DNA of 64,000 nucleotides from Petasospora fabianii (taxonomy: Eukaryota > Ascomycota > Saccharomycetes > Phaffomycetales > Wickerhamomycetaceae). Shown piece after piece: positions 1 to 64,000 of the stretch. Made by a program: the position numbers and the translations under genes. Numbering within the stretch: position 1 is the first letter of the stretch; every line of letters begins with the position of its first letter. The DNA is taken from positions 434,001 to 498,000 of the forward strand of contig CP048720.1 in NCBI GenBank assembly GCA_022641835.1, given 5' to 3'. Below the pieces are notes generated by a model that saw only the letters and a list, made by a program, of their open reading frames with translations, ran no database searches and was not told the origin of the DNA.

Positions 1-290
1 GCACACCACCAGCTGCTCCATCATACATGACTGATCTTTATGCTGTCGGATTGATTCTCTTGAGCGCTGCTACAGGTGAGGAGCCTTACTCTGAGATCAT
101 CAAGTCCCAGAATGCTAGCAGTATGATTTATCTCAATGAGAGCATCAAAAAAAATAAGGTGTTGGACTTGCTGAGCGACAGGGCCTTTGCTATTTTGCGC
201 TCAAACACTGATGCTGATATGCTGATCAGAATGATTCTGCAGGAGAGATGTTCGTTGGAACAGGTTGTTGAATTTGTCAACTCTATTTGA
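1..290 (+). CDS. 3' end of a protein-kinase-like gene (partial)
   Basis: An open frame enters from the left edge (frame starting at base 3) and ends with TGA at 290. The residues look like the lower C-lobe of a protein kinase: a TDLYAVGLILLSAATGEEPY stretch resembles the alpha-F region with its invariant Asp, and the final 25 residues resemble the alpha-H/I region, which normally has an Arg near 'RPT'. Catalytic loop, DFG and N-lobe lie outside the window, so activity cannot be judged. The first ATG, at 27, is internal to the domain and is not the start. I do not recognise the particular kinase. Confidence 0.5.
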   Translation, partial: TPPAAPSYMTDLYAVGLILLSAATGEEPYSEIIKSQNASSMIYLNESIKKNKVLDLLSDRAFAILRSNTDADMLIRMILQERCSLEQVVEFVNSI

Positions 291-1159
291 TGCCTTGACT
301 CGTGATGATGATTATTTATGATACCCCCGCTCTCTTCTGCATCGATTTGCTTATACTTAGATCCTGATGATGTTTATGATGACTACTTGTGTTCTATCGC
401 TAATGATACTTACTGTTTGATACCCATACATGAGCGTTTATGACTTATAATCTCTTGTAGTGTACGACATCTAGCGGCCAATCAGACCCAAGCACTCAGC
501 TACTTGTCTATACAAACCCTACATATATGCGAATTCACAGTCGAATTTACTAATATAGGTTCGGTATTCCAGTCCGGCAATAACCTAAAGTTGTAATGTC
601 GGCCTTATCGTGAAGCAGACGTATGGTCTAAAACTGGCACTACACTATCTCCCCGCATAATCGATTCCTGCAACTAACAAGTCGAAGCCCTAAAGTGGTG
701 TTCAGATGTTTTCAGCCTTTGCCAAAAAAGTCGCAGTCACAGTCACAAACCCTTATCACCGCGCTCTGTCGCACCCACGCAGATTTTTTCATCGTGGGTG
801 CGCGAATGGATGAGCTGGGGAAGGTACCTGGTCCAGGCACGCACAGGGATCGCGAGCCTAAGTCTCCTGCCTAGCAAATGTTCGCGCCTGTGTAGCGCAT
901 GCTGAAAAATACACAGCTTGGGCAGAATATACGGTTCTGAAATTTACACATCTGCCTAGAGCTGCGCGCTAGGGGAAGACGCTAGGCAGAGCCGCGAGGG
1001 AAATCGGAAATTCAGCGGGGCCTCCCACCAACGGCTCTGTGGGCGACGGGTTGGATGTGCGCGACGCCAAACTTTTCAAAGGGGACTCTTAAATTTTCAA
1101 CCAGTTCACAACCCACGCAGAGGACCTGTTAACGGTATAACCAAACACATCAGTTCAAA
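291..1159. promoter_or_regulatory. Intergenic region and RPL11 promoter
   Basis: No convincing gene lies in these 870 bases. The part next to RPL11 is GC-richer than its surroundings. It contains two AACCCTA/GCCCTAA elements (515-521 and 686-692) that resemble Tbf1 sites, and a perfect inverted repeat at 771-801 described separately. Tbf1 is known to drive ribosomal protein genes in yeasts outside the Saccharomyces clade; its use here is inferred from short motifs only. Confidence 0.4.
771..801. repeat. Perfect 9-bp inverted repeat upstream of RPL11
   Basis: GCACCCACG (771-779) is matched exactly by its reverse complement CGTGGGTGC (793-801), with a 13-base spacer rich in T. It lies about 360 bases upstream of the RPL11 ATG. 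CACCCACG-like words resemble Rap1 half-sites, but the inverted arrangement is not typical of Rap1. It could be a dimeric activator site or a hairpin. Confidence 0.5.
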
Positions 1160-2143
1160 ATGGTATGTGGAGATACGGAACTGAACAGAGAATATCAAGA
1201 CGTGAATACTGTGAATGATGTCTGTTGAATTTTTGTATTGGAGAACGACCCTCACTGGTTGTTGGAGGTTTACCACCACCCATGGTTCAAAGAGCAAAAA
1301 GTTTGGATGGAGAAGGGGAAGTCACAGAGACACTCCCGGGGCAAGCACACTGGTACAGTGGACAAAGGACACATACCTTCAAATGATTCAGGCTGAACTC
1401 CTCTCGAGCCATCACCCATTTCCAAAATTACAGATCAATAAAAAATCAACAAACAGCTACCAAGGGCTATCAGACACTGAAACAACAGCCTAATCACATA
1501 TCAATCCCATCGTTAATTTTCCCTTAAGCAACAGATAGACATTCACAGACACATCAGTGATAATCTCTCAGTTTTACACCGTTTCAGGCATCACGAACCT
1601 AGAATACTAACAATCACCCAGTCTTCCAAGGCCCAGAACCCTATGCGTGAGTTGAAGATTGAGAAGCTCGTTCTCAACATCTGTGTCGGTGAGTCCGGTG
1701 ACAGATTGACCAGAGCTTCCAAGGTTCTTGAGCAGTTGTCTGGTCAGACCCCAGTTCAGTCCAAGGCTAGATACACCGTTAGAACCTTCGGTATCAGAAG
1801 AAACGAGAAGATTGCCGTCCACGTCACCATCAGAGGTCCAAAGGCTGAGGAGATCTTGGAGAGAGGTCTTAAGGTCAAGGAGTACCAGTTGAGAGAGAGA
1901 AACTTCTCTGCCACTGGTAACTTCGGTTTCGGTATCCAGGAGCACATTGACTTGGGTATCAAGTACGACCCAGGTATCGGTATCTACGGTATGGACTTCT
2001 ACGTTGTCATGGGTAGACCAGGTAACAGAATCACCAGAAGAAAGAGAGCCCAGGGTGTTGTTGGTAACGCTCACAAGACTAGTAAGGAGGACACCATCCA
2101 GTGGTTCAAGCAGAAGTACGACGCTGAGGTTTTGAACAAGTAA
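1160..2143 (+). CDS. RPL11: 60S ribosomal protein L11 (uL5), two exons
   Basis: Exon 1 is only the ATG (1160-1162). A 459-base intron (1163-1621) has donor GTATGT, branch point TACTAAC at 1605-1611 and acceptor CAG. Exon 2 runs 1622-2143 and opens with SSKAQNPM, restoring the N-terminus of yeast Rpl11. The product is 174 residues, the same length as the S. cerevisiae protein and nearly identical through [20 protein letters not shown] and the C-terminal SWFKQKYD-type end. uL5 sits in the central protuberance of the 60S subunit, contacts 5S rRNA and P-site tRNA, and is assembled as part of the 5S RNP. Codon use is strongly biased to TTG, AGA and GGT, as expected for very high expression. Translating from the ATG at 1643 would lose seven conserved residues, so the spliced start is preferred. 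Confidence 0.97.
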
Positions 2144-2364
2144 GTTGTTTGAGGTTTGGTGATTGTATAAAAATAAATTTGGTTGTCATAATGGTTTTCA
2201 TCTAATAACTTATGAATGTTCTTGAGTTTGAGGGCTCGTAGCGCCATTGTTAGCAGTGCTATTAACTTCACTGAATTCCTGCTTCTACTATAAGACTAGT
2301 AATAGTAAATAGGTCATTAGCATTAGTGGAGACGTTAAACTTATAAACAGATGTGACAAAAGGC

Positions 2365-4920
2365 TCATTCAGAGACATAGCCAGTGTCATTCAATGCAAA
2401 CGTTGGAACCTTGTCAAGGTCCCTCTCATAAAATTCACTCTTTGAGTTGGCAGACTCGATATCATCAAAGTTCTGCAACCAATCAACACCCCTCTCCTTC
2501 AATTCAGCTTCCTTCTTATCGATAACAGCAAGGGCTGTGGCATCATCAATATACTCCTCACCAGTCAAGTTGGAGTAGATCATCTTCAAGTAGACTTTGA
2601 TGGATTTCAACCCTCTTAGGTATCCGTTATCCGGGTCTGTTGGATGTCTTGGTGGGAAAGTGACAGTACCTGGCTCAAAAACGGTATCAGGAGTGATACA
2701 TTGAGCAAAATCAATCACATGCATCTTGATAGAGGCGATATCATCACCATCGTACATCAACAATAAAGAAGAACCATAAAGCCTGTAACCACTGAGTTTC
2801 TGGACAGCCTTCTCTAATTGGCAAAGATCGTTCATCAACTGTGGGATCTTGACAACAATGGAATATCCAGTCTCCCCATCATACAAGTAGCGAGCAATGC
2901 AAGCAGCAAACTGAAATCCAGCTCTGATTCTTCTCCCAAAGTACTTGTCTCTCGATATAAACTTACTCTGTTTGTTGTCCCAACACTGCATTCCGCAGAT
3001 ACGAACACCCAAGAGGCGGGATGTGGTTTCAGCACACTTCTTTCTTTGCGACTTTTTCTTCTTCAGCGTTGCCTCAATACCATATTGTCTGGTTCCCATC
3101 TTCAAGTCCAATACAGATGGCTTGCTCATACCAGAAGTCAAATCCTCCAAGAGAATGAATCTCTCGATTCTTTGAACTTTTCTCTTCTGCGATCTGGCCA
3201 TGAGCAGCGGAGACATGGAGTCTGACAGATACTCCTCATCGATATTTCTTGGGTCAACTCTATGAACAGTGTCCCCATCCTCATCATCCATTAGAAAGAT
3301 CGAGTCACTGTCCGATCTAGCCAGCTTAAGAGCAGAAGATGCTCTGTCTCCATCGCCATTGTCTTCAGAAATAGCGTTGTCGTTGCCTTGTGATGGAGAC
3401 GGTGGATAAGCGCTCTGTAGGTCAACCAGGGATGAAAAGCTCTTCTTAAGTGGCTGCTCCATTTTCGGTCTTTTCTCTAGATCTGATGAGGAAACGCTGA
3501 GTCTGTGTGCTCTTGCAATCCCTGCCGACGAGGTGCGTTGAGCAAGCAGCTTTGGTGATGTTCCAGGTTTGTATCGGATACCTGGCTTTCTGCTGCGAGC
3601 AATTGGGTTGAAGACTTCCTGTAAAACCTGTTCTTGCAATTTCTTGTTAACGGTAGTGGAGCCCAGGGAGTTGACTCCTGGAGAGCCCAAAAGACTGTTG
3701 TTTGGTTGTGAAACGTTGGGAGACATGGCTGGTGAGTGCTCTGACATGTAAGAGAACGAAGATGCCGGAGATGGAGCAGAGCTGGAATAGCGCTCCCAAA
3801 GCGACTCCGGAATGATGTGCTTGTTGTCATCCAAAACAACCTCAGGTGGAAGCTCTTCAGTATAAGATGATGACGGTCTCAGTTTCAGTGATCCTGGAAC
3901 AGAACCAAGGACTTCGCCTTCGTGGATGGAGTCCAGAACAGGCGTGGAGGGGTTGTCCAAGCTGATATCGTTGATTGAACCATTTCCATCGTCCATGTCC
4001 TCAATGATAGTGGTATATCTCACATTTAAAACACCGATATACTTCGGCATAAACTTGAGAATGTCAGCATGGTCCCTCTCGATGATCTCATACCATGAAT
4101 TCTCTTTGTTGACCAACGCCTTGCAGACAGCCCTGTGTGAGAACCTGAAGATGGCAGTATGGCCACCAACCTTAAACTTGAAAGGAGTCAATTCCACGGC
4201 TAACGAAAATTTGTTATCAGTGCCCAGTGAGGAATTGGCAAGATAGTCATCGTTTTGAACATTATTATCATCAGCGTATCTCTCGTACTCCAATACTTGG
4301 TGGTCACTCGCAAACTTGACAGTCGATACCAGCTCTGATGGTCTCTCCTCAATAACCTTATCACTATCCCTAGATGAAGAGCCGTGTGTTCCGTGAGAGC
4401 CATTCACAGGCATTGGTAGACTTCCTGTCTCACTCTGTGTAGCGCTGAGTGACTGGTCCACGTCCTCTTCGAGTGTGATGTGTTCGTTCTCATGTCCCTT
4501 AGGGATGTATGTTGCGGAAGAAAGTGGTTCAAGAACAGCAAACTCCGGGTCTTGTTGAATGATGAGCTTTTCCTCATGTGGAAGCACTTCTGAATGATGC
4601 CGTCTCTGTCTGAATGAGCCCGTAGGTGCGGCTGTTTCATCAAATGGCGGGTTCAGTAGTGCGCCAGCGAGCTTCAGCTCCTTGATATCGGCAGATATAC
4701 TTGCTGCGGAGATGCTTTCTCGTTTTAGCTTCGGTGTCAGCAGTGATGCGTGGCGATGACTGTGTCGGTCATGGGTTGGACTCTTGATATCTCCCGTCTC
4801 ATGGAGATTTGTCCCACTATTGTTGTCGTTCCTGAAGAGACGAAGGGAGTGTGCCGCCTTACGCCCGGTAAGGTTTGGAGCCGAGTCGTTCTGGTGTTCT
4901 TTTGTAGGCGTCTCTTCCAT
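2365..4920 (-). CDS. KCS1: Inositol hexakisphosphate kinase Kcs1
   Basis: This 851-residue protein converts InsP6 to 5-PP-InsP5 (InsP7), which signals in phosphate homeostasis, vacuole function and telomere maintenance. The first 590 residues are Ser-rich and low in complexity, as in fungal Kcs1. The IPK-family kinase domain fills the C-terminal 250 residues: the inositol-phosphate-binding motif PSVLDLKMG at 601-609 (PxxxDxKxG), SSLLLMYDG at about 717-725, and IDFAQC at 736-741, whose Asp binds metal. The S. cerevisiae protein is about 200 residues longer, mainly in the disordered part. The start is the ATG at 4920. The stop is 221 bases from the convergent RPL11 stop. The upstream region carries a CACGTG box. 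Confidence 0.95.
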   Translation of the reverse strand: MEETPTKEHQNDSAPNLTGRKAAHSLRLFRNDNNSGTNLHETGDIKSPTHDRHSHRHASLLTPKLKRESISAASISADIKELKLAGALLNPPFDETAAPTGSFRQRRHHSEVLPHEEKLIIQQDPEFAVLEPLSSATYIPKGHENEHITLEEDVDQSLSATQSETGSLPMPVNGSHGTHGSSSRDSDKVIEERPSELVSTVKFASDHQVLEYERYADDNNVQNDDYLANSSLGTDNKFSLAVELTPFKFKVGGHTAIFRFSHRAVCKALVNKENSWYEIIERDHADILKFMPKYIGVLNVRYTTIIEDMDDGNGSINDISLDNPSTPVLDSIHEGEVLGSVPGSLKLRPSSSYTEELPPEVVLDDNKHIIPESLWERYSSSAPSPASSFSYMSEHSPAMSPNVSQPNNSLLGSPGVNSLGSTTVNKKLQEQVLQEVFNPIARSRKPGIRYKPGTSPKLLAQRTSSAGIARAHRLSVSSSDLEKRPKMEQPLKKSFSSLVDLQSAYPPSPSQGNDNAISEDNGDGDRASSALKLARSDSDSIFLMDDEDGDTVHRVDPRNIDEEYLSDSMSPLLMARSQKRKVQRIERFILLEDLTSGMSKPSVLDLKMGTRQYGIEATLKKKKSQRKKCAETTSRLLGVRICGMQCWDNKQSKFISRDKYFGRRIRAGFQFAACIARYLYDGETGYSIVVKIPQLMNDLCQLEKAVQKLSGYRLYGSSLLLMYDGDDIASIKMHVIDFAQCITPDTVFEPGTVTFPPRHPTDPDNGYLRGLKSIKVYLKMIYSNLTGEEYIDDATALAVIDKKEAELKERGVDWLQNFDDIESANSKSEFYERDLDKVPTFALNDTGYVSE

Positions 4921-5404
4921 TATGTGATGACATCAAACTATTCTGTAGTTATTTGAAACCTTGGCGCCCGTCAAGAGATGGTATGGAGTCTTTGTTTATC
5001 AGTTGAAGAGCTGGCGGTGGGAGTGGGCAGAGCTCAAGGTGTTTCTGTGAGCGGCGCTCCACGAAGGTGATTATGAGCGGAAGTTTGTCAATGTTCAGGT
5101 TGATAGGCCTACTCTGCTGGCTAGACTGAGACAATGTGCTAGACAGGATAGTGGAATCTGGGATTTTGGTCACTAGTACTAGAAAACGTGGTGACGTGCA
5201 CTTGACAGATATCAAATCTTCACTCGCGAAATTTGGGGCTTGGTGTTGAGGTGTGCGGAGCCACGAACGTGGGTCGGGCTCCAAGTCGCTTGCCCCGCCT
5301 CCATTTGGTTCCGTCCAAAACTTTATGCATACGTCACCATGTGCATCAAGATTGTCTACTCTCTATTAATTTACAAAGTGAGCAAGGGTAATAAAAAGGG
5401 TCAT

Positions 5405-5410
5405 CACGTG
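5405..5410. promoter_or_regulatory. CACGTG box (Pho4/Cbf1-type) upstream of KCS1
   Basis: CACGTG lies 485 bases upstream of the KCS1 ATG and about 50 bases past the SPF27 stop. The hexamer is the core of Pho4 and Cbf1 sites. Kcs1 products feed into the phosphate pathway, so a Pho4 site would make sense, but one hexamer is weak evidence. Confidence 0.35.
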
Positions 5411-5459
5411 TATCATAGTCATTAAAAATAAGAGTCAAATGTTATCTATCTCGGGAGGG

Positions 5460-6086
5460 CTAACTATTTTCATTGTGCTTCAGCTGTAGGATTGCAACAC
5501 CAAGATCCACATTCTTTTGGATACTCTGCATCCATCTCTCTTGAAGATAATCGACAACTGGCTTTACTTCTGTTTGTATCGTCTTACGCTCAGCATTAAC
5601 TTCTTGAATACGTCTCTTCTTCCTTGACACCTCATCCTTGATCATCTCGTCAGCCTGTGATAACTCCTCATTGGCGATCAACCACTGGTTTTTTCCCAGT
5701 TGTTTATTTAGCTTCAGTGATACATTTCTCAAATACGTGAAAGCGATTGACTTCTGGAGACTTTCTGGATTCTCCAGGTCAGAGTACTTTTCAAGGTCAA
5801 TTCCTGTCAGCGTGAAGTCGTCTCGCTGGAGATCCTCTGGATTGATATTAGATATAAGGCGGGGAACATCAGGAAGTGGAAATATTTTATCCACTTTTTG
5901 ATGTATCTGGGATAAATCGAAGTCCTTGAGCTCCTCCGCAATGAGCTTATCTATCTCGGCACGTTCTTGTTCAGTGATGTCTGGGTCGATGTCTGTATTG
6001 ATTCTGTTAGTATGGGCTTCAGAGCGGCCGCTAAGGTTATCCAGTAGATACATACATGGGAGTGAATCCAAGGGTTCGTAATTCAT
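5460..6086 (-). CDS. SPF27/BCAS2-family splicing factor (Prp19 complex)
   Basis: This 208-residue protein looks like the SPF27 family (human BCAS2, fission yeast Cwf7, S. cerevisiae Snt309), a core subunit of the Prp19 complex that stabilises U5/U6 in the activated spliceosome. Features seen are the N-terminal YEPLDSLP motif, similar to the family's 'DALPYFD', an acidic middle, and a C-terminal coiled coil containing NAERKTIQ, matching 'NWQRKNMQ' of BCAS2, followed by a conserved Trp. The start is the ATG at 6086. The frame stays open to 6116, but only with a TTG first codon. A 280-base divergent promoter is shared with the gene at 6367. The intron-rich neighbourhood fits a yeast that keeps this factor well conserved. 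Confidence 0.75.
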   Translation of the reverse strand: MNYEPLDSLPCMYLLDNLSGRSEAHTNRINTDIDPDITEQERAEIDKLIAEELKDFDLSQIHQKVDKIFPLPDVPRLISNINPEDLQRDDFTLTGIDLEKYSDLENPESLQKSIAFTYLRNVSLKLNKQLGKNQWLIANEELSQADEMIKDEVSRKKRRIQEVNAERKTIQTEVKPVVDYLQERWMQSIQKNVDLGVAILQLKHNENS

Positions 6087-6366
6087 GTCTTTCTTAGTTC
6101 GTAGGCAGACGTGCAAGTGTAAAGAGAAGCTGTTAAGTATAGGAAAGAAGGAGACAAACGCTTTTCCTCCTGCAAGATCCTGTTTACTTGGTGCTGAAAA
6201 GTACGCGCTGCCGCGCCATTTCCGAGGCTCCCTAAGTAATTTACAGCACTAACTAATGCTCTTCACCGATCGCTGGCCATGAAAAATTGAGACCAAGAGC
6301 ACCTAAAGCTGGGAATCTCTCATATTGAAGGGTCGTCCTTGCCGCAGCTAAGCCATCTGCTACAGA

Positions 6367-7311
6367 ATGCTCCGTTTACACAGAGCCCTCCACACCTCTC
6401 GCGTGTGCTTCCAGCACGCTGATCCTGCCGCCGCCGCTAGAGAGGAGATCACAGCATACCTCAAGTACTTCAAGACACCAAAGGACCTCAGACCTCTTGT
6501 TTACAGAAAGCGTAATGCTTCCGAGCTTCTTTCCCGTGATTTGTGGGACCCTGTTGCCAAGGAGAGAATCGTTCCACTTGAACCACCATCACTCCCTTCC
6601 AAGAGTGCTCTCGCTAAGCTTTTTGACTCTGCTGACTCTGTCGATGAACTCTACGAGCTCAGAGAGGTAATGCTCAATCTTGCCAGAAAGCCAAAATACA
6701 CCACATCATACCACATCATTGCCTTCCTGGAGAAGTCTGCCGAGCTCAGAAAGCTTCCACATGCCCTTACATACATCTATACTCAAGAGCACCTCCGTCA
6801 TGTCTTTGATGCCGACGTCACGAACATTATCCTCACGTATATCTACATCAACCCAAGGAAGTCCCTCCTCAATGCCATCTCCAAGGCTGAGACTGCCGAG
6901 TCCAAGATTGGCCACAAGAACCAGATCACAGACCTTCTCAAGGCGTCAATATACCAGAAGAACGGAGCTCAGATTCCACAGGCTCTCCTTGAGCAGATCA
7001 CATCGGCTGAGGCCCTCGAGCTGCCTTCCCTCAACACATCCAAGGTCCAGGATGGTCTCGCTAAGCAGTATCGTGACAAGAGAGCCATCTACCTCCAGCT
7101 CAACCCAATTGTCAGGGAGCTCTCCGAGGCTCCGGTCTTGAAGGACATCAGCACGGTGGTTGCTGCTAAGGAGTTTGTCTCTCAGTTCAAGCAGATTCAG
7201 GAGAAGCTTGAGACTAAGGACGCCTTCCAGAGTATCATCAACAAGTCCATCTTCAGACGCCCACGTCAGCCAGCCGCTGCTCAGGCCGAGAAACCTGAAG
7301 CTGAGGCATGA
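6367..7311 (+). CDS. Mitochondrially targeted helical protein of unknown function
   Basis: This 314-residue protein begins MLRLHRALHTSRVCFQ, an Arg-rich amphipathic presequence with no acidic residue in the first 18, typical of mitochondrial matrix import. The remainder is predicted mostly helical (for example the LYELREVMLNLARKP and ITDLLKASIYQKNGA segments), with spacing that recalls TPR/PPR-like helical repeats, and it ends in an Ala/Glu-rich tail. I see no catalytic motif. A mitoribosomal or mitochondrial gene-expression role is plausible, but I do not recognise the family. C-ending codons dominate, as in its neighbour GCD2. The 3' end is 160 bases from GCD2 in tandem. Confidence 0.7.
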   Translation: MLRLHRALHTSRVCFQHADPAAAAREEITAYLKYFKTPKDLRPLVYRKRNASELLSRDLWDPVAKERIVPLEPPSLPSKSALAKLFDSADSVDELYELREVMLNLARKPKYTTSYHIIAFLEKSAELRKLPHALTYIYTQEHLRHVFDADVTNIILTYIYINPRKSLLNAISKAETAESKIGHKNQITDLLKASIYQKNGAQIPQALLEQITSAEALELPSLNTSKVQDGLAKQYRDKRAIYLQLNPIVRELSEAPVLKDISTVVAAKEFVSQFKQIQEKLETKDAFQSIINKSIFRRPRQPAAAQAEKPEAEA

Positions 7312-7540
7312 TTCTATTAATGACCAACAATAAAACATGTACATATCACATACTTAAAGAGTAGAAAGTAGTGCCACATGAACTGGCTTGGGGCGCGTCG
7401 ATGCTCTACCGCACGACCTTCGCGACCCAGCTCGATGACACACTTCAAAAATTTCGACTGGGAGCACGCTCATGTCAACGATGATCAACTCTAAACACCA
7501 CACGCTGCACTGCCATAACATTTGCTGTCCGATCTCCAAC

Positions 7541-9007
7541 ATGAGTGAACAAACGCAGAAGCAGGAGAAGCCACAGAAGCCAGTGGTCAAGTCGGCTGAT
7601 TCCCCAGCCGCAGACGATGCATCCGGAGAGAAGAAGCTTTCCAACAAGGAACTGAAAGAACTCAAGAAGAAACAAAAGGCTGAGAAACGTGCTGCTGAGA
7701 AGCAAGCCAAGGGTATTCCAAATCAGGCTGAGGAGAAGGCTGCACAAAACAAGCAGAAGAAAGAACAGAAGCAGCAGACTGCTGCCAACGCAGCACAAAG
7801 CAAGAAGCAGGTCAAGAAACCGGTCAAGAAGGTTGCCATATTCTCACATTTGGAACCCAAAGAGCAACGTAACGAGCAGGCACAGACGCAACAGATCTCT
7901 CAAGTACACCCAGCTATCTTGTCTCTTACGCTCAAACTCTCTTCATATGCCATTGTGGGCTCTATCCCACGTTGTAAAGCCATGCTTAAGGCCTTCCAGC
8001 GTGTCATCGCAGAGTATCAGACACCAGCCAACACTACACTCACCAGACATCTCACATCCCATCTTGGTTACCAGATCGATTATCTCAAAACCGCACGTCC
8101 GCTTTCTGTCTCTATGGGTAACGCCATTCGTTGGCTCAAACAAGAGATCTCCATGATCTCCATCGACACATTCGATGCCAACGCCAAAGCTGAGCTCGTT
8201 GAAAGCATTGACACTTTTATCAGGGAGAAGATCGATCTTTCAGATCGTGTTATTATCCAAAGCGCATCTGGTCATATCTCTAATGGCTCCACCGTCCTCA
8301 CATTTGGAAACTCCAACGTCCTACGTGAACTTTTCCTCTACGCTCATAAGGAGCAGAACAAACGCTTCACCGTTATTATTGTTGACTCCAGGCCCCTCTT
8401 TGAAGGTAAAAAACTCGCTGAAGCCCTCTCATCTAAGGGCCTCAAGGTACAATACGTCCTCATTAATGCCCTTACATCCGTCTTCCAGGACGTTGACACT
8501 GTGTTCCTTGGTGCCCATGCTATGCTCTCCAATGGATTCCTCTATTCACGTGTTGGTACCGCCCTTATCGCCATGAAAGCCAAGAGAGCCAACATTCCAG
8601 TCCTCGTCTGTTGTGAATCGATCAAATTCAGTGACCGTGTTCTCCTTGATTCCGTGACATTGAACGAATTGGGTGATTGTTCTGACCTCGTGGACTGGAA
8701 CCAGAACACACATGTCAAGACCCCAGGTGTGGCACTTCGCAAGTTCATTGAGACACATGAAGAGACAAAGGATACCCCTGTTACGAATGGTAATCAGAAG
8801 CAGAAGAATGGTAATGGTAAGCCACAGCAGGATGTTGGAAAGGACGAGCTCCCACTGGCGAACTGGAAGGACTCTCCATCTTTGAACATCTTGAACATCA
8901 TGTACGATCTTACACCACCAGAGTACATTCAAAAGATCATCACAGAGGTTGGTGCACTCCCTCCTTCTTCTGTCCCAGTCATTCTCAGAGAGTACAAGGC
9001 CACTTGA
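7541..9007 (+). CDS. GCD2: Translation initiation factor eIF2B subunit delta
   Basis: This 488-residue regulatory subunit belongs to the eIF2B guanine-nucleotide exchange factor that recycles eIF2-GDP and senses phosphorylated eIF2alpha. The N-terminal 110 residues are Lys/Gln-rich and include the conserved LSNKELKELKK segment. From about residue 120 the IF-2B alpha/beta/delta Rossmann-like domain follows, with the landmarks IVGSIPRCKAML, VSMGNAIRWLKQEI, VDSRPLFEG, FLGAHAMLSNGFLYSR and NIPVLVCCE, ending YDLTPPEYI and SSVPVILREYK as in S. cerevisiae. An in-frame ATG at 7472 would add 23 residues rich in His and Cys. I chose 7541 because MSEQ aligns with the family start. It is shorter than S. 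cerevisiae Gcd2 because the disordered linker is reduced. Confidence 0.95.
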   Translation: MSEQTQKQEKPQKPVVKSADSPAADDASGEKKLSNKELKELKKKQKAEKRAAEKQAKGIPNQAEEKAAQNKQKKEQKQQTAANAAQSKKQVKKPVKKVAIFSHLEPKEQRNEQAQTQQISQVHPAILSLTLKLSSYAIVGSIPRCKAMLKAFQRVIAEYQTPANTTLTRHLTSHLGYQIDYLKTARPLSVSMGNAIRWLKQEISMISIDTFDANAKAELVESIDTFIREKIDLSDRVIIQSASGHISNGSTVLTFGNSNVLRELFLYAHKEQNKRFTVIIVDSRPLFEGKKLAEALSSKGLKVQYVLINALTSVFQDVDTVFLGAHAMLSNGFLYSRVGTALIAMKAKRANIPVLVCCESIKFSDRVLLDSVTLNELGDCSDLVDWNQNTHVKTPGVALRKFIETHEETKDTPVTNGNQKQKNGNGKPQQDVGKDELPLANWKDSPSLNILNIMYDLTPPEYIQKIITEVGALPPSSVPVILREYKAT

Positions 9008-9295
9008 ACTAGAACCCAAGCGTGCAATTAGCTGGTGTTGAATAACTAATGAGCCTGCATTAGCGTCGCAAATAAATTGACTTGTAGTCTACGTTCTTAC
9101 TGGACGAATAAATGTAAAGGCATAGATTAAGCATTGGAAACACAAAAATAGTACAAACAACACTTTTGAAGGTGTGCCCCGTAATCAGAGGAACACGATC
9201 ATAAGACAAAAAACGGTGAGTAACAAAGAAACGGGCAAATAAAAGAACAAAAACCAAATATTACAGCTCAAAAGCATCCATTGTTATGGATAGAC

Positions 9296-10228
9296 TTAAG
9301 CGTGCACAGCCTGCTGACCCTCCTCAGCCCACTCCTGCTCGGCATCAGCCAATTGCTGCTCCTCCAACTCCTCCTCGTCCTCGTAGTTCTCGTCAGTTCT
9401 TCTGATGGACAAGGTTGGCTTAACAACAGCCTGGTCCAAAGTCCAAGAAGCCAAAGCGTTCTCAGCGTCAATGATGATCTGCTTAGAAGCCTCGTAACCG
9501 TCGTAAGCGGCTCTAGTCTCACCTGGGGTGACTGGAGAGTCGTCGAGCAACTCAAGCAAGGCCTTACCGTAACCAGCAATAAGGGCAAGCTTCTCAGAAT
9601 GCTCTCTCAAAGAGTCAAACTGGTAGTTGAATGCAACTTTGAGCTTCTCTCTGGTGATGTTAGAGAGCTGTGCCTCGGCAACAAGAGACTCAGCCTCGGC
9701 ACGGACAAGCTCCTGCTCGAGAACGACAATCTTTGGAGACTGTGGGTCCTTGTACTTCAAGTAAGCAATCTTGTCAGTAATTCTGTCCTTACGGTCACGA
9801 GATGGCTGAACAGAGCCCTCAATGTCTCTGATGGACTTGATGGTGAGTCTGTACTGGTCGTATCTGTCGATGAACTGGTCCTCGAGCTCACCAACCTCGT
9901 AGATGAGCACACCGAGCTTGTCAGTGATATCGGAAACGTCGTCGTCGTTATCCTCACCCCAGATGGAGAGCTGCTTGGCAACCTCTCTTCTCTCGTTGGC
10001 AACAACCTCCATAGCTCTCAAGACGTTCTTCTCAATCTTAACAAGCTGGGAAAGCTTTCTAGAGAGCTCTGGGCCAAACTGACCAGCGGTGTTTCTTCTG
10101 AGGGAGGAAACAATTCCGCCTTTACCGAAGAATCTACCAGATCTTGTGGAAGATGGTGGTGGGGCTGGGGACTGCAACTGGGAGGCAGTTGGGGCTCTAG
10201 CGTTTCTAAGAGAGTATGTTCTGTGCAT
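9296..10228 (-). CDS. PIL1: Eisosome core BAR-domain protein Pil1/Lsp1
   Basis: This 310-residue protein is close to S. cerevisiae Pil1 and Lsp1 over its whole length: MHRTYSLRNARAPTASQLQ at the N-terminus, RFFGKGG, LSRKLSQLVKIEKNVLR, and DRKDRITDKIAYLKYKDPQ. It forms the half-pipe scaffold of plasma-membrane furrows (MCC/eisosomes), with an N-terminal amphipathic segment that binds PI(4,5)P2 and a banana-shaped BAR domain at roughly residues 45-255. The C-terminal 50 residues are acidic. Choosing between the Pil1 and Lsp1 names needs a phylogeny. The ATG at 10228 directly abuts a predicted 3' splice site, so the frame extension to 10327 is intronic and not coding. It converges on GCD2. Confidence 0.93.
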   Translation of the reverse strand: MHRTYSLRNARAPTASQLQSPAPPPSSTRSGRFFGKGGIVSSLRRNTAGQFGPELSRKLSQLVKIEKNVLRAMEVVANERREVAKQLSIWGEDNDDDVSDITDKLGVLIYEVGELEDQFIDRYDQYRLTIKSIRDIEGSVQPSRDRKDRITDKIAYLKYKDPQSPKIVVLEQELVRAEAESLVAEAQLSNITREKLKVAFNYQFDSLREHSEKLALIAGYGKALLELLDDSPVTPGETRAAYDGYEASKQIIIDAENALASWTLDQAVVKPTLSIRRTDENYEDEEELEEQQLADAEQEWAEEGQQAVHA

Positions 10229-10398
10229 CTGTAGTAGTGTTAGTAACAATCCTGGAGAGAAATGAGCGCCGCCCCTGACAAAAAAGGGGGGTAGGAGTTG
10301 TGAATGGGTGACCGGTATGGGGAGCAATTGAGGAGCTCTCCATCCAGCCAGGGCCCCTTAGGCTCGGCCATTGACCACAGCGACGGACTTGGACTTAC
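10229..10398 (-). other. Predicted 5'UTR intron of PIL1/LSP1
   Basis: Read on the minus strand, the base before the PIL1 ATG ends a CAG acceptor. A perfect TACTAAC (10239-10245) lies 11 bases upstream of the splice, and a GTAAGT donor lies at 10393-10398, giving a 170-base intron. The proposed upstream exon (above 10398) contains no ATG near the donor, so it would be untranslated. Branch-to-acceptor spacing matches the RPL11 and RTS1 introns in this window. Confidence 0.7.
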
Positions 10399-11889
10399 TT
10401 TTGATGCTTTTGTTGTTGTTTTGATGACAATTCTGTTGAAGGAAGTGGGTGGAGAAGGTGGGAAAAGTAGCAATTGCTATCTTTTTCAACGTGGAGTAAG
10501 GCGAGCGACGAGGCGCTGCTCCACGCGTGTTGCCTGAAACGATTAGGGCGTGCGCAAACCAGCTCCCGAGAGTGACAGTCCTCGAACGTAAAATGGGTCT
10601 ATAATGACTAAAATTAGCTCTATTGTAAAATTCAAAACAAGGAGGATAATACTTTCGTAGTGGAAGTGTCGACCTGTCGAGTACGAATGTCCTGATCCAA
10701 GCGCAGGGGCTTCTATGAGCCTGAAACTCCCCCGAGACTAGCCACCGTTCCGGGTTCCTCCGTCCGAGGCTGCTGATAGGGTGCGCCCACAAAGGCAGGC
10801 AGGATTACGTAACAGATACCCGATTAGGAAATTTCTAAAAAATCACAAAGTACACAGATTATGTAATCAGATCACGTGTCGAGCCTTTGGTCGGCGACTA
10901 CGGCTACTCGTACCGCTTTAGGTTTGATTCGATCGAAGGTCTTGTCTACGAGTTTTGAGAAATGAGAGCGATAGGTTATTTAATGACAAGTAGAGATCAA
11001 ACTGAAAATGATATGTTAGTATGAGTTGCATATTTGGGGCAATTAGTTGGGCGTAAACTTGAATCCCATTGCATCTTCATCAGAGTAGCGGTTCGTAATG
11101 TCTCCACATGTTTGTTCGGAGCGCTTCGAAGAAGCAAAGACGAGATCATCCTAAAGTGCTGTGTGTGGAAAAAGTTGATGCGTTACACTAGTCAATTCAC
11201 GTACCTTCTTGGCCATAGTCTTATTCTAGGTTAGTGTAGAAGTGACGGAAGTTGGAATCAGCGACGAATTTTTCAGTCGCGCCGACTAGCGAGGTCGGGG
11301 GCAGGCAGGATTGATAGCTAGAAATGTTAGGGCGTTCAAGTATGTCTTTGGTGACAGCGCCACGAGTTCGGCGTAGATAGGTCTCACAGAGGGAATTTCC
11401 GTGTATTCCTTTGTTGGTGATTATGTGATCTCCTTCGAACTTAATAACTGCGAAAGGCATAATGATGTTTATTATACAAAGGATAAGCGCTCCAGAGTAG
11501 ACAGGCGGGTCGTGGCCGCTACCGGTAATCGCGAACTGCCTGCCTCCGGTTTGAATTTGGCGGGAAATCAACAACACCTGAGCCTCAACGTGAGCAATAG
11601 AGACAACATTTCATCCCAGACCAGTGCTGATTCTCCTTTCTCGAGCTGTCAATCATACTGCAGACACACCAGTCCCACTTTGGTTTCGAATTTGCGCACT
11701 CACATCTGATACACCGCTCGAGCCGCCCTGATCAACAGCCCGCCAGTTCCAGCACAGGTCACGGACAAGCACGTCGTAACCACTAACTACACACCACACA
11801 CATCAGAGCTCTAATCCAACCCTTGTGACTTGGCCCTCTAGCGCGGTCTGACCAATTGCAGAGACACCTACAGCCAAGCCCTGCCCAAG
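10399..11889. promoter_or_regulatory. Long intergenic region between PIL1 and RTS1
   Basis: This is a 1.5-kb stretch with no convincing protein-coding gene. It holds TTACGTAA (10805-10812, a Yap/ATF-type palindrome), CACGTG (10873-10878, Cbf1/Pho4 core) and a possible minus-strand spliced transcript at about 11001-11216 listed separately. The rest serves the divergent PIL1 and RTS1 promoters, and I see nothing else in it. Confidence 0.4.
11001..11216 (-). other. Possible spliced minigene or non-coding host transcript
   Basis: On the minus strand ATG GCC AAG AAG (11216-11205) is followed directly by a GTACGT donor at 11204. A perfect TACTAAC lies at 11015-11021 and a CAG acceptor ends at 11002, which would remove a 202-base intron. 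Joining the exons gives a frame of only about 31 residues, starting MAKKFDLYLS, that matches nothing I know. It could be a degraded ribosomal-protein-type gene, a snoRNA host transcript, or chance. No snoRNA boxes are obvious in the intron. Confidence 0.3.
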
Positions 11890-13907
11890 ATGATGAAGGG
11901 ATTTAAGCAGAGGGTATGTTCCCATTCCCCTATCTTCTAGTGTCGACGAACGCACCTCTCCACGCGGACGTGCATACCTTCAACAACAATACTAACGCAC
12001 ATATACAGCTTTCCAGAAAAGGTTCTTTGAGCTCTAAGAAGAAGGAAGGTGAAAGTGGTGACGATAAGAAGAAAGATAAAAAGAACAACCTTCTCAAGGC
12101 TTCACCTTCAAACTCGCAGAGCAACTCGGCAAGCTCGTCTCCCAGAAGCAGCTTATCCACATCATCACCAACGAAAAGCAAGGGCTCATCCAACACCACG
12201 CCATCCACAAATAACCCACAATCCTCGAAGAAGGACCCTGGTAACTCGAATCTACAAAATGAGCGTTCCACGGGTAACACCGCTGGCTCTTCAGTAACAT
12301 CCACGCCAAAGCAACAGGTCAACACACAACAAGCAGCAGGTTCTGTTCAGTTCGCCAACGGTGTTCCAGATATCAATGTAACGCCTCCACAACACAGTGC
12401 TCAGTACCAACATGATGTTCAAATGACTAATGGTGAGGTTGACGTCGTCATCCCACGCTCATCCCACTCGTTCGAGCGTCTTCCAACCACTCCAAGAATT
12501 GAAGACATCGATCTTATAAAATCACCACAGAGACACTCTTCTTCCAGATTTGAGCCCTCTTCATATAGTCAAATTACAAAGCTCCCATCTTTCGAGGAAG
12601 TTCCGCCCGAAAAGAGACTTGAATTGTTCTTGATGAAGGTTGACCAGTGTAATGTCATGTTCGACTTCAATGACCCATCATTTGACATCCAGGGAAAGGA
12701 AGTCAAGAGGGTCACTTTGCAAGAGCTTATTGAGTTCATTTCCAGTAACCGCTTCTCCTACACCGATGAGATGTACAAACACGTTGTCGATATGTTCAAG
12801 AAGAACTTGTTTAGACCTATTCCGCCACCGGTGAATCCAGTAGGTGAAATTTACGACCCAGATGAAGATGAACCGATCAATGAGGTTGCTTGGCCACATA
12901 TGCAAGTGGTTTATGAGTTCTTCTTGCGTTTCTTGGAAAGCCCAGATTTCAATCACACAATTGCCAAGCAGTATATTGATCACGACTTCATTCTAAGGCT
13001 CTTAGCATTGTTCGATTCTGAAGATCCAAGAGAAAGAGACTGCTTGAAGACAACACTCCATAGAATCTACGGCAAATTCTTGAGTTTGAGAAGTTTCATC
13101 AGAAGGTCATTCAGCAACATCTTCCTTCAGTTCGTGTATGAGACTGAAAGATTTAACGGTATTGCTGAGCTCTTAGAGATTTTGGGTTCCATCATTAACG
13201 GTTTTGCATTACCTTTGAAAGAAGAACATAAGGTGTTCCTTATCAGAGTAATGCTTCCATTGCACAAAGTGAGATCTATCTCGTTGTACCACCCACAACT
13301 AGCATACTGTGTTGTTCAGTTTCTCGAAAAAGATCCACTGTTGACTGAGGAGGTGATTATGGGATTGCTGAGATTCTGGCCGAAGACAAACTCTACCAAG
13401 GAGCTCATGTTCCTCAATGAAATTGAAGACATCTGTGAAGTTATTGAGCCCTTGGAATTTATCAAGATCGAAGTACCACTCTTTGTCCAATTGGCAAAGT
13501 GCATCTCATCTCCACACTTCCAAGTTTCAGAAAAGGTACTTGGATACTGGAACAACGAGTACTTCCTCAACTTGGTTACAGAAAACGCTGACACTATTCT
13601 TCCAATAATATTCTCCTCCCTCTATGAGATCTCCTCGGGGGAGCAATCTGGTATGAAAAATTCATATGAGGATGACGATGTGCAGAGCATCTCCTCCTCC
13701 ACAATGAACTGGAACCGTACTATTCATTCCTTGGCCTATAGCGCCCTCAAGATTTTCATGGACTCAAATCCAATCCTTTACGACCACTGTGTCCTGCTAT
13801 ACCACCAGTCAATTGAGGAGAACAAAAAGAGAGAAGAAGAGAAGAAACAGAGATGGGCTCTCTTGGAACAACGCGTGAAGACGATGAAGGAAACGACTGC
13901 ACCTTGA
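11890..13907 (+). CDS. RTS1: PP2A B56 (B') regulatory subunit Rts1, two exons
   Basis: Exon 1 (11890-11913) encodes MMKGFKQR. A 95-base intron (11914-12008; GTATGT, TACTAAC at 11990-11996, CAG) separates it from exon 2 (12009-13907), which begins LSRKGSLSS. The product is 640 residues and recreates the MMRGFKQR start of S. cerevisiae Rts1. A Ser/Pro-rich tail of about 170 residues precedes [10 protein letters not shown] and the B56 HEAT-repeat domain (about 190-600), with landmarks [36 protein letters not shown] and [13 protein letters not shown]. It targets PP2A to centromeres, septin ring and kinetochore-associated substrates. The unspliced open frame starting at 11916 encodes a false N-terminus. 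Confidence 0.96.
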
Positions 13908-14064
13908 TACCCTGTCATGTCTCCTTTTGTATCTATCATGTTCTTCATGCTGGACGTTACCTGTTGCTTGGAGGTGTGTTTTTTTACGATTGGTAATACT
14001 ACAGATTGTTGCCCTTTACCAACTTATATGTCATGTCTTTCTTGGAGGTTTAATGTAGACAAAC

Positions 14065-14799
14065 CTAGATCTTTGGAACCTTTAGAACCTCAATACGCAC
14101 ATCCTTACCCATAACCCTCATGGATTTATAGCTGTACTTCAGAATCTTCTTCTGGTCAGTTTGGATCGGTACCTTTTCACCCTCGTCCGGGATTCGTATC
14201 ATATCATCTTCATCCTCCTCTTGAAGAATCTTTGGCTCCGATGCGACCTCCTCATTCACCATCTCCTTTGGTCTTCTGATCAGCACTTTTGGGCCTTCCT
14301 CCACACTTCCGAATCTCAGTCCCATGACAAAGTCCATCTTCATTTCCAACCTCACTTTCCATCCACCGCAATCGATAACCATCCGCAATGTATCCTTTTC
14401 CTTTGCTGTGGATGACAGTCTTAAACTCTCGGGTGTGGCCACCAGAAGGAGGTGTACGAGCTGTTCCTTAAGGGCATTGCAGAGTGAGGAAACTTGTGCG
14501 TTGGAGAGGTATATTGGGGCCGTTGATCTGAGTCGTACAAGGGCCCTGTGGCTTCGCGTCTCAGCAGATGACACAGCAGCTTCGAACAATATGTCTTTAT
14601 TGAGTTAGTATGTGTGACAATGAGGGAGTTATAGCGATATATCTTACTCTGTTTGAGGTTCCGTGTTACCTCCTTGCGGTTAATGAAAATCCTCACGGGG
14701 ATGACCACGTTCTTGGTGATTCTGATGTATGATAGTCTGCTCTGGTAAGTATGTGCTGCATGATGTATCTGGAACCTATGAGACTTACATTGGAGCCAT
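14065..14799 (-). CDS. Unrecognised three-exon gene
   Basis: The minus strand shows ATG GCT CCA AT (14799-14789), a GTAAGT donor (14788), an acceptor at either 14722 (CAG, exon from 14721) or 14737 (CAG, exon from 14736), a middle exon ending at 14648 before GTAAGA, a TACTAAC at 14604-14610, an AAG acceptor at 14595, and a last exon 14594-14065. Either first acceptor keeps the frame, giving 204 or 209 residues. The protein reads ITKNVVIPVRIFINRKEVTR, then a helical part, and ends with an acidic stretch (EEDEDDMIRIPDEGE) and a basic tail. I see no known domain. The phase consistency at both junctions supports the model; the AAG acceptor is unusual. It is divergent from the gene at 14970 across 170 bases. 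Confidence 0.65.
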
Positions 14800-14969
14800 T
14801 GTCCGTGAATAAAACTGAAATGGAGAATGGCTAGTGATTGGTAATGGTTGTTGACACATACAGCTTGAAGGCAAACGATCGCGAAGGATCAGGCCCCAGA
14901 AATTCACAGGTCCGATACAACCATCTACTCGATCGACTACGCTTACAAGGCTAAGTTCTTGGTTCTACA

Positions 14970-15836
14970 ATGCCTACAAGCCCTACCTCTCATCCAATGG
15001 CTCGGGAACACAACCTCCAGCAGCCGAAGTCTTCGCCGGTGCAGTCTCCATTAACACAATCCACGAAGAAGCTGCGAATCCCACAGACACTTACCTCCTC
15101 GCAGAAACGGTTTTGCCATCTCCCTGTAATAGAGACTGAATCGAGCTTACGAAAAAAGTCAACATCACCAGACGAAAGTCCATTCAATGATAAGAAACGA
15201 CTCGTCGACCAGTTCTATGAGCTTCCGTCCGGTACGGCTACCCCCAATGCGATTACGCCTGGGACTCCATTCATCTCTCGTTCCAATACCATGGACGACT
15301 TGAAGGATGCAAAAGGCTCATTTGGATTCCTCAAGCATGCGTATGGAGACGATTCAATGATTGGTGACGAAGAGCACAAGTCACATATGAGGAAATCTGT
15401 GCTCGAGCTGGAGAGTGAAGTCACGAAACGAGTAAGGCATCGTGTTGAAGAGAGTGGACTCGAGATGCATAAGACAACCACGCAGTTTGACGGGATGCAG
15501 GCTGAAATAAGGCAGATAAAGGATAAAGTTAACGTTTATGTGTCTCTACTCAAGAGCAAGTCGGCCACCCTTGATAATGACTATGGGCAGCTGGAAGCTG
15601 AACTTGCAAAACTCTACAGTACGCTCTCCGTGCTGGATCAGTACGAATTGGCCGTTGAGACATCGAGACAGAAGATGCTGACGAGTAAGAAGAAACTTCA
15701 GCAGTTGACACAAATTGTTGAAATCACCGAGAAACAGAACACTAAGGAGAGAGAGAATGTGAAGGTAAGAAGGAAATGGATTCTTCTCGTAACTGCTCTT
15801 TTGCTAGTTGTATTCCTCTTGAGCTACTTGTTCTAA
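14970..15836 (+). CDS. Tail-anchored coiled-coil protein of unknown function
   Basis: This 288-residue protein has a Pro/Ser-rich disordered N-terminal 100 residues (including TPNAITPGTPF, possible phosphosites), a long helical coiled coil at about 130-265, and a single C-terminal hydrophobic segment (about 270-288, WILLVTALLLVVFLLSYLF) preceded by KVRRK. That layout is a classic tail anchor: the bulk faces the cytosol and the membrane is ER, nuclear envelope or mitochondrial outer membrane. The flanking positive charge favours ER over a peroxisomal target only weakly. I see no SNARE heptad zero-layer residue with certainty, so I do not call it a SNARE. The start is the only well-placed ATG. 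Confidence 0.7.
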   Translation: MPTSPTSHPMAREHNLQQPKSSPVQSPLTQSTKKLRIPQTLTSSQKRFCHLPVIETESSLRKKSTSPDESPFNDKKRLVDQFYELPSGTATPNAITPGTPFISRSNTMDDLKDAKGSFGFLKHAYGDDSMIGDEEHKSHMRKSVLELESEVTKRVRHRVEESGLEMHKTTTQFDGMQAEIRQIKDKVNVYVSLLKSKSATLDNDYGQLEAELAKLYSTLSVLDQYELAVETSRQKMLTSKKKLQQLTQIVEITEKQNTKERENVKVRRKWILLVTALLLVVFLLSYLF

Positions 15837-15913
15837 ATTCCTCGAAGAAATGTATAGAATATGATAAGACCTAACGAACTAATGAATGAATGAACGAAAC
15901 ACAACGTTACTAA

Positions 15914-16546
15914 TCACAACAATGCCTGTAACTTGCTCTCGACTTTATCCAGCGGAGTGGATGATTCGAAAGAACCATCAGTATAGCCATTCACCACAAT
16001 TGTAGGTGTAGCATGAATGCTATTTTGTCTTCCAATCTTAGTGAATGCTTTCAAGTCGTTACTGACTGTGTTGCCACTGTTTTTTGGATCCTCAGACTTC
16101 TTGATGACAAGCTTGTCCAAGAAGACATCTTTCTTGACACCTTCGATATAAGGACCGATACAAGAATCATATAACTTCTCGTAAATCTCATTTCTGGAGA
16201 GATCTGCAGTAGCCTCATCATAGAACTGCTTGTTGTTTTTCATAAAACGGTAGGACACCTCAAGGAATGCCTCTGGTTTGATCTGGGCAACTGCGAGTGA
16301 AGCCTCGTGCATCATTGTCGAAGTCGGATGCCAGACTTGCACTTGGTGGCGGAATATGAATTGAATCTTGTTACCGTAGGCCTCGGAAAGCTTTGGATAG
16401 ATGTTTTCATACCAATTGGTGAAAAGGATACATGAAAAACGGCAAGCATAGTCGACGTAAATGTCAACAGTGTTCACCGCTGGTGTGGAGATTTTGTCTG
16501 GTGGTGGATAAGCGTGTGACTGGTAGAACTTTGGAGGAAGTGACAT
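15914..16546 (-). CDS. DsbA-like thioredoxin-fold protein, paralogue 1 (CxxxC)
   Basis: This 210-residue protein has the DsbA/FrnE-type thioredoxin layout: a first beta strand NTVDIYVDYACRFSC (about 24-38), a long helical insertion, and the cis-proline loop HATPTIVVNG near residue 180. The usual DsbA CxxC site is here C-R-F-S-C, two cysteines separated by three residues. The paralogue at 17883-18512 has CPFSA instead. No signal peptide or membrane segment is evident, so it is probably cytosolic. Proteins of this kind occur in fungi with little characterisation. It converges on the tail-anchored gene (77 bases apart). Confidence 0.75.
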   Translation of the reverse strand: MSLPPKFYQSHAYPPPDKISTPAVNTVDIYVDYACRFSCILFTNWYENIYPKLSEAYGNKIQFIFRHQVQVWHPTSTMMHEASLAVAQIKPEAFLEVSYRFMKNNKQFYDEATADLSRNEIYEKLYDSCIGPYIEGVKKDVFLDKLVIKKSEDPKNSGNTVSNDLKAFTKIGRQNSIHATPTIVVNGYTDGSFESSTPLDKVESKLQALL

Positions 16547-17882
16547 AACGGTTTGACTTGTTTGTTTCTATGCTGCATATAATGACTATCAATGAATTCG
16601 TGTGTAGAATGGTGATTTGGGGCCCTTTATATCCCTCAAATGATATTCAGCAATTGGGTTCGTATGAAGTTGACAGCTGGTCGCCTTGCGCGGTGATAAC
16701 ACCCATATTGAGCGCTGCCCCCGCTTCATGTCAGGAGTCAAGTCACCAGCACCACCAGTGGGATGCACCACACCACCCCTCATGCTACTCATTACTCGGA
16801 AATAGCGGCCAAATCCGCGCGAGCTCAGTGTTGAAGTGACTCATGCTGCCCTTGCTGTTCGTGTCGCGCGTGATCATCTTCCTCAGGTGGTGCGGGGCGT
16901 AATGCTGATAACTCAATGGTTCATAATGGCACTTAAGTACAAGTTAGTAATGATATACTATGAGAATACCGCTTGGGCTGAGAAATGTCCGTGTAGCTCT
17001 GGCGGAAGGACTAATAGCGATAGACAGCCATTGAAAAGGACGCACACTAAACTAGAGCTGACATTTGCTGACAACTTAACATGATCTTGTCTAGCTTGAG
17101 TGCCCATTGCTTATGAATATAAGACATTGGACACAATTCATCGAAGGATCAATAGCTAAAGCTTTGAACGGTATTGATGCTAAGGCCCATAACCCAGCAC
17201 CGCTGCTATTAGCTAGCACTTGGGCTGTTTGGTTGATAACTATATATATATCCGATGAAATTATCAGAGTTGAATTTGAGTGTAAAGACTAAGTTTTCTC
17301 ATGCTTATCACGACTGTAATAATGTGTAAGTTTTAGTGAATTGTCTGTCAACAGTCAAGTTACTCTTTATGATTCGAGACATTTCATTCTTAGTTTCCGA
17401 AAGTATCAGAAAACATAATCCCTCAACTGAGCAAACTGGACTCCAAGAAAAAGGATAAAATACACAATTTCCCTTGAGCTACTTTTTTGAAATGATATAG
17501 CTTGAAAACACTTTTTGAAGTATTTAATAATTAATGATTCGAGTGATAATGATTCCAAAAGTGGTGTCCAGGTTTGGCAAGAGTTGGTGTCCGGATGTGC
17601 ACATAGGCGATCTATTCGCCAACCGACTTTTCACTTTTCATCTACTCCGTAGCATTGGCCATGATAGTTTTGTGGATATCGTTTATTTGTTTCAAATATC
17701 TAGATCACTAAGGTAGTTCAACTTCCTCGCTGGGACATTAGTAATGATGCCTCAGGCTATCAGACACAAAAGGCAAAAGCTAAAATTCTGGCCGCAATTT
17801 GACATTACAATTGATACAACTCAAACCCCTTTTGATGAGTTTAGCTTATGAAAGGGGTGGCAGCTAACAGGTAGAGTTTCAT
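16547..17882. other. Intergenic region between the DsbA-like paralogues
   Basis: These 1.3 kb are AT-rich in the half near 17 kb and show no gene I can support. Short open frames present (for example 16558-16839, 17107-17292) have no recognisable protein features. The region supplies the promoter of paralogue 1 and the terminator of paralogue 2. A minus-strand TACTAAC at 16943-16949 has no convincing donor. Confidence 0.4.
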
Positions 17883-18512
17883 CTAAAATAGAGCTCTCAA
17901 TTTGACGTCAATGTCAGCGATTGGAGTAGAGGACTCAATGCTGCCGTCCTTGTAACCATTGATGAGAATGGTTGGAGTAACATGGACACCGTTCTGTCTT
18001 CCAATTCTAGTGAAGACTTTGACATCGTTTGTAACAGCATTACCGGAGTTACTCGGCTTATCAGTCTTCTTGATGTACAACTTCTCGATGAAGTCCCCCT
18101 TTGTGATCTGTGAGTTGTTTGGACCAATACAGACATCGTAGATCTTGTCGTAGATCTGGTGTCTGGTGAGACCAAATGTCTCAGAGTCGTAGAATTGAGT
18201 GATGTTCTTCATGAGCTGGTAGGAAGCTTCAAGGAACCAATCTGGCTGCAATTGGGCAACGGCGAGGGCCGCCTCGTGCAACAGGTTGGAAGTTGGGTGC
18301 CATGGCTGAATGTAGTTACGGAAAACAAACTGGACCTGGTTCTCATATTCTGTAGTGAGCTTTGGGTACAAATTCTCGTACCAATTGATGAAGAGCTTAG
18401 CTGAGAACGGACAAGCATAGTCGAGGTAGATGTCAACGATGTTGACTGGGCCAGTCACCTTCTCTGGAGGAGGGTAGGCGTGAGACTTGTAGAACGTTGG
18501 TGGGAGTGTCAT
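17883..18512 (-). CDS. DsbA-like thioredoxin-fold protein, paralogue 2 (CPFSA)
   Basis: This 209-residue paralogue of the gene at 15914-16546 is similar throughout, sharing the start LPPxFYxSHAYPPP, WHPTS, EAALAVAQ-type and IYDKIYD segments. The active-site strand reads NIVDIYLDYACPFSA, so only the first cysteine of a DsbA CxxC pair remains, followed by Pro as in monothiol members. The cis-Pro loop HVTPTILING is kept. A frame extension to 18578 adds 22 residues absent from the paralogue, so the ATG at 18512 is chosen. Codon use is C-richer than paralogue 1, hinting at higher expression. The promoter is shared head-to-head with HAP2 (about 590 bases). Confidence 0.78.
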   Translation of the reverse strand: MTLPPTFYKSHAYPPPEKVTGPVNIVDIYLDYACPFSAKLFINWYENLYPKLTTEYENQVQFVFRNYIQPWHPTSNLLHEAALAVAQLQPDWFLEASYQLMKNITQFYDSETFGLTRHQIYDKIYDVCIGPNNSQITKGDFIEKLYIKKTDKPSNSGNAVTNDVKVFTRIGRQNGVHVTPTILINGYKDGSIESSTPIADIDVKLRALF

Positions 18513-18897
18513 TGTGTGTGTGGGTGTGAGCCAAGTCGAAAGAATTGTTTGAGAGAAAGTTTTCAAACTAAAAGGCACGTTGCCACCATCGAGAGTATAG
18601 GAGAGAAAAGCGCGCCTATGGACCCCAGATGGGGTTTGATCATTCGCGGGGTCGTTCGCTTGGTTGGCCGCTCAGGGGCGCGGAGATAGGGGGGTGTTCT
18701 AATTGCAGTTAATCTGGTAATTCATGACGATAGTCTCAGTTGACATAAAGTAAGTGTCGACAGATCCGCTGCATGGATTTTTTTGCGTGCTTCTTTGACG
18801 GACAACGTGCTGGTTATATAAGAGAAAAGCTTTGGGATTATCGCGGGCTTTGCTTATCTCCTCATGAGTCCCCACTTGGTACAGCAGCAGTCAATAA

Positions 18898-18899
<2 letters not shown>

Positions 18900-18938
<39 letters not shown>

Positions 18939-18949
18939 AAAAAAAAAAA
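18900..18949. repeat. Poly(dA) tract upstream of HAP2
   Basis: Thirty-seven consecutive A (18900-18936), one T, then twelve A (18938-18949). It ends 150 bases before the HAP2 ATG. Poly(dA:dT) tracts exclude nucleosomes in yeast promoters, and this one is exceptionally long. Its exact length is prone to sequencing error. Confidence 0.95.
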
Positions 18950-18995
18950 TTAAATGAGTGACACACCCCGACACCCGATTCCGGTTATTTTGGCC

Positions 18996-19005
18996 ATATT
19001 GGCCA
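18996..19005. promoter_or_regulatory. Palindromic double CCAAT box upstream of HAP2
   Basis: ATTGGCCAAT places one CCAAT on each strand, back to back, about 95-104 bases before the HAP2 ATG and 47 bases downstream of the poly(dA) tract. CCAAT is the binding site of the Hap2/3/5 complex itself, so autoregulation is suggested. The pentamers are seen; binding is inferred. Confidence 0.6.
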
Positions 19006-19099
19006 ATTTTGGCACTTTTTTTGAAACTTCCTCTAAGCAGCACATTTGTTTTGATCAACGATAAAACAAGATTTAATTGACACAAATTGAAAGGAAAAG

Positions 19100-19891
19100 A
19101 TGTCATTAGGATCACAACAGTTGCCATACTTTGGTAAACAGTATTATGGCCCACTTGAAACGGGGTTTGATGCGATTGATGGTCAACAGGGTCCAGCACC
19201 ATTGAGTGACCATTCACAAAACACACCTGCGACATATGATGATTATGATAATTTTACCTCGATTAATTTGAATCTAGGGTTCCAGGATACTAATGGAGGG
19301 CAGGCCCCACAGTTGCAATCTCATGGCAGCTCCCATAGTCATCCACATGCTCACACCCATAATCAAACTCACAACCATAATCATACTCATACTCATACTC
19401 ATAATCATCCACAACACACTTCTTCTAACGACAGTAATGCCCATGTCAGTGCTCATATGCACAACTCTAACGACGCTAACGACACAAACTACCCTCACCA
19501 TCAGACATCTTCTACAAATGGTACACATCCAGAGGCCCCTACTAGTGTCTTACAAGCTACTACTCTTGCATCAACAATTCCAGAGCCAGTACATGAACAA
19601 CCATTTTACGTTAATGCTAAACAGTATCATCGTATCTTGAAAAGACGTATTGCTCGTGCCAAACTTGAAGAATCGCTTAAAGTTGCCCGAGGAAGAAGAC
19701 CATATCTTCATGAGTCTCGTCATAAACATGCAATGAGAAGGCCTCGTGGTCAAGGTGGTCGCTTCCTTACAGCTGCAGAGATTGCAGAGAGAGATAAACT
19801 TGAGAAACAGAAGAAAGAACAGGAGGAACAACAAAAACAGCAGGCTTTGCAAGAGGAACAAGGTGAACTGCGCAGTATAGAGACGAGTTGA
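19100..19891 (+). CDS. HAP2: CCAAT-binding factor subunit Hap2 (NF-YA)
   Basis: This 263-residue protein carries the NF-YA core at about 167-222: [17 protein letters not shown], the subunit-association helix that contacts Hap3/Hap5, followed by the DNA-recognition part with [18 protein letters not shown] and the GGRF end. With Hap3, Hap5 and Hap4 it activates respiratory genes. Residues 79-123 are a striking His-rich tract of HxH pairs encoded by a CATACT/CATAAT simple repeat. The C-terminus is a Lys/Glu/Gln coiled coil. S. cerevisiae Hap2 has the same core with Gln- rather than His-rich flanks. The start is the first ATG after the promoter. Confidence 0.96.
19370..19412 (+). repeat. Hexanucleotide-like CATACT/CATAAT repeat coding for His-rich tract
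   Basis: Short imperfect units of CATACT and CATAAT encode the alternating His-Asn/His-Thr part of Hap2. A pure-repeat centre (three CATACT units) suggests recent length changes. Confidence 0.7.
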
Positions 19892-20524
19892 TGTACTATT
19901 GTGTTATACCCAACTTTCCTTTCTCAAAGGAAGTTAAAAAAACAAAGACTTACGATCTTACGCCCCCAACTTCTCCCTGATTTCTTGACAAAATTGTCTG
20001 TTGACGTGACGGTGATAATGTCGACCTTGGTGTCGGTGCCCACTCCACACACACGCTTCATGTTATCACCAATTCATGGTGATTTTTTGTCCCCCACCCC
20101 CACATTATTTTGATTTATTTTTGATGAGTTAGGATTTGACGAAGAACTGAATAACTATATTATTAAGAAGAAGAAAAAAAAACCTCTGTGTATAAAGGAT
20201 TATACGACTTTTCTGTTTTATCTTGTGTGGTGTAGTTGTGGCTTTGTGGGGTTATCTCAATAAACTCTGCGTCAGCGGAGAAATAACCCCAGTGAACCGT
20301 CTTTAGGCATTATACAGTCTCCAATTGACAACTACAATACAAGTATAATCGTGTCTTCGCTATGGGTTTCTTGCGTTGTGTCTATGAGACACATAAGACG
20401 CCCCGCTTACCCGATTAGGCCTTATCTCCTCTTGAGCTACATGGACAATAAAATGACATAAATTGAAGAGATTGGGGAGACATATACCCTATTGACTTCT
20501 TCCAAAGGGTGATACAATCAAACA
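19892..20524. promoter_or_regulatory. HAP2 terminator and amidohydrolase promoter with Reb1- and GATA-type sites
   Basis: No gene is seen in these 630 bases. Near the downstream gene are TTACCCG (20407-20413, Reb1-type) and CTTATC (20421-20426, a GATAAG element on the minus strand), with another TTATC at 20252-20256. GATA factors drive nitrogen catabolite genes in yeasts. Confidence 0.45.
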
Positions 20525-21634
20525 ATGACAAAGCCAAAGACTATGGAGACGGTCAAACAGGGCCAATTTTACGATACACATATCCCATACGCAAAGTTAA
20601 CAGGATCAACACCATATGATATTGGTCGTCAACACGGTTTAGCTGCAAAATTACAAATCTCTCGTGCTATTGAGATCTATGCTAAGCTCTATAAAGATTC
20701 TCGTGGTGTCACTTGGTCAGTTGCCCGTTCTCGTGCTCAAAAGTACTTGCCAGTGTTAAACAAGCATCCTGATATCTTACAAGAGTTACAAGGTGTTGCT
20801 GATGGTTCTGATAAAGATCTAATTGATATCTTAACACTCAACGTTAGAAGTGAAATCACAATGGTGGATGTCTCAGATGGTTGTACCTCTTTAGCACAGA
20901 GACAAACCACCACAGGTGATGTCTTTGTTGGTCAAAATTGGGATTGGATCCCTGATATTGACGAATGTACCATTTGGCTTGATGTGATTCAAGAGGGGAA
21001 ACCAAGAATCCTGTTTCTGGCTGAAGCTGGTATCATTGGTAAGTATGGCTATAACAACTCCGGTTTAGCTATTATGTTAAATGCCATTCCTGCAAACGAA
21101 GTGGCTTATGATAAGTTGCCAATCCATTTCACTCTGCGTAGGGCACTTGAACAGACTTCAGTCGATGCTGCTATCAACTACTTGAACCAAAATGGATGTG
21201 CAAGTTGTGCTAATCTTCTCATGGGTGATCCTAAAAGATGGTGTACTGTCGAAGTAAGTCCAAAGAAGATTGCAGTTGTTCTTCCAGATGAAACTACAGG
21301 TGTTGTCTCTCACACAAACCATATTGTTGATGAGGAACTTGCTAAGTTATTCCCCTGTGATAAGCCATTCATGTCGTCTCCAGTGAGATACAAGAGACTT
21401 ATTCAGTTGAATCAGAGCTCTGATGCCAGTTTTGAATCGTTTAGAGAAAGATTAAGTGATACAGAGAATGGCCATCAATCCATTTGTCACTATCCCGTTC
21501 CTAACGCTGTTGGTCTCGGTCGTTGTGTCACTCTTTACACCATCATTGTTAACACAACTACTCTCGAGGGAAACTTCACCATTGGCCAACCAGCTGATAA
21601 CCCAACACAGTACAAACTGTTTTTCAGTGTTTAG
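20525..21634 (+). CDS. Acyl-CoA:6-APA acyltransferase-like (peptidase C45) Ntn amidohydrolase
   Basis: This 369-residue protein belongs to the family of the Penicillium penDE product (isopenicillin-N acyltransferase, C45 Ntn hydrolases). The signature VSDGCTSLA lies at 116-124; Cys120 would be the nucleophile, exposed by autocatalytic cleavage after Gly119, which yields small and large subunits. The downstream GQNWDW (136-141) and NNSGLAIMLNA motifs fit the family. There is no peroxisomal C-terminal tripeptide (it ends FFSV), unlike the Penicillium enzyme, so it is probably cytosolic. The true substrate in yeasts is unknown; an N-acyl amino acid or small peptide amide is likelier than a beta-lactam. 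Codons are T/A-rich. Confidence 0.85.
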   Translation: MTKPKTMETVKQGQFYDTHIPYAKLTGSTPYDIGRQHGLAAKLQISRAIEIYAKLYKDSRGVTWSVARSRAQKYLPVLNKHPDILQELQGVADGSDKDLIDILTLNVRSEITMVDVSDGCTSLAQRQTTTGDVFVGQNWDWIPDIDECTIWLDVIQEGKPRILFLAEAGIIGKYGYNNSGLAIMLNAIPANEVAYDKLPIHFTLRRALEQTSVDAAINYLNQNGCASCANLLMGDPKRWCTVEVSPKKIAVVLPDETTGVVSHTNHIVDEELAKLFPCDKPFMSSPVRYKRLIQLNQSSDASFESFRERLSDTENGHQSICHYPVPNAVGLGRCVTLYTIIVNTTTLEGNFTIGQPADNPTQYKLFFSV

Positions 21635-21830
21635 ATTTAGCCTGCAGGCAGACAGACAGGCAGACGAGCCAGACTATCTATTTATATCTTCATTCAATCC
21701 ATTCATTATCGTCGTATATGCTATGTGCAAGAACTTTTGTGTAACAACTATGTACTAACGTGTTCAAGACCTTTGATCGGGTCACATGTATCTTCAGCTT
21801 CTCTTCCATGTATCTTTAGCTCCCTCTTTC

Positions 21831-22235
21831 TCACCACAACCAACCCTTCTTATTCGACTTGAGTTCAGCTTGCTCCTTAGCAAGCTTTTCCTGTTCTTCT
21901 TTGGCAAGTTTCTCCTTCTTCTCCGCTATCAAAATTCTTCTCTGCTTATCAAGCTCCTCTGGTTTTTGCAATTGAAGAATACAATTGTTCATGGTGTCTC
22001 TAGCTTTTCTGCAAGTGAAGATGTTCATCAATCCAGCATCTCTCGAGCACTGAGCAAACACTAATCACATATGTTAGTATCATGGTTCAACTTGAAACGT
22101 TAAAAGAAAGCAGCACATACAACTAACAACCTCATCACATTCCTTATAGGCATGTTCTTTCCATCTCTTTCTAGCCTCCTTCTCTTCGTTCGGCGTGAGA
22201 ACCCAAACAGGTAACTTGGCGTTGTGTGAGTTCAT
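21831..22235 (-). CDS. CMC1: Cx9C protein Cmc1 (cytochrome oxidase assembly), two exons
   Basis: Exon 1 (22235-22121) reads MNSHNAKLPVWVLTPNEEKE and ends in the codon split. A 60-base intron (22120-22061; GTATGT, TACTAAC at 22073-22079, TAG) precedes exon 2 (22060-21831). The spliced product is 114 residues with the twin Cx9C pairs ECDEVVSLFAQC and TCRKARDTMNNC, each with exactly nine residues between cysteines; the first pair exists only after splicing. Length and the LPVWVLTP motif match S. cerevisiae Cmc1 (111 residues), an intermembrane-space protein imported by Mia40 and acting in Cox1 maturation. The tail is Lys/Glu-rich. It is divergent from SPC24. Confidence 0.93.
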
Positions 22236-22524
22236 AATCTCTATCTATCTTGACTCTGTATACTAAGTAAATAGGAATTAAAGAGATAAAAGGACAAAAG
22301 GAATAAAAAGTCTTAATGGTTTGATTTTGTAGAAAAATCTGTTGGGGCCACGATCGTGACTTCCTAATACGGTAGTTTCCTTATTAGGTCTTTTCCGGAA
22401 TATTTTGAAGTCTAAAACGTAAACAAAGCAGTGCAAGATGAACAAACTCACTATTGCATTGTTTTATCCATTAAACTAAGTAAACCCTGTTCTATTGATT
22501 GCTTCAAGGTTTAAAGACTACAAG

Positions 22525-23227
22525 ATGGTGTTACAGATCGACCCAGCTGAGCTTCTTAGAGAGACGCTTGAAGGATGTGATATTGAAACAGATATCGATA
22601 CAATCGACCGTATAGCGGAGAACCTACGCGTTCTTCAAACAGAACGAGAGAATAAGATCGTTACGGGTCAACAGGAGTTGCAGAGTGAGTGCATTACAAA
22701 TAGAATGCTTTGTTGTTCAAGCTTACTAACACATGATTCCAGCACTCTCAGGGAAGCTAGCACAACAGAAGCAGGTGGTACAAGAGATGGAGGCATCAAA
22801 AGTTAGAAATGAAATCAAATCACGAATCAAAGAATCTCAGAATGCCGAATTGGACATAAACAAGGCACTTAAAGAGCTCACATCTGCAAGACAAGAACTC
22901 TCAACTAATATGAGTAACTTAGTTGATGAATTGAACTCTTTGGAGAAGCAAATTGAAGATCTTGATTACATAGAGGAACCTGAAGATAAGGATGCAGTTG
23001 TGTATGTACCCCGATTTCTATCAATCTCTGGTCAATTTGAAAGCAGAATACTAACAGCAAACAGGCTTAAACTTATGGTTTACAGAAAGCTTGGATTGAA
23101 AGTTGATCTCAAATCATCAGTGCTTATCATTTACAATAAGGAGAAGAACTTGACAGACTTCTTGAACTACGGTGATGACAAGTACAGTGATTACTTCATC
23201 TCAAATTACATCTGGGATAGATTTTGA
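22525..23227 (+). CDS. SPC24: Kinetochore Ndc80-complex subunit Spc24, three exons
   Basis: Exon 1 is 22525-22684 and intron 1 is 22685-22742 (58 bases; GTGAGT, TACTAAC at 22724-22730, CAG). Exon 2 is 22743-23001. Predicted intron 2 is 23002-23064 (63 bases; GTATGT, TACTAAC at 23049-23055, CAG), and exon 3 is 23065-23227. The second intron is a multiple of three with no stop, so the unspliced frame also reads through (214 residues). Spliced, the protein has 193 residues and the junction VVLKLMVYRKLG matches the yeast NILKLKLYRSLG. The N-terminal half is a coiled coil pairing with Spc25; the C-terminal globular RWD-like domain ends YIWDRF like S. cerevisiae Spc24. The start is the ATG at 22525; the frame upstream lacks another ATG. 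Confidence 0.92.
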
Positions 23228-23490
23228 TTGATGAGGTGGTCTTTTGTTGTGCTGTTTAGTTCTCTTGTCTGATTTATTGGTGTATTGTTGTAATGAGTTA
23301 CGAGATGGTATTTTAGAAACCTGCATACAGTAGCACCCTAACGTATCCTTACCATAGGTTTGTCTACACTACCATCATGGCTAGCACTGCAGCATTGTAT
23401 TAATATGGTCATGAAAATTCGTTCGCATCCTATGTACATCTCACAAATCATCCTTCAATCTCTTCACCAATGAAGAACTCCACCACACCC

Positions 23491-23925
23491 TCAGAAGTAC
23501 TCTGGGTTAACTCTCTGTGTCTTCTTAGTCCACTTTGGAGTTCTATGCACACTCTTTCTGTACCCCTTCTCAAATCTATCAAAGACTGTATACTTGTCAA
23601 GTGGCTTCATCTCAGCCTCAGTTGGAAGCTTAGCGTATTTGGCAATGAGATGTTTAGCATCGGACTGGTACTCGGTCTTACCCTTAAGACCATCAAAGAC
23701 AGATGCTATCACACGATCAACTGACTGGAGACGCTTACGGTGACGGTATTTCTGGTGAGATGACATCGTATGTGGGATCTTCCTGTGAAACTGGGTTAGT
23801 ATCTTGAGTGAAATCAATCATTATAATCTAGTTGGGAACCGAGATGGCTCACACCCAAAATAGACAAAGACATACCACAAGAGACCTCCGAGTAGCGTGT
23901 TGGTGCTTCTGAATGGACCAAACAT
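23491..23925 (-). CDS. MRPL31: Mitochondrial ribosomal protein Mrpl31 (mL60), two exons
   Basis: Exon 1 (23925-23876) encodes MFGPFRSTNTLLGGLLW up to a split Trp codon. A 93-base intron (23875-23783; GTATGT, TACTAAC at 23795-23801, CAG) follows; exon 2 is 23782-23491, beginning KIPHTMSSHQ. The spliced protein has 113 residues and matches S. cerevisiae Mrpl31 at both ends: MFGPF, GGLLWKIP, DKYTxFD, KGYRK, RxPKWT and QRVNPEYF. It is a component of the large mitoribosomal subunit. The ATG giving MSSHQ in exon 2 is internal. It is convergent with SPC24. Confidence 0.94.
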
Positions 23926-24201
23926 CGTTAATAATTTATGCTTAGTTGAGTCGAGTCAGAGAGAACAACGGAAGTGAACCTCTCTCTTTTAAAGGCGTCC
24001 ATCTCCAAGCATTAATATCGACCGGCCATAAAAAAAAAAAAAATCAAGTTCGCGCTACATCCAGACACCACTTATGAATAGTCCCTCCAAAGTACTCTCA
24101 AGAGTCAAATCTTTTACAAATCTATGATTTAATTAGTTGATGATATATGCACATTGATCCTATTACCGAATGTTTTGTATCGGGTATTACGATTAAGAGC
24201 C

Positions 24202-27078
24202 TCAGAAGCCCAAAACAGCCAAGTTCTTGACTCCATCAGCACTCATCTGACTCTTGACCTGATTGATAAAAGAGCCACCAAATTGCTCATTCATCTTCTT
24301 TAACTGCTCGACAAAGTACACCTTGCCCTGGTCGAAAGTCATATTGGTTGGATCGAAAGGCTTTGAGGCAATACTTGACAAACGGGAAAAGTTCGAACCG
24401 AATGATGAAACTTCCTCCATTTCCAACTCCATCATCTCATCTGTATCAGCGGTTGCATTACGGATGGATTCCGAAGTGGTGATCTGAATCAAAGTCTCCA
24501 ATGTTGGGACCAACAGCTTCTGATACTCACCTTGTAAGAACTTGGAAGAGGTGATGAGGTGGGAGAAACCAATAATGACAATCTTCTTCTCGTTCAAGTT
24601 ACCAATATTAGGAATCGATGGGAGAAGGAACTGCTCGTAGATGGTACCAAAGATACCTGACTGAACTTGGTCGAGGAATTCAATAGCGTAATCGGTGGAC
24701 TTGATCACAGTCAATTTCGAGATGAAGGCAACAAGTCTCTTGACATACTTCTCTGTTCTAGAGTTCTGCAATCTTTGTAACAACAAGACTGCAATATTCT
24801 TGGTGTATTCACCAATCTTATCATCTGGGAACTTGAACAAGATGGATTCAAGCAAATCAAAACCGTAATACTCATTCAACTTAGAGGAGATCAACTTCTG
24901 GAAAACACCAAGCAAGGCCGTAATATCAGTAAATCCGGAATAGTCAACGGAAATGATGGCTTGCAACAAACGAGTCACAGCTGGAATATTACCCTTAAAC
25001 TCCCAGACACTTGGAGAGAGTAATGGCTGAATAAGTTGCTTGTAAGGTTCTGGTAATGGAGTACCCTGTGGGGCAATCTCGAGCAAATAGGCAAGGATTT
25101 GGAACGTGTATGGGACAAACTCTTGAACATCGGCACCAAGAAGTTCGAGGAATGCAGGGACAGTAGCAGACATGAAACCCTGCCAGTTCTGTGGGGTTGT
25201 ACCGTTGTACTTGATAAGCACGGCGATAGACTCGAATGTATAATGGGAGAACTTTGGGTTCGATGGATTTTTGGAGATGACAGCGACAATAGAGAGCAAA
25301 TTCTTGAGGAGCTCTGGGGCAATGGTAGAGATGGAATCATCAGCAATGCTCATGACTCTCATAAGTGTTTTCATCAAAAACTCATTCTCAGCAAGTTTCT
25401 CTGGAGTAGAAGAATGCTTCAAGATGAGTTGGAACAAGTTGGTCAAGAGTTCCTGAACAAAGCCCTGGATGTCTGTTTTGTTGAACATGAGTTTCTTGTT
25501 CTCGCCTCTCAAGGACAAGATACGCTCAATAGTGATGGATGCATATGTGTACTGAACGTACTCAGAGGACTGGAGATGCTTGTTGAGAATTGGGAATGAC
25601 TCAAGCAACTGCTGCTTGGTCAACTGACTTCTGAAAGTGTAAATGTACTTGATGGCATCAACCTTCAAGATAGGGTGAATGTTGTCATTGACCAAATCAG
25701 AGACAATGTTGTTGGCAAAGAACTGAACAACGTCCAACAAGATATTTGTCGATGTGATACCAGAGTTTGAAATTGTCGAAACTCTGGATGCCAATGCACC
25801 AAAGAGGTAAATGGAAAGATCCTTGTACTTCCATTGTGATGGGTTGTTTGCGTATTCCTGCAAATAATGTGTGATGTAACTCATGACGACTTGTGTAACG
25901 AGCGGTTCATTCTTGGACTTGAGTTCTCTGAGGAAATCGATAGATCCTCTTCTTCTTGTGTCGGAATCCGATCCCTCCAAGTCTCTTCTAATGTACTCAA
26001 TTGGATCATCTTCGAACAATTCCTCATCGGACTCTCTAACGGTCAAATTTGGAATGATAATTCTCTCTGTGATCTCCTTCATACCAGCCTCAGTGCTAAA
26101 CACTTCGGAATGCTTTGGCAATCTAGCGACACATGTGAGGAAAGAAAGCAACTTGGAGACCAGAATGTCGTATTTTGGTTGTGTACCAATGGTGGTAAGC
26201 AAGTTCCAGACGGACTGGACAAACTGCATGATGAGCGGCTCGAACACATCTTCGTATCTAGTGGTGTACAACTGGATCAATTCAGAGATTGCAGTCTTGA
26301 CCTTCGTGACAACGTCTGTCTCTGTTTCTTCATCATCGTCCCTTAGTACAGGGTTGTCGTAAATGAGATACTTGTGAATCAATCCCATACCGTCGTTCAT
26401 GTTGTCTTCAAAGAATTCTGGGATATCCTGACAGTTGAGATCATGGTAGATCTTGACGAGAAGTAGAAGCACATCGAACAAAATTTGGAGCTGTGCCTTG
26501 TTACTAGCACTTTCAGTGATCAAGGTATCGACTCTCTTAAGTAAATGAAGGAATGGCTGTTGGAACTTGTCAAGGACGAGTTTGATCTCGAGGAAGAGTG
26601 CATCGGATCTAAAGAGTGGTCTCCATCTCTTGAAGATGGAGTGAGCAACTGTAAGCACACCCTTGTTGGTTACCATGTCATCATCACTGAGCTTGGACAC
26701 AAGATCATCAATAAGAGTTGGCCAACGCTCAGGGAAGTCGGAATCGGCAATGATGGAGATGGCCTCACCAATCTGGATCTGGAGATTGTTCGGGAGTGTA
26801 ATCATGAGTGGAATGATTTCGGACTTGATAGCATCAACATCTCCGTTCAAATAGTTACCATCCTCATCAACCCAACGGCGCTTGATAAAGTTCTTGAAGA
26901 ACAACGCCGCAGCGAGACGAGTCGAAGTTGGGAGGTTCTGCGAGGCCACAACGTGGAGAAGCGTAAGCGAGAAGCCACTCTGTGACTCCTGCGAACGCAG
27001 CTGTTGCTCGGCCTGTTTGGCAGTGGCCGGAGCAAGCGATTGCTCCAGCACAAAGGCAATAGACTCGAGATCTGACAT
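24202..27078 (-). CDS. CSE1: Nuclear export receptor for importin-alpha, Cse1
   Basis: This 958-residue HEAT-repeat exportin returns importin-alpha to the cytoplasm with Ran-GTP. Near-identity with S. cerevisiae Cse1 (960 residues) runs from MSDLE through FFKNFIKRRWVDEDGN, IADSDFPERWPTL, LTVAHSIFKRWRPLFRSD, FEDDPIEYIRRDLEGSD and the Cse1 C-terminal domain (ISxKPFDP near the end). The open frame extends to 27306, but those 76 residues have no counterpart, so the ATG at 27078 is chosen. CTG codons in the first 30 residues fall at positions that are Leu in S. cerevisiae, evidence for the standard code. Confidence 0.97.
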   Translation of the reverse strand: MSDLESIAFVLEQSLAPATAKQAEQQLRSQESQSGFSLTLLHVVASQNLPTSTRLAAALFFKNFIKRRWVDEDGNYLNGDVDAIKSEIIPLMITLPNNLQIQIGEAISIIADSDFPERWPTLIDDLVSKLSDDDMVTNKGVLTVAHSIFKRWRPLFRSDALFLEIKLVLDKFQQPFLHLLKRVDTLITESASNKAQLQILFDVLLLLVKIYHDLNCQDIPEFFEDNMNDGMGLIHKYLIYDNPVLRDDDEETETDVVTKVKTAISELIQLYTTRYEDVFEPLIMQFVQSVWNLLTTIGTQPKYDILVSKLLSFLTCVARLPKHSEVFSTEAGMKEITERIIIPNLTVRESDEELFEDDPIEYIRRDLEGSDSDTRRRGSIDFLRELKSKNEPLVTQVVMSYITHYLQEYANNPSQWKYKDLSIYLFGALASRVSTISNSGITSTNILLDVVQFFANNIVSDLVNDNIHPILKVDAIKYIYTFRSQLTKQQLLESFPILNKHLQSSEYVQYTYASITIERILSLRGENKKLMFNKTDIQGFVQELLTNLFQLILKHSSTPEKLAENEFLMKTLMRVMSIADDSISTIAPELLKNLLSIVAVISKNPSNPKFSHYTFESIAVLIKYNGTTPQNWQGFMSATVPAFLELLGADVQEFVPYTFQILAYLLEIAPQGTPLPEPYKQLIQPLLSPSVWEFKGNIPAVTRLLQAIISVDYSGFTDITALLGVFQKLISSKLNEYYGFDLLESILFKFPDDKIGEYTKNIAVLLLQRLQNSRTEKYVKRLVAFISKLTVIKSTDYAIEFLDQVQSGIFGTIYEQFLLPSIPNIGNLNEKKIVIIGFSHLITSSKFLQGEYQKLLVPTLETLIQITTSESIRNATADTDEMMELEMEEVSSFGSNFSRLSSIASKPFDPTNMTFDQGKVYFVEQLKKMNEQFGGSFINQVKSQMSADGVKNLAVLGF

Positions 27079-27463
27079 GGCGGATGCGACTGGAATGGAC
27101 AAATCTCTTCTCCTAGCAGTTAAAGAGTAGTTGTGGAAGGCAACCGATCTTTTGTTTTGATTTCGCTGGTGAAAAAAATCGCGAATGGTTGGGGCAGCAT
27201 AATGTAAATACTCATTTTCAGGTACAGAGAACTTCCCTTTCTCTTGAGGGTTTGGAGTCTTATGAGAGAGTCTATTGGATATATAATCAGGTGCCGGTAT
27301 GATCACATCTTACTTAAGCAGCTGGGTAAAGATCCCTCTGCCTGGGTTAGAAAGCGTGGATCTGCTTCAGAGTAGCTAAGGTTAAGATATGGGGCAGTCA
27401 TCTTACACTGGTTGATTATAAACTGACGTCATGCTATTCTTTCTCCATATATACAGTAATTTT

Positions 27464-28504
27464 TTATAGTTTGTTCTTACGCTTATAAGCATTGAGCAAT
27501 TCAATAGCCTTGTGTGCCATACCCAAACCCGATTGGTAACCATAGCCAGAGGCACCATAGTTATGGATCAAGATCTTTCCCTCAGGTTGGATCTCTTCAA
27601 GCTCAATTCTCACACCACCATGTCTCGATGGTCTCAATCCAGCTGCGACTCTTGAGATTACTAGTGGTTTGTCAAGGATTTTTGGGAGAAGTTCCGTCGT
27701 TCTCTTGATGATGTCCTCTGTTTGGTCTTTGAAAGTATCAGCAGTCCAGTCATCCTTTCCCATGAATCCACCAAGTACAAGCTCACCGTTGGAGTGTGGA
27801 CGTGGGATGATATATGTGCAATAGTCATCACCCCATCTCATCTTGTTTTCCTGAATATGTGGAGCACGAAGAACAACGACTTGACCACGGGTAGGATAGA
27901 TATTGGCATCTTGGACTCCACCAAGGGAACGAGCACCGATACCAGTGCAGTTAAAGACGTACTTTGTAGAACTAAAGAGATAAGCCTGGGATATATGTGT
28001 AATGACCCTTCTCTCGAATGTGACGCCAGTAGACTCAAGATACTTTTGGAAGTTTGCGAGGAACATTGGACAGTTGAAGTTCCACATAGTTGACTTGGCA
28101 CCAAACTTGACTCCTTCAGGAAGTTCGGACTCTGGAATGATGTGGTAGTCTTTCACATAGGTCTTACGGGAAGTAATTACCGCAGAGGACAAGTCACTAT
28201 CCCAAAACTCGGTTGATGGAAGATAGTCAAGACCACATTCTGGACCACCAAGTAGTCTCTGAATCTTTGACAGATTGGTATAAGTGTATTTGTCAAAGGC
28301 AATGGAGTCTGGATCTGAAGGACTGATACCGGAGAAGTTACCACCGGCCCATGGTGATGTATAGTTGATTGATTGGTCACCAGGGAGGTACTGGGCGGCA
28401 ACATGAATAGTCTTTGGGTCGACACCGAGATTGGTGATGAGCTCGTAAGCGGTGTAAAGACCGATGATTCCAGCTCCAACTATGACGTACTGGTTCTCAG
28501 ACAT
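27464..28504 (-). CDS. D-amino-acid oxidase, copy 1
   Basis: This 346-residue FAD enzyme oxidises D-amino acids to 2-oxo acids, ammonia and hydrogen peroxide. The dinucleotide-binding motif GAGIIG is at 10-15, the conserved active-site Arg lies in AAGLRPSRHGG, and the DAO signature HNYGASGYGYQSGLGMA is near the C-terminus. It ends in NKL, a near-consensus PTS1, fitting peroxisomal location beside catalase. A paralogue about 80% identical by eye lies at 30887-31927 with the hydantoinase between, all on the same strand. The 3' flanks of the two copies are also similar, pointing to a segmental duplication. A TATA-rich stretch lies at 28581-28600. Confidence 0.95.
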   Translation of the reverse strand: MSENQYVIVGAGIIGLYTAYELITNLGVDPKTIHVAAQYLPGDQSINYTSPWAGGNFSGISPSDPDSIAFDKYTYTNLSKIQRLLGGPECGLDYLPSTEFWDSDLSSAVITSRKTYVKDYHIIPESELPEGVKFGAKSTMWNFNCPMFLANFQKYLESTGVTFERRVITHISQAYLFSSTKYVFNCTGIGARSLGGVQDANIYPTRGQVVVLRAPHIQENKMRWGDDYCTYIIPRPHSNGELVLGGFMGKDDWTADTFKDQTEDIIKRTTELLPKILDKPLVISRVAAGLRPSRHGGVRIELEEIQPEGKILIHNYGASGYGYQSGLGMAHKAIELLNAYKRKNKL

Positions 28505-28965
28505 TTTGCCACTCGTGTTTGATCAACGGATGTACATGATGATCACATAGATCAGTTCTTTGTAGCTTTAGCTCATTCTCTATATATTTATATATAAATA
28601 AGGATGGTGCGCTGTGACTTGCTTGAAATGGAGGAGCGGACCAAAGCCAATGTAGTGGGAAGGCCAAGCGAGCTGCTCGGTACGGCTTACGGCTTTCGGT
28701 GGAAAGCTTTGAGAGTGTTATATAGAGCCCACTTTGTCTTAGCTAACCCCAAAGTGTACGGTTATGAACGCTTCAATAGTCGTTGCCAATAGACTTCCCT
28801 TGTAGTTCACATTCATTTTGAAGAATGAATCAATTATTCCCCGCTTTTCTCCAATCAGCACCTCGAACAGCGAGAGTATCTCTCTAGTCTCGACAGAGAA
28901 CTCATCTTTAAAGTGTTCATCTAGCGACCCAATGTTGCATGAATTACATCTCACAGAATCCATGG
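28505..28965. promoter_or_regulatory. DAO copy 1 promoter / hydantoinase 3' region
   Basis: These 460 bases hold a TATATATTTATATATAAATA stretch (28581-28600) about 80 bases before the DAO ATG. A 76-codon minus-strand frame at 28739-28969 has no recognisable features. I see no GATAAG element here, unlike the neighbouring promoters. Confidence 0.4.
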
Positions 28966-30507
28966 TCATTCAAATATTGGATTGAGAGCCCCTCTTGGAC
29001 CAGCAAGCAGGGACTTCCCTCTCCTAATGTACTTTCCATCACCTAGTGATCCCGTAATCCCATCACCATCTCTATCCCAAACCACTTTGCCCCTCAGAAC
29101 AGTCCATCTTGGCCAGTTTGTAAACTTCATCCCTTCAAATGGAGAATAGTCAATGTCATGATGCAACATCTCATTTTTGAGGACAAACTCCTCCATCTTC
29201 CCCTTCGGATACCACACAACCAAATCAGCATCATACCCAACTGCAATGCTTCCCTTCGATTGCATGCCGTACAACTTGGCTGGATTTGTACTACACAGTT
29301 CAACAAATCTCTGTGGTGTAATTCTGCCTGTCTCGACACCAAAGCAGAATAACAATGGGAGTCTAGTCTCAAGACCAGGGAGACCATTAGGGACCGCCAT
29401 GTAGTGAGGCAATCCATTGATCATACCTAGCTGCTTACCTTGTGGATGATCATACTTACTCGGAGCATGGTCACTTCCAAAGATTGTCACTGTACCATTT
29501 TGGATCATTCTCCAAACACCATCTAGCTCACTTGGCTCTTGACGGAGAGGTGGAGAGCAAATGTACTTGGCTCCCTCAAAAGAATCTTGTGAATCATGAT
29601 GATGACAGCATCCTTGCTTGAGGTATTCAGCTGTGAGGAAAAGGTACTGTGGACAAGTTTCGGCATATACCGGTGTGAGGGCCTTTTGTGCTGCCTCAAC
29701 GTGTTGAATCGATGATTCAGTCGACATGTGAACAATAAGGATAGGAGTGTCAATCAACTTGGAAAGAGCAATCACCCTATATGAGGCTTCATCTTCAGCT
29801 GTTAGTGGTCTAGAGACAGTGTGAAAGTATGGATCGGTCATTTTCTTCGCTTGGAGTTTGTTGTTGATGAAGTCGATGATATCAGAGTTTTCAGCATGGA
29901 TCATAGTTGTCATACCGACCTTTCTTGTCTCTAGCAGAATATCCAATAACTGAGAGTCATTGAGTTTATAACCAGGGTAAGTAGTGTATATCTTCAAACT
30001 TGTTATGCCTTCTCTCTCCACAACCTCTGGTAACAGTGATAACAATTGTGGTGTCGGGTCACTTACGATAAGATGGAATCCGTAGTCACAGTATGTTCCC
30101 TTGTTATTCGGCTTGGTGTGGTATCTCTCAACGAGCCCAAGTAGATCATTATTACCCTTTTCTTGAACTGCAAATGACAAAAACGATGTTGTACCCCCGG
30201 CAATGGCACTTCTTGATCCACTTTCAAAAGTATCACTTGGTGAACTCCCATCACCTTCCTCCACAACTCTATCCTCCATGCCTTCAACTTTAGTGTTGTA
30301 GTCGCTATAATCCTGTTCAAGATGGACATGTGCATCAATTCCACCTGGTGTTATCATTCCACCCTCTGCATCGATCACCTTGGTCCCTGAAAGCGGTGTG
30401 GTGGACATCGTATGGATCACACCATCTTTGACTCCTATGTACACGGACGGTGGGAGGATGTCGGATGACGTGACGATGTAGCCATTGTGGAGAACGAGGT
30501 CAAACAT
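28966..30507 (-). CDS. Dihydropyrimidinase / hydantoinase family amidohydrolase
   Basis: This 513-residue binuclear-metal amidohydrolase opens dihydropyrimidine or hydantoin rings to N-carbamoyl products. Metal ligands are all present: HVH (His60, His62), the carboxylated Lys172 in SLKIYT, His204 in HAEN, His260 in VHMST and Asp346 in GSDHAP. The N-terminal MFDLVLHNGYIV start and the C-terminal GRGALNP-like end (GPRGALNP) are typical of full-length enzymes. In Lachancea kluyveri the related PYD2 degrades dihydrouracil. The position between two D-amino-acid oxidases instead suggests D-hydantoin use. No beta-ureidopropionase or carbamoylase is seen nearby. GATAAG (minus-strand sense) is at 30585-30590. 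Confidence 0.93.
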   Translation of the reverse strand: MFDLVLHNGYIVTSSDILPPSVYIGVKDGVIHTMSTTPLSGTKVIDAEGGMITPGGIDAHVHLEQDYSDYNTKVEGMEDRVVEEGDGSSPSDTFESGSRSAIAGGTTSFLSFAVQEKGNNDLLGLVERYHTKPNNKGTYCDYGFHLIVSDPTPQLLSLLPEVVEREGITSLKIYTTYPGYKLNDSQLLDILLETRKVGMTTMIHAENSDIIDFINNKLQAKKMTDPYFHTVSRPLTAEDEASYRVIALSKLIDTPILIVHMSTESSIQHVEAAQKALTPVYAETCPQYLFLTAEYLKQGCCHHHDSQDSFEGAKYICSPPLRQEPSELDGVWRMIQNGTVTIFGSDHAPSKYDHPQGKQLGMINGLPHYMAVPNGLPGLETRLPLLFCFGVETGRITPQRFVELCSTNPAKLYGMQSKGSIAVGYDADLVVWYPKGKMEEFVLKNEMLHHDIDYSPFEGMKFTNWPRWTVLRGKVVWDRDGDGITGSLGDGKYIRRGKSLLAGPRGALNPIFE

Positions 30508-30584
30508 TGTTGTGTGTTCATTTCGGATAGTTCATTAGGTGTGACAGAACTAAAGGGAGAGAAAACCGATCTGTTTATATAGTC

Positions 30585-30633
30585 CTTATCGCAGGGAGAG
30601 GGGCTGTAAGATCTCGGTTCCCCAATCGGGTAA
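30585..30633. promoter_or_regulatory. Hydantoinase promoter: GATA- and Reb1-type sites
   Basis: CTTATC at 30585-30590 is GATAAG on the gene's strand, 78 bases upstream of the ATG. CGGGTAA at 30627-30633 is a Reb1-type core. Another GATAA is at 30681-30685. The arrangement (Reb1-type plus GATA) repeats that seen before the amidohydrolase at 20525. Confidence 0.45.
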
Positions 30634-30886
30634 CCGCACTCTCGCATCTCACACTACTTAGTATCCTCCGCTTAACTCCAGATAAAGATCAGAACTAGTC
30701 ATTACTATGATATGGGGAGATGATATGATCTCCTTCTTTATTATGCTATATGCTAGTTCTGACCCGTGGCTCTGGCAATTCCTATAGCGGTGACTCTTCC
30801 ACATGCAATGGTAGCTGAGCTAATCCTTTGCTCTAATCAACAGAATTGTAGTATTATTTCTCTCTATATATATATGCAGTGGGTTT

Positions 30887-31927
30887 CTAGAGTTTGTTCT
30901 TACGCTTATAAGCCTTGAGCAATTCAACAGCCTTGTGTGCCATACCCAAACCGGATTGGTAACCATATCCAGAGGCACCATAGTTATGGATCAATACCTT
31001 ACCCTCTGGCTGGATCTCCTCAAGCTCAATTCTAACACCACCATGTCTTGATGGTCTCAATCCAGCTGCGACTCTTGAGATTACTAGTGGCTTGTCAAGA
31101 ATCTCTGGGAGAAGCTCTGTCGTTCTCTTGATGATATCATCTGTCTGTTCTTTGAAAGTATCTCCAGTCCAGTCATCCTTACCCAAGAATCCACCAAGCA
31201 CAAGCTCACCATTAGAGTGTGGACGTGGAATAATGTATGTAGCATAACCTTCACCCCATCTCATCATGTTTTCCTGGATGTGTGGAGCACGGGCAACAAC
31301 GACTTGACCACGGGTAGGATAAACGTTAGCATCCTGGACACCACCAAGGAAACGAGCACCAATACCAGAACAGTTGAAGACATATTTTGTGGAGCTGAAA
31401 AGGTATGCCTGGGAGATATGTGTAATGACTCTTCTCTCAAATGTGACACCGATGGATTCAAGATACTTTTGAAGGTTTGCGAGGAAGATTGGACAGTTGA
31501 AGTTCCAAACAGTGGACTTTGTACCAAATTTGACACCTTCAGGAAGCTCAGATTTTGGAAGCACCCTGTAGTCCTTCATATAAGTCTTGAGAGAGGCAAC
31601 TTTCTCTGCAGGTGGATCGCTTTCCCAAAGTTCTGTAGATGGCCTATAATCAAGACCGCATTCTGGACCACCCAGAAGTTTCTGAATCTTTGGCAGATTG
31701 ACATAAGTGAACTTATCAAACGCAAGAGAGTCTGGACCTGAAGGACTGATACCGGAAAAGTTACCACCAGCCCATGGTGATGTGTAGTTAATGGACTGAT
31801 CACCTGGGAGGTACTCAGCGACAACATGAATAGTCTTTGGGTCGGCACCGAGATTGGTGATGAGCTCGTAAGTCGTATAAAGACCAACGATTCCTGCTCC
31901 AATTATAACGTACTGGTTCTCAGGCAT
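30887..31927 (-). CDS. D-amino-acid oxidase, copy 2
   Basis: This 346-residue paralogue of the gene at 27464-28504 has the same length, the same NKL terminus, the FAD motif GAGIVG, RPSRHGG and the DAO signature intact. Differences cluster in the segment after GLDY, around residues 90-130, which helps shape the substrate pocket in this family, so the two may prefer different D-amino acids. The open frame extends to 32065, but MPENQ at 31927 aligns exactly with MSENQ of copy 1. A TATA element (31988-31995 on the minus strand) and two GATA elements lie upstream. Confidence 0.95.
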   Translation of the reverse strand: MPENQYVIIGAGIVGLYTTYELITNLGADPKTIHVVAEYLPGDQSINYTSPWAGGNFSGISPSGPDSLAFDKFTYVNLPKIQKLLGGPECGLDYRPSTELWESDPPAEKVASLKTYMKDYRVLPKSELPEGVKFGTKSTVWNFNCPIFLANLQKYLESIGVTFERRVITHISQAYLFSSTKYVFNCSGIGARFLGGVQDANVYPTRGQVVVARAPHIQENMMRWGEGYATYIIPRPHSNGELVLGGFLGKDDWTGDTFKEQTDDIIKRTTELLPEILDKPLVISRVAAGLRPSRHGGVRIELEEIQPEGKVLIHNYGASGYGYQSGLGMAHKAVELLKAYKRKNKL

Positions 31928-32044
31928 TGTACTTGTTTGGTTACTCTTAATCAACAAATGACAGAGAAAATGGAAGATCAAACTCACTTTATATAAACAC
32001 CTCGTCTGGAAAAGCCAATCAAAAATTCCCCGCGAGTTACCGAA

Positions 32045-32059
32045 GATAAGCGACGATAA
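32045..32059. promoter_or_regulatory. Paired GATA elements upstream of DAO copy 2
   Basis: GATAAG (32045-32050) and GATAA (32055-32059) lie ten bases apart, about 120-130 bases upstream of the ATG. Paired GATAAG sites are the classic arrangement for Gln3/Gat1-type nitrogen regulation. Confidence 0.5.
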
Positions 32060-32268
32060 CACCAACGATTATAGCGCTATTCGAATCTTTGGTTAAAACC
32101 ACGCCACTATCGTCTATTGATGGGGCATATCTTCAAAGAACATATGAGTAATACCTCTACTATGCGAACACATGGGCATGTAATCAGAAAAATGGGAACT
32201 GAGTGAGTGAATGAGTAACCGGTGATGAGGAACTATAAACCATATGGAAAAAAAATAAACCGAAGTTT

Positions 32269-32340
32269 AGGTCCTATCCGGATTCGAACCGGAGTTGTTC
32301 GGATCAAAACCGAAAGTGATAACCACTACACTATAGGGCC
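32269..32340 (-). tRNA. tRNA-Gln (anticodon TTG)
   Basis: The minus-strand 72-base cloverleaf is nearly identical to S. cerevisiae tRNA-Gln-UUG: D-arm GTGTAGTGGTTATC, anticodon TTG at 32305-32307, T-arm GGTTCGAATCC, discriminator T. No intron. The acceptor stem begins GGCCCTA against TAGGACC, so position 3 is C opposite A70 where other yeasts have a T-A pair. This single mismatch could weaken the stem or be a sequence error. Confidence 0.9.
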
Positions 32341-32504
32341 CAAATGCATGAAGAAATTGGGGCTTATTTGTGTGATTCTATGATACCTCATAAGTTTCTT
32401 ATATATATAAGTATATTCATGAACTAATAGTATCTACAACACGTATTGAATAATAATTATTAAAAGCATATATATCTCTAATCACAAAAACTCGACAAAA
32501 ACAT

Positions 32505-34073
32505 TCAAAGCTTCTCCACATCTTCACCGACATTATCATCCAAATCTGGTCTTCTACCTTCATTGAAATCAATCTCATGAGTCTTTATGAAACCATCTTT
32601 GAAATATAACAAATCATAAGCACCCCAACAGATAAAGAAGACTGGAATCATGATGTATGAATCAATAAAAGTCTTATAATCGAAAGGTTTGAAAACTGAC
32701 CAACCTTGGACAAGGATTAACAATACACCAATGATGAGTCCAGCGATGTTAAGCCATGGGAACAATGGTGCAGTATATGGTAAATTTGCAAGTGAATGAC
32801 CCTGTGATACATAAGCTCTTCTAAATCTGAAATGGACAATGATGATTCCTACCCATGTGATGAAAGCAACGACACCTGTGACGTTAACAATGTATGAATA
32901 AGCAACAGATGAACCTGACTTATAAGAGAGAATGGCCAAGAATGAGAAAAGATGAACAAAATGAATAGCAACGAATGGGATACCTTTAGATGTTGTCTTT
33001 GTAAAGATCTTTGGACCATATCCGGCTTCTGCCCATGTGAAAAGGGCACGAGAAGCAAAATAGATGGCCGAATTGATGGAGGAAATACATGTAATAAGAA
33101 TCACGGTAGTGACCCAATACTTAGAGTTGGCCCAGCCAGCATTAGTCATTGCGATTGCCATTGGAGAACGCATAACTTTGTCAGTAGAAGTGAAGAATGG
33201 ATCGTTATAAGCAACAGTGATTCCATAAAAGATTGAGAGTCCGAAATAAACGTAAAAGACTCTAAAGATTGTGTTTCTAACAGCAGTTGGGATTGCCTTT
33301 CTTGGGTTTCTTGTCTCAGCAGCGATAACTGAAACACCTTCAACACCTGAATAAAAGACACCTGCATAGACAAAAGCATTAGCAATTCCCTTGAAACCTG
33401 ACTTAAGTGGATAATTACCAAATGGATTATCTGGTTTGTTATAATCGATACCACCAGCAGCATAAATGATAGCAAAGATGTAAAAACCTGTTAAGAATGC
33501 CAATTTGACAAATCCAAGAACGTATTCGGTTTCACCCCACCATGTAACATTAAGTAATTGGAAACAAGTGAAGAACCCCCAAAGAAGAAGGAACCAACCA
33601 TACATTGGGATCTTTGTAGTGTAAACTGAGAGTGCGGCACACAACGAGGTATACTCAGCGATACAGTTAGTGATCCATAACACAACATAACATAGTGCTA
33701 AAGTGGCACCAAACCCCTTTGAAACGAATCGTGAACCAAGCATGGCAAAATTTGCATCATATGCAGCGTTGAGTTCACCAATGGCAAACATCATGGCAAA
33801 TACAACGATTCCAACAATGGCAAACCCTGCAACCATACCAGCTGGACCACATGCTGCAAGCATGTTTCCCAACCCAAGAAAGACACCTGGACCAATGATA
33901 CCACATAGGGCAATAAGGTTAACCATTCTATTCTTAAGTCCAGCTTTAAGACCTGTATCGAGTATAACGTCTCCATGTTCAGTTTGATGATAAGCAGAAC
34001 CACTTGATCCTACGGGGTTTAATACCACCCCAACGGACTTCTCAAGATCAGATGAAGAGTTCTGTTTCTCCAT
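32505..34073 (-). CDS. Fungal amino-acid permease (YAT/APC family)
   Basis: This 522-residue transporter has about twelve hydrophobic segments. Family marks are GLKNRMVNLIALCGIIGPGV with the glycine-rich first membrane helix, the GVEGVSVIAAETRNPRKAIP loop after the sixth helix and the aromatic-rich ends. The tails are hydrophilic and acidic, with Lys residues that could carry ubiquitin. It imports amino acids by proton symport in this family; specificity cannot be read from sequence. The frame extends to 34127 only with a TTG codon; the first ATG is at 34073. It is divergent from the dipeptidase gene across 485 bases, suggesting co-regulation. Confidence 0.92.
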   Translation of the reverse strand: MEKQNSSSDLEKSVGVVLNPVGSSGSAYHQTEHGDVILDTGLKAGLKNRMVNLIALCGIIGPGVFLGLGNMLAACGPAGMVAGFAIVGIVVFAMMFAIGELNAAYDANFAMLGSRFVSKGFGATLALCYVVLWITNCIAEYTSLCAALSVYTTKIPMYGWFLLLWGFFTCFQLLNVTWWGETEYVLGFVKLAFLTGFYIFAIIYAAGGIDYNKPDNPFGNYPLKSGFKGIANAFVYAGVFYSGVEGVSVIAAETRNPRKAIPTAVRNTIFRVFYVYFGLSIFYGITVAYNDPFFTSTDKVMRSPMAIAMTNAGWANSKYWVTTVILITCISSINSAIYFASRALFTWAEAGYGPKIFTKTTSKGIPFVAIHFVHLFSFLAILSYKSGSSVAYSYIVNVTGVVAFITWVGIIIVHFRFRRAYVSQGHSLANLPYTAPLFPWLNIAGLIIGVLLILVQGWSVFKPFDYKTFIDSYIMIPVFFICWGAYDLLYFKDGFIKTHEIDFNEGRRPDLDDNVGEDVEKL

Positions 34074-34558
34074 GTTGTAGTCTATACCTCTTACTTGGCT
34101 TGACCTCAAATGAGTCCTGATAATCAAGCGACAAAGGATACGTATATATACTTATGGGTGAATTCGTTTGCTTCTCCTATAGAGTTTATGTCCCCGCGCC
34201 TAAATCTAATCCCGAGCCTCAACGAGGAAGATCTGCAATAGGAAACTGCGATCTGATTGGACAATATCCTATTAGAAGAGGTTGTTAATACACTGTAAAG
34301 GACTTCTCCAATCAATGGAAGGATCAAATGTATGATTAACTCTATGAATAAGAGATAAGGAGCGGTAGATAACCCCGCTCAGCCGAGACCAACTTCCCGA
34401 TCCCGCTTCTCTAAACTCTTCCGACATCGCGTCGATGTAGATGTGCGGGTGTGCTCATTTCTTCTCTCTTGGTTTGTATAAAAAGGTACAAAACGTTATC
34501 TGTTATTGAGGTTAAAGAGTTGTTTCTTTGGTCTCTAGAGAAGTGTAACTAAGACATT
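34074..34558. promoter_or_regulatory. Divergent permease-dipeptidase promoter with GATA sites
   Basis: GATAAG (34354-34359) and GATAA (34368-34372) lie roughly central to the 485-base region. TATA elements are placed for each gene: TATATATA at 34143-34150 for the permease and TATAAAAA at 34477-34484 for the dipeptidase. This is consistent with one nitrogen-responsive control region serving both genes. Confidence 0.55.
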
Positions 34559-35806
34559 ATGACACAGGATATTGGTGCTCGGTTCGATAAGTTGTGTAAG
34601 ACTGTCCCCATCGTTGATACCCATAATGACTTTCCCTATCTCTTGAGGGTTCAACTTCATAATGAGCTTCATTGCGATGGTAACAAGTTTGATTTTGATA
34701 GTTGGCTTGGATCTCATACAGATCTTAAGAAGATGAAAGAAGGTAAGATGGGTATTCAGTTCTTTTCTGTTTACATCGAATGTAAGAACGCAGATTATCT
34801 ATATGAAGATTTCAATGAGGCAAACTCAGCAGTGAGAGATACATTGGAACAGATCGATGTTACAAAGAGACTCGTTGATGAATATTCTCATTCTCTTCAG
34901 TTTGTTCGTACTGCAGATGAGGCACTCGACAAGTTTAGAGCCTCATCTGGTGGTAAGATCTCCATTACGTTGGGTGTTGAGGGTTTACACCAATGTGATC
35001 TCTCATTGGCAGTGGTGAGACAGTACTATGAACTAGGAGTCCGTTACATCACTTTAACACATAATTGTGATAATCCATTTGCCACTGCAGCATCTTCAGT
35101 CACTGGTGGTAAAGAAGACAAGGGTCTTACTGATTATGGTCGTGATTGTATCAAAGAGATGAATCGTCTTGGTATGATGGTTGATCTATCTCATGTTTCA
35201 TATAAGACTATGCATGATACACTTGACGTGACACAATCCCCAGTGATCTTCTCCCACAGTTCCGTATACAAGCTTACAAATCATGAAAGAAACGTTAGAG
35301 ATGATGTCTTGAAGAGACTTGAAAAGAATGGTGGTGTTTGTTGTGTTAACTTCCTACCTCTTTTCCTTAAGCAAGAAGGTAGAGAGAAATGTACTATTGA
35401 GGACGCTGCTGATCACATCTGTTACATTATTGATCTTGTTGGATGGGATCACGTTGGTCTAGGATCAGATTTTGATGGTATTCCAGCTGGACCTGAGGGA
35501 CTCGAGGATGTATCCAAATATCCAGAGTTGATCAAATTGGTTTGGGAGCGTACTAATGCTACTGAAGAGCAGATCGCAAAGCTTATGGGATTAAACGTTG
35601 TACGTGTTTGGAAACAGAATGAACTTGTGGCAGAACAGATTAAGAAGACAAAGATGTTACCAATTGAAACTAATTGGAAAGATAGAAAATGGGTCTTTTA
35701 TGAATACTCAAAGTTCTTCCCAGAGATCTATCCTGGATCACTCGAAGTTCAAGATAACGAATGGGATACAAGACAAGGTTTGGTCATTGATAAGAAGAAG
35801 AACTAA
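34559..35806 (+). CDS. Membrane-dipeptidase (renal dipeptidase) family zinc hydrolase
   Basis: This 415-residue enzyme is of the M19 dipeptidase family. All zinc ligands are visible: His22 and Asp24 in VDTHNDFP, Glu141 in GVEGLH, His212 in DLSHVS, His233 in FSHSS; the conserved GSDFDG (Asp304) follows. Family members hydrolyse dipeptides and tolerate a D-residue at the C-terminal position. The protein has no signal peptide and no GPI tail, unlike the mammalian enzyme, so it is likely cytosolic. It shares a promoter with the amino-acid permease and lies near the two D-amino-acid oxidases, which suggests it feeds them. Confidence 0.93.
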   Translation: MTQDIGARFDKLCKTVPIVDTHNDFPYLLRVQLHNELHCDGNKFDFDSWLGSHTDLKKMKEGKMGIQFFSVYIECKNADYLYEDFNEANSAVRDTLEQIDVTKRLVDEYSHSLQFVRTADEALDKFRASSGGKISITLGVEGLHQCDLSLAVVRQYYELGVRYITLTHNCDNPFATAASSVTGGKEDKGLTDYGRDCIKEMNRLGMMVDLSHVSYKTMHDTLDVTQSPVIFSHSSVYKLTNHERNVRDDVLKRLEKNGGVCCVNFLPLFLKQEGREKCTIEDAADHICYIIDLVGWDHVGLGSDFDGIPAGPEGLEDVSKYPELIKLVWERTNATEEQIAKLMGLNVVRVWKQNELVAEQIKKTKMLPIETNWKDRKWVFYEYSKFFPEIYPGSLEVQDNEWDTRQGLVIDKKKN

Positions 35807-36172
35807 CCTCAATCAACATCCTCTATCTCCTCTAAGTTAATGTAGTTTACTATTAAGTCTATGCGCCTATGTTACCGTATTAGGAAATACTATCGGAACA
35901 CACTAACACACACTTACGCAATCCCGAACTGATTAAACAACATCTATTAACGGAGTTATCACTCTAAAGAGTATAAAAGTGGAATGTTAAAGTTGGCTGC
36001 CTCCGTGATTCCGTCTATAAGTCTCTGATCGATGCGTTTATGCCCTTAATAGTTCATTATGCGCCTACTCCGGTCAAAGCCACAGTTCGGATCTCCACCC
36101 ATTATAAGTCCTGCCTCGCTTGCTCTATAGTAACCTTTAGACCTATTACTCATCTTCTATCAAGCTACTATC
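35807..36172. promoter_or_regulatory. Monooxygenase promoter
   Basis: This 366-base spacer has TTATC (35956-35960, a GATAA core) and TATAAAA (35972-35978) about 195 bases before the ATG. The rest is AT-rich without a visible gene. Confidence 0.4.
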
Positions 36173-37669
36173 ATGACCATTGACAAAGAAAGAGTTCATG
36201 TTGGTAAGAAGATCCGCAGCATCGCCATCATTGGTGGTGGTGCCTCTGGTGCTATTGCCCTAGACTCTTTAATCCAAGAGGGAACATTTGACAAGATCAC
36301 GTTGTTTGAACGTCGAGCAGAAGGTGGTGGTGTTTGGGTACTTGATACTAATCCTGATAAACTTGATGTACCACCTGGTGTTAGTCAACAGATTCTTGAT
36401 CCATCATTAAGAGTTCCAGAGTTGACTACTAAAACTGAAGTGTTACAAAAGAGACCATCACAACAGAGATATACGCATACGGCTTCGTACCAAGGACTTA
36501 GAACTAATATCCCAGAGCAATTGATGACTTTTAGTGATGATAAGCATTGGGGGGAACTTCCAGGTGAAAGAGTTGATGATCATTTTGTTCGTGGTGTTGC
36601 TATCCAAAGATACATTGAACGGTACTTAAACAGACATAGTGAGAACATTGTCTTCTCCACAACTGTGGAGAAAGTCGATAAGGACTATTCTGAGCCTTCT
36701 TCTCCCTTTGTGTTGACTTTAAGAACAGAGACTGATCAAAAGGATGAAGATGGAACACCATTAGATCGTTGGTGGACAGAACAATTTGACTCTGTTGTAG
36801 TTGCAGTGGGTCATTATCACGTTCCATACATTCCAAACGTCCCAGGTCTTGATGAAGTTTACAAGAGATTCCCAGGATTGGTACAACATTCAAAGACTTT
36901 TAGAGATGCTGAGAGTGAGCTTAAGGATAAGAACGTTGTTGTCATTGGTACACGTTCCTCTGGTGCTGATATTGTTGAATTGGGTTCTCAGTTTGCAAAG
37001 AAGATCTATCATTCACAAAGAGGTAAGAATCTATTAAGAAAGAATACTGCAACTAATGTTGAGCTTAAACCAGTCATTACCAAGTTTGAAATCACCAACT
37101 CTGGTGATATCGTGGTTCATTTTGCTAATGATACAACAGTCATTAACCCAGATCTTATCTATTATGCTACTGGATTCCGTTTCTCTTACCCATTCCTAAA
37201 CGACACATATGGATCTCATTTCACCACGGGGACCACTGTTCCAGATCTTTATCTTCACACGTTCTATACAAAGGATCCATTACTCACTTTTGTTGGTGTT
37301 CCAACTGATGCTATCTCATTACGTGCGTTTGAGTATCAAGCCGTGTTGGTATCGAGGTTCCTTGCGGGCAAGACTTCGATTCCATCTCGTGATGATCAAA
37401 TCATTTGGTGTTTGAATAGATTCAGGGAGAAAGGTGATACTAGAGCCTTCCATACGATTGATTGGGGTTCTAAATTGGAGTACTTAGAGTCATTAGTTGA
37501 GATTGGTGGTGGTTATGAAAAGATAGGTGATAATGGTAGACCTTTCCCAAAGTTTACTGAAGAGGATATTCAACTTCATAAGAGTATACAACAAAGACTT
37601 TTGGAGTTCTTCAGTGTTAATGAGAGTGAGATATCTGGTGTCACTGTACAGAGTGTTAGTCATTCCTAG
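36173..37669 (+). CDS. Flavin-containing monooxygenase family protein
   Basis: This 498-residue FAD/NADPH enzyme of the class B (FMO) type has the FAD-binding GGGASG at 21-26, the FMO identifying motif FPGLVQHSKTF at 233-243 (FxGxxxHxxxF), and an NADPH-binding VIGTRSSG at 257-264. Family members oxygenate soft nucleophilic N or S atoms; S. cerevisiae Fmo1 oxidises thiols and helps ER redox. Length and motif spacing are normal, but there is no ER membrane tail. Nearby flavoenzymes (two DAOs) and the convergent FAD synthase gene make a local cluster with high FAD demand. The substrate is unknown. Confidence 0.9.
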   Translation: MTIDKERVHVGKKIRSIAIIGGGASGAIALDSLIQEGTFDKITLFERRAEGGGVWVLDTNPDKLDVPPGVSQQILDPSLRVPELTTKTEVLQKRPSQQRYTHTASYQGLRTNIPEQLMTFSDDKHWGELPGERVDDHFVRGVAIQRYIERYLNRHSENIVFSTTVEKVDKDYSEPSSPFVLTLRTETDQKDEDGTPLDRWWTEQFDSVVVAVGHYHVPYIPNVPGLDEVYKRFPGLVQHSKTFRDAESELKDKNVVVIGTRSSGADIVELGSQFAKKIYHSQRGKNLLRKNTATNVELKPVITKFEITNSGDIVVHFANDTTVINPDLIYYATGFRFSYPFLNDTYGSHFTTGTTVPDLYLHTFYTKDPLLTFVGVPTDAISLRAFEYQAVLVSRFLAGKTSIPSRDDQIIWCLNRFREKGDTRAFHTIDWGSKLEYLESLVEIGGGYEKIGDNGRPFPKFTEEDIQLHKSIQQRLLEFFSVNESEISGVTVQSVSHS

Positions 37670-37736
37670 TCCATTCCTTCATTTGATATATACATCTATA
37701 TATAATCATTTTAACACCCCATCTCTTACATATAAG

Positions 37737-38548
37737 CTATAATCTCTTTTGTCGACCACCTCTTTCCCTTTCATCACCCTTTTCAAGCATATATGCTGGG
37801 TTATACTCACCCGTCTCTTTATCCAACAAGTATGGATTCCTTATTGTAGTATCAACCCCACCTAAACTTGTGAATCCTTGATCATACAACGAACAATATG
37901 AGATATTAGCTCTTAACAGAAAGCACCAAACCTCATCATATCTCCAATCAACTACTGGATGAACACGAACAAAATCTGGCCATCCAGAATCTGTACGTTG
38001 AATATCTTTAAGTCCCCTTGCGTATGGATCAGTACGACGTGTACCGACAATAATTGTCTTTATCTGTGTATGCTTATCAAGATACTCTTCAAATCCTTCT
38101 TTAAGGGTTGTATTATACTGGTCTAGATGTAATGAGTATTGTCTTGTAGTGTCATTGATGAACGTTACTAGTTCGGGGAATTGACGTTCATAATTAATCA
38201 TCACTGCGTTGAGTTGATGATGTTCATCAAGTGTTTGGTTATTAAACCCGGTATGTAGTACTGATAAGTACAAGATCAACATCACAAGACAGTCTTTACC
38301 TCCATTATAAGATATTGCAATTTGATCAAGGCTGGAAGGTTAGTACTTATCTCTTGATACAGTGGATATATGAGGTAAAAGACTCACCTAAACTGATCAA
38401 GCATGGTTTGTAGTACACTTAATGAGTGTCTAACCCTCTTCTGAGTTCTATCAAGTACATCATCGTTCTCATTGTTCAAATGAAGGAAAGTGTTAACGGC
38501 AGTATATGCCCTTTGACAAACGACACTTAGACGTTGTGAAGACTCCAT
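37737..38548 (-). CDS. FAD1: FAD synthase (FMN adenylyltransferase), two exons
   Basis: Exon 1 (38548-38388) starts MESSQRLSVV. A 56-base intron (38387-38332; GTGAGT, TACTAAC at 38339-38345, CAG) splits a Ser codon; exon 2 (38331-37737) opens with the PAPS-reductase-like P-loop region SYNGGKDCLVMLILYLS. The spliced protein is 251 residues, somewhat shorter than S. cerevisiae Fad1. Conserved parts are VGTRRTDPYARGLKDIQRTD, PDFVRVHPVVDW and the LYDQGFTSLGG segment, which bind FMN/ATP. It makes FAD from FMN and ATP in the cytosol. It ends 68 bases from the convergent monooxygenase gene. Confidence 0.95.
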
Positions 38549-38757
38549 GTTTCTTAAAAACCAAAATGAAAGACAAAGAGTTAGGAGAAAGGTGATATGA
38601 ACAAAGTGTTTCGTTAGAAACATATAGGTCCTATGTTCTAAGTCGTCTTTTGAACAGTCTTCTTAGTTCTATGTTGATTATGGAAAGTTCCCGAAGGTGA
38701 TAAAAAAGACCTCGGCGCGACTCGGCTTTAGTACTACATTAGGATCATTACTATATG

Positions 38758-38880
38758 TCCTATAATGCTTCAATATGTCTTATAATGCTTCAATATAGAT
38801 TCAATATGTCTTATAATGCTTCAATATGTCTTCAATATAGATTCAATATGTCTTATAATGCCTTATATGCCTTATATGCC
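38758..38880. repeat. Tandem AT-rich minisatellite
   Basis: Imperfect units of about 20 bases built on TATAATGCTTCAATATGTCT recur five or six times, with a variant TCAATATAGAT insert and a decayed CTTATATGC end. The array sits between FAD1 and the mitochondrial gene at 38923, upstream of FAD1. Confidence 0.85.
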
Positions 38881-38922
38881 TTCATTACCTATTTACATAT
38901 ACATAAGTCATAAGATGAAAGG

Positions 38923-39906
38923 TTATGCCCTCCTCGTCACCAACGTCAATACATCACGCATGTATTGATCAACAGCATGAAGATCATCTTCATCTGCTTT
39001 ATTCCACATTTGTGTCCATCTTTCAGGACCTCTTTCATAGTTGAAAGTAAAACTGATATCATCTTGATCTTCATCAAGAAGCATTGTATGTGCATCTTCC
39101 GAGATCTTCTTTAAAGCGTAGTAAGTATCAGTATTTGGTTTAATACCGTTAACTTTCATCTCATTAACCAATTCCAAGATTGAAGAGATGGATTTATAAC
39201 TCTCCCAATGTGATTCAATGACTTGGTTGTACACTGGAGTAGTACATACATATATGAAAGATTTGAGTGATTGTTTCTTAGCCAAATGAAAGATTGAAAG
39301 TGCAGTATCTGGTGATTTATAAGTATTTGTAAGGATTCTGATTGATTCTGCAACGAGCACAGGTGCTGTATATTCATTAATCGGTGGAGATAATGGTGTT
39401 TCATTGGATTTAATCTTGATTTGTTCGATTAATGATTCACCAAATTTGGTCTTCTTGTTGATCTGATTAATCTTTGAATCAAATGATTGAAGAGTCGTCC
39501 ACATAAACTCAGATATCTCAAAATCTGACATTTGACCACTCTGTAAAGTGTTAATGGTATTCTCCAATGCCATTTTTGTAGATTTATGTCTTTGTAAAGA
39601 AGAATTTGAACTCATTGGAGTAGTCTTGCCCTTAAACATCAACTTATCATATGGAATGGTACTTATACCATTAGCATTCTTCTTTGAAACTTTTTCAATA
39701 GAATGGAAAGTAGCATCAAATATAATAGCACTTTCATCATTAGCCGAGGGACCATCAACGGTATTAGTACTTCTAATAACTTGATCAAAAGCTGTTCTAA
39801 ACATATTTTGTTCCTCTTGAGATGTCACAGCTGCTCTTGCAAGGGGTGATAAAGTGTTTAGTGTTGTGCGTGTTAGTCTGAATGCTGTGCTTAGTGAGGG
39901 TTTCAT
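38923..39906 (-). CDS. Mitochondrial protein, possibly Mtf2/Nam1-like
   Basis: This 327-residue protein starts MKPSLSTAFRLTRTTLNTL, a basic, hydroxylated presequence for mitochondrial import. The body is helical, and the segment TPVYNQVIESHW...MKVNGIKPNTDTY has the spacing of a pentatricopeptide-type repeat. The C-terminus reads YERGPERWTQMWN. S. cerevisiae Mtf2/Nam1, which couples the mitochondrial RNA polymerase to translation, has a comparable size class and character. I recall this only in outline, so the family assignment is tentative while the mitochondrial location is firmer. It is divergent from AAT1. Confidence 0.6.
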   Translation of the reverse strand: MKPSLSTAFRLTRTTLNTLSPLARAAVTSQEEQNMFRTAFDQVIRSTNTVDGPSANDESAIIFDATFHSIEKVSKKNANGISTIPYDKLMFKGKTTPMSSNSSLQRHKSTKMALENTINTLQSGQMSDFEISEFMWTTLQSFDSKINQINKKTKFGESLIEQIKIKSNETPLSPPINEYTAPVLVAESIRILTNTYKSPDTALSIFHLAKKQSLKSFIYVCTTPVYNQVIESHWESYKSISSILELVNEMKVNGIKPNTDTYYALKKISEDAHTMLLDEDQDDISFTFNYERGPERWTQMWNKADEDDLHAVDQYMRDVLTLVTRRA

Positions 39907-40545
39907 GGTGACAAATTGTTAGAGATGGAGAGTTAGAGATAGACAGATGAGAGATAGACTGTTAAGAGATGAAGAGATGAGAAGAGATGAGACGCTAAGA
40001 AAATATACCTAAAACATGATAAATGTCTGAATAAGGAAATTACTGTTTTAGGGATATGGTATTACCGCCCTGTTATATAACAAAATTAAGTTTAATATAT
40101 TGAAGTAATATATTGAATCATTGTTTACATAAAATTATCATATAATAAAGTAAACATCAACAAAGAATTAAACAAGACAATAAACATAAACATAAACTCA
40201 TAAGCTCATCTCATGATGTTTAATCGCGGAAAAACTTTTTAGTCTCTTCTTCTTTGATCTGTTTGAGTATAGTCTTCTTCTCTCCATCTATCATAAGATC
40301 ATATCACTAATCATAAGATCATAGATCATATCATAAGACCATAGATCACATCATATCATAAGATCATAACATCAATCTTCCCCTCTTTTGATTCTGCTCC
40401 AGTTTTGCCGCTGTGTCTATTTCCCCGCCTTTTCTCCTCTTCGCGCCATTCCCCTCTTCTCTTTAAGAGGACAACTTTATCCACTTCTTCTCTTCTCCTT
40501 TGTTGTCTTCTTGTCTATTGTTATCTTCTTGGTTAACAGATCTCC
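39907..40545. promoter_or_regulatory. Divergent promoter with simple repeats
   Basis: Next to the mitochondrial gene is a purine-rich GAGATGA-type repeat (39915-39990). At 40290-40370 imperfect ATCATAAGATCATA units recur about five times. The 40.40-40.53 kb part before AAT1 is pyrimidine-rich, typical of a strong yeast 5'UTR. No gene is seen. Confidence 0.5.
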
Positions 40546-41883
40546 ATGATCAAACACAAACGTCTCTTGGCATCTCTCTCCAAGAGTTCACCAAAGAGTT
40601 CACAGGCGCCTTATAGTGATGGACTCACTAAGCGCCATGTTGAATCAGTCAGCAACTTTTGGCAACATATACCATTAGCACCAGCTGATCCAATCTTGGG
40701 TATAACGGAAGAGTTTAACAAAGATTCAAATCCATTAAAGACAAATCTTAGTGTTGGTGCATATCGTGATGATGAAGGTAAACCATATGTTTTACCATCT
40801 ATTCGTATGGCATCATCGGTTCTTTATCATACAGAGTCTAATAAAGAGTACACTTCAATCAATGGATCAATCAACTATAACTCACTTGTTAAAGAGTTTC
40901 TCTATGGTTCATTTGTCTCAGGTGCAGATCTCATCAAACAAGATCGTATATCAATTGCACAATCACTTTCAGGTACTGGAGCTTTGAAGTTATGTGCAGA
41001 GTTCTTAAGAGATTGGTCACCTTATAACTCTCGCAAAGTTTACATGCCAAATCCAACTTGGTCAAATCATATCAATATCTTTGAAAATTCTGGTTTGGAA
41101 CCTCAACAGTATGCTTATTATGATAAGAAGACTAATTCACTTGATATGGAGGGTATGCTCAATGATCTTTCAAATGCTGAACCAGGATCATCAGTTCTTT
41201 TACATGCTTGTTGTCATAACCCCACAGGTGTTGATCCTACTCCAGAACAATGGAATCAAATTGTTGATGTTGTTATCAACAAAGGACTCATTCCAATCAT
41301 TGATATTGCATACCAAGGGTTCCAATCTGGTTCATTGTTCAATGACTTGTACCTTCTTGAACTCATTACAAATAAAGTAAACCAAGGTCAACTTGTTACT
41401 TCAATGGTGTGTCAATCATTTGCCAAGAACATGGGTCTATATGGTGAACGTATTGGATCCGTTTCAATCATAACACCAGACTCCAAGACACGTCAAATTG
41501 TCGATTCACAGATTAAGAAGAGTATCCGTTCAATCTATTCATCTCCTTCAATTCATGGTGCTAGACTAGTTGAGATTGTTTTATCAAGTCCAGATATCTT
41601 TACACAATGGGAAAAAGATGTTTCTCAGATGGCATCTCGTATAAAGCTTATGAGAAGTACACTATTTGACCTCTTAGAGAAGAAACAAACTTTAACAACT
41701 TGGGATCATCTTGTTCAACAAAATGGTATGTTTGCATTTACAGGTTTATCCAAGGAGCAAATCATTAGACTTAAGGAGGAATATTCGATCTATGCTACAT
41801 TAAATGGTCGGTTTTCAATTGCTGGACTCAATTCTGGTAATGTTGAATACGTTGCTGATGCTATGGATAAAGTTACTAGGTAA
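40546..41883 (+). CDS. AAT1: Mitochondrial aspartate aminotransferase
   Basis: This 445-residue PLP enzyme interconverts aspartate and 2-oxoglutarate with oxaloacetate and glutamate, acting in the malate-aspartate shuttle. The basic presequence MIKHKRLLASLSKSS supports mitochondrial import. Conserved parts are FWQHIPLAPADPILGI, NLSVGAYRDDEGKPYVLP, PNPTWSNH, HACCHNPTGVDPT and the Schiff-base Lys294 in SFAKNMGLYGER. The family TRI...THR-type C-terminal Arg lies in LNGRFSIAGL. Length is as expected for Aat1. The coding sequence is strikingly T/A-rich compared with GCD2 or ERB1. Confidence 0.94.
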   Translation: MIKHKRLLASLSKSSPKSSQAPYSDGLTKRHVESVSNFWQHIPLAPADPILGITEEFNKDSNPLKTNLSVGAYRDDEGKPYVLPSIRMASSVLYHTESNKEYTSINGSINYNSLVKEFLYGSFVSGADLIKQDRISIAQSLSGTGALKLCAEFLRDWSPYNSRKVYMPNPTWSNHINIFENSGLEPQQYAYYDKKTNSLDMEGMLNDLSNAEPGSSVLLHACCHNPTGVDPTPEQWNQIVDVVINKGLIPIIDIAYQGFQSGSLFNDLYLLELITNKVNQGQLVTSMVCQSFAKNMGLYGERIGSVSIITPDSKTRQIVDSQIKKSIRSIYSSPSIHGARLVEIVLSSPDIFTQWEKDVSQMASRIKLMRSTLFDLLEKKQTLTTWDHLVQQNGMFAFTGLSKEQIIRLKEEYSIYATLNGRFSIAGLNSGNVEYVADAMDKVTR

Positions 41884-42363
41884 CTTATAGACTCCTACAC
41901 TATTTATTCATATTCAAAATGTCTTATTTATTGTTTATGTTAGCTTGTAGATACTCATAAAGGTTATTGTGATACATCATGGTTATTGTTATGGATTGTT
42001 ATGTCTACCGAAGCAATGCGGGGAAGGCAGCAAGCTTAAGGGGTTAAATAGATATTATACTCATTTATTGGGGGAATTATAAAGTATAAACAAAGGAATA
42101 CTACATAAACATGATGAACTATAACATTATTATACTAATTACTACTTAAAAGAGTAGATAAATACATCATTAACCCCAATAAAGCCCTTAGAATGAGAAA
42201 GAAGCAAGGAGATGATCTGGTAGGGCCAACACAAGCCCACATTTTCTCTCTCGGGAAACATCCGTCCCTTTTTTCCTGAAACAACGCCACTTCACTTCTC
42301 TCTTCTCTTCAACACACTCTCTATATCAATTGTCATATCAATTGCCATCAATTACTAGAGATC
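41884..42363. promoter_or_regulatory. AAT1-PGM intergenic region
   Basis: These 480 bases are AT-rich up to 42.2 kb, then turn pyrimidine-rich (CTCTCTTCTCTTC) just before the PGM ATG. I see no gene or RNA in it. Confidence 0.4.
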
Positions 42364-44049
42364 ATGTCATTCGCAATCTCCACAGTTCCAACTACAGCTT
42401 TTAATGATCAGAAACCGGGCACTTCAGGTCTTCGTAAGAAGGTTAAAGTGTTCCAGCAACCACATTACACTGAGAACTTCATTCAATCCATCATGGATTC
42501 AATCCCTGAAGGTGCTAAAGGTGCTACACTCGTTGTTGGTGGTGATGGTCGTTACTACAATGATGTTGTGATTCAAATCATTGCTAAGATTGGTGCTGCT
42601 AATGGTGTTAAGAAGCTCATCATTGGTCAAGGTGGTCTTCTCTCAACTCCGGCAACTTCTCATATCATTAGATCTCATCCAGATAATCCAACTGGTGGTA
42701 TCATCTTAACTGCTTCTCATAATCCAGGTGGTCCAGATAATGATATGGGTATTAAGTATAACCTTGCAAATGGTGGTCCAGCTCCGGAATCTGTTACAAA
42801 CAAGATGTTTGCTGCTTCTTTGAACTTGCAAGAGTATAAGATCATTGCCGATTTACCATCAATTGAGCTTTCCAAGTTGGGTGAGACCCAAGTTGGTCCA
42901 TTAACCGTTGAGATCATTGACCCAACGAAGGACTATGTCGAGTTTATGAAGGAGATCTTTGATTTCGAGTTGATTAAGAAGTTCATCAAGACTCAGGAAC
43001 CAAATGGCTTTAAGGTCCTCTTTGATGCATTGAACGGTATCACTGGTCCATACGGTAAGGCCATCTTTATCGATGAACTTGGTTTACCAATCTCTTCGAT
43101 CCAAAACTATAAACCATTGCCAGACTTTGGTGGATTGCACCCAGATCCAAATTTGACATATGCTCATACCCTCGTTGAAAGAGTTGATAAGGAAAACATT
43201 GCATTTGGTGCAGCTTCAGATGGTGATGGTGATAGAAACATGATTTACGGTGCTGGTACTTTTGTCTCTCCTGGTGATTCGGTTGCCATTATTGCCGAAT
43301 ATGCTGATTGTATCCCATATTTCAAGAAACAAGGTGTTTATGGATTAGCTAGATCCATGCCAACTTCTGCAGCTTTGGACTTGGTTGCTAAGGATAAAGG
43401 TTTGGAATGTTACGAAGTGCCAACTGGATGGAAATTCTTCTGTGCATTGTTTGATGCTAAGAAATTGTCCATCTGTGGTGAAGAATCATTTGGTACAGGT
43501 TCTAACCATATTAGAGAAAAAGATGGTCTTTGGGCAATCATTGCTTGGATGAATGTTCTTGCTGCTTATGCTGAGTCTAACCCAGACAGTGAAGTCTCTA
43601 TTAAGGTTGTTCAAGATAAGTTTTGGGAGAAGTATGGAAGAATCTTCTTCACAAGATATGACTTTGAAAACGTTTCCTCCGAGGGTGCTAACTCCCTCGT
43701 TTCCAAATTCCGTGAATTCATTTCAGGTTCCACTGAAGGTAAAGAACTCCTTCCAGGTGTCACATTTAAGGAGACTGGTGACTTCTCTTATACTGACCTT
43801 GACGGTTCTGTCTCTAGTGGTCAGGGTCTTTACGCCAAACTCTCTAACGGTCTCAGATTCGTCGTTAGACTCTCTGGTACAGGTTCATCTGGTGCTACTG
43901 TTAGATTGTACGTTGAACGTTACTCTAATGATAAGTCGTCTTATCACCTCAAGACTACTGAATACCTTAAGGATGAAATCAATGCTGTCATCTCTTTCCT
44001 TGGCTTTAAGCAGTTCTTGGGTGTTGATGAACCAACTGTCATCACTTAA
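42364..44049 (+). CDS. PGM2: Phosphoglucomutase
   Basis: This 561-residue alpha-D-phosphohexomutase interconverts glucose-1-phosphate and glucose-6-phosphate in the cytosol. The phosphoserine is Ser118 in TASHNPGG. The metal-binding loop DGDGDRN lies near residue 290, the sugar-binding loop CGEESFGTG follows, and the phosphate-binding loop RLSGTGSSGATVR is near the C-terminus. The start MSFAISTVPTTAFNDQKPGTSGLRKKV is typical of yeast Pgm1/Pgm2, so the PGM2 symbol stands for the orthologue group. Normal length; no intron. Confidence 0.96.
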   Translation: MSFAISTVPTTAFNDQKPGTSGLRKKVKVFQQPHYTENFIQSIMDSIPEGAKGATLVVGGDGRYYNDVVIQIIAKIGAANGVKKLIIGQGGLLSTPATSHIIRSHPDNPTGGIILTASHNPGGPDNDMGIKYNLANGGPAPESVTNKMFAASLNLQEYKIIADLPSIELSKLGETQVGPLTVEIIDPTKDYVEFMKEIFDFELIKKFIKTQEPNGFKVLFDALNGITGPYGKAIFIDELGLPISSIQNYKPLPDFGGLHPDPNLTYAHTLVERVDKENIAFGAASDGDGDRNMIYGAGTFVSPGDSVAIIAEYADCIPYFKKQGVYGLARSMPTSAALDLVAKDKGLECYEVPTGWKFFCALFDAKKLSICGEESFGTGSNHIREKDGLWAIIAWMNVLAAYAESNPDSEVSIKVVQDKFWEKYGRIFFTRYDFENVSSEGANSLVSKFREFISGSTEGKELLPGVTFKETGDFSYTDLDGSVSSGQGLYAKLSNGLRFVVRLSGTGSSGATVRLYVERYSNDKSSYHLKTTEYLKDEINAVISFLGFKQFLGVDEPTVIT

Positions 44050-44371
44050 ACGGTCTCTTTTCTTCTCTTGATCTCTCTGGTCATACCAACTTCCATTAAA
44101 AACAAAATAACCTCTGTATTCTGTTTTTTTGCTACGACTCGTGAACGACGCTCACTTTTGCATATACTTAACTAAACTTCAATTGACTTCAGTTTTCAAT
44201 GGAGCTCCTTTGAATACATTATATTGCTATCGATACTAAATTTTGTACACTCCAATTAACCCTACTTCTCTAAACTGGATGGTAGAATATATCACCAGTT
44301 CATTGCAAGCACACTTAAAAAGTGGCTATACAATAGGTGTAAAAGAAGTGATAAAAAACATAAAAAAGAAG

Positions 44372-44445
44372 TGATCCCTAGCAGGATCGAACTGCTGATC
44401 TTGGCGTTATTAGCACCACGCCTTAACCAACTGGGCCAAGGGATC
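44372..44445 (-). tRNA. tRNA-Ile (anticodon AAT)
   Basis: The minus-strand 74-base cloverleaf has perfect acceptor pairing (GATCCCT with AGGGATC), D-arm GCCCAGTTGGTTAAGGC, anticodon AAT at 44409-44411 in loop CTAATAA, T-arm GGTTCGATCC-like and discriminator A. No intron. It lies between PGM2 and ERB1. Confidence 0.93.
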
Positions 44446-44505
44446 TTTCTTGAAAATTAAAGTTATCGCGCTTCACCTGACCGATACTACTCAGTAACAC
44501 CAGTC

Positions 44506-44515
44506 CGGGTAACGG
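44506..44515 (+). promoter_or_regulatory. Reb1-type site upstream of ERB1
   Basis: CGGGTAACGG lies about 120 bases before the ERB1 ATG and 60 bases from the tRNA-Ile 5' end. It matches the extended Reb1 consensus and could insulate ERB1 from Pol III transcription of the tRNA. Confidence 0.5.
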
Positions 44516-44631
44516 TTACGAGCACTGGTTTCAATAGGCAAAAAAAAAATTCAGTATGCGAGATGAGATGTATGATCTTTAATGAGAGTCTTTTGTTAAG
44601 AGTTAATACTATCCATACCTGTCATATCACA

Positions 44632-47013
44632 ATGGCTAAAAAGACTGGGAACAGCGTGAAGGTTGCTCCAGCTCAGCCGGAGTTGAGAAAGCGTAAGATG
44701 GCTGAGGAGCCAGAAGAGAATGTGGAAGAAAACAATGTTAGTGAAGAAGATGATGATGAGGAAGAGTTTGATGCAGAGGGACTTCTTGATATTGAGGCCT
44801 CTGACTCGGAAGATGAAGATCGCACAGGTGATGAGGATGACGAAGAAGATGAGGAAGAGGAAAAAGAAGATGATTCAGATGCTGAGTTTAATGAACTTCT
44901 CGGTGCTGAAGACGACAACGAATCCTTCGATTCAGATGACTTTGAAGATGAGCCAGTTGAAGGATCCCTTAATGAGAGACTTCAAAACGTTCAACTCACA
45001 ACATACGCCGATGGTTCTGAACGTGTGATTAAGCCAGAGATTGACCCAGTCTATGACTCTGACGATTCCGACCACGAGAACTTCAACACCATTGGTAACA
45101 TCCCACTCTCAGCTTACGAGGAGTTCCCACACATTGGTTACAACATCAACGGTAAGCGTATCATGAGACCTGCTAGAGGTTCTGCCCTCGAACAACTCTT
45201 GGAGTCTATCGATCTTCCAGAAGGCTGGACCGGTCTTCTTGATTCCAACACTGGTACATCTCTTAACTTGACCCCAGAGGAGATTGAACTTATTCAAAAA
45301 CTCGAATCCAACAGACTTACAGATGACTCTGTGGATCCATATACACCAACTGTCGAGTGGTTTACATCCCAACAGGAAGTTATGCCTCTCACTGCCATCC
45401 CGGAACCAAAGAGACGTTTCGTTCCATCTAAACACGAGGCTAAGCGTGTCATGAAGATCGTTAGGGCCATCAGAGAGGGAAGAATTGTTTTGAACAAGGA
45501 CAAGGAAGAGGAAGAGAAGCCTGTTTATGACCTTTGGGGTGATAATGATGAGAGTAATGAGCATGTGATGAACCTCAGAGCTCCAAAACTTGCCCCACCA
45601 ACTAATGACGAGTCATACAACCCACCAGAGGAGTACTTGCCAACTGAAGAAGATATTAAGGCTTTCAACGAAGCTGATCCAATTGATCGTAAGAAAAACT
45701 ACCTACCAAAGAAATACGGATCCCTTCGTAAGGTTCCAGGTTGGGATGAAGCTCTCAGAGAGAAGTTTGAGAGAAGTTTGGATTTGTACCTTGCTCCAAG
45801 AGTTCGTCACAACAAGTTGAACATTGATCCAGAATCGCTTGTTCCAGAGCTTCCATCACCAAAGGACTTGAGACCATTCCCAATCAAGGGATCTACAACA
45901 TACGTTGGTCATAAGGACAAAATTAGATCCATCAGTATTGATCCAACTGGCCTCTGGCTCGCCACGGGATCTGATGATGGTTCCGTTAAGATTTGGGAAA
46001 TTCTTACAGGACGTGAAGTGTTCTCCGTGCAGATCGTTGACAAGAAGACCGATAGTGAGGACCGTGTTGAACACGTTCAGTGGAACCCAGATCCATCTTT
46101 GGGTATCTTGGCCATCACAGCTGGTGAGAATATCTACCTTCTTTCCCCACCAATCTTTGGATTTGATATTGAGAATCAAGGAAGACTCAAGATGGAGGCC
46201 GGCTTCGGTTACAACAAGTACGGAAATGTCAAGAAGACGGATTTGAACGTCAATGAGGACTCTGATGCTGAGAATGAAGAGACCACCGTGAAGAAACAGG
46301 AGTACGCCAAATGGGTCAAGCCATCTGATGAGCTTGCTGGACAGGGTGTTGTTCTCCAGATTCAGTGCCGTAAGACCGTCAGATCCCTCTCATGGCACAG
46401 AAAGGGTGATTATTTCGTCACTGTTTCTCCAGAAGCTGCTAACTCTGCGGTTCTTATCCACCAGATCTCAAAGCACTCTTCTCAGTCTCCATTCAGAAAA
46501 TCCAAGGGTATTGTGTCCGACGTGAAGTTCCATCCATTCAGACCACAGTTGTTTGTCTGTACTCAACGTTACATCAAGATTTACGATCTGTCACAGCAAA
46601 CTCTGACAAAGAAACTCCTTCCTGGTGCTCGTTGGTTATCCAAGATTGACATCCATCCTCGTGGTGACCACCTTATTGCATGTTCCTTCGATAAGCGTGT
46701 TCTATGGCACGATCTCGATACAGGTTCCACACCATACAAGACACTCAGATACCACGAAAAGGCTGTCAGAAGTGTTCAATTCCACAAGGGTCTCCCATTG
46801 TTCTGTTCCGCTTCTGATGATGGATCCATCCATGTCTTCCACGCTACTGTCTACGATGATCTCATGACAAATCCATTGCTTGTTCCTCTCAAGAAACTCA
46901 CGGGACACAAAATTACAAACTCTCTCGGAATTATGGATACAGTGTGGCATCCGAAGGAGGCTTGGGTGTTCAGTGCAGGTGCAGATGGTGTTGCAAGATT
47001 GTGGACTACATGA
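44632..47013 (+). CDS. ERB1: Ribosome biogenesis WD40 protein Erb1 (BOP1)
   Basis: This 793-residue nucleolar protein pairs with Nop7 (PES1) and Ytm1 in the PeBoW complex for 25S/5.8S rRNA maturation. The first 120 residues are highly acidic ([13 protein letters not shown]-type runs). The BOP1NT domain follows with [47 protein letters not shown] and [19 protein letters not shown], and then a C-terminal seven-blade WD40 propeller from about residue 430. An in-frame ATG at 44563 would add 23 residues; the ATG at 44632 starts MAKKTGNS as in the family. A degenerate fragment of this gene lies at 60113-60645. C-ending codons resume here after the T/A-rich stretch. Confidence 0.96.
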
Positions 47014-47277
47014 TTTGGGAGGTGATCGAACGGTTGGTATTTAGCATTAGAAGTAATTAATTATAGCATTCTATAGATCCGTGATTTTTGAAGTAGGACG
47101 TATGAACCATCAATTGGAATAATTGAAGCATGAAGTAATGGTTTTTTTAGAATGTTATAAAAGTTAAAAGTGGAGAACCTCACCCCATTTTCTGGACTTT
47201 AACACATTCACTAATTTTAAAAAAAGTGGAATATAAATTCAGAAAAAATCCTCAAGAGGAAAAAAACTCTACCCACC

Positions 47278-47500
47278 GGATCAATTGAATTTAACTTTAC
47301 CTTTGCTCTCAAATCCAACAGCTTTCAACCTCTCTGAAGTAAATAAATTGAGAAACTACAAACTAAAAATAGTGTCCGGGTGTTTTTTGCCTGGAATGTG
47401 CGGGTTTCTCGGATGTTGCGGCCTTGGAAATAATGAGGGGAAACAGCAAGTAACGCTACACAGCAGATGCTTTGATAAAAGATCAAATTGAATATTCTCA
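47278..47500 (+). repeat. ERB1 3'-flank segment, duplicated at about 60975-61205
   Basis: The segment around TTGAGAAACTACAAACTAAA, GTGTCCGGGTGTTTT and CAGCAGATGCTTTGATAAAAG aligns with 61030-61205, which carries GTCCAGGTGTTTTCTGCC and ACAGCTGATGCTTTAGCAAG. It lies downstream of ERB1 here and downstream of the ERB1 fragment there, so gene and flank were duplicated together. Confidence 0.75.
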
Positions 47501-47593
47501 AGTCAAGTATGCTTTGACAGCTTCTAAGCAATGCTAGATTTGGCAGTGCTTGATGTACAGCATTGTTCTCCACGGTAGCAAGGCCCCACTGGG

Positions 47594-47702
47594 GTCGAGC
47601 CAACGCTGCACACTGTGCTCTACTCCTGGCACTCTTCTTGGGGTCCAGTTGCTTTCACAAACAGGTTGGCAGCCCTCGGTTTTCCCGAGACTTAAAATCC
47701 TT
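47594..47702 (+). repeat. Flank module, copy 1 of 3
   Basis: It begins GTCGAGCCAACGCTGCACAC and ends CGAGACTTAAA. Related copies follow the two adhesin genes at 51032-51133 and 59363-59460. Here it lies before the first adhesin copy, so it is probably the 3' remnant of an adhesin that has been lost. Confidence 0.7.
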
Positions 47703-47814
47703 CGAGACAGGGCTGTCGACGTTTTCTGAAGGTCTCGATCAAAGCCTTCAAGATTATGCGCGCAATGATTGATCTTTATTGTGCTCATGCACGTTGAATA
47801 AGCGAGGTGCATAA

Positions 47815-48782
47815 TTATGCAACATATGATGCACCAGTATGCCCGTTATTAAAAGTTATTTTAGAGATGGGTTTTCACAATTTCCACTTTGAATCTCGGA
47901 CCAGAGGATATCAGTGTCTTACTTTAGCTTGCTGCGCTTTGGCGTCGGTGATCTCGTGGTCTGACCACTGGAGTTAAAGTTCTTGCGCCTTGAGCAGATT
48001 AGATTCAGCATCAGTTTATAATCTCAAAAAATATACAATCATTATGGTTTTTAAAAGTATTACGCAGACCCACATCGAGGGCAAATTCAAACTCAGACGG
48101 CCCATAATAGGAGGAACTAGACCCTATAGCCACAGCCAGTCAGCTGCTGGTCTATAATTGACTAAGGAGAACTACCATGGGTACAAATTGCCACTGAATA
48201 GAGACGAAAGCTGCAGCCGTAACGAATCCTCTCAATCATGACGTGGTACCTAGCTGGTTCGTATGTGCTAGCAAAGTCGAGCATGAGAGACAGGGGTGAC
48301 TTGTGGGGAGCTGATAAAGGACTATATAAAGGTACAAAGAGACCTTTTGAGATTTTCAATGGCTCTCGCCAAGGAATGCGGATACTGCTTCCCTTTCACG
48401 AGGTCCGTATAGCAAATCTTGGTCTTTAGATCGATGCACCGTGCTGGTAGTTATTTCCCTTAAAAAGCTGGCCAGCCTATTCAGATGGCTTTATGGACCA
48501 GAATTCCCACTTTTATGCGGTCCGTACGACTCTAGAGCTCTCGTCCCAGAGTTTGGCGCTTTGCAGGGGGAAGCTTGAGTTTACTCGACTCTAGCGATAT
48601 TTACAGTGCTCATTTCCCCTTCCACCTTTGATTTCCACTTGAATGAAAGCTTCAGACTCTGCTAATTTATAGTCTATAATATTTATCGCTTTCCAAGTTC
48701 AAAATGTGCCACATTCCCCTTTGAAAAGTGCCTCTTCTTTTGAAGAACACCACCTAATCAGCAACATACATTTGTTTCCACC
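47815..48782 (+). repeat. Duplicated adhesin upstream region (matches 55890-56893)
   Basis: Shared words run in order from TATGCAACATATGATGCACC through CACAATTTCCACTT, GTGTCTTACTT, TTTGGCGCTTTGCAGG to the ATG. The copy at 56.8 kb has TATAAAA (56802-56808); the corresponding place here reads TTCAAAA (near 48699), so the TATA box has been lost in this copy. No separate gene is seen. Confidence 0.75.
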
Positions 48783-50581
48783 ATGAAGCTTCAGTCTGTG
48801 GCAAGCATAATAATCCCTTGGGTGCTGATTGAACTCCAGTTGATTACTGCTACTGAAGAAACAACATGTTCTAAGTATACTCCGTTACCACGCTTGAAAG
48901 CTCTCCATACATCCACTGTCCTCGAATGAACTACCAAGTTGAAAAGGTTGTTCCAAGATCAGATGGTCGTTACGATGTGACCTGGAAGTCTAATGGTGTC
49001 AGCGCTCCAAATCCGCAGTTTATCTGGGAGGCCAAGATTCTCTACAACCAGATCATTCTCTGCTCGGTTAACCAGAATGTCCACAGGAACTGTAACTACG
49101 ATTGGACCGTGACATTCCCAATGGGTGCAACTCAGTCATCAACTGATTCAAACTTGTACTGCTTGGATCACTTCCAGATCCAGTTTGACTGGCACTGTAA
49201 TGGCGATTCTGCTTGTAAGAAGCAGATCAGCTCTTACTCGTCTGGTGATCAGCTTTCTGTGGATTATCGTATTGGCTATAAAACCAGTGACAGAGACACA
49301 CCACAATTCTGTTTTTACAAAACTGGAATCTGTTCATCTATAGGTTCAGTGTCTTCCTCTTCTGAGATTTTTCTGAGATCTCATCCTTTGAGTCCTACTC
49401 TTCAGATTTCTCTGAGGTTATCTCTGAGTCCTCATCATCTGAGGAATCATCCGAATCCTCTTCATCCGAGGAATCCTCCTCATCCACATCCTCATCCACA
49501 TCCCCATCCACATCCTCATCCTCTGAGTTTAATTCTGAGTCCTCTTTGTCCGAGGAGTCCTCTGAGAGTTCTTCGTCCGAGGAATCCTCTGAGTCATCAT
49601 CTGAGGCTTCCTTTTCCTCTTGCTCTTCTGGGGTTTTTTCGGAGTCCTCCTCCTTTGTGTCTTCTTCATCCAATTTCTCAGAATCATCCTCTTCCCTGAT
49701 TACCTCTGAAACCCCCTCTGAGACTGCTTCCTTCTCTGAGGTTACTTCGGAGACCTCCTTCTCTGAGACCTCCTCTTCAGATTTCTCTAAGTGTTCCCCC
49801 TCTTCCGCCTCCTCCGAACCCTCCTCATCTAAGGCTTCCTCCTCAGCCTCTGAGTTCTTTTCAACTTCGTCAGAGTCGTTCTCTTCTTCTGTAGCTTCAT
49901 CTGAGATCTTGTCTGTGACCTCTACTGAGACATCTGGTCTATCCACCACTGTGTTAACTATCACTTCTTGTTCCAGCAAGATTTGCTCGAAGACTTTCGT
50001 CACGACTGGTGTTGCCTGCCACTGTCATATCTGCTGGTGTCGAGACCATCTACACCACTTACTGCCCACTGACTACTGAAGGTGGTGCAGGTAATGCTGC
50101 ATCTTCACAGGGAACTTCTACTGAGGCTGCTATCACGAAGACTACTGCTGATGTTACTTCCGCTGTTGTTACGTTTGTCTCAACCAACGAGGCTGGCTCT
50201 ACCACCAATGTTGTCTCTACTATCGAGGGCTCTGTGGTTGAAACAGGTGTTGTTTCCTCCGGTGAATCTACTTCTACAGTTGTTGTTATTGCTTACACTA
50301 CCACTGGTAACAACGGTGAAGCCACCACTGCTTCCGCTACTGTCCCTGTTGGTACTGACGTTGTTTCCACTGTCACAAAAGGCCAAGTCTCCGGTTCTGG
50401 TGTCAGTGCCACAGATTCTGAGATCACCACTAGTGCATTCGTCAGCGTCATTCCTCAAGTATCTGCCTTTGAACCTCATTCTACTCCTTCCACTGTCTCT
50501 GTGTATGATGGTTTTGCCTCTACCTTGACTAGTGGCTGGTTGTTGACTTTGGCTTCGTTCTTGGTGTTCTTTGGAATCTAA
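48783..50581 (+). pseudogene. Frameshifted GPI-adhesin copy A
   Basis: This is a sister of the intact gene at 56894-58966. It opens MKLQSVASIIIPW (48783) and its last codons match the GPI-signal end of that gene. A one-base deletion near 48870-48900 puts the N-terminal domain (MNYQVEKVV at 48926 onward) out of frame with the ATG. After IGSVSSSSE at about 49360 the frame is lost again, so the Ser/Glu repeat is read in several frames. The C-terminal part (50009-50581) is open in a third frame. Only one CxxxxC module survives where the intact gene has two. With the damaged TATA region, this looks like a dead gene. Overlapping frames at 49395-50003 (minus) and 49546-50079 are by-products. Confidence 0.85.
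50029..50342 (+). repeat. Near-identical tract shared with 58414-58727
   Basis: I find one base difference in 314 (A versus G in CCCxCTGAC) against the intact gene, while both sides diverge sharply. This is a gene-conversion signature (see findings). Confidence 0.9.
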
Positions 50582-51640
50582 GCTCGCCTGTGACATCTCC
50601 ATCATGTCTTCAATATTTGCGTGATGTCTCGAAATGGAAACACAATTCTTCACTTCGAGAGTTCCCGTATTGTCTTTTATTCTACTCTCGTGTCTGTTCC
50701 ACTTGAATTCTTATTTGAAAAGCTCCCTGTTCAAAATTGCTACGGATTGCTGCTTTTGTTTTGTTTAACTTCTAGATGTTGTATATGGGTCACTCATTTT
50801 TATTTGATTGGTTCCAATCACATAGGCTGCTGAGCATCCTCATGCTACCAGTACCTGTATCTAATTGCTCTCTCCAGTATCTTCATATATCTTTGCCTGG
50901 AAAATTCTGGATTTAAGGCACGTTATAGAAGTGAGAATAACTGAGCAGCTGAATCGCCCGAGTTTATAAATCTAGACCAGCGAATCGCAGTACATGAATC
51001 TTATGGGGCTTTGTATCAACGTCTCACTGAAGTCGAGTCAGCGCTTCCCACTGTGCTCTACTCCCGGAACTTATTCCACGCCCAGCTGCGTACACAGCAG
51101 TGTGGCAGCAGCTGGCTTCCTCGAGACTTAAAGAGACAGGACGGTCAACGTCTTGATTGATCTTGGGTATTGTCATGCACGCCGTATAAGCGAGATGCAT
51201 GGCAAAGCGAGATCATGCAAGCGCATGCATGCTCGAAGCCCCGATCTGAGATGAGTTTGTACATACCCGCCTGTGGCCATGATCTGATGACAATGGCTGA
51301 GATTAATAATGTGGTGGAGGATCGGACGCAGTGAGGACAGGGGTGGCGACCAAGCCCGCTTTCGTAGATGACGAAGAAGTCGTAGATTATGGATGCTGGT
51401 GATAGAGCATGGTAGTATGTAGAAGGTGGCAAAGGCATGGTTGCCCTAAGAGTTTTACAATGGAGAGGCACGGACCCCGATAACTCGTAGTAAAAAAATA
51501 AGCAAAATCTCTATGAGGATTTTTTAGGGGAAAGGCAGAGACTACTACCGATCTATTGAGTGGGGTGATGTGGAAATGCATGCTGCCCAGATGAGCCTTG
51601 ACACAGGGTTATTGGCTGGCAAAGAGGTTGCTAAAACACT
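50582..51640 (+). repeat. Duplicated adhesin downstream region (matches 58967-60080)
   Basis: Aligned words include CCTGTGACATCTCCATC, CTTCGAGAGTTCCC, TTGTATCAACGTCTCACTG, the flank module at 51032-51133, GATTATGGATGCTGGTGATAGAG and GTTATTGGCTG. No gene is supported. Several small insertions and deletions separate the copies. Confidence 0.8.
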
Positions 51641-54600
51641 CGCGAGACAAAGGAGGACCAAAAAATTACAAGGTGTGCAAGTATGACCCTGGAAGGGTTC
51701 ATGCCCCCTCCTTAGATGTCGCAACAAGACGCGCTTCAGCCATAACCTCCCAACGTCAATAGGATATAGGGAAACATCCTGTGTGATTTGGCTGCTTTCC
51801 AGCTTTTTAGTTATAGGCCACCCCTCTAGCTGCAGAAGTCCAAAATAGACTAAAAAGTGGCCCAAACACCTCTTTAGGGAAGAACTTTCGTGACATGTCT
51901 GCACAGTTTCGATCACTGCAAAATACACCAAGTAGTGTCAAGGCTGTGGTTCTTCTTGACATGAAAGTAGGCTGAAATTAGCTGCAGTACGTCCATAGGT
52001 ACACGTGCCAGTCCAGATTGTAGTAAACCCAGAGTCGAGATGGGATATGTCAAGATTGCACCCGCCACAATAGCGCACGTAATAAGCTGGACTGGCTTAA
52101 AAGTGAAAGTCCACTGTGGTATCTTTATACAATTGACACACAAACACACCAAGCTGAAGATGGTGCACTATTGGAAAGTAAAGCTGGCTATCACTATGAG
52201 AGTGTTAAGTACCGGCTGGTAGACTTTGCTGCTTGACCACGAGAGGTGCATAGAAGAATTAGAAGCAAATCTAGGCACAGACACATATCGAGTTGGAGCA
52301 GTCCAAGTCGTTTTGGAACAGTTCCTAGAGCACCAAACTCCGCTTTACTTGTCCAGAGAGTAAGCAGAATGAGCTTAGAGGATAGGTGGCTCCAGTGAGC
52401 TAAGGTTCAACCAGCAGAAGCGCTGGTTAACTGAGAGCTTCATAGATATGAGAAGAGAGATGGTGAAGGGGCCAGATATGGAATAGGATGAAAAGCAGGA
52501 GCAGGAGAGTTGAGTGGAGGTGGTGGAGGTGGTGTTGAAATTGCCTGTGGTACTGACGGACCAGGAGCAGAAGGGGATGCTTGCTGTTGCGGTAGTGTTG
52601 ATTGAGCTCGGGCAGCAACCTCAGCATGTGGAGATGGAGTGGAAGTGACTGGTGAAGCTTGACTGATCTTTCGTTCTGGCAACACCAAACTTGGCGAGTT
52701 TCTCCTTCATTATCTTATTAGCCTGCTCCTTAATTTATTCTGCTCTCCCCTCTGGTGTCTTGAATCTTGCGTAGGATTCTGGAGTTGAAAGCTTTGGCCA
52801 GCTGGAGGTGGTGCGGTGGTTTTGGCTTCTGAAGGAGATGGAGAAGGCGATTTGTATGATGCAGCAGCTGGTAGGGAGTTTGATTGTGGCTGCTGCCGCT
52901 GCTGATGCTGCTTCTGAATTTGGAATTTCTATTGTCAGTCTCTTCCACCTCACTGTTTGGACCAGTGCTAGTAATGGATGACGGGGTTCTGGATCTTGTA
53001 AAGAGCGATCTTGGAATTAGAGATCTCATTATCGATTCTGGAAACCTTACAAATCAGCTCTGGCACCTTAGAAGTAAAGCTTTAGGGAAACTCACCATTT
53101 GAGTCAGAAGATCTTGAAAGTGTTCTTATTTGGTTCTTCGAGCTTTCAATGGCACCGATATCGTTTGAGTTGGCAGATCATGTTGAAGCGGCAGCAGCGT
53201 TCTCCTTTGTGACCGAGACCAGTGTATTCTTCTGAACCTTGATCTGGCCCTTGAATAACTCAAGATTAGACACGCCAGTGGTAGATAAATCAGTTGTTCT
53301 TGTTGATATAGTGGAGGTAAAGTTTAATAAAGCTCGTTGAAAATTCATGGGTCAGGTTGTAGTAAGATCCTTGCTGCTTTTCCCCCACCTGATATTTTCA
53401 GTGAAACCACTCTCTTTGCCCCTCACCAGTAACTTAATAGAAGCAGCCGGGGAGAGAGAAGAAAATGGTAGTAACTGGGGGAGGGGGAAAAAGTAGTGCC
53501 TCCTGCAGAGAGATTTTTCAGCCAGTAGTCCTGTGAGGAAGCGGGTGTTTAGACACCAGACAACACCCATCGTGCGCCCGAGCTGCACCTTGAAGAGGGA
53601 AGCCACGACTAGACTTAAGATTTCAAAGAAGTCTAGCACACTTACACAGGTATGCGTCAGATGATTTGAGCAATATACATGTATTGCTTGTTCTGTTCGC
53701 TCTGGGAGTTGAGGCGGTGATGCAGACGAGCTTCTTTTGCTTCAGTGCCGCCGGCCAGCCCCTTTCTTCATCTCTCTCGGGGGCCACCTGCCCATCTGTA
53801 TCACCCAGCTCTACTTGTAGGAGGAGGGCATTGAGCTTGTATCTAAAGTGAGTCATTAGTGTTTATGGTGCTAGTCATAGATAACTGGGACTATAGAGGC
53901 ACACAAATGGACTCTTTATCTCCACTTGCCTCAGCATCACCAAGGACGACAGTGCTGGGAATGCAAGCGCATTTCGGGCCTGGGCTTACAATTATGGAAG
54001 AACAGTCTGTTTCAGCCATTTCTTTTTGCTTTGGTACCACTCATTCTGCTTCCACCTTCTTCCTGGGTAGATCAACTTGCGACTAGGCACGGTTGCCACT
54101 GGTGACGCTCTAGAAACTAATGGATATGTTACTGTTTCTGTTCTCTAATACTGGTAACAGTACAGCTGCAGCAGCAAATAGTGCCATGTGTGATGCAGCT
54201 TTTGCTAGTTATTCCAAAAGCGGCTGGTTCTAGTGGTTCTAACGCTCACAGGTGCTGCTGTAAAATGGGCGAGTAAGGCAGCCTTCTATTGAAAGCGTTT
54301 TTCAGCAAAAGAAGCAGTCATATTTTCCACAATTGTAGTAGTAACATAGAGGACTAATTGAAAAAAGGACTTTCCTTGAACTTCTTGTCTTTGATGAAGC
54401 ATTTGGAGATGCTTGGAGCATCGATCGACCAAATGCGAATGGATGTGGTTGGAGTAGCCCGCCAGACATAGGGCTCTGAGAGACATGTAAATGCCAAAAG
54501 TGCTTTCTTGCATTGAACAGAATTACTGCTTAACGAGTTCAAGCACGCCTGCAACATGTAGCAAGATCTGCAGAAAATACGTCCTAATAAGCTGATTTCC

Positions 54601-55889
54601 TTCCTGGGTTAGACGCACCTCAGCGCAGGAATACTCGGGATTCTGAAAACTGATGTCATTGCTTCAACAATCCTCGATTTAAGCTCGAGTTAGCTGGTAG
54701 CACTGCGCTGTAATCGAGTTATCTTGATGAAATCACAAGGAACCATAACAGAGAACATCCAGAGACAGAATAGAAGGCACTAATTTCGGTAAAAACCTGG
54801 GAAAAATCTGCGAAGAGACCCGGCCGAGAGGCATTAAAATGGGATAGGGAAAGAGAGCGCATGGAACTATGAGGGATGAGAGCATGAGGCATGCATTAAA
54901 GTCTAGGCAGTAATAACCTTCTCAGCACCAATTGCTTCTACTAGTTTCCATTTTAGCGTCTAGAACAGCTCTTTTAGGAATACAGAAGTAGATAGTTTGT
55001 ACCCTATACGATACGTAACTCAAAAACTTGCTGGAGCTCGGAAAATCGTGCATGAAGACCGTCAGAAACCACATTTGCCGTTTGTTCAGGTGAGATTAGG
55101 CGTGACCTACCTATATGGGCTAGACAATGATCCATGTCTTTCGATTGAAAGAGAGTCATATCAATGTGTCGACTGCATAAGCCGCAGACCCTCTAAAGCG
55201 GAAAGTATTAGATCAGGGCTTGCCAAATACTGGAAGCAGTATATGTCCTGCCGAGTAACATCACCGACTAAGTCAACAGCTAACTTAGTCACGAGATTTA
55301 AGTCATGGAGGTTATTATTGTTACTTATCTTGTCTTAAAATAAATCCTATCTGTCGAGGGCTCACGTAGAGCTGAGACATCTTGCTGCCAGCAGCAGTGA
55401 AATCACACCATCAGCATACATATCTCCAGTATGAAAAGAGGACATACATTTCATTTAAAGTTCATCCATGCCTAAACTCTTTTCATCTTGGCGAGTTGTC
55501 ATCATGAAAAAGGGAGAAAAAGAAGCCGTTGTGCCGGATCTTGCCCTGACATCGGCTCGGAAGAAGAAGGACGCCGCCAAGTGCACAGCGGCTAGCTCGT
55601 AGAGTGGACTGATCGTTTATGAAAGGGGCATATGGATGGATGATTAATGCCACCACTGGGAAGAAACGTAGTTTTCGAAATGCTCAAGCCCTGGAAAAAA
55701 GTAGCATCGAGCATGGAGGGGAAGGGAGACCCTTGCTTCTTCAAATATAGTGCAAAAAACATACAAATTTGTTCTCTGCAGCTTGATGCGGTGGTGGTCG
55801 TCTTCTAGAAGGATTCCTTTAGTGCTCTCAAAAGCGAGCGTTGTTGTCATATCACGCATGCCGGCTTATGCAGTCTCAAAAGCGAGCTG
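51641..55889. other. Gene-poor region between the two adhesin copies
   Basis: Over 4.2 kb no intact gene can be supported. A decayed coding remnant lies at 52440-53300 (listed separately). Short frames at 53666-53851, 54286-54513, 54354-54557 and 54997-55338 have no clear homology to my knowledge. Near 54120-54240 broken Ser/Ala/Asn-rich text (NGYVTVSVL) may be a relic of another cell-wall protein, but this is weak. Confidence 0.5.
52440..53300 (-). pseudogene. Decayed Gln/Pro-rich protein gene
   Basis: On the minus strand consecutive pieces in different frames look like one degraded protein: SNLELFKGQIKVQKNTL (near 53250), PELICKVSRIDNEISNSK (near 53050), a QKQHQQRQQPQ and SPSPSPSEAKTTAPPPAG stretch, TPESYARFKTPEGRAE followed by a stop and IKEQANKIMKEKLAKFG, then a Pro-rich tail with ISTPPPPPP ending at 52440. 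A coiled coil, a Q/P-rich region and a basic amphipathic motif suggest a transcription or chromatin co-factor. I do not recognise the parent, and no intact copy lies in this window. Confidence 0.5.
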
Positions 55890-56893
55890 CGAAATAATGC
55901 AACATATGATGCACCAATATGCCCGTTATTATTTGCTATCCCAGAGATCGGTTTCTACAATTTCCACTTCCAATCTCTGATTAGACGGTATCTGTGTCTT
56001 ACTTCTGCTAGTGCGCTTGAGTTTAGGAATGATATGGCAAAAACACTGCTGTTGAAGTGCCTGCGCTTTGAGCACATTAGCCTCGGCATCAGTGACTGGC
56101 TGTATTCTCAAGAAATATACAATCATCATGGGCTCTAAAAAATTAAAGGCAAATTCAAACACAAACTGGCCCATAAACGGAAGAACCAGACCCTATAGTC
56201 ACAGTTAGATGCTGATCTATAATTAACCAAGGAAACCTACTTTGGGTACAAGTCGTCATTGGACGGGGACGAGAGCTGCAGCCGTACCGTTGGTTAACGT
56301 GAACCGGGTGCAAGCAAAACCGCTTAATCTTTGGCCTACATGACGTGGTTCTCAGCTGCTGCATATGTGCCAGAAAAGTCAGGAGTGGGAACCAGATGAT
56401 ACTCGATAAAGGACAATTTGATGAAGAGATAATTTGAACAGCTTTTGAGATCTTCAATGGTACTCGGCGAGGAATTGGGATACTACTTCTCCTCGACGCG
56501 GCCCCTATAGCAAGCCTTGATCTCCGGATCTATGAAACGAGTTAATAGATGTTTCCCAACTAGTGAGGGCCAACCACCTCAGATCGCTCTACGGACAGGT
56601 GTTTCCACTGTTATTGATACGTACGGCTCTACGGCTCTCTGCCTAGAGTTTGGCGCTTTGCAGGAAGAGCTTGAGTCTACTCCACTCTCGCAATTCTGAG
56701 GCATCTACAGTACTCTTTTCCCCCTCTACATCTGATTTCTATTAACATGCGTGTTTCATATTCCGCTAATTTGTACCCTATGTTACTTCTTGCCTTTTGA
56801 GTATAAAATGTGGTGCCTTTCCTTCTGGAAGTGCTATACTGTTGAAGGATTCCTCTTATCACACAGCAACAGCAGCATACATTCGTTTTCATC
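55890..56893 (+). repeat. Upstream region of adhesin B (duplicate of 47815-48782)
   Basis: This is the partner of the copy-A upstream region, roughly three-quarters identical by eye. It contains the working-looking TATA box listed next. No separate gene is seen. Confidence 0.7.
56802..56808 (+). promoter_or_regulatory. TATA box of adhesin B
   Basis: TATAAAA lies 86 bases upstream of the ATG at 56894. The matching site in copy A has lost the TATA core. Confidence 0.6.
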
Positions 56894-58966
56894 ATGAAGC
56901 TTCAGTCTGTGGCAAACACATTCGTCCCTTGGGCGTTGCTTCAGTCAGGTACTGCTACTGCAGAAAAGACATGCTCTTCAGCATATTCTGTTATCACGGT
57001 TGGAAACTCTCCATACATCCACGGTCCTCCAATGAACTATCAAGTTGAACAAATTGTTGCAAGATCTGATGGCCGCTACGACGTGACCTGGAGCTCTAAC
57101 GGTGTCGACTGTCCAGATGCGCAGTTTATCTGGGAGGCCAAGATTCTCTCCAACCAGATCATCCTCTGCTCGGTTAACCAGAATGTCTACACGAACTGTA
57201 ACTACAATTGGACTTTGACTTTCCCAATGAGTGCAACTCAGTCATCAACTGATCCAAACTTGTATTGTTTGGAGGAGTTCGAGATCCAGTTTGACTGGCA
57301 CTGTAATGGAGATGCTACTTGTATTCAGCAGGTTAGTCCTTACTATGGGGGCGACTATTTCTCCACGGATTACCGTATTGGTTTTACAACTAGTGATACA
57401 GATACAGCTCAGTTTTGTTTTTACAAGAGTGAGATTTGTTCATCTGGCGGTTCCTCTGTCAGCACTTCTGTCAGTTCATTTACCCCTCCATCCATGAGCT
57501 CATCATCTACGTCCTCAATTATTTCATCTTCATCCCCTCACCTCTCCTCTACTTCTCTTATTTCAACCACCTCATCATCCACCGAGCCATCCTCTGAGAC
57601 TTCTTCGACTGTGGTTACCTCTAAGTCTTCCTCTTCTGAGATTACCTCTGAGTCTTCCACCAAGCCATGCTCTGAGACTTCTTCGACTGTGGTTACCTCT
57701 GAGTCTTCCACTTCTGATCTTACCTCTGAGTCCTCCTCTTCTGTGATTACCTCTGAGTCTTCCACTACTGAGCTTACCTCTGAGTCCTCCTCTTCTGTGG
57801 TTACCTCTGAGTCTTCCACTTCTGATCTTACCTCTGAGTCCTCCTCTTCTGTGGTTACCTCTGAGTCTTCCTCTTCGGTGATTACCTCGGAGTCTTCCAC
57901 TACTGAGCTTACCTCGGAGTCTTCCACTACTGAGCTTACCTCTGAGTCCTCCTCTTCTGTGGTTACCTCTGAGTCTTCCACTACTGAGACTTTCGGTCCA
58001 TCAACTACTGTGGCTACTATCACGTCTTGTTCCCATACTCACTGTTCGGAGACAGCTATCACCACTGGAGTCACTGTTGTGACAGTGACCACTTCTGGTG
58101 TCGAGACAATCTATACCACATATTGCCCACTCAGTTCTGGTGAGACAACTTTAACTTTCACTTACCCAGGCGGCAGCTCTACTATTCCAGAGGAGTACAC
58201 CACCACTGTTGTTGGCTCTGATGGCTTTACTGAGACTGAGGTTATTTCCTTCTACCCAACCACCGACTCCAACGGTGAGTTTTCCACTGGTACTACTACT
58301 CTTGCTGAGATTGTTCCAGAGGAGTACACCACTGTAGTGACTGTCACTTCCTGTTTCCACAACGTCTGTTCCGAGACTGCCGTCACGACTGGTGTTGCCG
58401 TTGTCACTGTCACATCTGCTGGTGTCGAGACCATCTACACCACTTACTGCCCGCTGACTACTGAAGGTGGTGCAGGTAATGCTGCATCTTCACAGGGAAC
58501 TTCTACTGAGGCTGCTATCACGAAGACTACTGCTGATGTTACTTCCGCTGTTGTTACGTTTGTCTCAACCAACGAGGCTGGCTCTACCACCAATGTTGTC
58601 TCTACTATCGAGGGCTCTGTGGTTGAAACAGGTGTTGTTTCCTCCGGTGAATCTACTTCTACAGTTGTTGTTATTGCTTACACTACCACTGGTAACAACG
58701 GTGAAGCCACCACTGCTTCCGCTACTGTTCCTGTTGCCACTGATGTTGCTTCCACTGTCACTACGGGCCAGGCCTCTGGTTATAGTACCATTGTCACTGG
58801 TTCTGATGTCACTACCACTGCGGCCACTAGTGCTGGTTCTCAAGGATCCGGTTCTGAATCCACTTCTACTTCCCCCACCGCTTCTGTGTATGACGGTTCT
58901 GCCTCTACCCTGACTAGTGGCTGGTTGTTCACTTTGACTTCGTTCTTGGTGTTCTGTGCTTTCTAA
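56894..58966 (+). CDS. GPI-anchored cell-wall adhesin, intact copy B
   Basis: This 690-residue secreted protein has a short signal peptide (about 1-23), then an N-terminal domain (24-182) with nine cysteines (27, 73, 92, 102, 125, 137, 143, 175, 182) and Trp-rich beta-type sequence, which I cannot match to a named fold with certainty (a Flo11-type domain is possible). Residues 240-366 are 9-residue Ser/Thr/Glu repeats such as SSSSVVTSE. Two modules with CxxxxC and YTTYCPL (about 379-413 and 487-521) resemble those of fungal flocculins. The C-terminus ends in a hydrophobic GPI-attachment signal ([15 protein letters not shown]). It likely mediates adhesion or flocculation at the cell wall. It is the only intact member here of a decaying array. 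Confidence 0.9.
57610..57991 (+). repeat. 27-bp tandem repeats in adhesin B
   Basis: About thirteen imperfect 27-base units encode variants of [27 protein letters not shown] and SSSSVVTSE. Alternation of unit types looks like unequal crossing-over. Copy A carries a degraded counterpart out of frame. Confidence 0.85.
58414..58727 (+). repeat. Near-identical tract shared with 50029-50342
   Basis: Partner of the tract in pseudogene A. It covers the second CxxxxC module end (YTTYCPL) and about 80 residues of the Thr/Val-rich stalk. Confidence 0.9.
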
Positions 58967-60080
58967 GCTTGCCTGTGACATCTCCATCGTGTCCTTGATA
59001 CTTTTGTGATTTCTCAATATGGAAACATAGCTCTTGACTTCGAGAGTTCCCCTGTTGTCCGATGCTTTTATTCTACTCTCGTTTGGATTGCTCCACTCGG
59101 TTCCTTACTTGAAAAGCGCCTTGCTCAACATTGAGGATTGTTGCTTATTTTTTTGTTTAACCTCTAGATGTTGTATATGGATTAAACATTTTTTTCTCTA
59201 ATTGGTTCCAATCACATATGCTGTTTAGCTTCATTATGCTTCTTATATATTATCCTGGCAATTTCTTGATTTAAGACACATTATTGAACTGATAATATCT
59301 GCGCAGATGAATAGCACCGGTTGATAAATATTTATGGAGCTTTGTATCAACGTCTCACTGTAGTCGAGTCAGCGCTTCCAATTGTGCTATACTCGCGGAA
59401 ATTTTTCGCCCAACTGTTTTAAAAGCAATTTGCCTTCCATTGGGTCTCCTGAGATTCAAATTTCTTGGAGAAGTCTTCTAGAGGGCCCCCTCAAAGCTGT
59501 CAAGATTAAGCGCAGTGATAGATCTCGAGTGTGAACATGCATGACTACGCGAGCTGCAATGCAAAGCAAGATCACACAGACGCATGCAAGTACATGCATC
59601 AGTGAGGCGCTGAGATGAGTTTGTACATACCGACCTGTCGCCTTGATCTGAGGGCCACGGCTGAGATTAACAATCTGGTGCAGGAATAAGGAACAATAGG
59701 GTGTGTCTGTGTGTGCCAGGGGATCTTGGGTATCGGCGCCTCATCCCGGAGCGCCGAGATTGCACCCAGTTGACGTAGTAGGCATATGGGTGATGACCAA
59801 GCTCGTTTCCATAGACGACGGAGAAGTCGCAGATTATGGATGCTAGTGATAGAGCGTGGTTGAGCTGTGATAGTGTGTAACAGACATGGTCTTCCCGAAG
59901 AGCTCTAGAAAGAAGGGACACCGACTTCCACACCCGTACTTGTTTTACGTAAGGAGCCATTATCTCTATGAGGACTTTTAAGGGAGAAGTCGAGGCTACG
60001 ACTGTACTATTTAAAGTAGTGTTATCTGTCTACTCGAGCCCCGATACACGTTATTGGCTGCCGAAGAAGTTTGTAAAAGT
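58967..60080 (+). repeat. Downstream region of adhesin B (duplicate of 50582-51640)
   Basis: It includes the third flank module at 59363-59460. No gene is supported in it. The duplication boundary lies within about 40 bases of the ERB1 fragment start. Confidence 0.75.
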
Positions 60081-60112
60081 AGTTTGATTTGCAATAAGAC
60101 ACCTACCACCTG

Positions 60113-60645
60113 CTTGAGGCCATACCCTCGAACAGCTTGCGGAATCCATTGATCTCCCAGGAGGTTGGACTTGTCTTTTTGGATTCCAGCACTAGTACAT
60201 CTTTCAAGCTGGCACAGGAGAGGTCAAGACTTATTCCGAGGCTTGAATCCAAGAGACTTGTCCATGACTTCCAACTGTCAAGTGGTTTACATCCCGGCAG
60301 GAACATGCCTGAGCCAAAAAAGCGTTTTGTTCCATCTGAGTACGAGGCTAAGGATGTCATGATTAACAGAGGGGGAAGTAATGAGCACGTGATGAACTTC
60401 ATAGCACCAAAGCTTGCCCCACCAACAAATGACGAGTCATACAACCCACCAGAGGTGTACATTCCAACTGATGAAGATATCAAGGCTTCCAACGAGGCTG
60501 TTTTAATTGGCTATAAGAAAAACCACTTACCGAAGAAATACGGCACCCTTCGTAAGATTCCAGGTTGGGATGAGGCTCTCACAGAGAAGTTTGAGAGAAA
60601 GTTGGATTAGCTCAGCACAGTAAGTCGAACATTGGTCTAGTTGCG
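60113..60645 (+). pseudogene. Degenerate ERB1 fragment
   Basis: The sequence aligns with ERB1 45177-45830 on the same strand: CTCGAACAGCTTGC, GATTCCAGCACTAGTACATC, GAATCCAAGAGACTT, GTGGTTTACATCCC, then [52 protein letters not shown] and KKYGTLRKIPGWDEAL. Several deletions are visible: one in the region encoding TDDSVDPY, one before PEPK, and one of about 75 bases between DVM and SNEH. It lacks the acidic N-terminus and the whole WD40 propeller and stops at 60610. It is a truncated, non-functional duplicate of the gene 13-15 kb to the left. Confidence 0.92.
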
Positions 60646-60974
60646 GTAGCTTATAACCAAGCGTGTGTATATCACCTGTCCAGTATGAGTAGGTGAGTGC
60701 ACGAGGTCGCGTTGGGCCTAGATGAGGTGTCCTTAATCAATGTCGAGTATTTAGGAAGAAACTTTAATGATGTTTTATGTATCCAAGGGCTGTCGAAGAG
60801 CTTGATTCGTATGGAAAATAAAGAGAAATGGGCCCCTCTGGGTGAGAAAGGTTTTTTGAAGCGTTGTAAAGATTGATATAAGGGAGCCTTACTCCATTTT
60901 ACTACGATCTAACAACACTCGAGGAGATTCCCGGGAACAAAGCAAATCTTGATCACTGGAGAAAAATAATGAGC

Positions 60975-61205
60975 TATTCTCTTTCTCACTACTCGAATGA
61001 AACTGCTTTTAATCACCCTAAAATGAATATATATTGAGAAACCTACAGCTTAGAAATAATGTCCAGGTGTTTTCTGCCCGAGATGTCCGGGTGTCACGGA
61101 TGTTGTCCCGAGCTCCTGCACCTTGGGAAAGTACGAGAGACATAGCAAGTTACGTTATGGAATTTGATTTGCGACACAGCTGATGCTTTAGCAAGAGATC
61201 AACCG
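60975..61205 (+). repeat. Duplicate of the ERB1 3' flank
   Basis: Partner of 47278-47500 (see there). It follows the ERB1 fragment in the same order, but the intervening WD40-coding part is missing or unrecognisable between 60646 and 60974. Confidence 0.7.
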
Positions 61206-63813
61206 ATCAACCTCGGTATTGTCGTGTGACAGTAATTGGAGTGGGTGAATCAACATGGTTTTCCAGGAGATATCGTGTGCTTAAAGCATGTGCTTAACAG
61301 ACGTAGTGGTTGCCTTACTTGCTTACAGGCAACCTCCTTTAACAGGTTAAAATTGCTCATTCTGAGGTGTGTTGTCGTAACTCATACCCTAAAGACAGAG
61401 AAATGGTGTGCTCTGAGTTCTGAGGTAATGGTTGTATCATGTGCTGTGAGTCGATGACTGAGTCGACGACTGGGTGGGCTAGTGGATGGCAATGCATGAA
61501 AGATGACATCTTCCTCAAGAAACAGTCTAGTCCATGCAAAGGACCCTGATTGACGAGAAGGCTTGTCAATCTGCAAAGCGTACAATATTGATTCCTTTTT
61601 CTTTTTTTGACTGTACGTCACTTCCTAACTGCATCATTGAGATTTCAACCTAGATACCCGACCTACATAACCTCCCATATACGGGTGGACGGGGCAGCAG
61701 CCACAGTGGGTGACATCTCGGCTGGGCCACGGCATCTGCGGCTAAACAGATGGAGATAGAGTTTAGAAGGGCATTCAAAGAAGAAATTGCGACACGTGTG
61801 GGAGGGTTCAAGAGATAGTCGATATCTCGGGAATATGCCAGGGAGTGTCGTATCGCAAATATGGTTGCTTCTACAAATAAGTCCTTCGTGCTGGTGCAAT
61901 CTCGCAATCTGCTATAAAAGAACGCCAGCGTCATTTACGATGCATCGCCAGCTTAACTTCCATGGCCCACCAGGGGTTAGGAGTACATCAAGCTGGGAAG
62001 GCTGATGAGTTGATGATGCTTCTTTTCTTTACTTTCTCTCTCTACTTTCCCTCTTATGTCTTTTTTTTTTTTTTTTTTTTGTTCCTTCGTCCCTCGTCGG
62101 CTCATGATACATCCCCCAGCTCTTTCCTCTTCTTCGGGGAACCGACTGACCTACTGAGATCAGATTCTGTTACGCAGTAACAATGCAAAGTAGCACAGCT
62201 CTAGGAAGCACCAGGTCTGACCAAGGTCTGGCTGTGTCTTGTAGACGATATACACCACTTGCTAGTGGCCCAAGGCAGGCCAGAACTAGGCATTACCTTT
62301 AGGCTTCTCAATCCTGGTCCTCTTTTTGTTTGGCTATTTAGCAAGCAAAGCCTCTCACATTGTTTGCCGCTTAGTGCTTGGTCGGGTGGAATCGTACGTA
62401 AGACTTTGAAGACGACAGATGGTCCCGCCCTTATGCATAAATCGAGCGAACTAATGGCTCAGGCCACAGGTAAAACAGAACTGGAAAGACCGCGTTTCCA
62501 AAAGTAGAACACTAGCGGGTATCAGACGATCCACCAGGGTTTCGAAAGGCTCCAAAGGCTCCAAAGGAGCCATCAGCTGAACTACTTCTCCAGGAGCAAC
62601 AGCCTAACCCACAAAGTTTTAAGCAGACTTGCAGGAACCTGTCTATGCTCTGTGGTGTATTCATGCAACGCTCAGAGTGAGTGATCCTAGAGGTGGACAT
62701 GTCCCTCAGCCATGGCGCCTTTACCCGCCTTCTTCAGAGAAGATAGTGCATACTTAGAGGCCACATTCAAAGTTATACCCAGCACAGGAGACTCCTGATC
62801 GTGACCACTATGCGTGGTGTTTGCTCCCATTTCACCAATAGATCTATGCACGATGTTGTCCTAGTTCTTTGGGGCATTGTGTTTGGCTCGGGCTGGTTAT
62901 TTCGGTGATCCTGTATGCTGGGCATGGGCTAGCCGAGGCATCCAACAAAGAGTCAGGAATCCATGTTTGAAGAGGTGCCATTTTGGTAGTTGAACAGCAT
63001 TCTGGTACAATACGCCTTTCTCTGACCTTGGAACTGGTCTTAGTGGGCATCGTAGCGTGGGCTTTGTCTAAAACTTTCATCATCTTGAGTACAACAATTT
63101 TGACCCTAGCTGTAATTTCTCTCATCATAGCATCCGCATGATTTACTGTTAGTGCTATACAATTATAATAATATTGTGGTATTAGTTCAGCTATTATGCT
63201 AAGGTCATGATTGTCTTCTAGCAACTGCATATACGTTAAAAAGAGGCCAACTCTATGCTGATACCTGTCCCTCTTTCGAAAGCGAAGCTTGGGCTCTCAC
63301 AGTATGAATGTTTATAATATCCTCAGGTACTTACAACTCTTGAAGATATGCCAAACAAATGACAAAGTAGGACCTATCCCTCTCAACCTTTTGGGGAAGC
63401 ACATATAACCATATCGTGCTGGACTCACACCCATCCAAGGCTCGAGGCACAAGGAGGTATTCTTCTGATGCATAAGTTATGACAGACAAGCATTTTGTCA
63501 CCTATATGTCATCTAAAGCAAGCTATATGCAAGGAAAGTTTGTATCCACATCAACACTGTATATTCTTTGCGGAATCTCTCTCCAATGGGAATTTCCTTC
63601 CCGTGAGTATGACTGTGCACTCATCTGAACAGGAAATTCGAAAAGGTTGAAGCTACCACCTCTCTTTGCAAGTGAGGTCTCGCTTTAGTTTGAAATTTGC
63701 ATTGACCTACTACATGTCTCCAGAGTATCGTTTCCTGCTCCTGTATTTCTCTGTTTATATTAAGGTCTTATTATATACCACCAACACGTAGTAACATCCT
63801 CTCATTTTCCACT
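61206..63813. other. Gene-poor region with a 20-base poly(T) tract
   Basis: No gene is supported in 2.6 kb. A run of 20 T is at 62061-62080. A minus-strand open frame of 128 codons at 62844-63230 has no features I recognise. A proline/lysine-rich stretch near 62530-62570 (KAPKAPKEP on the plus strand) is short and interrupted. The last 300 bases presumably contain the promoter of the fragment at 63814. Confidence 0.45.
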
Positions 63814-64000
63814 ATGAAACTCCCATTGGTGGCAAGCACAGAATTTTTATGCACGAGCGGTTACTCTGGCTTATTCCTCGATAGCTGCTTGAATCATCTA
63901 AGCCCCAACCAAGTCCACCACTGAAAACATTCTCAAGGGCAACGAAAAGGAGAACGAAGTTACTACTGCCGACGGGTGTAAAGTCGTGACTACTACGCAT
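63814..64000 (+). pseudogene. 5' fragment of a third adhesin-family copy
   Basis: MKLPLVAST at 63814 resembles [16 protein letters not shown] of the other two copies, with the same ATG context. The frame stops after about 36 residues. A later frame runs to the window edge with NEVTTADGCKVVTTTH, a Thr/Val style typical of fungal wall proteins. It may be a third broken copy, or the start of a different, spliced or frameshifted gene continuing beyond the window. Confidence 0.45.

Follow-up and report, generated by a model that had tools for sequence, protein, structure and literature searches.

We tentatively propose that a D-amino-acid oxidase–hydantoinase–D-amino-acid oxidase core in the window (the whole 64,000-nucleotide stretch of DNA analysed here) works together with an unlinked cluster on another contig, C9, in the breakdown of hydantoins, a reading in which we place somewhat less than even confidence. 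The genes with their families and key residues, and the two loci, which lie on different contigs, are read from the sequence, and from these we infer the functional link between the loci, together with substrates, metabolic handovers and co-regulation. Judged by this gene content, the yeast, probably Cyberlindnera fabianii, may be able to live on hydantoins, an unusual kind of nitrogen source.

In the proposed route, an NCS1-type transporter would import a 5-substituted hydantoin, which a racemase would equilibrate. Both hydantoinases would open the ring to N-carbamoyl-D-amino acids, the window enzyme, in which the loops next to the active site are altered, acting on a subset of substrates of its own. 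The D-carbamoylase would then yield a D-amino acid, ammonia and CO2, and peroxisomal oxidases would remove the amino group of the D-amino acid, leaving a 2-oxoacid, which the D-2-hydroxyacid dehydrogenase of C9 may reduce. The window oxidases would take acidic D-amino acids and leave the rest to three further DAO-like genes of the genome, with the neighbouring permease and dipeptidase as possible, unproven helpers.

Gene content of the window locus

All five open reading frames are intact and stand in the order that the sequence-only reading had given, with two oxidases flanking a hydantoinase and followed by a permease divergent from a dipeptidase (Table 1). Each lies far above its Pfam cut-off: 102.7 and 98.2 bits for DAO1 and DAO2 (DAO, cut-off 27.9), 102 for the hydantoinase (Amidohydro_1, 25), 289.3 for the permease (AA_permease, 24.6) and 366.9 for the dipeptidase (Peptidase_M19, 26). 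The catalytic residues are also visible, as that reading had claimed. In the hydantoinase, His60, His62, Lys172, His204, His260 and Asp346, which we take to be the two-metal ligands of the family (HxH, carbamylated Lys, two His, Asp), do not vary across a 48-row alignment; in the dipeptidase, the M19 motifs DTHND, GVEGLH, DLSH, FSHSS, NHERN and GSDFDG, which presumably hold the zinc site, occur once each, at residues 20, 139, 209, 231, 241 and 302. The locus also contains a tRNA-Gln gene that went unmentioned in the sequence-only reading.

Table 1 Features of the locus, in window coordinates
Feature	Position	Strand	Remarks
DAO1, FAD-dependent D-amino-acid oxidase family, predicted D-aspartate oxidase (Arg223)	27464-28504	-	346 aa, C-terminus -NKL
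Hydantoinase, D-hydantoinase/dihydropyrimidinase family, divergent paralogue	28966-30507	-	513 aa
DNA for hydantoinase residues 69-86, the part predicted to be disordered of the insert beside the metal site	30250-30303	-	positions derived from residue numbers
DAO2, tandem paralogue of DAO1, predicted D-aspartate oxidase (Arg223)	30887-31927	-	346 aa, C-terminus -NKL
tRNA-Gln (UUG), between DAO2 and permease	32268-32341	-	
Amino-acid permease (AA_permease), pathway membership doubtful	32505-34073	-	522 aa
M19 dipeptidase, pathway membership doubtful	34559-35806	+	415 aa
Flavin-containing monooxygenase (FMO)-like gene, adjoins dipeptidase	36173-37669	+	nothing ties it to the cluster

The oxidase pair and the window hydantoinase

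The DAO1 and DAO2 proteins are 86% identical to each other and 97% and 99% identical to the C. fabianii proteins CYFA0S33e00518g1_1 and CYFA0S33e00562g1_1, respectively; another C. fabianii record carries the pair on a single contig. Both copies are under purifying selection, as their dN/dS of 0.13 shows. Among the 69 rows compared, the duplication is confined to C. fabianii. Similarity between the flanks of the two genes was no better than E 0.03 upstream and 0.7 downstream, and we rejected duplicated flanks on that basis. The Arg-Pro pair of the family (R291-P292) is present in 124 of 124 rows. Both proteins end in -NKL, which we take to be a non-canonical peroxisomal targeting signal 1; among the same 124 rows the C-terminus is SKL in 42, AKL in 25 and NKL in 6.

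The two full-length D-amino-acid oxidase paralogues of the sequence-only reading are thus present and intact, but their Arg223 makes them look like D-aspartate oxidases (DASPO). This residue aligns in both copies with an arginine of the D-aspartate oxidase 9vpf and with residue 225 of chain 6rkf, also a D-aspartate oxidase; the latter is Arg216 by a nine-residue offset, consistent with chain Tyr232 being Tyr223. The position lacks arginine in the D-amino-acid oxidases (DAAO) 1c0i and 7ct4, and likewise in two of the genome's further DAO-like genes. According to the excerpted text of PMC8260693, Arg216 of human DASPO binds the side chain of D-Asp, and the R216Q enzyme gains D-Ala activity. Since the arginine that holds the acidic side chain in the human enzyme is present in both copies, they are probably D-aspartate oxidases and not general D-amino-acid oxidases, an argument built on sequence alignments. 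The position of human Arg237 is occupied by Met248 in DAO1 and Leu248 in DAO2; since 9vpf likewise has Met there, arginine at this position is not general to DASPO. Both copies have Gly249 where 115 of the 124 rows have Gln. The arginine test is not conclusive, because homology is reported not to separate DAAO from DASPO, and one DASPO-annotated enzyme to be broad, in the part of PMC9844085 available to us.

The window hydantoinase is a divergent paralogue of the C9 hydantoinase, with which it shares 70% identity. It passes the NCBIfam D-hydantoinase/dihydropyrimidinase model TIGR02033 narrowly (398 bits against a cut-off of 393.25), where the C9 copy scores 424.7. Among the matches listed from a search that covered C. 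fabianii proteins, no row is more than 90% identical to it, the best reaching 70%. About 20 extra residues follow its first metal-binding motif, HVH, and form an insert that is predicted to be disordered and lies beside the metal site. An intron in place of this insert was rejected, the frame being open and none of the donor and branch-site patterns tried being found. A hydantoinase produces an N-carbamoyl amino acid, so the window enzyme alone cannot give a free D-amino acid. The genome has nine carbon-nitrogen hydrolase matches, all of them outside the window.

A hydantoin-utilisation-type cluster on contig C9

Within 10 kb of C9 (C9:14500-24499) lie genes for a Zn2Cys6 factor, a hydantoinase, a racemase, a D-2-hydroxyacid dehydrogenase, an NCS1-type transporter and a D-carbamoylase-like protein, so that, by family membership, hydantoinase, carbamoylase, racemase and transporter stand side by side there, and the window has the hydantoinase alone. 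The racemase-family gene (Pfam 180.7 bits) matches the allantoin racemase 5lfd (E 2e-22) and the putative hydantoin racemase 3qvj (E 4e-21). The transporter (Pfam 315.8 bits) matches the hydantoin permease Mhp1 weakly (8e-15) and reaches 334.4 bits in TIGR00800, below the cut-off of 353.1. The D-carbamoylase-like protein aligns with 6lei over residues 21-330 of 338 (E 3.6e-83) and with 1erz (2e-75), and all three of its Glu-Lys-Cys contexts, FPELAL, YRKxHLPG and ICNDRRWPE, which we take to be the catalytic triad of D-carbamoylase, were found. Ten NCBIfam families matched it, none of them a D-carbamoylase model, the best being N-carbamoylputrescine amidase at 114.7 against 410.25 bits, and neither the carbamoylase nor the racemase nor the transporter is named by an NCBIfam model that clears its threshold. 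Among the matches listed, C. fabianii proteins having been searched, no row exceeds 90% identity to the carbamoylase (best 88%); many bacterial homologues are 54-56% identical to it, and it was probably acquired from bacteria. This cluster lends support to the idea, plausible in itself, that the window hydantoinase is linked to the oxidation of D-amino acids.

Linkage in other yeasts was approached indirectly, by equal size of the longest contig between rows, using the best 120 rows per search. Hydantoinase and yeast-type carbamoylase rows matched exactly in 6 of 3,120 pairs; in the control, which used the other 94 carbamoylase rows, 1 of 11,280 pairs did. Such equal sizes point to linkage of hydantoinase and carbamoylase in several yeasts, although only 6 of the 26 yeast-type carbamoylase rows had a match. 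Between hydantoinase and DAO rows, likewise the best 120 per search, a single pair of 14,400 matched, on a 356-kb contig. The arrangement of a hydantoinase between two predicted D-aspartate oxidases is so far found only in C. fabianii.

A more specific version of the route seems to us improbable. In it, the window hydantoinase has neofunctionalised, through its reshaped active-site loops, to open hydantoins of acidic amino acids (e.g., carboxymethylhydantoin), and it acts jointly with the C9 D-carbamoylase to supply both D-aspartate oxidases beside it with N-carbamoyl-D-aspartate or -glutamate. The inserted loop of the enzyme is itself acidic, a property that does not favour acidic substrates. 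Were this version true, it would be a eukaryotic hydantoin-to-D-aspartate route assembled from a carbamoylase probably of bacterial origin, an old hydantoinase of yeasts and a recently duplicated oxidase.

Competing explanations and known systems

That the locus consists of chance neighbours, namely a tandem-duplicated D-aspartate oxidase with a relocated hydantoinase copy in between and a permease and dipeptidase next door without common function, is a serious possibility, if one we doubt. It would accommodate the tRNA-Gln gene that splits the permease from the oxidase block, the restriction of the DAO duplication to C. fabianii among the 69 rows, and the finding that hydantoinase and DAO rows (best 120 per search) do not share short contigs elsewhere; with 26 permease-family matches in the genome, one of them a 72% paralogue of the window permease on contig C10, an adjoining permease is unremarkable. 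GATA sites fit it as well. The sequence-only reading had noted GATA-type sites in front of four of the five genes, which is literally true, but their number is near chance: HGATAR occurs 0 times upstream of DAO1 (2.0 expected), 2 times upstream of the hydantoinase (2.8), 3 times upstream of DAO2 (1.3) and 4 times in the shared permease/M19 promoter (2.5), 9 against 8.6 in sum, and GATA-type regulation is not supported. When the FMO promoter is included, there is a mild, nominal excess over the other intergenic stretches of the window (HGATAR 6.4 against 4.9 per kb, GATAAG 1.48 against 0.62 per kb). On the other side, a hydantoinase exactly between two oxidase genes is unlikely by chance (a rough post hoc estimate, one slot in ~6,000 genes), and both oxidases and the hydantoinase are intact.

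The permease and dipeptidase may be bystanders, since the dipeptidase has no signal peptide, the GATA sites are near chance and the tRNA gene intervenes. A single scavenging pathway of five genes, in which the dipeptidase would cut L-D dipeptides, the permease import D-amino acids, and the oxidases and hydantoinase finish the breakdown, is unlikely in our estimation. All five genes are intact and adjacent, the genome has no M19 match other than the dipeptidase, and the available part of PMC7831105 describes a basidiomycete yeast that uses a permease and a D-aspartate oxidase for D-Asp. Yet the window lacks a carbamoylase, the permease, among three solved matches, is closest to a lysine-specific permease with no sign of acidic specificity, and the GATA counts speak against it. 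The order "release, then import" of the sequence-only reading does not fit, since inspection of the dipeptidase sequence revealed neither a signal peptide nor a hydrophobic N-terminus or tail, and the transporter is an amino-acid permease; of its five-gene pathway, the hydantoinase–oxidation link is plausible given the C9 cluster, but no result ties the permease or dipeptidase to that core.

We judge it very unlikely that the hydantoinase serves reductive pyrimidine breakdown, where it would follow dihydropyrimidine dehydrogenase as a dihydropyrimidinase, in the manner of PYD2 of Lachancea (Saccharomyces) kluyveri. The closest solved structure by both sequence and fold is the S. kluyveri dihydropyrimidinase 2fty (TM 0.90, query-normalised; 36% identity), and most of the descriptively named homologues among the matches listed are called dihydropyrimidinase. 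No dihydropyrimidine dehydrogenase was found in the genome, however: the sole match to its Fer4_20 domain lies in a 2147-aa frame, which we take by its size to be glutamate synthase; a role of the hydantoinases in uracil breakdown is therefore unlikely. Moreover, the neighbours of the C9 paralogue include a racemase and a D-carbamoylase-like gene, neither of which is required for pyrimidine breakdown. The window enzyme thus shares the fold of 2fty and differs in this missing partner, in the gene partners on C9 and in the insert after HVH.

The hydantoin route that we favour has its nearest parallel in bacterial hydantoin-utilisation (hyu) clusters, which comprise the hydantoin permease Mhp1, a racemase, a D-hydantoinase and a D-carbamoylase. 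C9 has the same kinds of genes in one 10-kb stretch but differs in its yeast host, its fungal Zn2Cys6 regulator, its added D-2-hydroxyacid dehydrogenase and a transporter only weakly like Mhp1; here, too, a second hydantoinase sits between D-aspartate oxidases on another contig. To our knowledge hydantoin utilisation is a bacterial trait, which a budding yeast with a hydantoin gene set and a seemingly horizontally acquired D-carbamoylase would extend to eukaryotes. Hydantoin-route enzymes are used industrially to make D-amino acids, and the yeast would be a second natural setting for them. It would also exemplify a catabolic module built stepwise, the cluster first and then a paralogue beside a likely downstream oxidase.

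The two loci show no direct link: they occupy different contigs, and comparison of the window and C9 promoters revealed no convincing common regulatory motif other than a CGG-N9-CCG site, present once in the permease/M19 promoter and once ahead of the C9 regulator; two 9-mers recurred in three of nine promoters and none in more. GCGGGG sites, which presumably resemble Mig1 sites, numbered 4 in 1,665 bp against 7 in 11,666 bp (P 0.019) but were set aside, the motif having been picked post hoc.

No yeast hydantoin or DAO–hydantoinase cluster is described in the literature titles and abstract openings surveyed or in the available portion of PMC2628649. Cryptococcus humicola is described in excerpts of PMC7831105 and PMC8708985 as using a D-aspartate oxidase and an acidic permease for growth on D-Asp. 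The window resembles it in having a predicted FAD oxidase for acidic D-amino acids beside a permease, but those excerpts mention no hydantoinase, and the neighbouring permease here bears no sign of acidic specificity. Ogataea parapolymorpha, with five DAAO and one DASPO in the excerpt of PMC9844085, likewise has several DAO paralogues in one budding yeast, whereas here two tandem copies, confined to C. fabianii among the rows compared, enclose a hydantoinase.

The window locus and its core

In the 12.3-Mb genome (16 contigs), where the window is C6:434001-498000, each of the five genes that the sequence-only reading had joined in a D-amino-acid scavenging cluster was intact at the position it had been given, and the observation of the locus is real and merits follow-up. 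What stands of that cluster is a three-gene core, a hydantoinase flanked by two probable D-aspartate oxidases (DASPO; DAO1 and DAO2), while membership of the permease and the dipeptidase is doubtful; no result in this analysis tied either to the core. A tRNA-Gln gene separates DAO2 from the permease. A 72% paralogue of the permease lies on contig C10; of the five ORFs of at least 150 aa in the 10 kb surrounding it, none was recognised as a DAO or a hydantoinase. The genome holds 24 more permease-family matches beyond these two (two being pieces of one frame). The dipeptidase, the sole M19 match genome-wide, has no hydrophobic N-terminus, and its closest solved structures are entries for dipeptidase GliJ.

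GATA-type sites do occur upstream of four of the five genes, as had been noted, but their total is near chance: HGATAR was found 9 times upstream of the five genes against 8.6 expected, and its density with the promoter of the flavin-containing monooxygenase-like (FMO-like) gene included was 6.4 per kb versus 4.9 per kb in the window's other intergenic stretches. No convincing promoter motif was common to the genes.

Several neighbours were recorded. A gene named by eye as FAD synthetase-like (PAPS_reduct domain, probable intron) adjoins the FMO-like gene, with the two DAO genes nearby; this flavin-rich neighbourhood may be chance. The window also carries a gene of the AAT family (acyl-CoA:6-aminopenicillanic acid acyltransferase), a family name unexpected for yeast, and two Flo11-domain genes, of which the second also has flocculin type 3 repeats.

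Positions of the features discussed (window numbering unless a contig or locus is named)
Feature	Position
AAT-family gene	20525-21634
DAO1	27464-28504
Hydantoinase	28966-30507
DAO2	30887-31927
tRNA-Gln	32268-32341
Permease	32505-34073
M19 dipeptidase	34559-35806
FMO-like gene	36173-37669
FAD synthetase-like gene	37737-38900
Flo11-domain gene, first	48926-49699
Flo11-domain gene, second	56894-58966
C9 cluster (L052)	C9:14500-24499
C9 carbamoylase	L052:8655-9671
Second NCS1-resembling transporter	L058:3622-5343 (G000:C9:10121-11842)
Nitrilase-like gene pair	C4:740775-745780
Allantoinase-like gene	C6:414322

The C9 cluster and the predicted carbamoylase step

Hydantoinases yield N-carbamoyl amino acids. 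Carbon-nitrogen hydrolases matched nine times genome-wide and never inside the 64-kb window; one match lay near a second hydantoinase on contig C9, in the order Zn2Cys6 factor, hydantoinase, Asp/Glu/hydantoin racemase, D-2-hydroxyacid dehydrogenase, NCS1-type transporter and carbon-nitrogen hydrolase. The C9 hydantoinase is 99.6% identical to the Cyberlindnera fabianii protein P0001. Together with the close C. fabianii matches of DAO1 and DAO2, this identity points to C. fabianii as the species, perhaps in a strain other than those in the database. The hydrolase aligns over residues 21-330 of 338 with N-carbamoyl-D-amino-acid hydrolases (6lei, 3.6e-83; 1erz, 2.1e-75), the racemase matches allantoin racemase and putative hydantoin racemases, and the transporter matches Mhp1 weakly and scores 334.4 bits against the NCBIfam NCS1 model, under its 353.1 cut-off. 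No NCBIfam model came near its cut-off for the racemase or the carbamoylase. By their sequences, the gene kinds here are of the hydantoin-utilisation cluster type. We infer a metabolic connection in which the window core would likely work with this cluster on its separate contig.

Elsewhere in the genome, contig C1 carries a further racemase-family gene. The search for a dihydropyrimidine dehydrogenase gave none, although absences are not proof in six-frame searches that scored only the best candidates. By eye we also identified an allantoinase-like gene, two adjoining and much alike nitrilase-like carbon-nitrogen hydrolases on C4, and, from translations, a second NCS1-resembling transporter adjoining the C9 cluster in a stretch near the contig end that also carries an oxygenase-like and a sugar-transporter-like gene.

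The best 26 of 120 listed carbamoylase homologues are 66-88% identical to the C9 protein; three bear yeast names (Candida jaroonii, Ogataea philodendri and Priceomyces carsonii) and the other 23 were classed as yeast from similarity. The first bacterially named row among the 120 is a Roseococcus protein at 56%. In a tree of the query, the 26 yeast-type rows and 25 of the remaining 94, the yeast rows form one side of a 100/100 branch. No filamentous fungus was named among the 120 matches, about three-quarters of which are unnamed or outside the tree. Within this sample, acquisition from a bacterium would be the likeliest origin of the D-carbamoylase-like gene.

The window hydantoinase and oxidases

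The window hydantoinase narrowly exceeds the D-hydantoinase model cut-off and has complete metal ligands, and its predicted fold (mean pLDDT 92.3) superposes on Saccharomyces kluyveri dihydropyrimidinase and bacterial D-hydantoinases. After HVH it carries about 20 additional residues, at what we take to be stereochemistry gate loop 1, with disorder predicted for insert residues 69-86. Among 61 rows scanned (two own copies and P0001-P0059), 53 fit the motif pattern and eight did not; among the 53, only the window protein had so large an insert (P0052, two extra residues); in a 48-row alignment, the window row alone filled these columns among 24 displayed. At what is presumably the second gate loop, its YPGYKL contrasts with YPRYKL in many of the rows displayed. 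In a tree of 66 rows (two own copies and 64 of 120 listed homologues), it clusters with P0010 and P0011 (support 96/78, slightly under the tool's firm-branch mark). Since both lack the insert, the window protein is probably an old paralogue that gained it later.

Among the matches listed, none exceeded 90% identity to the window hydantoinase (best 70%) or the C9 carbamoylase (best 88%), although DAO1, DAO2 and the C9 hydantoinase do have C. fabianii counterparts listed; strain difference, a broken gene or an annotation gap may be the cause.

When a DAO1 and DAO2 profile was aligned with solved chains, Arg223 of both fell on the EHFIRDGSG arginine of D-aspartate oxidase 6rkf, which we take to be the human enzyme, and the GFTRQ arginine of D-aspartate oxidase 9vpf, presumably from Cryptococcus humicola; the D-amino-acid oxidases 1c0i (presumably from Rhodotorula) and 7ct4 have no arginine there. 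The 6rkf arginine is chain residue 225, and the tyrosine seven residues on, 232, would be Tyr223 of a review (PMC8260693); the two numberings then differ by 9, which makes the arginine Arg216. A passage of that review describes human DASPO Arg216 as contacting the side-chain carboxylate and R216Q as acquiring D-Ala activity. A wider alignment covered 124 rows: the DAO pair, two paralogues from the same genome and 120 listed homologues. Arg223 stands in 109 of them and is absent from two of the genome's three other DAO-like genes, the third, on C4, lying outside the alignment. Against the DASPO reading from Arg223 we counted the missing arginine at the Arg237 position in both proteins, Gly249 in place of the Gln seen in 115 of 124 rows, and the finding reported in PMC9844085 that D-amino-acid and D-aspartate oxidase activities are inseparable by homology and one DASPO-annotated enzyme is broad. 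DAO1 and DAO2 are probable D-aspartate oxidases as judged from Arg223. Both end in -NKL (among the 124 rows, SKL 42, AKL 25, NKL 6), which fits, without proving, a peroxisomal location.

The oxidase duplication, and probable linkage in other yeasts

DAO1 and DAO2 are 86% identical (dS 0.61, dN 0.076), have dissimilar flanks, and form a clade (100/100; 69 rows, DAO1, DAO2 and 67 of 120 listed homologues) containing only two C. fabianii proteins besides, CYFA0S33e00518g1_1 (97% to DAO1) and CYFA0S33e00562g1_1 (99% to DAO2). Because both sit on one 76,156-base contig, the pair is not peculiar to the present assembly. Their tags differ by 44; such tags presumably advance by 22, so one gene would fit between them.

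As a proxy for linkage, we compared the best 120 rows per search for identical longest-contig base counts, which probably mark one shared contig. Hydantoinase and yeast-type carbamoylase matched in 6 of 3,120 row pairs; against the 94 remaining carbamoylase rows, taken as controls, hydantoinase matched in 1 of 11,280 and DAO in 0 of 11,280. Yeast carbamoylase and DAO matched once in 3,120 (345,581 bases), and hydantoinase and DAO once in 14,400, in Brettanomyces naardenensis (355,796 bases; DEKNAAC105362 and DEKNAAC105379). Three DAO/DAO pairs matched. Within these best 120 rows, therefore, 6 of 26 yeast-type carbamoylase rows show linkage to a hydantoinase by this measure and DAO pairs are seen more than once, while close DAO-hydantoinase linkage is seen only in C. 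fabianii.
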